DNA of 38,272 nucleotides. Origin: an uncultured bacterium. Lineage in GTDB: Bacteria; Desulfobacterota_D; UBA1144; Nemesobacterales; UBA2774. Numbering within the stretch: position 1 is the stretch's first letter; each line of letters opens with the position of its first letter. A program made the translations under genes and the position numbers. Shown piece after piece: positions 1 through 38,272 of the stretch. Below the pieces are notes generated by a model. The model made no database searches. It was not told the origin of the DNA and saw only the letters and a program-made list of their open reading frames with translations. Location: contig CADEFK010000003.1 of NCBI GenBank assembly GCA_902826595.1, positions 1 through 38,272 on the forward strand, given 5' to 3'.

Positions 1-387
1 TTTGTCCGCGTGATTATCAAAGAGGATAGCCAGAACCGGATAAAGTTCAACTTCTTCCGTATTCACAGTGTCTTTCACCCTTACCGCCTTTATCAATTTA
101 TAAGGCAGCATCGCGCAGAACTCGGGGGTTTCGTCTCCGTGGAGCTGCACTGTGTCTACACCGGAAGTCTCGACCGATTCCCTTATCTCATCGGGGCCCT
201 GGTTTACAAAAACGCCTACTGTAGAGACGAACGGAGGCAGTGAGGAAATGATCGGGTGGGCGTCACGGGGGTCTATAAACCTCTTGCTGCCGTTGTAGAA
301 TATAAAACCCAGCGCATCCGCTCCCAGGTCGGCAGCGCGGAACGCATCGTCAATATTCGTAATACCGCAAATTTTTACTCTTACCAT
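1..387 (-). CDS. trpF: Phosphoribosylanthranilate isomerase, N-terminal part (cut by window edge)
   Basis: Reading the minus strand from the ATG at 385-387 gives 129 codons with no stop before base 1, so the gene runs off the left edge. The translation opens with the TrpF hallmark VKICGIT, followed by GFIF...SKRFIDP, STVGVF and VQLHGDE, as expected for the first half of the (beta/alpha)8 barrel. Cys7 matches the catalytic base of the family and Asp124 (in ILFD) the general acid. The enzyme isomerises phosphoribosylanthranilate in tryptophan synthesis in the cytoplasm. A typical TrpF has about 200-220 residues, so roughly 80 are missing. The start has no Shine-Dalgarno sequence, but a near-consensus promoter lies 12 bases upstream. 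Other trp genes probably follow beyond base 1 (inference). Confidence 0.93.
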
Positions 388-398
388 AGGGATTGAGA

Positions 399-427
399 AT
401 TATAAAAGCACAATACGTGTATGTAAA
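399..427 (-). promoter_or_regulatory. Promoter of trpF, apparently giving a leaderless mRNA
   Basis: On the minus strand TTTACA (422-427) and TATAAT (399-404) are separated by exactly 17 bases, close to the sigma70 consensus. The -10 ends 12 bases before the trpF ATG, so transcription would start only about 5 bases upstream of the codon. No purine-rich ribosome binding site fits in that space. Confidence 0.6.
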
Positions 428-441
428 ACGCCCGGCCTGCC

Positions 442-1554
442 CTATAAACCGTCCAGATGTTCCTTAATCGACTCGGCTATTATTCTGTACCCGTTCCTGT
501 TCGTATGCCCGCCGAAGTTGTCGGGGTATATCCGCTCCGCGCCCGCGCCCCGTCTGAGCGGGCCGAGCGCATCGACGTAGCGGATGCCGTGCTCGTCAAA
601 ATATTTCCTTATCTCACTATCCGCCTGCCTCTCGTTCCCGATGAGGTAATCGATCTTGCCGGATGCCGGGAGGGCTTTGTTCCCTTCTATGTATTGCGCG
701 AATACACTCTCCTTGGTAGGAATTATTACGACCAGGAATTCGATATTGTTTTTTTTGGCGAGCTCGTTCATCCGATAGAAGAATTCCAGGCTCAGCCGTA
801 GCCCTTCCCTTATGTCGGGCCTCGCGAGGTCGAGTCCCTTTAACCTCTGGTCGGGGGTGAATCCGGTGCTGATGCCGTTCTTCTCGTCCTCGAGCATAAC
901 GATCTGCTCGCCCCTCTTGATCCTCCTTGACTGCCTGAGGTTATCCCCGATGAATGAGGAGCTCACGAGCCTGTACAGCACACTATTCCCTGCGAGCCAG
1001 TCGCCTATGCCGTACGAGGCTCCTTCCTCATCGTCCGATTCCACGGCCTCGGGCGAAGATTCGAATTCCGGCTTCCTCATATCTTTCCATGTGTCGACAC
1101 TATAGACGGCGGTGAAGGAGTCCTTGAGGTCGTTACCCAGATAAAACCCGGCGATAATTATCTCGGGATGGAACGCGAGGACTTCTTTCTCCATGAGATA
1201 GAGATACTCCGCCGGGCCGTAGCCTCCGAGCGAAACGTTATAAACCGTCTTACCCGTCAATCTCCGGAGTGCGGAAGGCCAGGATTCGCTCGCCCTTGCG
1301 CTTATACCATATGTGTGCGAGTCGCCTATCGCCACGACCTCGGCCGTGTCCGGCACGGATTTGTTCCTGTATCCGAGCCTGTCGTGCGCCCCTGTAGCAG
1401 GCTCGATCCTGTACCTGAGGATCTCGTCGGACACTCTCTTCGGCTTAAGAAAATCTATCGGGTCAAATACGAGTCTGGATATGCCCTCGGCCGCCGGGAG
1501 CGATACGACGACCGAGATCAGGATCAGAATAAAAGTCTTTAGATTTCTGTTCAA
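442..1554 (-). CDS. Membrane-anchored SGNH-fold hydrolase-like protein
   Basis: A 370-residue protein with one N-terminal hydrophobic segment (about residues 8-22), so probably anchored in the inner membrane with its domain in the periplasm. SGNH/GDSL blocks are visible: AIGDSH (Ser79 as nucleophile) near 75-80, NVSLGGYG (glycine block) near 106-113, FYLGND (Asn141) near 137-142, and a C-terminal Asp345/His350 pair in YPDNFGGH. Members of this superfamily add or remove O-acyl groups on glycans or lipids; AlgJ/AlgX-type proteins are periplasmic examples. The substrate cannot be read from sequence. The start appears to be TTG at 1554 with a weak ribosome site. It lies 54 bases upstream of trpF, which has its own promoter. 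The nearby second SGNH protein, flippase and glycosyltransferase suggest a role in surface polysaccharide modification (inference). Confidence 0.75.
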   Translation of the reverse strand: MNRNLKTFILILISVVVSLPAAEGISRLVFDPIDFLKPKRVSDEILRYRIEPATGAHDRLGYRNKSVPDTAEVVAIGDSHTYGISARASESWPSALRRLTGKTVYNVSLGGYGPAEYLYLMEKEVLAFHPEIIIAGFYLGNDLKDSFTAVYSVDTWKDMRKPEFESSPEAVESDDEEGASYGIGDWLAGNSVLYRLVSSSFIGDNLRQSRRIKRGEQIVMLEDEKNGISTGFTPDQRLKGLDLARPDIREGLRLSLEFFYRMNELAKKNNIEFLVVIIPTKESVFAQYIEGNKALPASGKIDYLIGNERQADSEIRKYFDEHGIRYVDALGPLRRGAGAERIYPDNFGGHTNRNGYRIIAESIKEHLDGL

Positions 1555-1646
1555 TATCAGCGAAGCCTTTGCTGCGTGAACGGCTTTCCCCGGAAGGAAC
1601 AGAACGATTATCAGGAATACATATTACCGGAACCGGCCTACAGCAT

Positions 1647-1676
1647 TTGTATATCGTGAATTTCCAGTAATATAAT
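1647..1676 (+). promoter_or_regulatory. Candidate promoter for the plus-strand SGNH gene
   Basis: TTGTAT (1647-1652) and TATAAT (1671-1676) lie 18 bases apart in the divergent 1555-1813 gap, giving a leader of about 130 bases. An alternative extended -10 (TGC followed by TATTAT at 1735-1740) lies closer to the gene. Between them is a guanine-run tract (1700-1713). Confidence 0.4.
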
Positions 1677-1813
1677 CCAGGAAAAAGCCGGAGACAATCG
1701 GCGGGCGGGCGGGAAAAACAGCTAAAACCTGTGCTATTATATTTTCCGCGCCGCCCTGATCCTAACGGCAAGCTTGAGACAGCGCGCGTATAAACTCCGA
1801 GCCGAGAGCATGG

Positions 1814-2917
1814 ATGAACAAAACCGAAAACACGCGGTCCTTTAAAAAGAAGCTGTATCTCGTACTTGCCGGCGTATTCTTTACGCTCGTTATACTAGAA
1901 ATCGCCACGCGGATCTGGCTCGATTTCATCGCCCCCGAGGACGTGAGCCTCGAGTATTCGCTCTACTCATACCTGAGCCCCGACAACCAGAGATACATAC
2001 GCCACCACTACCTGAACTATTATCCGAACCCGGAGTACCGGAGGGGAAAGACCTTTCATAACTCCCTCGGATACAGGAACGACGAATTCCCGGCGAAGAA
2101 GCCGGACGGGGTTTTCAGGATCGTGCTCCTCGGCGGGTCCTCGACCTACAACATCGGGATCGACGACAACGATAAGACCTGGGCCGCGCAGCTCGAGAGG
2201 ATACTCCGGGACAAGTACGGGCATAAGAACGTCGAGGTGATAAACGCCGGGGTCGGGGGATATAATTCCTGGGAGACCCTTATCAATCTGCAATTCAGGG
2301 TGCTCGACGTCGATCCCGACCTGATAATAGAGTACGAGGGTACTAACGACGTGCACGCCCGGTTCGTGGACCCGGCTTCTTACAAAGGGGACGATGCCGG
2401 ACGCAGAAAGCAGTGGGACCCGCCGTCGATTTTCTTTCTCGAGCACAGCGCGCTTTTCAGGGTGATACTGAGAAAACTGGGCGTGACCGAGCAGGTCGGC
2501 ATAGGGAACTTCATAACCCCCAGAAATACCGCGTATGGCCCGGTCTCGGTGGCAAAACACGACCCAATGGGGCTCCTCGAAAAGAACCCGCCCGTTTATT
2601 TCAGACGCAACCTCAAAAACATGGCCGCAATCGCCAAAGCGAACGGAGTGGAGATTCTGTTCTCGACGTGGGCGTATTCACCGTATCTCGACGACTACGC
2701 ATCGACCCCTTATTACCGGAAGGGATTCGATGAGAATAACGAGGTGGTGAAGGAAGTCGCTCTCGGAAGCGGCATGCCGCTTTTCGATTTCGCGGCGGTT
2801 ATGCCCAAAGACAAGAAATACTGGCGCGACGGAAGGCACGTCAATGCGCTCGGCGCTGAAAAGATGGCGGAGCTATTCGCCGGATACCTGAACGAAAGCG
2901 GCCTGCTCAGGAAATAG
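1814..2917 (+). CDS. Membrane-anchored SGNH/GDSL hydrolase-like protein
   Basis: A 367-residue protein with a basic N-terminus followed by a hydrophobic anchor at about residues 14-32. The SGNH blocks are clear: VLLGGSSTYN (Ser109 in the GDS position), INAGVGGYNSWE near 144-154, EYEGTNDVH (Asn178), and DGRH near the C-terminus (Asp339, His342). This fits a periplasmic esterase or O-acyltransferase-type fold acting on glycans or lipids; the substrate is unknown. It is divergent from the other SGNH protein across a 259-base gap, and the two are clearly different subfamilies (GDSH versus GGSST blocks). The ATG at 1814 follows a GAGAG at 1804-1808. The gene converges on the flippase with 23 bases between stop codons. 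Confidence 0.8.
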   Translation: MNKTENTRSFKKKLYLVLAGVFFTLVILEIATRIWLDFIAPEDVSLEYSLYSYLSPDNQRYIRHHYLNYYPNPEYRRGKTFHNSLGYRNDEFPAKKPDGVFRIVLLGGSSTYNIGIDDNDKTWAAQLERILRDKYGHKNVEVINAGVGGYNSWETLINLQFRVLDVDPDLIIEYEGTNDVHARFVDPASYKGDDAGRRKQWDPPSIFFLEHSALFRVILRKLGVTEQVGIGNFITPRNTAYGPVSVAKHDPMGLLEKNPPVYFRRNLKNMAAIAKANGVEILFSTWAYSPYLDDYASTPYYRKGFDENNEVVKEVALGSGMPLFDFAAVMPKDKKYWRDGRHVNALGAEKMAELFAGYLNESGLLRK

Positions 2918-2940
2918 AACCGGAAACAGGCACAGCCGCC

Positions 2941-4260
2941 TCAGAGGCTCCGCTCCCCGTCCTTTCTCATGTAATGCCCGAACACAACGAAGGAAAGCGC
3001 CGATTTCACTACCGCAAATCCCAGGAACGCGAGCGCCGCGCCCATGTAAGAATATTGAGGCACAAGAATGAACATGAGAGCCAGATAGACCGCGGTGGTC
3101 ACGACATAAAACGCGGTCCTTATCCCGGGTCTTCCCATAGCGAGGAGCGCCGGGTTAATCCAGTACGTGTATCGGGCCACGAGCACGCCGAGCGCGAGTA
3201 TCCTGAGCGTGTTCGTGGCGGGAGCGAAATCCTCGCCGAAAACCAGGCGTACTATGGGCCCCGCGAATACGATTATCAATACCGTCACGGGCACGATGAG
3301 CTTCATAAGATTCTTTGTCGATTCTTTGATGAACTCCTTGAACTCATCCATGGCCTTGATGGTCGTGAATTTAATGAGCTCGGGGAAAATAGCCTCGTAG
3401 AGCGTATCCACGATACGGTTTAAAATCCCCGAGACGGAATTGGCTATCCTGTAAAACGCCACGGCGTCCTTACCGGCAAAAAACCCGAGAATCATCATCC
3501 CCAGATACTTGTCGCTCCCGGTCTTGAGCGTCGCCATGAAGCTCGTATTCCCGAGGAACCAGGCGATCTCCTTCCACTGGCTTCTTATCAGGAAGATATC
3601 GGCCGTGAGCCAGCCGCCCAGTTTTTTTTCTTCAAGCGCCCTCATGACAGCCCAGAGCCTCACGGCGGCGGCTATGAAGTTCGATATTACGAGACCGTAC
3701 AGCGCCCCCTTTATTCCGAGACCGGCTAGAAGGAGCGCCGCCACGAGCACGAGCTGCGTAAGGTTCTCTAAAGAATTTATCACGGCAATATTCTTATACT
3801 TTTCGAATACCCTGAGTATAGCGTCAGACGTCAGCTTGGCTGTTTCGACGAAGAGCCCGAACGCATAGATCCAGATGTATATATAGGCCTCGGGCGAGTG
3901 TATGACGTATTTACTGATTAGCTTCGCCGTCGCGATTGCGATCAGGAAAGAGACCGCTCCGCTCCCCACGTCGAGCGCGTAAGAGAGCTTTATCATCGCG
4001 AGGGTCTTCTCGGTCTCGCCCTTCTCCCAGTAGGCTCCGATATACCTCACCGCGGTTTCCCAGACCCTGACGTCGAAGAACTGGTTCATCATGGCTATGT
4101 AAGCGATCACCAGCTGAAGCAGTCCGTAGTCCGTTACCCCGAGTATCCTCGCGAGAATGACTGTCTGGAGGGCGGCGAATCCCCCGGCCGCCGCCTTGCC
4201 GCTGAAGAGAAGGGAAGCGTTTATAAAAAGATTTTTCTGAAGACTCCGAGGTTTACTCAT
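2941..4260 (-). CDS. Polysaccharide flippase (Wzx/MOP superfamily)
   Basis: A 439-residue polytopic membrane protein with about a dozen hydrophobic segments spread along its whole length. The N-terminal pattern NASLLFSGKAAAGG...ILARILGVTDYGLLQ is typical of oligosaccharide flippases of the MOP exporter superfamily (Wzx, MATE-like). Such proteins move undecaprenyl-linked oligosaccharide units across the inner membrane. It follows the glycosyltransferase gene on the same strand by only 22 bases, so both are probably one transcript. No polymerase or ligase is seen nearby, so the pathway (O-antigen, capsule or exopolysaccharide) cannot be decided from this window. The ATG at 4260 has only a weak AGAG upstream. 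Confidence 0.85.
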   Translation of the reverse strand: MSKPRSLQKNLFINASLLFSGKAAAGGFAALQTVILARILGVTDYGLLQLVIAYIAMMNQFFDVRVWETAVRYIGAYWEKGETEKTLAMIKLSYALDVGSGAVSFLIAIATAKLISKYVIHSPEAYIYIWIYAFGLFVETAKLTSDAILRVFEKYKNIAVINSLENLTQLVLVAALLLAGLGIKGALYGLVISNFIAAAVRLWAVMRALEEKKLGGWLTADIFLIRSQWKEIAWFLGNTSFMATLKTGSDKYLGMMILGFFAGKDAVAFYRIANSVSGILNRIVDTLYEAIFPELIKFTTIKAMDEFKEFIKESTKNLMKLIVPVTVLIIVFAGPIVRLVFGEDFAPATNTLRILALGVLVARYTYWINPALLAMGRPGIRTAFYVVTTAVYLALMFILVPQYSYMGAALAFLGFAVVKSALSFVVFGHYMRKDGERSL

Positions 4261-4282
4261 TCGACTCTATTTCTAAAGAGCT

Positions 4283-5470
4283 TTATGATTTTCCATTATG
4301 TACTTTTTTTAATACGTCGATGTAATTTCTTATCATCCCGGCTTCCGTATGGAACTCTTTAACCATATCCCTGCCGTTTTCACCCATGAGGCGGGCACTG
4401 ATCGGGTCCCTCAGGAGAGACGTCACCGCTTCCGCAATCTCCGTGACGCTCCCTGGATCGACGAGGATTCCAGAAACGCCGTCTTTCACGGCCTCCGCTG
4501 ATCCCCCTAGCTTCGAAGCGATAACGGGCTTTGCCCTAGCGCTCGCCTCGAGCAACGCATTAGGCAGTCCTTCGACCTTGTTGTTCCAGTCCCTGCTCGG
4601 CATTACGAACACGTCCGCCAGGTCGAGGTAATCAATTATTTCCTCATGACCGACTCCCCCTGTAAAAATTACAGAGCCGCTCACCCCCCCGGCCTCCGCC
4701 AGCTCCCTGAACCTGTCTTTGTACCGTCCCTCGCCGACGACGATATACACGATATCCGGGAACTCCCTTTTTACGAGCGGGAGAGCCCTGATAACCATAT
4801 CCTGCCCCTTCCTCGGGAGCACCCTGGCAATAGTGACGATGACAGGGGCGGCCTCTCCGATCCCGTGCTTTGCCCTGAGGGCCTTGAGCTTTCCGTCCTC
4901 GACCTTCCCCGACATCATTCCCTCCCCGACGCCGTTGTAGATGACCGTGATCTTGTCTTCGGGAACGCCGATACCTGTGAGAAGCCCCTTGGTGTTCCTG
5001 CTGACCGCTATGATGCTTGCAGCATACCGGTAGAGCCTTCTCATGGGACGTCTCATCAGTCGTTTCATCATCCTCTTTCCGTAAAAGCACGTGGTGATAC
5101 CGGAGCCCGCCACCCGTACTACAGGCACGAACGAGATATGCGGCAGGAGCCCCCCCGCGGCTTCGGCCTCCTCCGTTATGAACAGCACGATATCGGGGCC
5201 TTCTTTGCGGAGCGCGGACATGAGTGAAAACAATCCGAGCATTATGTCGGCGTACGGTATGGCCTTTATCCATCTACCTCCGAGACCGCTGATCCTGATG
5301 ACGCGGCATCCGAGCCCAGCGTCGATCTCACGGTCATCCCGGCCGTAGCCGGGCGCGAGCACAACGAGCTCTATCCCTCGGCCGGATACGCCTCTTGCGA
5401 GCTTCAGGCTCGTCGTGGACAGCCCTCCCAGAAACGGGGGGAATTCATGGGTATAGAGAAGGACTTTCAT
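4283..5470 (-). CDS. Glycosyltransferase family 4 (GT-B fold)
   Basis: The protein opens with KVLLYTHEFPPFLGG, the usual N-terminal donor-side start of GT4 enzymes. The C-terminal Rossmann domain holds the Arg/Lys pair of the nucleotide-sugar site (IARVLPRKG, about 215-223), VGEGRYKD near 247, MPSR near 291 and the EX7E motif with Glu301 and Glu309 (EGLPNALLEAS; numbering counts one in-frame TTG before the ATG). These enzymes transfer a sugar from a nucleotide donor with retention, here probably to a lipid-linked glycan on the cytoplasmic face. I prefer the ATG at 5470 over the TTG one codon upstream. It leads a two-gene unit with the flippase. Donor and acceptor are unknown. Confidence 0.88.
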   Translation of the reverse strand: MKVLLYTHEFPPFLGGLSTTSLKLARGVSGRGIELVVLAPGYGRDDREIDAGLGCRVIRISGLGGRWIKAIPYADIMLGLFSLMSALRKEGPDIVLFITEEAEAAGGLLPHISFVPVVRVAGSGITTCFYGKRMMKRLMRRPMRRLYRYAASIIAVSRNTKGLLTGIGVPEDKITVIYNGVGEGMMSGKVEDGKLKALRAKHGIGEAAPVIVTIARVLPRKGQDMVIRALPLVKREFPDIVYIVVGEGRYKDRFRELAEAGGVSGSVIFTGGVGHEEIIDYLDLADVFVMPSRDWNNKVEGLPNALLEASARAKPVIASKLGGSAEAVKDGVSGILVDPGSVTEIAEAVTSLLRDPISARLMGENGRDMVKEFHTEAGMIRNYIDVLKKVHNGKS

Positions 5471-5528
5471 CAAGCGCCGTCATCAACGCGCCCTCAAGGG
5501 GGACGTCGATTATTATATGCATCTATTA

Positions 5529-5557
5529 TTGCACTTTTTTGTATAATACACTATATT
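5529..5557 (+). promoter_or_regulatory. Candidate promoter for the two small genes at 5653-6307
   Basis: TTGCAC (5529-5534) and TATATT (5552-5557) are spaced by 17 bases in the divergent gap 5471-5652. A TATAAT facing the other way (5512-5517, minus strand) could serve the glycosyltransferase operon, but it has no good -35. Confidence 0.45.
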
Positions 5558-5652
5558 TCGTTTTAGATTCTCTTTCCCGGGCCCTCGTAAAAAGTCCGTG
5601 GATTACGGCAAATTGACCAGTATGTCCGGGAATGTTAATCCGGGAGGACGAA

Positions 5653-5898
5653 ATGATCGATATGGAATCCCAATTGCTGAATTTACTCTGCAGGAGCTCA
5701 GGTCAGGGAAATTCCAATACGGACAGGCTCACGCAGGCAATAGTGGATGAGAATCCGGAGCTCGATTACAACCAGACGAAGATAAGGGTCGTCGAATCAT
5801 TGAACGACTTGAAGGATAAAGGCCAGATTCAGATAATGACCATCAACTGGGAGCTGGGTGACGAGTTCCTTTATATTTGTACCAACATAATCGAATAA
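5653..5898 (+). CDS. Small protein of unknown function (81 residues)
   Basis: I do not recognise this protein. The start at 5653 is chosen because GGGAGGA at 5642-5648 sits just before it; an in-frame ATG at 5632 lacks such a site. The 81 residues are soluble, with no signal peptide or membrane segment. An amphipathic stretch (DRLTQAIVDENPEL...TKIRVVESLNDLKDKGQI) followed by a short strand-like tail (IQIMTINW) resembles a winged-helix layout, but no clear DNA-recognition helix can be claimed. It has its own candidate promoter and is followed after 82 bases by another small gene on the same strand. A role linked to the downstream LysM hydrolase is possible but unsupported. Confidence 0.7.
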   Translation: MIDMESQLLNLLCRSSGQGNSNTDRLTQAIVDENPELDYNQTKIRVVESLNDLKDKGQIQIMTINWELGDEFLYICTNIIE

Positions 5899-5980
5899 GC
5901 CCCGCCCCCGCCGGTCTCCGGAAACACGGGCGCGATTCGTTCCACGGCGATAACCCTACCGGGTACGAATGGAGATATTC

Positions 5981-6307
5981 ATGCCGACGCTCGATTACAT
6001 ACGCATCGTGGGTATAACCGATATAACACCCGACAGTTCCGCACCGTACGACATAACCTTCAATATCGAGTATTCGGGCGATTCCGATTTCAGCCTTCCT
6101 AAAATGGGAGTGATCACCCTCAGGATGAACGAGCTGCTAGACACCCCGGGACTCGGGGCAGGCGATATGGAGAAAATCGCCTCAAGCCTTATCAGACAGG
6201 TTCTCAGCAGGGAAAGGAACGAGGACGGAACGATCATGATTCTCCACATCCTCGGGCTTCCCCTGGGTGAATGGCTCAGGGAGAACGTGCCGCTGCTGAA
6301 ACAATAG
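5981..6307 (+). CDS. Small protein of unknown function (108 residues)
   Basis: I do not recognise the family. The ATG at 5981 is preferred to the one at 5969 because GGAG at 5971-5974 lies about 6 bases upstream of it. The translation (MPTLDYIRIVGITDITPD...) is soluble and has no signal peptide. An N-terminal beta-rich part (YDITFNIEYSG) is followed by a helical stretch (MEKIASSLIRQVLSRER) and a conserved-looking hydrophobic end (ILHILGLPLGEWLRENVPLL). Codon use resembles the neighbours, which supports a real gene. It probably shares a transcript with the 81-residue protein and precedes the separately promoted LysM hydrolase gene. Confidence 0.65.
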   Translation: MPTLDYIRIVGITDITPDSSAPYDITFNIEYSGDSDFSLPKMGVITLRMNELLDTPGLGAGDMEKIASSLIRQVLSRERNEDGTIMILHILGLPLGEWLRENVPLLKQ

Positions 6308-6383
6308 CGCGCCCTGAAATTATTAAACTAAGCAGGTGTCTTAACCTGAAAAATCATAAATATTCATAACTATATAATTCCTC

Positions 6384-6412
6384 TTACAAATCTTATTTTT
6401 TTCATGTATAAT
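6384..6412 (+). promoter_or_regulatory. Promoter of the LysM hydrolase gene
   Basis: TTACAA (6384-6389) and a perfect TATAAT (6407-6412) are separated by 17 bases in an AT-rich stretch. Transcription would start near 6419, leaving a leader of about 120 bases before the ATG at 6542. Confidence 0.6.
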
Positions 6413-6474
6413 CTGTCCCAGTTAATTTTAAGTGGCTTACTTAGTTCTTTGAAAACCTAGACCAGAAAGCATGA

Positions 6475-6498
6475 CCGGATCTCGGGGAATTAATCCGG
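6475..6498 (+). promoter_or_regulatory. Hairpin in the leader of the LysM hydrolase mRNA
   Basis: CCGGAT (6475-6480) pairs with ATCCGG (6493-6498) around a 12-base loop. It lies about 30 bases upstream of a strong AGGAGG (6529-6534). It could be part of a structured leader. I could not match it to a known riboswitch class. Confidence 0.3.
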
Positions 6499-6541
6499 GA
6501 TTGGATATTTTTAAGATTTTGTCTCTGCAGGAGGTATAGGT

Positions 6542-9214
6542 ATGGTACTCAGGCGTTCCCTAGTTATCCTTATCGCAATTCTCCTTCCGGCATCAGCTTT
6601 AGCGGCCGAAAAGTACGTGGTCAAAAAAGGAGATAACCTTTATGATCTATCCAGGAAATTCGGGCTCACCGTCGACGAGCTGAAGTCAACAAACAACTTA
6701 GAAGACAATAAATTGGATATCGGCGACGTTTTAATTATCGGTGTCTCCGTCCGTGACGAGGACACAACGGTACAAAACACCGCACACGGCAATAATAACA
6801 AGTACATCGTAAAGAACGGCGATACATTAGGCGAAATAGCGGAAAAGTACGGTCTCTCTTCGGATGACCTCAAGACAGTAAACGGTTTAAAGAATACAAA
6901 ACTACAAATCGGACAAAAGCTCTTAATCCCGTCCTCGAATCCCGAACCGGTTAAAATCAGCGATTCTCAGGAACAGCCGGCGGCGGATCCCGGCAACGGG
7001 AAAGCGGATAAAGCACAAAACTCTCCCGAAAACATTCCCGCGGAGACGTTCGAATACACCGTCCGGAAGGGCGATACACTCGGACATATTGCGGAAAGGC
7101 ATAACTCATCGAGCAAAGATCTGAAAGAGGCCAACGGGCTTAAAAACGATAAGCTGCGTATCGGACAGGTTCTCATAATCCCGGGGAACGCACAGCCTCG
7201 AACCCATGTTGTAGCATATGCAACTATAACCCCCGACGCGCCGGAGCCGGCGAATGCAGGCGTTTATACGGTCGTCAAAGGCGATACCCCGGGCGGGATC
7301 GCTCATAAACTAGGCGTCGGCGCCGATGATTTAATCAAGCTCAATAATATCGACAGCAAAAAGCTGCAGATCGGTCAGAGGCTCACTGTCCCGGGTTACG
7401 TTCGGCAGGATACGGCAGCCGGGACGGATGACGCCGCCAGCCGGGAAAGTGCGGAACCCAAAGCGGCAGAGACAGCCGAAGTCCCATCTCCTTCCGAGAC
7501 GCGCACCGGGGAATACGTCATCAAAAAAGGTGATACCCCCGGCGGGATTGCCGCCAGGCTCGGGGTAAGCACCAATGAACTGATCAGGGTCAACAGCCTC
7601 GACAGCAGGAAACTGAGGATCGGGCAGGTGCTGGTTGTTCCGGGCACGGAAACCAGTAATATCAAGGAAGCCGCGGACGACGAAACTCCCGACAAACAGC
7701 CGGCTCAAGATAATCCGCCGTCAGAATACATTGTAAAAAAGGGCGATACCCTGTACGTGCTTTCGAAAACGTTCGGCGTACCGGTAGAGACCATCAAGAA
7801 GTACAACAAACTAAAATCCAACAATCTCAGGATCGGCCAAAGACTCGTACTCAACCCGTCCGCGACTTCGGTCGCCTCGGGCGGGACTGTTGAGGAAGAG
7901 ATTGTCACGGAAACCGAGACCGCGATTACGGAATCGACGAAATACACCACCAGGTACACCGTGAGAAAGGGGGACACCCTGGGACACCTGGCGCTCAGGT
8001 TCGGCGTCCCGCAGAGCGAGCTTAGAAAGGCGAACGGACTCAAAAACAGCAGCCTGAGGTCGGGACAGGTGCTTATGGTCCCGGGCACGGCGGCAACGGA
8101 AGAGACCGAAGAAGCGGTAATCAGGGAATCCGTAGTAATGGAAACAGCGCCCGAACCAGCGAGCGAAGTCTATATCAAGAAAAGGTATGTCGTTAAGCCG
8201 GGCGATACGCTCGGCAATATAGCAGCGGGCTTCGGCGTCACGGTAGAGGAAATCAAGAAGGCGAGCGCGCTCAAGAAAGAGACAATAAACAACGGCGATA
8301 TACTTCTCATCCCGGTACCCCAGGAGAAAGTCACTCAGTCCAAATACACGGTCGCAAAAGGCGACACGCTCAGCAAACTCAGCAAGAAGTTCGGCGTTTC
8401 CGTGCGGGAAATAAAGAAAGCGAACGGACTCTCGAGCGACAGGCTGCGGGCGGGAATGAGACTGAGCATACCTGGGTCGTACTCAACAGAGTCCGGGGCG
8501 GGTGAAGCCGAAAATACGGCTGCTTCATCCCTTCCGAGAGGCGAATACGTGGTTAAGAAGGGCGACACGCTCGGCCGCATAGCGCGGCGTTACGACGTAA
8601 CAATAAAACAACTCAAGAGAGAGAACAACATAAAGGGCAATTCGATAAGGGCCGGCCAGGTCCTGTATATTCCGGGCTACGAGCGGCAGGATACCGAATA
8701 CAGAGCCGTAACCGAAAAAGACACCGTCGTCCATGAATCGAACGGGCAATACGACTATACCGAGCCCGACGTCGAAAACGGGAGGTTCTCCAAGGAAAGC
8801 ATCATAGAGGTGGCCAAGAAGTATCTGGGAGCCCCGTATAAATTCGGAGGAAACGACCTCGCGACCGGAATCGACTGCTCGGGGTATGTAAAGAAGATAT
8901 TCAGCAGGTTCAACGTATATCTGCCCAGGACGGCAAGAGACATATATTACAGCTCCGGATACAGCATTCCTAAAAAGAAACTCGATACGGGGGACCTCGT
9001 ATTTTTCACGACGTATGCGAAATACCCGTCACACGTGGGCATTTATATAGGCAACGACGAGTTCATACACGCGTCATCGGCGTCCCGGAAGGTCACCATC
9101 GACAGCATCAACAAGCAGTATTACAAGAAGCGCTACATAGGGGCAAAGCGCGTGCAGCTGTCGGGGTTATTCTACGACGAGCTATCCAAAGATTACGCGG
9201 GATTCGGCAATTAA
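6542..9214 (+). CDS. Secreted peptidoglycan hydrolase: ten LysM domains plus NlpC/P60
   Basis: An 890-residue exported protein. Residues 1-22 are a signal peptide (basic start, hydrophobic core, ASALAAE cleavage region). Ten LysM repeats follow at about 24-67, 87-130, 171-215, 241-285, 324-368, 396-438, 471-515, 548-591, 601-645 and 668-712, each with a Y-V-K-GDT-L core and most ending in IGQ-L-IPG. Acidic, Pro/Thr-rich linkers separate many of them. The C-terminus (about 750-875) is an NlpC/P60 domain with Cys779 in GIDCSGY, His831 in SHVGIYIG and His843 in FIHASS as the catalytic set. LysM binds GlcNAc-containing glycan; NlpC/P60 cleaves peptide stems in murein. Ten LysM copies are many for this family. 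Repeats 4 and 5 share GDTPGG instead of GDTL, pointing to an internal duplication. Strong AGGAGG ribosome site. Confidence 0.95.
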   Translation: MVLRRSLVILIAILLPASALAAEKYVVKKGDNLYDLSRKFGLTVDELKSTNNLEDNKLDIGDVLIIGVSVRDEDTTVQNTAHGNNNKYIVKNGDTLGEIAEKYGLSSDDLKTVNGLKNTKLQIGQKLLIPSSNPEPVKISDSQEQPAADPGNGKADKAQNSPENIPAETFEYTVRKGDTLGHIAERHNSSSKDLKEANGLKNDKLRIGQVLIIPGNAQPRTHVVAYATITPDAPEPANAGVYTVVKGDTPGGIAHKLGVGADDLIKLNNIDSKKLQIGQRLTVPGYVRQDTAAGTDDAASRESAEPKAAETAEVPSPSETRTGEYVIKKGDTPGGIAARLGVSTNELIRVNSLDSRKLRIGQVLVVPGTETSNIKEAADDETPDKQPAQDNPPSEYIVKKGDTLYVLSKTFGVPVETIKKYNKLKSNNLRIGQRLVLNPSATSVASGGTVEEEIVTETETAITESTKYTTRYTVRKGDTLGHLALRFGVPQSELRKANGLKNSSLRSGQVLMVPGTAATEETEEAVIRESVVMETAPEPASEVYIKKRYVVKPGDTLGNIAAGFGVTVEEIKKASALKKETINNGDILLIPVPQEKVTQSKYTVAKGDTLSKLSKKFGVSVREIKKANGLSSDRLRAGMRLSIPGSYSTESGAGEAENTAASSLPRGEYVVKKGDTLGRIARRYDVTIKQLKRENNIKGNSIRAGQVLYIPGYERQDTEYRAVTEKDTVVHESNGQYDYTEPDVENGRFSKESIIEVAKKYLGAPYKFGGNDLATGIDCSGYVKKIFSRFNVYLPRTARDIYYSSGYSIPKKKLDTGDLVFFTTYAKYPSHVGIYIGNDEFIHASSASRKVTIDSINKQYYKKRYIGAKRVQLSGLFYDELSKDYAGFGN

Positions 9215-9258
9215 AGGTCCCGCTGCTACGTATAACACCCGTAACGCAGTCAATAATT

Positions 9259-9296
9259 TACCGGCCGGGCCGGGTATCGGAGCCGGCTCCCCGGTA
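9259..9296 (+). repeat. GC-rich nested inverted repeat upstream of xerC
   Basis: TACCGG (9259-9264) pairs with CCGGTA (9291-9296), and inside lies the palindrome GGAGCCGGCTCC (9279-9290). No T-run follows, so it is not a classical intrinsic terminator, though it may protect the 3' end of the upstream mRNA. Confidence 0.35.
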
Positions 9297-9327
9297 TTCC
9301 TCTGCCGCCCCTGATAATTCCCCTCCA

Positions 9328-9357
9328 TTGAAAGATAGGGAGCGGTGTTTATATTAT
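9328..9357 (+). promoter_or_regulatory. Promoter of the xerC-hslVU operon
   Basis: TTGAAA (9328-9333) is followed by overlapping -10 candidates TATATT (9350-9355, spacer 16) and TATTAT (9352-9357, spacer 18). The start codon at 9368 comes 10-12 bases after the -10, with no Shine-Dalgarno sequence between. Confidence 0.5.
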
Positions 9358-9367
9358 AACGATTGTC

Positions 9368-10264
9368 ATGATGGAACAGCTCATTCAGGATTTCAGGGAA
9401 TATCTGGGTTCCGAGAGGAACTACTCGAAACACACCGTCAAAGCCTACATCACCGATATCGGCGAGTTCCTGCGCGTAATAAAAGGAAAAAAGCTCGCCG
9501 GGGATAATGAAGGCGCAATCGATTTCGGGAAACTGGACGATACGCCCGTGAGGGCATATATAAGCTGGCTGTATACGAGAAACTCGAGGTCGTCCATATC
9601 GAGGAAGCTCGCGTCGGTGAGGACATTCTTCGAGTTCCTCATAAGGAAGGGCGAACTCAAAAACAACCTTGCCAAACTCGTCCCGACGCCCCGTGGGGAA
9701 AAGAGGCTCCCTACATTCCTGACGGTCGACGAAGTTGTAAAGCTCCTCAGCATAGAGGGCTCGGGCGCGCTCCTCTCGAGGGACGTCGCCGTTCTCGAGC
9801 TCCTCTACTCTAGCGGCCTCAGGGTGAGCGAGCTAGTCGGTATAAATTTGAACGACATAGACCTGAAAAACCTGACGGTCAAGGTACTAGGAAAGGGGAA
9901 CAAGGAGAGGATCGTGCCCTTAGGCTCCAAAGCCGCTCAGGCTCTCGATCAATACCTGCGCGAAAGGCCCGGCATGAAACCCGGTGGAGACCACCTGTTC
10001 GTCAACACAAGGGGAGACAGGCTCAATGTGAGGAGCGTGGACAGGATTATAAGGAAATACGCATTACTCGCCGGGATACCGAAAAACGTGAGCCCGCACG
10101 TGCTCAGGCACACCTTCGCCACGCACCTCCTCGGAGGGGGAGCCGACCTCCGTGCAATTCAGGAGATGCTCGGCCATAAGAGCCTGTCCACCACGCAGAG
10201 ATATACACATACTTCTATCGAAAAATTAATGGAAATCTACGACAAAACACACCCGAGAGCGTGA
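9368..10264 (+). CDS. xerC: Tyrosine recombinase XerC
   Basis: A 298-residue tyrosine recombinase with the N-terminal SAM-like core-binding domain (about 1-105) and the C-terminal catalytic domain. The catalytic set is complete: Arg152 (SSGLRVSEL), Lys176 ([13 protein letters not shown]), His244 and Arg247 ([12 protein letters not shown]), His270 ([14 protein letters not shown]) and nucleophile Tyr279. The length and the end [15 protein letters not shown] are typical of Xer proteins that resolve chromosome dimers at dif, not of integrases. Position directly before hslV and hslU is the same as in many Firmicutes (codV-clpQY) and some deltaproteobacteria, which favours XerC. Its last four bases overlap a possible GTG start of hslV. 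Adjacent ATGs at 9368 and 9371 cannot be told apart. Confidence 0.93.
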
Positions 10265-10266
10265 TC

Positions 10267-10800
10267 ATGGAAAACTTCCACGGAACGACTATAGTTTGCG
10301 TAAAGATCGGAGACAGGGTCGCGATGGCCGGGGACGGTCAGGTGACCCTGGGTCATGCGGCCGTCAAGCACTCCGCCAAGAAGGTGAGAAAGATATACGA
10401 GGGCAAGGTCCTCGTGGGGTTCTCAGGGGCTACGGCTGACGCCATGACACTCTTTGACAAGTTCGAGGCCAAGCTCGAGGAGTACAGGGGAAACCTCAGG
10501 AGAGCAGCCGTCGAGCTCGCGAGGGACTGGAGAACGGACCGTATCCTGCGGAGGCTCGAAGCGCTCCTGGCCGTGGCCGACAAAGACAGCATGTTCCTGA
10601 TATCAGGCAGCGGAGACGTGCTCGAGCCCGACGATAACGTCGTGGCCGTGGGCTCGGGGGGCTCGTACGCACAGGCGGCTGCGAAAGCTCTTTCCAGGCA
10701 CTCCGCGCTGGGCGCGAGGGACATTGCGGAGGAATCACTGAAGATAGCATCCGAGATTTGCATCTATACCAACGATAAAATCACCGTAGAGGAACTCTGA
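10267..10800 (+). CDS. hslV: ATP-dependent protease peptidase subunit HslV
   Basis: HslV forms the double-ring threonine peptidase of the HslVU (ClpYQ) protease in the cytoplasm. The motif [13 protein letters not shown] places the catalytic threonine at residue 7 after a short propeptide ending in Gly, as in HslV of many alpha- and deltaproteobacteria. [10 protein letters not shown], the [17 protein letters not shown] stretch and [16 protein letters not shown] are all family signatures. With the ATG at 10267 the protein is 177 residues, the usual size. A GTG two codons earlier (10261) overlaps the xerC stop and could serve as a coupled start. hslU follows 4 bases after the stop. Confidence 0.96.
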
Positions 10801-10804
10801 TAAA

Positions 10805-12136
10805 ATGAGCAGCGAAACATTTTTCACGCCTAGGGAGATAGTCTCCGAGCTCGACAGGTACATAATCGGACAGAACAAGGCGAAGCGGGCCGTTTCGATC
10901 GCGCTTCGCAACCGGTGGAGACGGCAGCGCGTCTCACCGGACCTAAAGGACGAAATCGCTCCAAAGAATATACTCATGATAGGCCCTACCGGAGTGGGTA
11001 AGACGGAGATAGCCAGAAGGCTCGCGAAGCTCGCGCAGGCCCCGTTCCTCAAGGTGGAGGCGTCGAAATTCACGGAAGTCGGTTACGTCGGCAGGGACGT
11101 CGAGTCGATGATCAGGGACCTCACGGATATCGCTATCAAGATGATAACGGACGAGGAGAAGCAGACCGTCAAGACCAAGGCCGAGGACCTCGCGGAAGAG
11201 AGGATGCTCGACCTGCTGCTCCCGCCCGTCGGGGGCGAGCAGCAGCAGACCGAGTCAAGCGGCGAAACCAGGGAGAAACTGAGGAAACTGCTCCGGGAAG
11301 GCAGGCTCAACGAAAGGTTCGTCGACATCGAAGTTACTTCGAAGAATTTCCCCATTCAGGTGTTCTCCCCTCAGGGGCTCGAAGAAATGGACGTAAACAT
11401 ATCGGACATGCTGGGGAACCTGTTCCCGAAGAAAACGAAGAAGAGGAAGGTCAGGGTGCCTGACGCTATGGAAGTTCTCATTCAGGAAGAAGCGCAAAAG
11501 CTGATAGACATGGACAACGTCGTCAAGATGGCGATCGACAGGGTCGAGCAATCCGGCATAATATTCATCGACGAGATCGATAAAGTCGCGGGGCGGGAGA
11601 GCACGGCCGGGCCCGACGTCTCCCGGGAAGGCGTCCAGAGAGACCTGCTCCCGATCATCGAAGGCTGCACCGTGAACACGAAGCACGGAATGGTGAGGAC
11701 GGACCATATCCTGTTTATCGGAGCGGGCGCGTTCCACGTATCGAAGCCTTCCGACCTTATTCCGGAGCTCCAGGGCAGATTCCCCATAAGGGTCGAGCTC
11801 GAACCGCTCACGACCGAGGACTTTATAAATATCCTGACGCAGCCCAAAAACGCCCTTATAAAGCAGTATACGGAGCTCCTCAACACGGAAAAAATAGAGC
11901 TCGTATTCAAGGACGACGCGATACAGGAAATTGCAGAGACCGCACAGACAGTAAATGAATCCATGGAAAACATCGGCGCGAGAAGACTGCACACGATAAT
12001 GGAGAGGATGCTTGACGAGATATCTTTCAACGCTCCCGATATGGCGGAGCAGAAGATCGTGATCGACGCGAAGTACGTGAAGGACAAGATAGCAGATATA
12101 GTAAAAGACAGGGACCTGAGCCGCTATATTCTATAG
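10805..12136 (+). CDS. hslU: ATP-dependent protease ATPase subunit HslU
   Basis: The AAA+ unfoldase partner of HslV. Walker A is GPTGVGKT (60-67), the pore loop is GYVG (93-96), the intermediate I-domain spans about 110-240, Walker B is IIFIDEIDK (Asp256, Glu257) and sensor 2 is GARRL near 395. The C-terminus ends LSRYIL, the tail that inserts into HslV. Length (443) is normal. The gene lies 4 bases after hslV, so the pair is co-translated. It converges on the chlorite dismutase family gene with an 87-base gap in which I see no clear terminator. Confidence 0.97.
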
Positions 12137-12223
12137 ACCAACCGCAAACGCCGGCACTCCGGATAACCGCCTGACCCGGGCTTAAGCAGCTGCAAGGGAA
12201 ATACGGGAACCATGCCGGGAGAG

Positions 12224-12946
12224 CTATGCCTCCTTCTGCCAGATGGCCTTTCCTGTGAAAAACGGCCCCAGACTTTCGAGATACATCGAAGTCTGCTTTG
12301 TCTTCCGCATCGACTGAATAAGTATGGACAGGGGATACAAGTCCTTTCCGAGTACGCCTATCAGGAAGTCGTTATCGTTCCTGTCGAGACCGTGACACGC
12401 GAGACGAATGTCCTTGCCGAGCCCGGCGTCCCCGAACTTGAAACCAAGCTTCCCGTGCTCTCCCAGCACCGAGCGCTGCTCTTCGGCCGACAGGGTTTCG
12501 AACAGCTTGTTCCTCCGAAGCGGATACCATATCGCCCACGGAAGCCCGGGGTCGAGCACCCTCTCCCTGGGCCGGTCGATCAGGGTCTTCTCCAGGTCTG
12601 GCTCATAGCCCAGCGAATATGTCCTTCCGAGCATCGTATATTCGGGCTTCGGAGCAAGCTCCGTAAAGGCAGAGCCGTTTAGAAAGTCCCTTAGCCCGCC
12701 CACGAAGTAATCCGGGTCCTCGCTCATCGCCAGAAGGCCGATACCGTATGGGTCGTTTATATCGGCATAAATGGCGAAATCCATGCCGGACTTTTTCAAT
12801 TCTTCTATTAGTTTCGTGGTATTATGGCAGTTCCCGAAAGCGAGGAGCTGCATAAGGAGCCTCCTGTCCGAGGAAAGGACGGTACCATCCTTAGCCCTTC
12901 CCTTCTCGCTTATATCGAGACCCGCGTGTTCCATTGCAATAGACAT
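12224..12946 (-). CDS. Chlorite dismutase family heme protein
   Basis: A 240-residue protein read from the ATG at 12946, chosen because GGAGG lies 8 bases upstream; longer in-frame starts lack one. The C-terminal half shows the family pattern: WAIWYPLRR (137-145), EHGKLGFKFGDAGLG (His164 in the place of the proximal heme ligand of HemQ/Cld proteins), then CHGLDRNDNDFLIG and MRKTKQTSMYLESLGPFFTG. The family includes chlorite dismutases, coproheme decarboxylase HemQ and many uncharacterised heme proteins with peroxidase-like activity. HemQ normally accompanies other heme genes, and none are seen here. The motifs suggest the uncharacterised branch, so no specific reaction is assigned. It is transcribed alone, divergently from argB. 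Confidence 0.82.
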   Translation of the reverse strand: MSIAMEHAGLDISEKGRAKDGTVLSSDRRLLMQLLAFGNCHNTTKLIEELKKSGMDFAIYADINDPYGIGLLAMSEDPDYFVGGLRDFLNGSAFTELAPKPEYTMLGRTYSLGYEPDLEKTLIDRPRERVLDPGLPWAIWYPLRRNKLFETLSAEEQRSVLGEHGKLGFKFGDAGLGKDIRLACHGLDRNDNDFLIGVLGKDLYPLSILIQSMRKTKQTSMYLESLGPFFTGKAIWQKEA

Positions 12947-13047
12947 CGTGATTACCTCCGCGGTAAATAAATATAACAGGCAAACCGCCCATTGGCGATT
13001 GAGCGTCGGTATTGTCCTTAGCCGCGCAAAACCGGAAAAAGAATTTA

Positions 13048-13076
13048 TTGGCATAGGTACATATTTACTTTATAAT
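13048..13076 (+). promoter_or_regulatory. Promoter of argBDF
   Basis: TTGGCA (13048-13053) and TATAAT (13071-13076) have 17-base spacing. Transcription near 13083 leaves a leader of about 28 bases. No ArgR-type palindrome was recognised around it. Confidence 0.7.
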
Positions 13077-13110
13077 AATCAACTTTATTTTCAGGCGGAA
13101 AAAGAGGGAG

Positions 13111-13992
13111 ATGAAGAACCTTATTCAAAAAGCTAAAACGCTCGTAGAAGCCCTTCCCTACATTAAGGAATTCTACGGGCAGACGATAGTCATCAAATAC
13201 GGCGGGAGCATAGGGGACGACGACCTGCATAACTTCGCCCGCGACATCGTGCTGATGAAATTCGTGGGCATCCACCCTGTCGTAGTGCACGGGGGAGGCC
13301 CGCAGATAGGGAGCCACCTGAAAAAGCTGGGAATAGAGTCGAAATTCATCGCCGGGCTCAGGGTGACGGACGAGGAGACAATGGAAGTAGTCGAGATGGT
13401 CCTCGTGGGCAAAGTAAACCAGAAAATAATCGAAACCATACATTCCATGGGCGGAAAAGCGGTAGGCACATCCGGAAAGGAAGGGAAGATGATTCTCGCG
13501 AGGAGGCTCGACGTGAAAAAATTCGCGCTCGAGAACGGCCTCGACATACCAGAGGACGCAGACCTCGGCATGGTCGGTGAGGTCGAGTGCGTAAACCCTC
13601 AGCTGATAAAGGTGCTCGAGAACTCGGGATTCATACCGATCATCGCGCCCATAGGCTTCGACGAGGAAGGGAGGACATACAATATCAACGCCGACCACGT
13701 GGCCGGGAAGATCGCGGGCGCCCTGAAGGCGGCCAAACTGATTCTAATGACCAACGTCCCCGGGATCATGGACAAGGATAAGAACCTCCTCTCGAGCATC
13801 ACTGAGTCTCAGGCGAGACACCTCATCAAGAAAGAAATAATCTCGAGCGGCATGATTCCGAAGGTCATGTGCTCGATCGAAGCCCTTCACGACGGGGTTC
13901 AGAAGGTCCACATCATAGACGGAACAATCGAGCACTCGCTCATACTCGAAATTTTCACCGACGCCGGAATCGGGACGGAGATACTGCTTTGA
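13111..13992 (+). CDS. argB: Acetylglutamate kinase
   Basis: ArgB phosphorylates N-acetylglutamate with ATP, the second step of arginine synthesis in the cytoplasm. The amino-acid-kinase fold is plain: VIKYGGSIG (Lys29) at the start, VVVHGGGPQIGSHL at 57-70, a substrate/arginine-sensing region GLRVTDEETMEVVEMVL, NINADHVAGKIAGAL in the nucleotide half and LLSSITESQARHLIKKEIISSGMIPKV near the end. At 293 residues the length is normal, and the helical N-terminal extension (KNLIQKAKTLVEALPYI) is of the type found in arginine-inhibited hexameric enzymes. The usual KYGGNAM is KYGGSIG here, a small variation. It leads argB-argD-argF. Confidence 0.96.
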   Translation: MKNLIQKAKTLVEALPYIKEFYGQTIVIKYGGSIGDDDLHNFARDIVLMKFVGIHPVVVHGGGPQIGSHLKKLGIESKFIAGLRVTDEETMEVVEMVLVGKVNQKIIETIHSMGGKAVGTSGKEGKMILARRLDVKKFALENGLDIPEDADLGMVGEVECVNPQLIKVLENSGFIPIIAPIGFDEEGRTYNINADHVAGKIAGALKAAKLILMTNVPGIMDKDKNLLSSITESQARHLIKKEIISSGMIPKVMCSIEALHDGVQKVHIIDGTIEHSLILEIFTDAGIGTEILL

Positions 13993-15191
13993 GAAAGGAA
14001 GAGATAATTTCCGGCACCTCGGAATACCTGATGAACACCTACGGCAGGTACCCGATCGCCATGGTCAGGGGAAAGGGCGCCTGGGTATGGGACTCGGAGG
14101 GGAAAAAATACCTCGATTTCGTAACCGGGATAGCGGTAAACAACCTGGGACACTGCCATCCGAGCGTAGTCAGGGCGATATCTGCGCAGTCGAGGAAGCT
14201 CGTCCAGGTCTGCAACCTCTATCACATCGAGAACCAGGTCGAGTTCGCCAGGGTGCTGGTCGAGAACTCATTCGCCGACAAGGTGTTTTTCTGCAACAGC
14301 GGGGCCGAGGCCAACGAAGGGGCGATAAAGCTCGCGAGGAAATGGGGCGGGGCCAACGGGGGCAGGTATAAAATCGTCCACGCCCGCGACTCGTTTCACG
14401 GGAGGACGCTCGGCGCGCTCTCGGCGACGAACAAAAAATATCAGAAGGGGTTTAAACCCCTGGTCCCCGGTTTTAAATCCATCCCTTACGGACGGATAGA
14501 GCCTCTCGAAAGGGCGCTCAGGGACGAGAAGGTATGCGCCGTCATGCTGGAGCCGATTCAGGGAGAGAACGGTGTAATCATACCGTATGCTGATTATCTG
14601 AGGGACGTGAGAAGACTCTGCAAGCGCAAAAACACGCTCCTCATACTGGACCAGCTACAGGTGGGGCTCGGAAGGACGGGGAAGCTCTTCGCCTACGAGC
14701 ACTACGGCATAAAGCCTGACATAATGACCCTCGCGAAGGCGCTCGGGGGAGGAATCCCGTGCGGTGCGGTACTTGCCACGAACTCGGTAGCCAGGCACCT
14801 TTCACCCGGCAATCACGGCACGACTCTCGGAGGAAATCCCCTGGCGATGAGCGCGGGCACAGCAGTGTTGAAAACTATCCTAGAGGACGGACTTCTCGAC
14901 AACGCTGCGGGGATGGGAGAGTATTTCATGAGCGGGCTCCTCTCGATTAAAAAAGAGTTCGGCGGGCTCGTCAGGGACGTCAGAGGGAAAGGACTGATAC
15001 TGGGCGTCGAATTCGCGAACGCGGAGGCCGCGAAGGACGCGGTCGTGAGATGCTCGAATAACGGGCTCCTCACCATCCTCACAGAGCAGAAGGTAATGAG
15101 GATACTCCCGCCGCTTACAGTGAAAAAGAACGAGATCGACCATGCGCTCGAAATAATCCGCAGATCGCTGAAAGAGGCAACTGTTGCCTAG
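13989..15191 (+). CDS. argD: Acetylornithine aminotransferase
   Basis: A class III PLP enzyme converting N-acetylglutamate semialdehyde to N-acetylornithine. The start is taken as TTG at 13989, whose last bases overlap the argB stop (TTGA), with GGAG about 10 bases upstream; this gives 400 residues and the usual N-terminus leading to LMNTYGRYPIAMVRG. FVTGIAVNNLGHCHP, FCNSGAEANEGAIKLARK and DSFHGRTLGALSAT are intact. The PLP lysine is Lys250 (LAKALGGG). The normally near-invariant DEVQTG motif reads DQLQVG at 221-226: Asp221 and Gln224, which bind the cofactor ring, are kept, but Glu is Gln. It sits between argB and argF. Confidence 0.95.
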   Translation: MRKEEIISGTSEYLMNTYGRYPIAMVRGKGAWVWDSEGKKYLDFVTGIAVNNLGHCHPSVVRAISAQSRKLVQVCNLYHIENQVEFARVLVENSFADKVFFCNSGAEANEGAIKLARKWGGANGGRYKIVHARDSFHGRTLGALSATNKKYQKGFKPLVPGFKSIPYGRIEPLERALRDEKVCAVMLEPIQGENGVIIPYADYLRDVRRLCKRKNTLLILDQLQVGLGRTGKLFAYEHYGIKPDIMTLAKALGGGIPCGAVLATNSVARHLSPGNHGTTLGGNPLAMSAGTAVLKTILEDGLLDNAAGMGEYFMSGLLSIKKEFGGLVRDVRGKGLILGVEFANAEAAKDAVVRCSNNGLLTILTEQKVMRILPPLTVKKNEIDHALEIIRRSLKEATVA

Positions 15192-16098
15192 ACACTTCCT
15201 CAGCATATCCGATCTCTCGAAGAAGGAGCTCGAATCCCTTTTCAAAAGAGCGGCGAAGCTTAAGGCCGAAAAAAAATCCGGCCGTATGCGCCCGTCTCTC
15301 AGGGGCAAATCTATCGGGCTCGTTTTTGAAAAGCTTTCGACGAGGACGCGGGTTTCATTCGAGGTGGCGATAAACGACCTCGGCGCGAACTCGCTTTACC
15401 TGAATCCAAACGACTTGCAGCTGGGCAGGGGAGAAACGATCTCCGACACGTCCAGAATCCTGTCCTCGTATCTCGACGGCGTGATCCTGAGGACATACGA
15501 GCAGGAGAGGCTAGAAGAGTTCGCGAGATCGGCGGGCGTGCCCGTTATAAACGCGCTCACGGACCTGGAGCACCCTACGCAGATAGTGTCGGACCTGTTC
15601 ACGATCAAAGAAATGGGCCTCGACCCCAAGAATATGAAATTCGCCTATATAGGCGATGGGAATAACGTGGCCAACTCGTTTATGGGAGCGGCCGCGATCC
15701 TCGGTTTCAGGCTTTCGATCGCGACGCCTAATGGCTACGAACCCGACCTGAGAGCGCTCCCGGCGAAGGAATCCCTGGGCAAGGCGGATATCGAGATTCT
15801 GAACGATCCGGCAAAGGCCGCGGCCGGTGCGGACGTACTATATACGGACGTCTGGGTCAGCATGGGACAGGAGAAAGACGCGGCTAAGAGGAAGAAAATA
15901 TTCAAGCCCTACCAGATAAACGGCGGGCTCCTATCTCACGCTAAAAAGGGCGCGATGGTAATGCACTGCCTCCCGGCGCACCGGGGAGAGGAAATTACGA
16001 ACGAGGTAGCCGACGGACCCAATTCGATAATATTCGAGCAGGCCGAAAACAAGCTGCACGCGGGCAAAGCCATCCTCGAAATGTTCATGAAAGGCTGA
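15184..16098 (+). CDS. argF: Ornithine carbamoyltransferase
   Basis: Makes citrulline from ornithine and carbamoyl phosphate. The carbamoyl-phosphate motif STRTR is at 52-56, HPTQ at 130-133 (HPCQ in many homologues), the ornithine-side VWVSMG at 223-228, and HCLPAHRGEE at 261-270. The length (304) is typical. The start is TTG at 15184, eight bases inside the end of argD, with an AAGAGG about 5-10 bases upstream, so translation is probably coupled. It is the last gene of the arg unit and converges on the small secreted-protein gene after 58 bases. An imperfect hairpin (about 16121-16139) lies in that gap but has no T-run. Confidence 0.96.
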   Translation: MPRHFLSISDLSKKELESLFKRAAKLKAEKKSGRMRPSLRGKSIGLVFEKLSTRTRVSFEVAINDLGANSLYLNPNDLQLGRGETISDTSRILSSYLDGVILRTYEQERLEEFARSAGVPVINALTDLEHPTQIVSDLFTIKEMGLDPKNMKFAYIGDGNNVANSFMGAAAILGFRLSIATPNGYEPDLRALPAKESLGKADIEILNDPAKAAAGADVLYTDVWVSMGQEKDAAKRKKIFKPYQINGGLLSHAKKGAMVMHCLPAHRGEEITNEVADGPNSIIFEQAENKLHAGKAILEMFMKG

Positions 16099-16156
16099 GG
16101 TTCTCGAGACTCGGCCCTCAACGGGAGACATTCGTTCCCGGCGAGCCTAGAAGAGA

Positions 16157-16420
16157 TTAATAATCCCCGTCTATATTGATAGTCGGGTCGTATTCTATAT
16201 TGAAAACCCTTCTTATGGGATCCGTATTGAAAACCCAGTAGGTACCCTTAACGAATACGCTCGTTATGGCGAGCGGCGGTCTCAACGCCAGGCTCGTCAG
16301 CTTAAACGGGTGCAGAGCGTCGCCCGGGTTGTACTTGTAATCTGTTATCTGCGGCGCCTGCGCCATGGCACTCGAAGCGAACAGCGCGAAACAAAGCATC
16401 AAGGCTGCGAAATATTTCAT
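16157..16420 (-). CDS. Small secreted protein of unknown function
   Basis: An 87-residue protein read from the ATG at 16420, which has GGGGAG 6 bases upstream; an ATG two codons earlier overlaps that site. Residues 1-20 form a signal peptide with a hydrophobic core and an AMA-QA cleavage site, and no lipobox cysteine at the junction. The mature part is only about 67 residues with several aromatic residues (YKYNPGD, TYWVFN, NIEYDPTIN), no cysteines and an acidic end (INIDGDY). I do not recognise the family. A near-consensus promoter and an operator-like palindrome suggest a strongly expressed, regulated product exported to the periplasm or beyond. It is divergent from the ClpX-like gene. Confidence 0.72.
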   Translation of the reverse strand: MKYFAALMLCFALFASSAMAQAPQITDYKYNPGDALHPFKLTSLALRPPLAITSVFVKGTYWVFNTDPIRRVFNIEYDPTINIDGDY

Positions 16421-16444
16421 GTCCATCTCCCCTTTAAAGTAAAG

Positions 16445-16461
16445 TGTGAACTTGTATCACA
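16445..16461 (-). promoter_or_regulatory. Operator-like palindrome at the start site of the small secreted-protein gene
   Basis: TGTGA (16445-16449) and TCACA (16457-16461) form a perfect inverted repeat around 7 bases (TGTGAACTTGTATCACA). It lies directly downstream of the -10, over the predicted transcription start, where a bound protein would block transcription. The arms equal those of CRP-family sites, but the spacer is one base longer than the canonical six. Confidence 0.5.
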
Positions 16462-16462
16462 A

Positions 16463-16491
16463 ATTATAAGCCCCGTCCCAAGAATAGTCAA
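16463..16491 (-). promoter_or_regulatory. Promoter of the small secreted-protein gene
   Basis: On the minus strand TTGACT (16486-16491) and TATAAT (16463-16468) are 17 bases apart, one of the best sigma70-type promoters in the window. Confidence 0.72.
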
Positions 16492-16630
16492 TCCGGGCAA
16501 ATTCGCCGTATCAACCGGTTAAACTGCACACTTAAAGCGCCAATTCAGACTGTAAAGTAAAAGCTACTCCATCGGCCCCGATCAAAAAGTGATTTTTATT
16601 CGATGGTGCTGGTATAATATGGAAGATCAC

Positions 16631-16659
16631 TTGAAAATGAATCGTAAAATTTATAGAAT
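16631..16659 (+). promoter_or_regulatory. Candidate promoter of the ClpX-like/rimO unit
   Basis: TTGAAA (16631-16636) and TAGAAT (16654-16659) are 17 bases apart. A second candidate is an extended -10, TGG followed by TATAAT (16613-16618), slightly upstream. Both fit the ATG at 16685. Confidence 0.45.
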
Positions 16660-16684
16660 AGTATTTTCCGAGGCCGGATAACAG

Positions 16685-17803
16685 ATGAGAAGGAGTGAAA
16701 AGGTTTATTATGTCAAGGACTTCATACAAACCGTCCCTCTCCCCTCACCCAAAAAGATATACAGCGAGCTTGAAAAGCTCGGTTACAGGGGACAGCCCCT
16801 CGCCAGGAAGGCGGTGTCTCTCGCCTCTTACAGGCACGTCAAGAGGCTGAAGCTCCTGCACTCGAAAAACACCCCGAGGACGAATCTGCCCCCAAGGCCG
16901 AATTCGATCCTGATGGGTCCGACCGGGTGCGGGAAGACATACCTGATCGAACTGTTATTCGGGGAGATTTTCAAGCTCCCCTTCGTTATCATAGACATGA
17001 CCAAATTCACGGAATCGGGCTACGTCGGGGACGACGTGGTGAACATACTGGTCCAGCTCGTGTATGCGGCCAACGAGAGCATAGACATCGCCGAATGCGG
17101 CGTAATCGTTCTCGACGAGTTCGACAAGATCGCGGGCGCATACAGCAGCGCAAGGTTCGCCGGACAGGGCACGACGAAAGACGTTTCGGGATACGGGGTG
17201 CAGAGGGAGCTATTAAAAATCCTCGAAGGCACGGACGTCCAGATTCCGCTCGACTTCGGTTTCTCGAGCCGAGGGCCGAGGGCGCTCATCTCCACGCGTG
17301 ACATTACGTTCTTCGCGGTCGGGGCCTTCTCGGGCATCAGGAACCTGTACGAAAGAAAGGGGGTCGGATTTATGCAGGCGCTCGAGGAGCGCTCGGGCGA
17401 CGAGGATTCGATCGCCTATCACCTGACGGACGAGGAAGCGGACGACATTACGAAGTTCCACATGTTCGGATTCCTCCCCGAGCTGATCTCGAGATACAAC
17501 AGGATCGTGCCGTTTGCCCCGCTGCACAGGAGCACGCTCAAGGAAATCATTCACATCAAGATACAAAACTACCAGAGGGAATTCGAGGAAGAGGGGTTCA
17601 AGCTCCATATTGAGCCCAAGGTCGTGGACTTCATCATCGAAGAAGCGCTCAAGAGGCAGACGGGCGCGAGGGGCCTCGACGTCATAATATCCAAATACCT
17701 GGAAGAGGTCGCTTTCGAGACGTTCGGCAAGAGCGAGGAAGGGGAGATTGTGCTCACGCTCGATTCGGACGGGGTCTCTCACATAGTCAAGAGACGCGCA
17801 TGA
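16685..17803 (+). CDS. ClpX-like AAA+ unfoldase without the zinc-binding domain
   Basis: A 372-residue AAA+ ATPase closest to ClpX. Walker A is GPTGCGKT (78-85), the pore-1 loop is GYVG (112-115, in FTESGYVGDDVVNIL), Walker B is VIVLDEFDKI (Asp144, Glu145), the arginine finger region is LISRYNRI (Arg270) and sensor 2 is GARG (327-330). All residues for ATP-driven unfolding appear present. The N-terminal C4 zinc-binding domain of true ClpX is absent: the first 70 residues hold no cysteine. The ClpP-docking IGF loop is represented only by VGF (227-229) in a shortened segment, so binding to ClpP is uncertain. It may be a ClpX paralogue with its own substrates or partner. It overlaps rimO by four bases (ATGA). 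No good Shine-Dalgarno precedes the ATG. Confidence 0.88.
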   Translation: MRRSEKVYYVKDFIQTVPLPSPKKIYSELEKLGYRGQPLARKAVSLASYRHVKRLKLLHSKNTPRTNLPPRPNSILMGPTGCGKTYLIELLFGEIFKLPFVIIDMTKFTESGYVGDDVVNILVQLVYAANESIDIAECGVIVLDEFDKIAGAYSSARFAGQGTTKDVSGYGVQRELLKILEGTDVQIPLDFGFSSRGPRALISTRDITFFAVGAFSGIRNLYERKGVGFMQALEERSGDEDSIAYHLTDEEADDITKFHMFGFLPELISRYNRIVPFAPLHRSTLKEIIHIKIQNYQREFEEEGFKLHIEPKVVDFIIEEALKRQTGARGLDVIISKYLEEVAFETFGKSEEGEIVLTLDSDGVSHIVKRRA

Positions 17804-19107
17804 AGATATCGATCGTGAGCCTCGGCTGCTCAAAGAACCTCGTAGACAGCGAAATAATCACGGGAGCGCTCGAAAACGCGGGACACGAGATCTCGTCCGA
17901 AGAGAACGCGGAAGTAATAATCGTGAACACATGCGGATTCATCGGCGACGCGAAGAAGGAATCGGTCGATACCATACTGGAGCTCTCGAAGAGGAAGGAA
18001 GAGGGAACCTGCCGTAAATTGATCGTGACCGGCTGCCTCGTCGAAAGGTACGCGGACGTGCTCAGCCGCGAGCTCCCGGAAGTCGACGCGTTCTGGGGCA
18101 CGGGGAACCTGCTCAGAATCAGCGAGGCATTAAACGACATCCAGCCGGACAGGATATACAAAAACCCTCCCGGCACACTCTACGACCCCGACACCCCGAG
18201 GGTGCCCCTCACGCCGGCACACTATGCCTACGTGAAGGTGTCGGAAGGCTGCTCGAGGACATGCTCGTTCTGCATAATCCCGAGAATGAGGGGCATAATG
18301 AAAAGCAGGCCCGTCGAATCGATCGCCGGGGAGGTAAACAGGCTTGCCGAAAGAGGGGTCAGGGAGATAAACCTCATAGCCCAGGACATGACGAGCTACG
18401 GGAGGGATATCGGAACCAACCTGGAGGACATGCTGAGGGCACTCGTCGGAGTCGACGGTATAAAATGGATAAGGATCCACTACTGCTACCCGTGGGGTAT
18501 GACGGACTCGCTCATGGAGCTCATCGCGGACGAAGAAAAGATCCTCCCTTATATCGATATGCCCCTTCAGCACATCAACGACCGGATTCTCGGTCTCATG
18601 GACAGGAAAACCCCCGCCAAAAGGATAAAGGACATCATTCACAGGCTGAGAAACCGTATTGAGAACGTGACGCTCCGGACGACTTTCATAGTCGGATTCC
18701 CGGGAGAAACGGAAGAGGAATTCGAAGAGCTCGTCGAATTCGTCAGGGAGACGGGTTTCGACAGGGCGGGCGCGTTCAAATACTCTCAGGAGGAAGGCAC
18801 TCCCGCAGGCGTGATGACCGATCAGATACCCGACGAGATTAAAGAGGAAAGATTCGAGCGGCTCATGGCGGTGCAGTCGGAAGTCTCTCTCAGAAAAAAC
18901 GAATCCCTCATAGGCTCGATTCACGAGGGGTTTATAGAGGGGAGAGAGAACGGGAACTATATAGCGAGAATTTCCTCGCAGGCGCCCGAAGTGGACGGAG
19001 TGACGTACATAAAAAGAACAGCGGCTTTAAAGAATGGAGACATGGTAAGAATTAAAATCACGGGCGCGGATATTTACGACCTTTACGGGGAAATTATCCC
19101 CCAATAA
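17800..19107 (+). CDS. rimO: Ribosomal protein S12 methylthiotransferase RimO
   Basis: A radical-SAM methylthiotransferase that adds a methylthio group to an aspartate of ribosomal protein S12. The N-terminal domain has VSLGCSKNLVDSE (Cys10), NTCGF (Cys45) and TGCL (Cys79), which bind the auxiliary iron-sulfur cluster. The radical-SAM CxxxCxxC is Cys151, Cys155 and Cys158 (GCSRTCSFC). A TRAM domain forms the last 65 or so residues. LGCSKNLVDSE and the 435-residue length favour RimO over MiaB. Translation is coupled to the ClpX-like gene by the ATGA overlap. It converges on cofH with 9 bases between the stops. Confidence 0.96.
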   Translation: MKISIVSLGCSKNLVDSEIITGALENAGHEISSEENAEVIIVNTCGFIGDAKKESVDTILELSKRKEEGTCRKLIVTGCLVERYADVLSRELPEVDAFWGTGNLLRISEALNDIQPDRIYKNPPGTLYDPDTPRVPLTPAHYAYVKVSEGCSRTCSFCIIPRMRGIMKSRPVESIAGEVNRLAERGVREINLIAQDMTSYGRDIGTNLEDMLRALVGVDGIKWIRIHYCYPWGMTDSLMELIADEEKILPYIDMPLQHINDRILGLMDRKTPAKRIKDIIHRLRNRIENVTLRTTFIVGFPGETEEEFEELVEFVRETGFDRAGAFKYSQEEGTPAGVMTDQIPDEIKEERFERLMAVQSEVSLRKNESLIGSIHEGFIEGRENGNYIARISSQAPEVDGVTYIKRTAALKNGDMVRIKITGADIYDLYGEIIPQ

Positions 19108-19116
19108 CCCCCATAA

Positions 19117-20322
19117 TCACTGCGCGGCTTCATTCCGGGAGAACATCTGTCTTATACCGTAGGTTGTAGTTCTCTCGGCAGGTATCCTGCCTATTTCCCA
19201 CGTGAGGCGCCTGAACTCATCGGGCGGGAAGTACTGCCCGTAGCCTGCGCCTGCCGAGCGCGAAATCGACTCCTCCATCAGCGTGCCGCCGAAATCGTTC
19301 GCCCCCGCCGTGAGCGAGAACTGCGCGAACTCCGGGCCCTGTTTTACCCATGAGACCTGTATGTTATTAATCCAGCCCCTGAGCATGAGCCTCGAGACGC
19401 CGTACATCTTGAGCTGGTTGAGATCTCCCGGGCCCTCCTGAACCTTACCCTTGGAGTGCTTGTAGAGTCTCGTGTTCCAGGGTATGAACCTGAGCGGGAC
19501 AAACTCGGTGAAGCCGCCCGTCTCTTTCTGGATGTCGCGCAGGATGCCGATGTGCTCGGCCCAGTGACGGGGCTTGTCCACGTGACCGTACATTATCGTG
19601 GACGTGGTACGCATGCCCGCCTTATGCGCTTTCTTCACTATCCTTATCCACGCCTCTGTGGGCATCTTTCGCGGGGCGATTATTTTTCTGACCTCTTCGA
19701 CGAGTATCTCGGCCGCAGTCCCGGGAAACGTGTTGTGGCCGACGTCTTTCAGCTTTCCGATGAACACCTCTTCACTTATTCCCAGTGTCTCGGCGCCGTA
19801 GTATATCTCGAACGGCGAGAAGGCGTGCGTGTGCATTTCGGGCACAGCCTTTTTCACGGCCTTGATGAGCTCTATATAAAAATTCCCGTCTATATCGGGG
19901 TGCATCCCGCCCTGCATGCAGACTTCCGTAGCCCCTATATCCCAGGCCTCTTTCACCTTATCCGCAATCTCGTCCATGGAGAGGAAGTACGCCCTCTCGT
20001 CGCCCTCGGGGGCCATGAAATTGCAGAATCCGCAGTAGGTATTGCAAATATTCGTGAAGTTGATATTCCGGTTGACCACGTATGTTACGACGTCCCCGAC
20101 GTCCTCCTTCCTAATCTCGTCTGCGGCAATGGCGAGCGCGGACAATTCGTCAGGGTCGGTAATATTAAAAAGCTCCTCCGCTTCCCCGACTGTGATCTCA
20201 TCGCCCGAGAGCGCCTTGTTCAGGATCCTGCCCGTCGTGCCGTTGACCTTCCCCAGAATGCCGTCCAGCCCCAGGCCCCTGTTCTCTTCAATCCGTTCTA
20301 CAGCCTCTTTAATATGCTCCAT
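19117..20322 (-). CDS. cofH: FO synthase subunit 2 (CofH)
   Basis: CofH is the radical-SAM enzyme that joins a tyrosine-derived fragment to 5-amino-6-ribitylaminouracil, the first step of FO (deazaflavin) formation. The CxxxCxxC motif is NICNTYCGFC (Cys93, Cys97, Cys100 from the chosen start), followed by the family stretches GATEVCMQGGMHPD and MHTHAFSPFEIYYGA. Near the C-terminus QFSLTAGANDFGGTLMEE is conserved in CofH/MqnC relatives; adjacency to cofG and cofD excludes a menaquinone (MqnC) role. The start at 20322 is set by a strong GAGGAGG just upstream; it lies 14 bases inside the end of cofG, so the two are coupled. The length is 401 residues. Confidence 0.93.
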   Translation of the reverse strand: MEHIKEAVERIEENRGLGLDGILGKVNGTTGRILNKALSGDEITVGEAEELFNITDPDELSALAIAADEIRKEDVGDVVTYVVNRNINFTNICNTYCGFCNFMAPEGDERAYFLSMDEIADKVKEAWDIGATEVCMQGGMHPDIDGNFYIELIKAVKKAVPEMHTHAFSPFEIYYGAETLGISEEVFIGKLKDVGHNTFPGTAAEILVEEVRKIIAPRKMPTEAWIRIVKKAHKAGMRTTSTIMYGHVDKPRHWAEHIGILRDIQKETGGFTEFVPLRFIPWNTRLYKHSKGKVQEGPGDLNQLKMYGVSRLMLRGWINNIQVSWVKQGPEFAQFSLTAGANDFGGTLMEESISRSAGAGYGQYFPPDEFRRLTWEIGRIPAERTTTYGIRQMFSRNEAAQ

Positions 20323-21589
20323 TGGATACCTCCTCGGAAGGGACGTAACCCTGCTCGTCCACGGCATCCCTAACCAGCCTGAGCAGATCGTCGTTTATGT
20401 ATTTACCGTCTATGAATTCGGGGTATACGGGCAGTCTTTCCCTGAGCGTAAAACCCAGATCCTCTATAATTTCCCGCATTATTTCAAGCTTCGGCCAGGG
20501 GGCTTCCGGGTTGACGTAATCTATCGTAATCGGGGACACGCCCCCCAGATCGTTTACGCCGGCCTCGACGAACAACGGATATGTGCCGGGATTGAGATTG
20601 GGCGGAATCTGTATATTCATCCCCTCCCCGAAAATGAGCCTCGAGACCGCGACTATCTTAAGCATGTCGATGAAATCGGGCGGCGGGTACTTCTCCATGA
20701 TTATCCCCTGTTTCGGGCTGAAATTCTGAATTATGATTTCCTGAATATGGCCGAACGCGTCGTTTAGCTCCTTTAACGCGTAAAGCGAATCTATCCTTTC
20801 TTCCCATGTCTCTCCGATGCCGACGAGTATCCCGGAGGTCCATGGAATCCGGAGCTCCCCCGCGAGTTCCATTGTTTTCATCCTGTGCCTTGGCACCTTA
20901 TCGGGGCATCCGTGATGAGCCTCGCCCTTTTTGAGGAGTCTCGAGCTTATGTTCTCGAGCATCAGGCCCATGCTCGGATTCGATTCACGCAAGGCTGAAA
21001 GCTCGTCCCTCGTGGCGAGACCGAGGTTCGTATGAGGGAATATGCGCTCCCTCAAACCCGCCTCTCCCATCGCGATCAGGTATTCGGCAGTGCTCTCATA
21101 CCCGAGCTTGCCCAGGGCTTCACGATATACCGGATAAAGGAGCTCGGGCTTGTCTCCGGTCACGAAGAGGAGCTCCGTGCAGCCCAACTGCGCCCCCTTC
21201 TTGGCCATCCCCACGACCTCTTCGGGCGCGAGAAAAAGCGGGCCCTCTCCCGGCTCGTATTTGAACGTACAGTATCCGCAGCGGTTACGGCAGAGCTGCG
21301 TGAGCGGCACGAAAACGTTCCTGGAGAACGTAAGCGTCCTGCCCTTCCCGTTGTCTCTTATCCTTGAGGCCGACTGCAGAAGGAACGGCACTTGTTCCCT
21401 TTCCAGCTTTGAGAGAGATATTGCATCTTCGCGGCGGAGCGATTCACCGTTTTCAACCCCGGACAGAATTTCCCGTAATTCCGGCGATTGAGTCCCGGCA
21501 GACACGTATGGGCCGGAATTCATGGAGGACAGGTAATTGGCCCCCGCAGTTCCGGTACAGCAATCCGGTTTTTTATCAAAAGTTGGCAT
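20309..21589 (-). CDS. cofG: FO synthase subunit 1 (CofG)
   Basis: CofG is the radical-SAM enzyme that closes the deazaflavin ring (7,8-didemethyl-8-hydroxy-5-deazariboflavin, FO) after CofH. The motif is LCRNRCGYCTF (Cys100, Cys104, Cys107), with LFVTGDKPE and GILVGIGETWEERIDSL downstream; VNDLGGVSPIT and the end region match the family. About 90 residues precede the cluster motif, and the first 30 (including Cys10, Cys11) look like a poorly conserved extension, so a later start is possible. It follows cofD by 143 bases and overlaps cofH. In Actinobacteria the two enzymes are usually fused as FbiC; here they are separate, as in archaea and cyanobacteria. Confidence 0.93.
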   Translation of the reverse strand: MPTFDKKPDCCTGTAGANYLSSMNSGPYVSAGTQSPELREILSGVENGESLRREDAISLSKLEREQVPFLLQSASRIRDNGKGRTLTFSRNVFVPLTQLCRNRCGYCTFKYEPGEGPLFLAPEEVVGMAKKGAQLGCTELLFVTGDKPELLYPVYREALGKLGYESTAEYLIAMGEAGLRERIFPHTNLGLATRDELSALRESNPSMGLMLENISSRLLKKGEAHHGCPDKVPRHRMKTMELAGELRIPWTSGILVGIGETWEERIDSLYALKELNDAFGHIQEIIIQNFSPKQGIIMEKYPPPDFIDMLKIVAVSRLIFGEGMNIQIPPNLNPGTYPLFVEAGVNDLGGVSPITIDYVNPEAPWPKLEIMREIIEDLGFTLRERLPVYPEFIDGKYINDDLLRLVRDAVDEQGYVPSEEVSNGAY

Positions 21590-21599
21590 ATCTATTCCG

Positions 21600-21628
21600 A
21601 TTATATAATTAAACCAGATATTTAATCA
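21600..21628 (-). promoter_or_regulatory. Possible cofG promoter with a half-site over the -35
   Basis: TATAAT (21600-21605, minus strand) ends 11 bases before the cofG ATG, without a clear ribosome site. The -35 position is poor in consensus but is covered by TGATTAA/TTAATCA (21622-21628), the same heptamer found in the palindrome at 21672-21689. A weak -35 overlaid by a protein site is what an activator-dependent promoter looks like (inference). Confidence 0.35.
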
Positions 21629-21671
21629 GATAAAAGCCTCGACCCGATGATACCAGCGGCCGCATCACCCC

Positions 21672-21689
21672 TGATTAACCTATTAATCA
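21672..21689. promoter_or_regulatory. Operator-like palindrome between cofD and cofG
   Basis: TGATTAACCTATTAATCA is a perfect 7-base inverted repeat around four bases. A third copy of the arm lies at 21622-21628. The AT-rich arms in an otherwise GC-rich region suggest a dimeric regulator site for cofGH. Confidence 0.45.
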
Positions 21690-21732
21690 TCGCATAAACG
21701 GGTAAAACTTGTCAAGGAGAACCGGCCGGCGG

Positions 21733-22659
21733 TTATATCCCGGAGAGCACGGCCGCGGCGAGTTTGGCCGCCCTTGAACGATCGGACATCAGGGTGTCGA
21801 GCACGACGGGTTTGATCCCCATATCGCTGATTATTTCGGCCTCCCAGGCGTCTTCCGTGTCGATAACCATGACGTCGAGAAAATCCCTGTAGAGTCTCGC
21901 GACCCCCGCCGAAGACACCTCGAGGCCGAGTCCCCTCATCAGCTTGTCGGCGGGCCCCTTGAGCGGCACCCCCCCTATAAGCGGGCTAATGGCGACGATC
22001 TTCGCCCCCGCAGCCCGGAGCGCTTCCCGGATACCTTTTATATTCAGTATCGGCCCTATGCTGATAATAGGGTTGCTCGGGCAAAGAATAATTATCCTGG
22101 CATCCGTTATCGCTTCCATTACGCCCGGAGCGGGCGCGGCATTGTGAATATTCCTGAAAACCACCTTTAACACGTCCGGCTTCATCTTCCGTTTAACGAA
22201 ATATTCCTGGAAGTGCATCTCCCCTTCATCGGTCACGATCCATGTCTCGACATCCTCATCCGTCATAGGAAGAACCGTGATGCCCTCTTTCAAACCGAAG
22301 GCCACGGAGAGCTTCGACGTGACTTGAGAGGGAGTGAACCCCTCCCGTCTCAGCTGTGTCCTGTATAGATGGGTGGCGAAATCCTTATCTCCTATATTGA
22401 ACCATGTCTCGGAGCCGAATCTCGAAAGCGCAGACAGGCAGCCGAACGTGTCGCCCCTTACCCCCCAGCCCTTATTCGCATCTATCAGGCCTGATAGCCT
22501 GTATATTACGGTATCGACATCGGGAGAGACACTGAGACCGTGTAAAACGATGTCGTCACCGGTATTTACGACAACCGACAGCCCCTCTCCGCCGATTACT
22601 TCAGACAGTCCTTCCAGGAATTTAGCGGCACCGACGCCCCCGCCTAAAGCAGTTATCAT
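21733..22659 (-). CDS. cofD: 2-phospho-L-lactate (or phosphoenolpyruvyl) transferase CofD
   Basis: CofD transfers the phospholactyl or enolpyruvyl phosphate group from the guanylyl-activated donor to FO, giving F420-0 or its dehydro form. The N-terminus ITALGGGVGAAKFLEGL and VVNTGDDIVLHGLSVSPDVDTVIYRL are diagnostic, followed by GWGVRGDTF, WFNIGDKDFATHLYRT and CPSNPIISIGPIL. The length (308) is normal. It is the first gene of a minus-strand group cofD-cofG-cofH, with a 143-base gap before cofG that carries regulatory-looking repeats. The ATG at 22659 has only a distant AAGG. The genes for the donor (cofC/fbiD) and the glutamate ligase (cofE/fbiB) are not in the window. Confidence 0.95.
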   Translation of the reverse strand: MITALGGGVGAAKFLEGLSEVIGGEGLSVVVNTGDDIVLHGLSVSPDVDTVIYRLSGLIDANKGWGVRGDTFGCLSALSRFGSETWFNIGDKDFATHLYRTQLRREGFTPSQVTSKLSVAFGLKEGITVLPMTDEDVETWIVTDEGEMHFQEYFVKRKMKPDVLKVVFRNIHNAAPAPGVMEAITDARIIILCPSNPIISIGPILNIKGIREALRAAGAKIVAISPLIGGVPLKGPADKLMRGLGLEVSSAGVARLYRDFLDVMVIDTEDAWEAEIISDMGIKPVVLDTLMSDRSRAAKLAAAVLSGI

Positions 22660-22793
22660 TGGGATATGCCTTCGAGAAAAAAGAAAATGTAATACAGTTT
22701 CTTTATCGTTAACAACTCCGGTCTTGAGAAGGGGTTAAGAATATTTGAGCGTGCCGGGGCTGTCAAGTTGACCCAAAACCCTGCAGCCGGACT

Positions 22794-22819
22794 ACCGGAG
22801 CGGGCAACGGGACTCCGGT
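22794..22819. repeat. Inverted repeat in the divergent cofD / PpiD-like gap
   Basis: ACCGGAG (22794-22800) and CTCCGGT (22813-22819) are perfect reverse complements around 12 bases. There is no T-run, so a protein site or RNA hairpin is as likely as a terminator. Confidence 0.3.
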
Positions 22820-22902
22820 CTATTCAGCACGGCTTGTTGAAACTGAAGAGGAAGTGATATAGATTTTTATAAGAATTCAGCATCAAAGGGGAAAATAAAT
22901 AA

Positions 22903-24507
22903 ATGAGTCTCAATTTCATTCGGAACAGAAACAGTTGGTTTATCAGGGGAATTTTGATCCTGATCGCCGTTGCATTTATTATCGGCATCGGATACAACCT
23001 CAGCGATTTCGGCGCTATAACCGAAGTCCCGAACCGGACTGCCGCACAGGTCAACGGGGAGGATGTCGGCCTCGTCAACTTTTATCTTATGAGGGACAGC
23101 CTGAAGAGGCAGTTCGGACAGGGAGGTGAGATTCCCGAGGAATATCTAAATCAGATCAACATAATAGCGCTGAACCAGCTTATCAATCTCAAGCTGCTGG
23201 CTCAGAAAGCGAAGAGTCTCGGATTCAGGGTGACGAATGAAGAGCTCGACGAAGCGATCAAATCGGACCCGAATTTCCAGGTTGACGGCAAATTCGTGGG
23301 GGCGGAGAGATATAAGCAATTCATAGAGGAGGGCCTCAAGCAGGACGTCGGGGAATTTGAGAACTCCTACAGGGAAAGGCTCCTGGCCGAGAAGTTCGCG
23401 GGTTTCCTCGATGAAACGGCGCTTATTACGGAAGAGAACCTTATGGATGTGTACAAGAGGCAGAATGAAAAGATCAACCTGTATTACATAATGTTTTCCG
23501 GAAGCGACTACGCCGACTCTTATACCCCGAGCGAGGACGAAATAAAGCTTTACTACCAGAAACACAAAGGCGAGTTAAAGACCACCGAGATGAGGCAAAT
23601 CCGCTACTTCACGCTTGGGCCGGAAACCTTCGAAAAAAATGTCCAGGTGTCAAACGACGAAATCAATTCTTACTACAATGCATACCCTGAAGAATTCAAG
23701 TCAGAGGACGGAAAGCAGACCCCTCTCGCCGAAGCGAGAAAGGATATAGAATCTAAGCTGAAAGCACAGAAGGCGGAAGTGCTCCGCGAGCAGTTCATGT
23801 CCAGGCTCGATAATCCGGAAGGGGGCGGTGCGGGACTGGACGCAATAGCCCAGGAATTTTCCATTGCAACTATTTCCGAGAGCAAACCCATCTCGATAAG
23901 CGACGATGCGACAGACATACCGCCTATGATAACGCGTCAGGCTTTCGGTATTGACAAGGGCAAGGCGACCATAATCCCGGTAGGAGCAAGTATCTGGGTC
24001 GTGGAGGTGAAGGAGATAGTCCCTCCGAGAGAAAGAACCTTCGAGGAGGCGAAAAAGGAAGCGGCCGAATCGCTAAAACGTGAAAAATCCGTTCAGACGG
24101 CCAGGAAGAAAGCGGAAGAATCGATCAAGAAACTGAAAGGCGTCAAGAATGAAAATCTCCCCGCACAGGCGAAGAAGCTCGGCCTCGATCTGAAGGAGAC
24201 GGGATATTTCTCCCGGACGGAAAAGGCGCCGAAGATAGATTCACAGATGGTGAGCTCCGAAGCTTTCGAGCTCGATCCCAAGGCCGGGGTGCCTACCAGG
24301 ATCTACGATGACGGTGACAAGTTCTACATCATTTCGGTCAAAGATGTTAATATCGCTGGCCCCGAGAATTTTGCCGCCGTAAAAGATGATTTGATGGATC
24401 AGGAGCTGCAAAAGCAGCGTTCTCAGGTCATACAGAAGATGATTCAGGACTTGAGACTGCAGGCTGAAATCGTGCCGAACAGCAAACTATTCCCGTCACA
24501 GGGATGA
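22903..24507 (+). CDS. PpiD-like membrane-anchored periplasmic chaperone (SurA-N type)
   Basis: A 534-residue protein with a basic N-terminus (NFIRNRNSWFIRG) and one membrane segment at about 16-33, then a SurA/PpiD N-terminal helical domain: AAQVNGEDVGLVNFYLMRDSLKRQFG and LNQLINLKLLAQKAKSLGFRVTNEELDEAI. PpiD and SurA relatives hold outer-membrane or secreted proteins as they leave SecYEG. The mid-region, where a parvulin domain with its histidines should lie, reads TTEMRQIRYFTLGPE and lacks a recognisable parvulin core, so prolyl isomerase activity is doubtful. The C-terminal third contains coiled, lysine/glutamate-rich helices and another SurA-like tail. The ATG at 22903 follows a GGGGA about 10 bases upstream. 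The J-domain gene begins 28 bases after the stop. Confidence 0.82.
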   Translation: MSLNFIRNRNSWFIRGILILIAVAFIIGIGYNLSDFGAITEVPNRTAAQVNGEDVGLVNFYLMRDSLKRQFGQGGEIPEEYLNQINIIALNQLINLKLLAQKAKSLGFRVTNEELDEAIKSDPNFQVDGKFVGAERYKQFIEEGLKQDVGEFENSYRERLLAEKFAGFLDETALITEENLMDVYKRQNEKINLYYIMFSGSDYADSYTPSEDEIKLYYQKHKGELKTTEMRQIRYFTLGPETFEKNVQVSNDEINSYYNAYPEEFKSEDGKQTPLAEARKDIESKLKAQKAEVLREQFMSRLDNPEGGGAGLDAIAQEFSIATISESKPISISDDATDIPPMITRQAFGIDKGKATIIPVGASIWVVEVKEIVPPRERTFEEAKKEAAESLKREKSVQTARKKAEESIKKLKGVKNENLPAQAKKLGLDLKETGYFSRTEKAPKIDSQMVSSEAFELDPKAGVPTRIYDDGDKFYIISVKDVNIAGPENFAAVKDDLMDQELQKQRSQVIQKMIQDLRLQAEIVPNSKLFPSQG

Positions 24508-24535
24508 CCGCAGCGTCGAGGGGTCGGAGACACAA

Positions 24536-27076
24536 TTGCCTAACAGCGCTCTAATCATCGGTTCGGACAGGGATTACTGTTACGTCTTGAAAGAGTTCCT
24601 GGCGCTGAGAGATCTGTATGTAACCGTGGTTTTGAATTACAAGGAAGGCGTCGAAAGACTTTTATATGAGAAACCCGACCTGACGATTATAGAGAACACT
24701 TCGCGGAACCCCCTGGAAACATATATAAACGCAGTACGTGACTCGCACGAGTTTGAGATCGTGGACATCGAGGACGGCGGGGCATTGAAATCCGAGACCA
24801 AAGCGGTACTGATATTCGGCGACAAGTCACAGATCAACTCTCTTTTCGACTTCCTGAGAAGCGGCCTTTCGAACCGGCAATCCGTGGAGCCTCCGGCCGG
24901 CGGGGACGGGGGAAGCCTCGGCGAAATATTTTATCCGAGTCTCCTAATCGATATTTATCACAAGAAGAGAAGCGGCATCCTTTCGATATACTCGAAAACG
25001 AACTTTATTATTTATTTTATCAATGGGAACCCGGTGTTCGCGGAGGGCGGAGATATCGATACCGCCATCGGGAGGATCCTCCTCAAGAGTGGCAGGATCG
25101 ACGAAGAGACCTATGAAAAAGCAGTCGATATCGGCACCAGGAACAAACAGAAATTCGGCCAGATATTGTTTGAGATGGGAATATCTTCACCCCACGAGCT
25201 GAACAGCTTTCTGGAGTTCCAGATACAGGAAAAAATACTCAAGGGGTTTTACTACATCAGCGGGGAATACGTGTTTAAAAGCGGTGACGAATTCGCGGAC
25301 AGGATAGTCTCGTACCAGGTGGATTTAACCAAGGTGATATATGAAGGAGTCAAAAGATATATCGACGTCGGAAGCCTCGAAGAGTCGAACCCGACGATCG
25401 CAGTCGATCCGATGTTAAGAAGCGATATCAACAGCCTTGGGCTCAGGCCCAAGGAGCTCAGGTTCGTGCAGCTGCTCAAGGATAGAACGACCGTGAGGGA
25501 AGTACTCGAAGGGTCGAAGCTCGAGAAGCACGACACCCTCAAGCTCCTCTATTTTCTCATGCTGTTCAAGCTGGTCAGCATAACCGGCGTGTCCGCCGAC
25601 GAGATCGGCAGGGATTCGATAACGAATCTCATCAGAAATAATGAAAAGTCCGCCGGAGCCGACGCGGCAGGAGGAAACCCCGCCGATACGGGGGAAATTT
25701 TCAGCGGACCGGACGAAACCGTATCCGGTATCGCAACCGAATACGGCGTTGAAGGCGTGGAGGAGGATTTCATCAATCAAACATACGCCGCCGCGATTGG
25801 ACCGGCCGAAGAGCCCGAGCCAGTAAACGCAGGCGCGGGAGAGGAATTCGGCTTGTTTAAAGTCCCGCCCGAAACGAACGGGGATGAGGCGGAGCCGGGA
25901 AAGCCCCGGGACGCATCCGACTCAGAATGGAGCGGGAACGAAAAGGTTTTGCACGTCCAGAAGGTGGAAGGCGCAACAGAGACGGATGAGCCCCAGGGGG
26001 AACCATCAGTCTTTGAACTGGAGCTGGATTTAGACCGGGAGACCGGAGACGATGAAACCGCTAAGCCGGACGACTCCTTCCCCGGGGAGCAGTTTCTGGG
26101 CGGACAGCATCAGGAGACCGGGCCGGAACCGAACCCTTTTACCGCCGGCGATCCGCCTCGGGAAAATACCGAAATCGACGACATGAGCGGCCTTTTTCAG
26201 CCTTATCAGGATATAATCGGCGACAGAGACGGTGACAATGACATCGCTCCCGCCGGGAAGGAAGCCGGTTTTATTTTCGCGGGCCGACCAGACGCCTCGC
26301 CGGCCGGGAATGCGGGTAGCGAGCCCGCCTGGAAACCGAGCCAGTCCGATTTCAGGGACCGTGTTTCCGAATTCCATATGACAATACAGCAGCAGGATTA
26401 CTACAAGATCCTCGGCATACCACAGAACGCCTCTAATGAAGAGATAAGGGATGCTTATTATAAACTCGTGAAATGCTACCATCCCGACGTCAACCCCAAT
26501 GCGGACCCGGAAACCAGAGCGAAGGCTGAAGAAATTTTCACCCGGATCACGACCGCCTACGAAACCCTCTCGGAGAGCGACAAGAGGGAACAATACAACT
26601 CGCACGAGGAGCTTACAGTACTAAAGTCACAGGCGAAATACATATACGAGGCGGAGATGACCTTTAAAAAGGGCATTACGCTTCTGATACAGCGCGACTA
26701 CGCAGAGGCGGAAAAGAAGATCAGTGAAGCGGTGAACATGAACCCGGACGAAGCCGCGTATCTGGGGGCGCTCGCATGGGCCAGGTTTCTCGCCGCCGAG
26801 AACAAGTCACCCGTCCTGGAAGAGGTCAGGAACTCTCTTGATATTGCTCTGAGAATGAACGATAAGATCCCCGAGAACTATTACTATCTCGGTTCCGTAT
26901 ACAAATATACGAACGACCTCAGGAAGGCAGAAAAGCATTTTGAAAAAGCGATCGAGCTTGATCCCGACTACATCGAGGCAAAGAGGGAGGTCCGGCTTAT
27001 CAAAACCCGCAAAACGAACATTAAGAACGACAAAAAGATAGAAAAGAACTTCTGGTCCAGCTTGTTTAAAAAGTAA
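24536..27076 (+). CDS. DUF4388 / J-domain / TPR multidomain protein
   Basis: An 846-residue cytoplasmic protein, started at TTG 24536 with GGAG 6-10 bases upstream. Residues 1-115 look like a receiver-type alpha/beta domain (SALIIGSDRDYCYVLKEFLA), although a phospho-accepting aspartate is not assured. About 125-300 resembles DUF4388 (PatA-like: LIDIYHKKRSGILSIYS...YFINGNPVFAEGG). A long acidic, probably disordered linker covers about 365-605. A J-domain spans 621-688 with an intact HPD at 649-651 (DYYKILGIPQNASNEEIRDAYYKL and so on), so it should stimulate a DnaK ATPase. TPR-like repeats follow at about 700-825. No G/F or zinc region of DnaJ is present. It sits between the PpiD-like chaperone and smc. 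Similar combinations occur in deltaproteobacteria; the client is unknown. Confidence 0.85.
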   Translation: MPNSALIIGSDRDYCYVLKEFLALRDLYVTVVLNYKEGVERLLYEKPDLTIIENTSRNPLETYINAVRDSHEFEIVDIEDGGALKSETKAVLIFGDKSQINSLFDFLRSGLSNRQSVEPPAGGDGGSLGEIFYPSLLIDIYHKKRSGILSIYSKTNFIIYFINGNPVFAEGGDIDTAIGRILLKSGRIDEETYEKAVDIGTRNKQKFGQILFEMGISSPHELNSFLEFQIQEKILKGFYYISGEYVFKSGDEFADRIVSYQVDLTKVIYEGVKRYIDVGSLEESNPTIAVDPMLRSDINSLGLRPKELRFVQLLKDRTTVREVLEGSKLEKHDTLKLLYFLMLFKLVSITGVSADEIGRDSITNLIRNNEKSAGADAAGGNPADTGEIFSGPDETVSGIATEYGVEGVEEDFINQTYAAAIGPAEEPEPVNAGAGEEFGLFKVPPETNGDEAEPGKPRDASDSEWSGNEKVLHVQKVEGATETDEPQGEPSVFELELDLDRETGDDETAKPDDSFPGEQFLGGQHQETGPEPNPFTAGDPPRENTEIDDMSGLFQPYQDIIGDRDGDNDIAPAGKEAGFIFAGRPDASPAGNAGSEPAWKPSQSDFRDRVSEFHMTIQQQDYYKILGIPQNASNEEIRDAYYKLVKCYHPDVNPNADPETRAKAEEIFTRITTAYETLSESDKREQYNSHEELTVLKSQAKYIYEAEMTFKKGITLLIQRDYAEAEKKISEAVNMNPDEAAYLGALAWARFLAAENKSPVLEEVRNSLDIALRMNDKIPENYYYLGSVYKYTNDLRKAEKHFEKAIELDPDYIEAKREVRLIKTRKTNIKNDKKIEKNFWSSLFKK

Positions 27077-27174
27077 ATTCAATCCAAGCCCCCCGAAACC
27101 CCGCAAGCCATATTATTTCTTCGGATATTTACTTTTTTTAAACTTTTGATTATCTTCACTGATTAGATTAGGCG

Positions 27175-30100
27175 ATGAAAATCAAATCCCTGGAAATAAC
27201 CGGCTTTAAATCATTTTACGAAAAGACACGCATTAGTTTTGACCTACGCTTGAGCGCGATAGTCGGCCCCAACGGCTGCGGCAAATCAAACGTGCTCGAC
27301 GCCATCAGGTGGATTCTCGGCGAGCAGAACCCGAGGCAGCTGCGGGCGAACGTAATGGAAGAGATCATTTCGAACGGGAGCGAATTTCTAAAACCCCTGG
27401 GAATGGCCGAAGTCTCTCTCGTAATGGAAAACGTCTCCGGCTACAATTTCGAGCAGGTCGAGATCAAGCGGCGGGTATTCCGCTCGGGCGAGACCGAGTA
27501 CTACCTGAACGGGGTCCAGTGCAGGCTGAAGGACATCACGGACATATTCATAGACACGGGATCCGGGGCCAGGGCCTATTCGGTCATCGGCCAGGGCAGA
27601 GTGGATCAGATGATTACGGCGAAGCCCGAGGACAAGAGGACGCTCATAGAAGAGGTCGCCGGCATAAGGAAGTACAAGATTAGGCGGAGGGAGACGGAAA
27701 CCAGGATTAAAACGACCAGGGAGAACCTCAGCCGCGTAAAAGACATGGTAAACGAAGTAAAGAGGCAGATGGACACACTGAGCCTTCAGGCGAAACACGC
27801 GGGGGAGTTCAGGGAGCTGTCCGAGGAATCGAGGAGGCTCGAAGCCAGAATCCTCAAGACCAGGCTTGAAAGAATCGAGAAGAAGAAGGACTCCGCGATA
27901 GGGGAAAAGACAACTGTCGAGCAATCAATAGCTAACTCCGAAGAGGAGATAATCCATGTTATTAACCTCCTTAAAAAATTAAACAATCAGTCCTTAACCA
28001 CCGACGATAAAATCAGGGAGAGCGAAAACGGCATTTACAGGACGAAAACCGAGCTCCAGGCAAAGATATCCTCACAGGACCTGATCAAGACCGAGATATC
28101 GAGCATTGACAGGTTTATCGAGAAGATAGAGAGCGAATCGGCGCTGCTCGGCAGCGAAAGAGAGCAGCTTGCAGCGCAGACCGGTATCAAGAAAAGCGCC
28201 CTTGAAGAGGTCGGACTCGATCTGCAAAAAGAGAATATCGAGATAGGGAGCAAGGAAGAGCAGCTTGCGGCGATCAAGGCGGGCTTTTCCGTAATCCGCG
28301 CCGAGCACCAGGAGATCAGGGCGTCTCTCTTCAAAACCCTCGACGAATACAGCTCGCTCAAGGGGGCGGCGCTCGGTTATGAAAAGGAGCTGAGGGATCT
28401 TTATTCGAAGAGAGAGGTAATCGAGGAAGAGCTCTCCGAAATAGAGCTCGAAAGAAAGGCAGCTGCCGAAGAGATAATAAACCTCGAGCGCATCCTGCTC
28501 GAGAACGAAGGCAAGAAGCTGCGTATCTCCGAATCCAGGGACGGCCTGCAGGCGGCTCTTTCGTCCTTGAGCGATACGCAGGCTGCAAAACGATCCGAAT
28601 ACGACGGGCTTCAGGAGCGGCTAAACGAAAGCTCCTCGAGGCTCACAGTGCTGAACCAGATACAGGCCAACTATGAATGGCTCCCGGAAGGGATTAGAAA
28701 CTTCATACTGGAGCACAAGGGCAACGGGGTGCTCGGCACCGTTTCCGATTTTATCTCGGTCCCAGAGGGATACGAAAAAGCCGTGGAAGCCGTGCTCGGG
28801 GACAAGATCAAGTGGATCCTCGTCGAGGAGAACACCCAAGCCCTAAGCGCGATAGATTCCCTGAGGCGGCGCTCCCTGGGCAGGGGAACGTTCATCCCGG
28901 CGAGAGGGACAATCCGGCCGGAGGAGCCGAACGGAAGGCATTTGAATGCCAGGCCGCTTTCGGAGATAGTAAGCCTGGACGCCAAGCTGAGCATCATAGA
29001 TAACCTCCTCAGGAGCGTGTACATGGTCTCTGGACTCGGAGAGGGTTTGAGGATGCAGTCGGAAACCGGGGGCGGGTCGTCGTACGTCACAGCCGAAGGC
29101 GATTACCTCCACCCGGACGGGGCGATTTCAGGCGGTACGGCCCAGCCAGGCGTGCTCGAGAGGAAGAGGGAGATCGAAAACCTCAAAACCCTAATCACCG
29201 AATTACAGAGCGGCATCGACAATCTGAGCCTCGAGATAGAATCGAATGAAAACGAAATAAAGCGCTTGAACTCCGGGATAAGGGGATTTGAGAGCGAGCT
29301 CGTCGAGTCGGGCATTATCGACGCCGAAACGAGGAAAGACATATTCAATTTCAAAAACAACCTCGAGAAGCTCGAGAGACGGATTGAAGGGATAAATCAA
29401 AATCTCGAGAGAACCGGACTTGAGACAGAAGAGAAGCTTCAGCTCATGGAGGATACGAGAGTCAAAATAACCGGCCTCGACGCGGAAAAATCGGTCCTGG
29501 AGCAGAGGTTCGGGGATGTCGAGACTAAAATCCGGAAGGCTGAAGAAGAGGAACGCGCGGTCGAGAGGGAAATCGCCGAAAAGAAAGTCAAATGCGCTTC
29601 CCTCATAGAAAAGGAGAAGGGGCTCATTGAGGATCTGGCGGAGCTTGAGAGAAGGATAAGGGACATCGATAACCGCATCGAGCACGAAACCCGCAACATC
29701 GAGGAGAAAAAACAGGAGAAGCTGGGATTTATTGAAAAGGACAGGCTCACTGTAGGGGAAATAAGCCTTATCAACCAAACAATTGCAGACAACGAAGAGA
29801 AGCTTCAGGCGATGAAGAACGAGAGAAATTCCATCGCCGAGGAGATACGGACGGCTAACGAGGCCAGAGAGACCCTGAACACCATATTGTCGGACCTAAG
29901 GCTCAGGAACAATTCTCTCGAGCTCGACCTCAACAGCATGCTGATCGAGGCGGAAAACATTAACGACATGATCGAGAGGAGCAACCTCTCGGATTTAATC
30001 TCGGAGCTCGCCTTCGGCGCGGAACCGGCGGAAATAAACATTCAGGAAGAAGAATCCAGGCTGAGGAGGCTTCAGGCGCAGATCGAAAAATTCGGCCCCG

Positions 30101-30684
30101 TGAACCTGCTCGCACCCGAAGAGTACAACAAGCTGGAGGAAAGGTATAAATTCCTGAACGACCAGATGGAAGACCTCAACCAGGCAATAAACTCGCTCGG
30201 AAAAGCTATCAGCAAGATCGATAAAGAGTCCGAAAAAAGGTTCAGAGAAACTTTTGAGCTTATGGACCAGAAGTTCCAGGAGATATTCAGCCGCCTGTTC
30301 AGGGGCGGGGAAGGGAAACTCGTGCTGACCGAGCCCGACAATATGCTTGAATCCGGGGTTGAGGTCATGGTCAGGCCGAGGGGTAAGAAATTCCAGTCCA
30401 TCACGCTCCTCTCAGGGGGCGAGAAGGCCCTCTCGGCGATCGCCCTCATAATCGCCGCCTGCCTGATAAAGCCCGCGCCATTCCTGCTTTTCGACGAGAT
30501 CGACGCCCCGCTCGACGACAGGAACACATCCTATTTCCTCGAACTGGTTAAAGAAATCGACAAGAATTCGCAGGTAATACTCATAACTCACAACAAAAAG
30601 ACCATGCAGCAGGTGAACTCCCTGATCGGAATAACCTCGAACAGGTCAGGCACCTCGACCGTCGTCTCGGTCGACCTGAACTAA
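27175..30684 (+). CDS. smc: Chromosome segregation protein SMC
   Basis: SMC is the ATPase of the bacterial condensin. The N-terminus IKSLEITGFKSF and Walker A GPNGCGKSN (31-39) are followed by two long coiled coils (about 165-500 and 660-990) around a globular hinge (about 515-655). The C-terminal head has the ABC signature LLSGGEKALSAIAL (about 1077-1090) and Walker B FLLFDEIDAPLDD (1103-1115). The length, 1169 residues, is normal. ScpA and ScpB are not in the window. The 98-base gap upstream of the ATG is AT-rich near the gene, but I could not settle on a promoter. The ribosome site is weak (TTAGGCG). Confidence 0.97.
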   Translation: MKIKSLEITGFKSFYEKTRISFDLRLSAIVGPNGCGKSNVLDAIRWILGEQNPRQLRANVMEEIISNGSEFLKPLGMAEVSLVMENVSGYNFEQVEIKRRVFRSGETEYYLNGVQCRLKDITDIFIDTGSGARAYSVIGQGRVDQMITAKPEDKRTLIEEVAGIRKYKIRRRETETRIKTTRENLSRVKDMVNEVKRQMDTLSLQAKHAGEFRELSEESRRLEARILKTRLERIEKKKDSAIGEKTTVEQSIANSEEEIIHVINLLKKLNNQSLTTDDKIRESENGIYRTKTELQAKISSQDLIKTEISSIDRFIEKIESESALLGSEREQLAAQTGIKKSALEEVGLDLQKENIEIGSKEEQLAAIKAGFSVIRAEHQEIRASLFKTLDEYSSLKGAALGYEKELRDLYSKREVIEEELSEIELERKAAAEEIINLERILLENEGKKLRISESRDGLQAALSSLSDTQAAKRSEYDGLQERLNESSSRLTVLNQIQANYEWLPEGIRNFILEHKGNGVLGTVSDFISVPEGYEKAVEAVLGDKIKWILVEENTQALSAIDSLRRRSLGRGTFIPARGTIRPEEPNGRHLNARPLSEIVSLDAKLSIIDNLLRSVYMVSGLGEGLRMQSETGGGSSYVTAEGDYLHPDGAISGGTAQPGVLERKREIENLKTLITELQSGIDNLSLEIESNENEIKRLNSGIRGFESELVESGIIDAETRKDIFNFKNNLEKLERRIEGINQNLERTGLETEEKLQLMEDTRVKITGLDAEKSVLEQRFGDVETKIRKAEEEERAVEREIAEKKVKCASLIEKEKGLIEDLAELERRIRDIDNRIEHETRNIEEKKQEKLGFIEKDRLTVGEISLINQTIADNEEKLQAMKNERNSIAEEIRTANEARETLNTILSDLRLRNNSLELDLNSMLIEAENINDMIERSNLSDLISELAFGAEPAEINIQEEESRLRRLQAQIEKFGPVNLLAPEEYNKLEERYKFLNDQMEDLNQAINSLGKAISKIDKESEKRFRETFELMDQKFQEIFSRLFRGGEGKLVLTEPDNMLESGVEVMVRPRGKKFQSITLLSGGEKALSAIALIIAACLIKPAPFLLFDEIDAPLDDRNTSYFLELVKEIDKNSQVILITHNKKTMQQVNSLIGITSNRSGTSTVVSVDLN

Positions 30685-30766
30685 ATCCCGAGAGACAGAC
30701 GAATCTATGGATTATAGAGAAAGTTGAAACCCCAAACGGGCCGGCCGCCGTATAAATAAGCGAAAT

Positions 30767-30794
30767 TTGTGATGCCGGGGTTTTACATTATACT
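30767..30794 (+). promoter_or_regulatory. Promoter of secA
   Basis: TTGTGA (30767-30772) and TATACT (30789-30794) are 16 bases apart. The leader of about 30 bases contains GGAGG (30815-30819), 11 bases before the ATG. Confidence 0.55.
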
Positions 30795-30830
30795 TTTATC
30801 GGTTCCAATGTTTCGGAGGATTATTAGAAA

Positions 30831-33689
30831 ATGATTTCTTACATAATGAAGAAAATTATCGGCTCCCAGAACGACAGGGAGATCAAAAGGCTTGCAGCCC
30901 TTGTCGACGGGGTTAACGAATACGAGAGTGAATTCCAATCGATTTCCAATAGCGAGTTTGCGGTAAAAACCGGGGAATACAGGGAAAGGTTAGCTAACGG
31001 CTTCAACGGGAGCGGGGATGCGATGGACGACGAGCGCTACTCGAAGCTCGATGAAACGCTCCTGGAAATACTCCCCGAAGCCTTCGCCCTCGTCAGGGAG
31101 GCGTCCCGCAGGACCCTGGGGATGCGCCCCTTCGACGTCCAGCTCGTCGGGGGCCTGGTGCTCCACCTGGGCAGGATCGCGGAAATGAAAACGGGGGAGG
31201 GAAAGACGCTCGTCGCCGCATTGCCCCTCTATCTCAACGGAATTACCGGCCTCGGGGCGCATCTCGTGACCGTCAACGACTACCTGGCGCGACGCGACGC
31301 GGCGTGGATGGGGCCCATATACAAGCTCCTGGGCCTGAATATCGGCGTTATAAACCATGAAGTTTCATATCTGATCGAATGGGAAGACCCCGTGCGGGCG
31401 CGGCACGCAATAGACAACAACCAGAGCGTGTGGCCGGCCGAATATTCCGATATGGAGATACCGCCCGAGAAGAACCTCGACGTACTCGCGGCCTTCAAGA
31501 CAAAGCTCGTCGAGTGCCCCCGGAAGGAGGCTTACAGGGCTCACGCGACATACGGAACGAACAACGAGTTCGGTTTCGATTACCTGAGAGACAACATGAA
31601 GTTCTCGCTTAACGATTACGTCCAGAGAGAGCACAATTTCGCCATAGTCGACGAAGTGGACAGCATCCTGATAGACGAAGCCCGGACGCCGCTTATCATT
31701 TCCGGGCCTTCGGAAGAATCGACTCAGCTTTATTACGATATAAACAACGTGGTCGTCAAGCTTAAAAACGAGGTCGACTTCACGCTCGACGAAAAGACGC
31801 GGCAGGTCACACCTACCGAGGAAGGGTCCAACAAGATCGAGAAGGCCCTCGGGATAAGCAACGTTTACGACCCTGCGAACCTCGAGATACTCCACCACGT
31901 CATACAGGGCCTCCGCGCTCATCACCTCTTCCACAGGGACGTCGACTACATGGTCAAGGACGGCAAGGTGATTATCGTCGACGAATTCACCGGAAGGCTC
32001 ATGCCGGGAAGGAGGTGGAGCGACGGGCTCCATCAGGCGATAGAGGCCAAAGAAGACGTGGAGATAGAGAACGAGAACCAGACGCTCGCCACGATCACGA
32101 TCCAGAACTATTTCAGAATGTACAGGAAGCTGGCCGGAATGACGGGAACCGCGGATACAGAAGCCTTCGAGTTCAAGAATATTTATAAGCTGGACGTAAA
32201 CGTCGTACCGACGAATAAACCGATGGTCAGGGCCGACAGGAACGACTCCGTATACAAGTCGGAGAGAGAGAAATTCGGCGCCGTCGCGGAGGAAATAAAG
32301 GAGCTCCACGGAAAGGGGCGGCCCATACTGGTGGGCACGACTTCCATTGAAAAATCGGAGAGGCTCTCGGGCATGCTGCAAAAGCTCCGTATACCCCATC
32401 AGGTGTTAAACGCGAAGCAGCACGAGAACGAAGCCGAGATAGTTGCCCAGGCGGGAAGGATCGGCGGCGTGACTATAGCGACGAACATGGCGGGAAGGGG
32501 AACGGACATCATCCTGGGCGGCAATCACGAGTACCTCGCGAGGGACATACTCAGAAAAAAATTCAGGATCGACCCTCACGAAGCTCTACCCGAGCAGTTC
32601 GAGGAAGCGATGCTCGAGGCGAAATCCGTATGCGAGGACGAAAAGAAGAGAGTGCTCGAATTAGGAGGCCTCCACATTATAGGAACAGAAAGGCACGAGT
32701 CCAGAAGGATCGACAACCAGCTCAGGGGAAGATCGGGCAGGCAGGGCGACCCGGGCTCCTCCAGGTTCTTCGTGTCGCTCGAAGACGACCTCATGAGGAT
32801 ATTCGCCTCTGAGACCATAACCAAGATAATGGACAGGCTGGGATGGGAGGAAGGGGAGCCGATAGAGCACAAGATGATCTCGCGCTCCATAGAAAACGCC
32901 CAGAAGAAGGTCGAGGGAAGGAACTTCGACATAAGGAAGCACCTCCTCGACTACGACGACGTGCTGAACAAGCAGAGGGAAGTCATATATAAGAAGAGAA
33001 GGGAGTTCCTCGCCGGCGGGGAGAACCTCAAAGACAACCTCTACGAAATGGCCTATGAAGTCATCGCCGACCTCGTCGCGGAGACTGTGCCGGAAAAGGG
33101 GAATGTTGAAGAGGCCGCCCTCGACGACTTGAAAGAAGCGGTCCACGCTTCGTTTAACATACACATCGACCCGGCCGAGCTCGCCCGGAGCGGGACGAAA
33201 AGGGACGACGTAACCGAATATATACGGGTAAAAGTGCACGAGTTCTACGACGCGAAAGAAAGCGAGATCACGCCCGAGACCATGAGGCAGATCGAGAGGT
33301 ATATAATGCTTCAGACCCTCGACTTCCTCTGGAAAGACCACCTCCTCAACATGGACCACCTGCGCGAAGGGATAGGGCTCCGGGGTTACGCTCAGCGGGA
33401 CCCGCTCCATGAGTACAAGCGCGAAGGGTTCGAGATGTTCTCTTCCCTGATGACCCGTCTCTCCTCGGACGTGTGCGAGAAATTGTTCAGGGTACAGCCC
33501 GTGAGCGAAACCGACATGGAGAGACTCGAGAAGAGAAGAAGGGCCGAGCAGCAGCGCATGACGCTCAGCAGGGGGGAGGAAGAAGACAGCAAAAGGCCCG
33601 TGAAGAGGCACGATAAAAAGGTGGGGAGAAACGACCCCTGCCCCTGCGGCAGCGGTAAAAAATACAAGAAATGCTGCGGCGAATCCTAG
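30831..33689 (+). CDS. secA: Preprotein translocase ATPase SecA
   Basis: SecA drives protein export through SecYEG. Walker A is MKTGEGKT (119-126), the first DEAD-like motif [20 protein letters not shown] lies near 275, and helicase motifs [31 protein letters not shown] and the helical scaffold ([30 protein letters not shown]) are intact. The C-terminal zinc motif is [13 protein letters not shown], which binds SecB and lipids. Compared with E. coli SecA there is an extra segment of about 45 residues (177-226) in NBD1, between GVINHE and [24 protein letters not shown]. The total length (952) reflects this. MoxR follows after 12 bases. Confidence 0.98.
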
Positions 33690-33701
33690 GGGAATCCCGG
33701 T

Positions 33702-34643
33702 TTGGAACCGTCCGAGCTCACAGGCAGGATACGAAGTCTCGAAGTAAATATAAGCGGCGTCATAAAGGGGAAACCCGAGATAGTCAAAACGGCGATTGCG
33801 GCACTCCTCTCGAGGTCGCATATGCTGATAGAGGATGTCCCCGGGGTCGGTAAAACCACGCTAGCCCACGCTTTAGCCAGGTCGACCGCCCTCAGCTTCA
33901 AGAGGATCCAGTTCACGAGCGACCTGCTCCCGTCCGACATCCTGGGGGTTTCCGTGCTCGATCAAACGACCGGAGACTTCGTATTCAAACCGGGCCCCAT
34001 ATTCGCCAACGTGGTCCTGGCCGACGAGATAAACAGGGCCACGCCGAAGACCCAGAGCGCCCTGCTCGAGGCAATGAACGAGGCGAAGGCGACAATCGAT
34101 GGGAACGTCCACGGCCTGCCTAAACCTTTTATGGTAATAGCGACTCAGAATCCGTTCGAATACAAAGGCACTTTTCCCCTCCCTGAAAACCAGCTCGACC
34201 GCTTCGCGATACGGATCAGCATCGGCTATCCCGACAGGGAGAGCGAAAGAGAGATACTCTCGACATCGAGTCCCGTAAACTCTTGGGACGGCATTAAACC
34301 GGTAATATCAAGGGAAGAAGTCGTAATGCTCCAGAGATTTTCGGAGAGGGTCAGGGTCGACGACTCCGTGCTGGATTACATCATCGCGATTATAACGGAA
34401 ACCAGAAACCCCGGGATGTTCGAGCTCGGAGTGAGCCCTAGGGGGGCGATCGCGCTCAAGAGCGCGGCGCAGGCCATCGCTCTGATCGGCGGGAGGACAT
34501 ACTGCATCCCCGAGGACGTGAAGAAGATGGCTGTCCCCGTCCTCGCGCACAGGGTCGTCGTCAGGAGCGAACGCCGCCTCGGCCGCGGCGGGGAGGAAGA
34601 GGCGATCAAAGAGGTGCTGGAAAGAGTAAAGGTGCCGATTTAA
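33702..34643 (+). CDS. MoxR-family AAA+ ATPase
   Basis: A 313-residue MoxR-type AAA+ protein, started at TTG 33702 behind GGGGAA. Walker A is PGVGKTTLA (47-55), the conserved region before Walker B is RIQFTSDLLPSDILG (68-82), Walker B is VVLADEINRA (104-113) and sensor 1 is VIATQNPFEYKGTFPLPENQLDRF. A C-terminal helical lid follows with GVSPRGAIAL. MoxR ATPases act as chaperones that assemble or insert cofactors into partner complexes, normally encoded next to DUF58 and VWA proteins. Neither partner is found here: the next gene is a small membrane protein 75 bases on. It is probably in the secA transcript. The specific client is unknown. Confidence 0.9.
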   Translation: MEPSELTGRIRSLEVNISGVIKGKPEIVKTAIAALLSRSHMLIEDVPGVGKTTLAHALARSTALSFKRIQFTSDLLPSDILGVSVLDQTTGDFVFKPGPIFANVVLADEINRATPKTQSALLEAMNEAKATIDGNVHGLPKPFMVIATQNPFEYKGTFPLPENQLDRFAIRISIGYPDRESEREILSTSSPVNSWDGIKPVISREEVVMLQRFSERVRVDDSVLDYIIAIITETRNPGMFELGVSPRGAIALKSAAQAIALIGGRTYCIPEDVKKMAVPVLAHRVVVRSERRLGRGGEEEAIKEVLERVKVPI

Positions 34644-34718
34644 CAGGTGCCGATACGCATCTCATGGTAGACTATATCAAGGTTCTAATTCGATTGAGCG
34701 CAGAACGCGGAGGGCAAA

Positions 34719-34997
34719 ATGAACCCCAGACCTAAAATCCACTTTTATCGGGGCAAGCCGCCCGCATATCTCATCCCGCTCGTCATCTTACTGGGGATCG
34801 TGGCGCTCGCGATACTGGTGCTGTTCGGGTTCTTTCTCGGAATCGCGGCAGGTGTCGCGCTTATTATATTCGGCGTAATGAGGCTTTTCTCCCCCGGGAG
34901 CAAGAAGAAATTCAGGACTATAGACGAAGACGGCAGGACGACGATAATTCTCGACAGGGAAGACTACGAGGTCATAGACAAGGGCAAGCAAAACTAA
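34719..34997 (+). CDS. Small integral membrane protein of unknown function
   Basis: A 92-residue protein with a short basic N-terminus (NPRPKIHFYRGKPP) and two closely spaced hydrophobic stretches at about 16-39 and 41-58 that would form a membrane hairpin. A basic cytoplasm-like tail follows (SPGSKKKFRTIDEDG...DREDYEVIDK). I do not recognise the family. GGAGG lies 6 bases before the ATG at 34719, a good ribosome site. It follows the MoxR gene by 75 bases and converges on the pterin dehydratase gene with 5 bases between them. Membership in a MoxR complex is possible but not shown. Confidence 0.72.
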   Translation: MNPRPKIHFYRGKPPAYLIPLVILLGIVALAILVLFGFFLGIAAGVALIIFGVMRLFSPGSKKKFRTIDEDGRTTIILDREDYEVIDKGKQN

Positions 34998-35002
34998 TTT
35001 TG

Positions 35003-35278
35003 CTAAAGGGCGTCGATTTCCCCGGCGAGCCTGAAATCCTTCTCCGTCAGTCCGCCCCGGCTGTGTGTCGACAGGGTCAAAGTCACGTTCTTGTACTGGA
35101 TCAGGATGTCGGGATGGTGGTCGGCCTTCTCGGCGAGTATGGCCACCTTGTTCACGAAACCTATCGATTCGACGAAGTCCCTGTTCCTGAAAATTTTGAC
35201 GATCTCGTTCCCCTTTCTCTCCCAGCCCTTGAGACCCTTGAGACCTTCTACTATCTCCGCTTCGGATAATAGCGCCAT
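35003..35278 (-). CDS. Pterin-4a-carbinolamine dehydratase family protein
   Basis: A 91-residue protein with the family pattern WERKGNEIVKIFRNRDFVESIGFVNKVA followed by EKADHHPDILIQYKNVTLTLSTHSRGGLTEKD. The active-site motif HHPD (about 54-57) and the later His (LSTHS) are intact. The enzyme dehydrates 4a-hydroxytetrahydropterin, regenerating pterin cofactor after aromatic amino acid hydroxylation; in bacteria without such hydroxylases it is also proposed to act on folate pathway or molybdopterin intermediates. Its divergence from folK across only 75 bases supports a pterin-related role. An AGGTG about 8 bases upstream supports the ATG at 35278. Confidence 0.92.
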   Translation of the reverse strand: MALLSEAEIVEGLKGLKGWERKGNEIVKIFRNRDFVESIGFVNKVAILAEKADHHPDILIQYKNVTLTLSTHSRGGLTEKDFRLAGEIDAL

Positions 35279-35353
35279 TTCGTTTCACCTCGCTCTCTAT
35301 AAGTTTATGGAGGACGGATGGATAGTCAAAAAATTGTTATTTAAACTTAACAC

Positions 35354-35857
35354 ATGCCGAAAGCGGTTATCAGCATCGGATCGAACCTGGGAGACAGGAC
35401 AGGCAACTGCAGGAAAGCCCTGGAAGAAATCTCGGGCTTCGCCGAAATTCTGAAAGTGTCGTCGGTTTACGAAACGGGGCCCGTGGGGAAAGAAGACCAG
35501 CCCGATTTTATAAACTGCGCGGCGGAGATACAAACCGCTCTCCCTCCCGAGGAGCTGCTCGGCAGGATACTGGAAGTGGAAGACGGAATGGGCAGGGTCA
35601 GGGACGGAAGATGGGGGCCGAGGACGATAGACATCGATTTAATTTTTTACGACGAGCTTAAGCTCGATACACCGGATTTGAAATTGCCGCACCCTCAGGC
35701 CCACCTTAGGAGGTTCGTGCTGGAGCCCGTCTCCGAATTAATGCCCGGGAAAATACACCCGGCATTCGGGATCACCGTCCGGGAGCTGTGCAGAAAGCTC
35801 GGGGACGGACAAAGGGTTAAAAAAACGGGCGGCCCTTCCACATTAATTCCACAGTGA
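35354..35857 (+). CDS. folK: 6-hydroxymethyl-7,8-dihydropterin pyrophosphokinase
   Basis: FolK (HPPK) transfers pyrophosphate from ATP to hydroxymethyldihydropterin before dihydropteroate synthesis. The N-terminus AVISIGSNLGDRTGN, SSVYETGPVG, FINCAAEI and the catalytic block RDGRWGPRTIDIDLIFYDE (about 85-103) are clear, and LPHPQAHLRRFVLEPVSEL completes the fold. The length of 167 is normal. The ATG at 35354 has no Shine-Dalgarno sequence (TTAAACTTAACAC precedes it), so this could be another short-leader start, although no good promoter was identified. Its divergent neighbour is the pterin dehydratase. Confidence 0.95.
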   Translation: MPKAVISIGSNLGDRTGNCRKALEEISGFAEILKVSSVYETGPVGKEDQPDFINCAAEIQTALPPEELLGRILEVEDGMGRVRDGRWGPRTIDIDLIFYDELKLDTPDLKLPHPQAHLRRFVLEPVSELMPGKIHPAFGITVRELCRKLGDGQRVKKTGGPSTLIPQ

Positions 35858-36030
35858 TCCACAGTTTATAAACATCCCCGGAACAGGAAATAAAGAAATT
35901 TCTCAACAGGCGTCAACATCCGTCCGTGAGAAAATAATATAGCGTTACCGATGTCCTGCGTCTGTATTTGAATCAAGCACGCGGCTTTCTGTGGATAGGC
36001 CGCGCCGGATATGCAAGCAGGTTGTTCACA
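35855..36030. other. Cluster of DnaA-box-like nonamers between folK and folD
   Basis: Three nonamers lie within 176 bases, each one mismatch from TTATnCACA: TGATCCACA (35855-35863), CTATCCACA on the minus strand (35990-35998) and TTGTTCACA (36022-36030). Between them are an AT-rich stretch and a 7-base inverted repeat (TTTCTCA 35899-35905, TGAGAAA 35937-35943). The genes around are not typical of an origin. Confidence 0.25.
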
Positions 36031-36044
36031 AACCCCGACGCTTG

Positions 36045-36899
36045 TTACGATGAGGCGAAAGCCCTCGCGGATTCGAGCGTATTCCACAGCAGCATCGCTA
36101 TCGTCATGGGCCCTACCCCGCCAGGAACAGGCGTGATCCAGGAGGCCTTTTTGCTGACCGATTCGAAATCCACGTCCCCCGTGAGCTTACCGTCCTTGTT
36201 GCGGTTAATGCCGACGTCTATGACGACCGCCCCTTCCTTGACCATGTCTCCGGTAATGAAATCGGCCCGCCCGATCGCGGCCACGAGGATGTCGGCCCTT
36301 CGCGTTACCTCGCCGAGCGGCTTCGTGCGCGAGTGGCAGATGGTCACTGTCGCGTGGCGGTGCAGGAGGAGTATCGAAACGGGCTTCCCGACAATATTGC
36401 TCCTCCCGACCACTACGGCCTCCTTCCCCTCTATGCCCAATTTGTAAAAATCGAGCATCTTGATGATCCCGTTCGGGGTGCACGATATGAACCTCGGCTT
36501 GCCCTCTACGAGCAGGCCCACGTTATAGGGATGAAACCCGTCCACGTCTTTTAACGGGGATACCGCCCTCAGAATTTTCGTTTCGCTTATATGTGAGGGC
36601 AGCGGGAGCTGCACCAATATGCCGTGGATGTTCTCATCCGCGTTCAGCCTGCCTACGAGCGAGAGCAGGTCCTCCTCGGTCGTCTCCCCCGGGAGCCTGT
36701 GTTCTTCGGAGTACATGCCTACTTCGGTGCAGGCCTTTCTTTTATTCCTGACGTATATTTCAGAGGCCGGGTCGTCCCCGACGAGCACAGCCGCGAGACC
36801 GGCCGTTACCCCCGTTTCCCCTTTCAGCCTCTCCACCCCCTCCGCGACCTCGTCCCTGATATGCTTCGAGACCAGCTTCCCGTCTATTATTTCGGCCAT
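36045..36899 (-). CDS. folD: Methylenetetrahydrofolate dehydrogenase/cyclohydrolase
   Basis: FolD interconverts methylene-, methenyl- and formyl-tetrahydrofolate using NADP. The N-terminus [43 protein letters not shown] with the catalytic lysine, [20 protein letters not shown] and [18 protein letters not shown] are followed by the nucleotide-binding [31 protein letters not shown] and the end motif [11 protein letters not shown]. Length of 284 is typical. It begins 16 bases after thiD ends on the same strand, so thiD-folD is one unit. The gap to folK at its other end carries DnaA-box-like sequences. Confidence 0.97.
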
Positions 36900-36915
36900 G
36901 CGAGGCTCTCCTCCG

Positions 36916-37716
36916 TCATTCGAATTTCCAGAAATGGTTTAACGGCCCGTGTCCCTTCCCCAGATCGAAAGAATTCATGATCGCGTAAGTCACGTAGTCT
37001 TTCGCCTCCTTTACCGCGTCGAGCGGGGAGAGCCCCGCGGCAAGCGAGGCGCAAACGGCCGCTGAATATGTACAGCCCGTCCCGTGGGTATTTTTCGTAT
37101 CGATTCTGGGAGCCTTGAGCTCGTAGTGGACGTGACCGTCGTAGAACACGTCTATCGCGTCCGGGTGATTTCCGAGATGCCCTCCCTTGACCAGCACGTA
37201 TTCGGGACCCATCGATTTTATGGCTTCCGCCGCCTGCTTCATTCCGGAGAGCGAGGAAACCTTCGACGCCGTGATTTCTTCCGCTTCCGGTATATTCGGG
37301 GTAACGATCAGGGCCAGTTTAAAGAGCTCGCTCACCATCGCCTCCCGGGCCCCGGCAGCCATAAGCGCCTCTCCGCCCTTCGATATCATGACCGGATCGA
37401 CTACCAGATTCTTAATGCCGTATTCCCTGATTTTTTTCGACACGGCCGATACGATTTCCCCGTTCGACAGCATCCCGGTTTTAACGGCGTCGGTCCCGAT
37501 GTCGCCCAGGACGGCGTCCATCTGGAGCTCGACGAACTCCCGTGGCATGTCGGAAACGCCCAGAACCGACAGGGTATTCTGGGCGGTCACGGACGTTACC
37601 ACCGACATGCCGAAAACCCTGAAGGCGGTAAACGTCTTGAGATCGGCCTGAATCCCCGCCCCGCCCCCCGAATCGGAACCCGCAATTGTAAGCGCTCTCG
37701 GAACCTTTCGACCCAC
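36916..37716 (-). CDS. thiD: Hydroxymethylpyrimidine/phosphomethylpyrimidine kinase
   Basis: ThiD phosphorylates HMP and HMP-phosphate for thiamine synthesis. [22 protein letters not shown] at the start, [26 protein letters not shown] and the C-terminal [21 protein letters not shown] (ribokinase signature, catalytic Asp/Gly region) are all present. At 266 residues the length is normal. The start is GTG at 37716, with no ribosome binding site, placed about 9 bases after a good -10. No TPP riboswitch is recognisable in the 122-base upstream gap, which is unusual for a thiamine gene; instead a palindrome sits inside the promoter. It is followed by folD. Confidence 0.96.
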
Positions 37717-37724
37717 GCCGTTTT

Positions 37725-37753
37725 ATTCTACAAAGGTTTTATAACCTTTACAA
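37725..37753 (-). promoter_or_regulatory. Promoter of thiD-folD
   Basis: On the minus strand TTGTAA (37748-37753) and TAGAAT (37725-37730) have 17-base spacing. The predicted transcription start (about 37718) is only two bases from the GTG codon. Confidence 0.55.
37732..37749. promoter_or_regulatory. Palindrome in the spacer of the thiD promoter
   Basis: AAAGGTTTTATAACCTTT is a perfect 7-base inverted repeat around TTAT. It fills the -35/-10 spacer, where a bound repressor (or a MerR-like activator) would control transcription. Confidence 0.45.
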
Positions 37754-37838
37754 ACAGGCCTGTATACCCGCCCTAGACTAACTAAAATTTAAATGTAATA
37801 TATTCTCAGCGAAAATAACGAAAGGAGATGTCGGAGTC

Positions 37839-38255
37839 ATGGCAGAGATTACAGATAAGGACGAAGTTCTGTTCCCGGAGCTTTTCAACGTTGATAAGGA
37901 CGGCAAGGTGAGGCTCGTGGCGGGATACTCGAAAGAGTCGAACAACTGGACATTCCCCAAGTATCTGGCCGACCCCGTGAGCTTCTCGGACGAAGTCGAA
38001 GAAAGGCTCCTGAGCCCGACGGGCGAGCTGCATTCCTTCACGGTTGTCAGGAGGAGCATGCCCGAGTTCCCCGTTCCCTACGCGCTCGCCCTGGTAGATT
38101 TTCCCGAGGGAGTGCGCGTCATGGCGCAGGTCGAAACGAACGACCCGGAAGGACTGAAAATCGGTCAAAGGATGGGTGTTACGGTAGGGACAGTGAAGAA
38201 ATCGAAAGACGGGAAAGACGTAAAGTCTTATAAATTCATGCCCATTAACAATTAA
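37839..38255 (+). CDS. DUF35 OB-fold protein lacking the zinc-ribbon cysteines
   Basis: A 138-residue protein that aligns by eye with Zn-ribbon/OB-fold (DUF35, ChsH2-like) proteins. FPELFNVDKDGKVRLVAGYS is followed by FTVVRRSMPEFPVPYALALVDFPEGVRVMAQVE and DPEGLKIGQRMGVTVG...YKFMPIN, the OB-fold half. In the family, four cysteines after LVGSRC usually bind zinc; here the segment reads LVAGYSKESNNWTFPKYLADPVSFSDEV, with no cysteine at all. DUF35 proteins normally pair with a thiolase-like subunit in acyl-CoA or ketone metabolism, perhaps encoded beyond the right edge. The start at 37839 has AAAGGAG 11 bases upstream. A weak promoter (TAGACT, 16 bases, TAATAT at 37796-37801) is possible. Confidence 0.8.
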   Translation: MAEITDKDEVLFPELFNVDKDGKVRLVAGYSKESNNWTFPKYLADPVSFSDEVEERLLSPTGELHSFTVVRRSMPEFPVPYALALVDFPEGVRVMAQVETNDPEGLKIGQRMGVTVGTVKKSKDGKDVKSYKFMPINN

Positions 38256-38272
38256 CCGGGCCTCATCCGTCC

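Follow-up and report, generated by a model that had tools for sequence, protein, structure and literature searches.

ClpX is among the best-studied protein-unfolding machines, and its choice of substrates is explained largely by two parts, the zinc domain, which binds adaptors, and the RKH loop. This loop, found only in enzymes of the ClpX family, participates in the recognition of ssrA (PMC7112951, PMC7652416). Docking on ClpP is mediated by another loop with the motif (L/I/V)-G-(F/L), and VGF is among its common forms (PMC8745299). In Escherichia coli ClpX an altered length of this IGF loop or even the exchange I268L lowers ClpP binding (PMC7112951). From Myxococcus xanthus three ClpX proteins were described by Wan et al. 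2024, one of which, ClpX3 (MXAN_2743), lacks the N-domain as well as the RKH motif; without it, cells grow more slowly at 36 °C (PMC11423568).

Here, we describe a ClpX-like gene from an uncultured bacterium whose nearest named relatives are the Candidatus Dadabacteria. The window, i.e. the whole stretch of DNA that was analyzed, comprises 38,272 nucleotides, and all features given below lie on its forward strand unless stated otherwise. The open reading frame 16685–17803 is a real gene that encodes an intact ClpX-type AAA+ ATPase of 372 amino acids; for this protein and its relatives the label CXL was coined in this analysis. Its typical conserved regions, located by sequence and alignment, are the Walker A motif GPTGCGKT (aa 78–85, 16916–16939), the pore-1 loop GYVG (aa 112–115, 17018–17029), the Walker B motif GVIVLDEFD (aa 139–147 with DEFD at 144–147, 17099–17125), the arginine finger R270 (17492–17494) and the sensor-2 motif GAR (aa 327–329, 17663–17671). 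In an alignment of 42 relatives G81, G83, T85, G112, Y113, G115, D144, E145, D147 and R270 are invariant. A Pfam search of the protein matched AAA_2 and the D2-small domain and found no zf-C4_ClpX (PF06689). Both the intact catalytic motifs and the missing C4 zinc domain had been read from the DNA in the original prediction and hold on closer analysis. The dN/dS values of 0.029–0.033 against the three closest genomes indicate purifying selection, so that CXL is a working gene rather than a relic. In a genome-by-genome comparison it diverges somewhat faster than ClpX, with identities (CXL/ClpX) of 95.4/98.6%, 90.3/93.7%, 79.6/90.4% and 82.2/82.7%.

In place of the zinc domain the alignment shows an N-terminal tail of 17 residues, MRRSEKVYYVKDFIQTV (aa 1–17, 16685–16735), in which YVKD..Q is invariant in Dadabacteria. 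The position of the RKH loop is occupied by the segment PLDFGFSSRGPR (aa 188–199, 17246–17281), i.e. LDFGFSSRGPR in CXL versus GGRKHPQQEF in the ClpX of the same genome, and its core DFGF[S/T]SR is common to many myxobacterial CXL proteins. The original prediction had overlooked the loss of the RKH loop, by which the protein departs from ClpX more strongly than by the VGF tripeptide discussed below. Two members of Dadabacteria family f4 (L166:1492-2922 and L167:1348-2724) carry two tandem N-terminal C4 zinc domains of the ClpX type on a HisC-like class I/II aminotransferase, encoded in L166 behind a hisD-like reading frame; the genome of the window itself has no such fusion.

The maximum-likelihood tree of 74 rows unites the CXL sequences in one clade of 37 rows (support 100/99, present in all 200 bootstrap trees), opposite to all ClpX, Myxococcus ClpX3-like and HslU rows. 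The stem of the clade measures 1.7 changes per site; the tree is unrooted with long branches and leaves the order of the three branches unfixed. The tree with ClpX that the original prediction had called for thus places the protein outside ordinary ClpX, and on this phylogeny CXL is a conserved sister branch of ClpX. No name for this branch was found, and the library searched yielded nothing on ClpX-like proteins lacking the N-domain, on ClpX paralogs or on ClpX of Dadabacteria, nor biochemical data for the clade. A mobile-element origin was discarded, as plasmid and phage searches gave matches no better than ordinary ClpX would (193 bits for the best of those listed).

Orthologues occur in 23 of the 58 genomes sampled from the bacterium's own phylum, namely in families f1 (15/16, the one genome without CXL being 59% complete), f4 (7/7) and f2 (1/1), with none in f3, f5, f6, f7 and f8. 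Outside Dadabacteria, relatives with about 37–53% identity were detected in Myxococcota (64/195 genomes, sampled as the phylum of an Anaeromyxobacter MAG), in the WOR-3 phylum (5/147) and in the Lentisphaerae phylum (3/289). All these counts rest on an E-value limit set to exclude ordinary ClpX and may miss distant members. The Lentisphaerae frames are longer (564–694 aa) and may carry N-terminal extensions. Tandem pairs of CXL genes lie in the Anaeromyxobacter MAG (L096:461-2451, same place in L051) and in a genome of the Lentisphaerae phylum (L137:3388-6038). Other zinc-less ClpX-like proteins that are not CXL were seen in planctomycete, Lachnospiraceae and Bacilli MAGs (L052, L053, L054 and L055), and two of them (L053 and L054) have no xGF tripeptide.

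It could be argued that CXL is an ordinary ClpX that recently lost its N-domain and still handles the same substrates. Fold and catalytic motifs are the same, and the Myxococcus ClpX3 is a published zinc-less case (PMC11423568). Against this stand the deep and separate clade, the missing RKH loop and an identity of 35% between CXL and the ClpX of its own genome, compared with 45% between Dadabacteria and Myxococcus CXL. Among NCBIfam families ClpX is the best for CXL, yet the protein scores far below the cut-offs of the two curated models (232 bits versus 359 and 199 bits versus 371). On the equivalog model with cut-off 359 four CXL proteins reach 200–232 bits, whereas the ClpX of the own genome reaches 644 and the Myxococcus ClpX3-like protein, which passes one of the two models, 378. 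Taken together, these values make a recently truncated ordinary ClpX very improbable.

A canonical ClpX and a ClpP, for which the original prediction had recommended searching the genome, are both present. The ClpX, with zinc domain, is encoded on another contig in a tig-clpP-clpX operon, where clpP and a trigger-factor-like gene immediately precede it, and contains the only PF06689 match of the genome. Since this canonical ClpX exists, CXL is a second ClpX-type unfoldase and not the ClpX of the genome. This agrees with the proposal of a ClpX paralogue made at the outset. There is a single strong ClpP (283 bits; the only other match is weak with 21.9 bits), and each Dadabacteria genome tested has exactly one strong ClpP. 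As ClpP is nearly universal, its co-occurrence with CXL says little, and linkage of the CXL gene to clpP was not seen in any flank examined.

HslV is the other peptidase to be considered. As noted from the beginning, hslV (10261–10800) and hslU (10805–12136) lie upstream in the window, which is context only; in family f1 the pair is found 4.5 kb before CXL, and 22 of 25 CXL carriers examined possess HslV. CXL might therefore be taken for an alternative ATPase of HslV. However, HslV was not found in three CXL carriers from the Lentisphaerae phylum, which speaks against a general partnership, and in f4 genomes hslVU and CXL are on separate contigs. In the protein itself the I-domain is missing, and the C-terminal sequence VSHIVKRRA is unlike the DLSRYIL of the HslU in the window. 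We regard a partnership with HslV as highly unlikely.

The tripeptide VGF (aa 227–229, 17363–17371) aligns with the IGF position of ClpX and is part of a loop (aa 224–243) that is predicted to be disordered. The original prediction had called this docking loop weakened, reduced to VGF in a shorter segment. The position of VGF and a shortening by about four residues, observed in Dadabacteria and WOR-3 CXL, are correct: between F215 and G228 there are 12 residues in Dadabacteria CXL, 16–17 in myxobacterial CXL and 16 in ClpX (another definition counts one residue fewer). The weakening is not, as VGF falls within the published motif and G228 and F229 are invariant in 42 of 42 relatives. In these, LGF occurs 15 times, VGF 13, IGF 7, MGF 6 and AGF once, and the canonical ClpX rows of the set likewise include IGF, LGF and MGF. 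The entropy at G228 and F229 is zero, while the surrounding stretches average 2.3–2.6 bits versus 1.41 bits for the whole protein.

These features bear on a further reading, in which CXL works alone as an unfoldase or remodeller, without peptidase, with targets such as ribosomal or Fe-S proteins in the neighbourhood of RimO. The loss of the zinc domain and the RKH loop, the shortened docking loop and the methionine or alanine at the first docking position in some species would all be compatible with such a protein. Against this reading stands the constant G-F pair among neighbours that vary more than almost all other parts, and the conserved loop argues both against a stand-alone enzyme and against the use of another peptidase, as had been considered originally. 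Of the three observations that the original prediction had listed as speaking against itself, i.e. no other ClpX in the genome, a place within ordinary ClpX and a VGF loop conserved for docking, only the last was made. Considering the shorter loop and the effects of loop length and I268L in E. coli ClpX, docking of CXL on ClpP is rated as no more than likely.

The AlphaFold2 model of CXL has a mean pLDDT of 83, with three stretches below 50 (aa 1–7, 153–167 and 224–243). The last of these coincides with the docking loop, and its modelled disorder is as expected for a mobile docking segment. Among solved structures the top matches of the model are ClpX chains in ClpXP complexes (Z 30–33), followed by HslU (Z about 25).

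Downstream, the stop codon of CXL and the start codon of rimO (17800–19107) share an ATGA at 17800–17803. The latter gene encodes the ribosomal protein S12 methylthiotransferase (TIGR01125, 505 bits with cut-off 357), so the overlap with rimO reported earlier is real. Where Dadabacteria carriers offer enough sequence, CXL is nearly always followed by rimO, in most cases with the ATGA overlap. The order CXL-rimO-fmt holds for the f4 and f2 loci that were read, with fmt recognized by eye from the start MGTPEFA; two f4 genera (L139 and L018) have fmt directly after CXL. Upstream, f1 genomes have argB-argD-argF and hslVU. In the myxobacterial and WOR-3 flanks examined the rimO/fmt context was not seen and other genes are present, so the linkage to translation genes is a Dadabacteria trait for which shared expression alone could account. 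The coupling to rimO, often with fmt behind, would suit a stand-alone remodeller of RimO-linked targets, but the gene was not seen near rimO outside Dadabacteria; together with the conserved docking pair this leaves the peptidase-free enzyme a rather unlikely alternative. A role at the ribosome is hypothetical, the one argument for it being the conserved adjacency to rimO and fmt within Dadabacteria.

A sigma-70-like promoter, TTGAAA-N17-TAGAAT, was located at 16631–16659, 25 bp before the ATG, by scanning a region in which about two such sites would arise by chance. The pattern TTGAAA, 16–17 bp, TANAAT recurs 22–27 bp before the start in 12 of 22 carriers, including f1 and f4. A sigma-32 heat-shock promoter, suggested by the box CTTGAAA, was dropped because the -10 box is of the sigma-70 type. 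A defence-island reading was also abandoned: the AbiE-like pair (named by eye) upstream of the WOR-3 locus L049 is a context not shared by other carriers. On the reverse strand two further regions flank CXL and rimO in the window. The first, at 16157–16426 next to CXL, is an 89-aa reading frame with a signal-peptide-like start, without Pfam match and conserved at 62–92% in several f1 genera; the second, at 19117–22659, contains cofH, a cofG-like radical SAM gene and cofD of an F420-type cofactor pathway.

Considering the observed clade, motifs, predicted fold, purifying selection and gene order, we suggest with a probability of roughly 60% that CXL is an ancient ClpX-type paralogue that serves as a second unfoldase for the single ClpP and delivers a different substrate set. 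It would form a third branch beside ClpX and HslU, assemble as a hexameric ring and, by ATP hydrolysis, pull proteins through its GYVG pore. Its (V/L/I/M)-G-F loop would dock on the single ClpP of the genome, which would thus be supplied by two ClpX-type unfoldases. Since the zinc domain for adaptor binding and the RKH loop for ssrA recognition are both absent, CXL would ignore ssrA and SspB-type delivery, and other substrates without classical adaptors are predicted; these would be chosen via its own entry segment (DFGFSSR) and the N-terminal tail. For Dadabacteria we consider it probable that the gene is expressed from a sigma-70-like promoter of its own and that its translation is coupled to that of rimO. 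In a more far-reaching version, CXL would be a third functional class within the ClpX/HslU lineage, and its Dadabacteria members, coupled to rimO and fmt, would take part in translation quality control. Ribosomal or nascent proteins that are faulty or unmodified would then be passed to ClpP via the non-ssrA entry segment; this version appears quite doubtful.

A sister branch that has neither zinc domain nor RKH loop but retains the docking G-F provides a naturally occurring test of the function of both parts, and it suggests a second set of ClpP substrates. Carriers among Myxococcus-like genomes, assigned as such from gene content and map positions, make the question directly testable, as their published relative M. 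xanthus is genetically tractable. The Myxococcus-like genomes examined encode four full-length proteins of the ClpX type. Two carry the zinc domain, the third is ClpX3-like and the fourth is CXL (the set comprises L172 as CXL, L197 as ClpX3-like, L162 and L150; genome G202). Identity to ClpX is 45–48% for the ClpX3-like protein and 36% for CXL, which fails the ClpX model. An equation of CXL with M. xanthus ClpX3 was therefore rejected, since these genomes possess, in addition to CXL, a distinct ClpX3-like protein that falls on the side of ClpX in the tree. Myxococcus CXL appears to be a fourth copy beyond the three counted in the M. xanthus paper.

Compared with known systems, CXL is closest to ClpX (NF003745 / TIGR00382), with which it shares the fold, the AAA+ motifs, GYVG, sensor 2 and the (L/I/V)-G-F tripeptide. 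It differs by the missing C4 zinc domain and RKH loop, the docking loop shorter by about four residues, its separate clade and the lack of clpP linkage. HslU (ClpY) has a related AAA+ core and, like CXL, no zinc domain; it is nevertheless distinguished by the I-domain between the Walker motifs, as seen in the alignment with the HslU of the window, by its C-terminus and by a weaker structural match, and on the HslU model CXL obtains 88 bits versus a cut-off of 362. M. xanthus ClpX3 resembles CXL in having neither N-domain nor RKH motif and is a precedent for a ClpX paralogue that fulfils a separate role without a zinc domain. In contrast with CXL, its counterpart L197 (the putative equivalent of MXAN_2743, to judge from features and map position) belongs to the ClpX side of the tree and is recognized by one of the two ClpX models.
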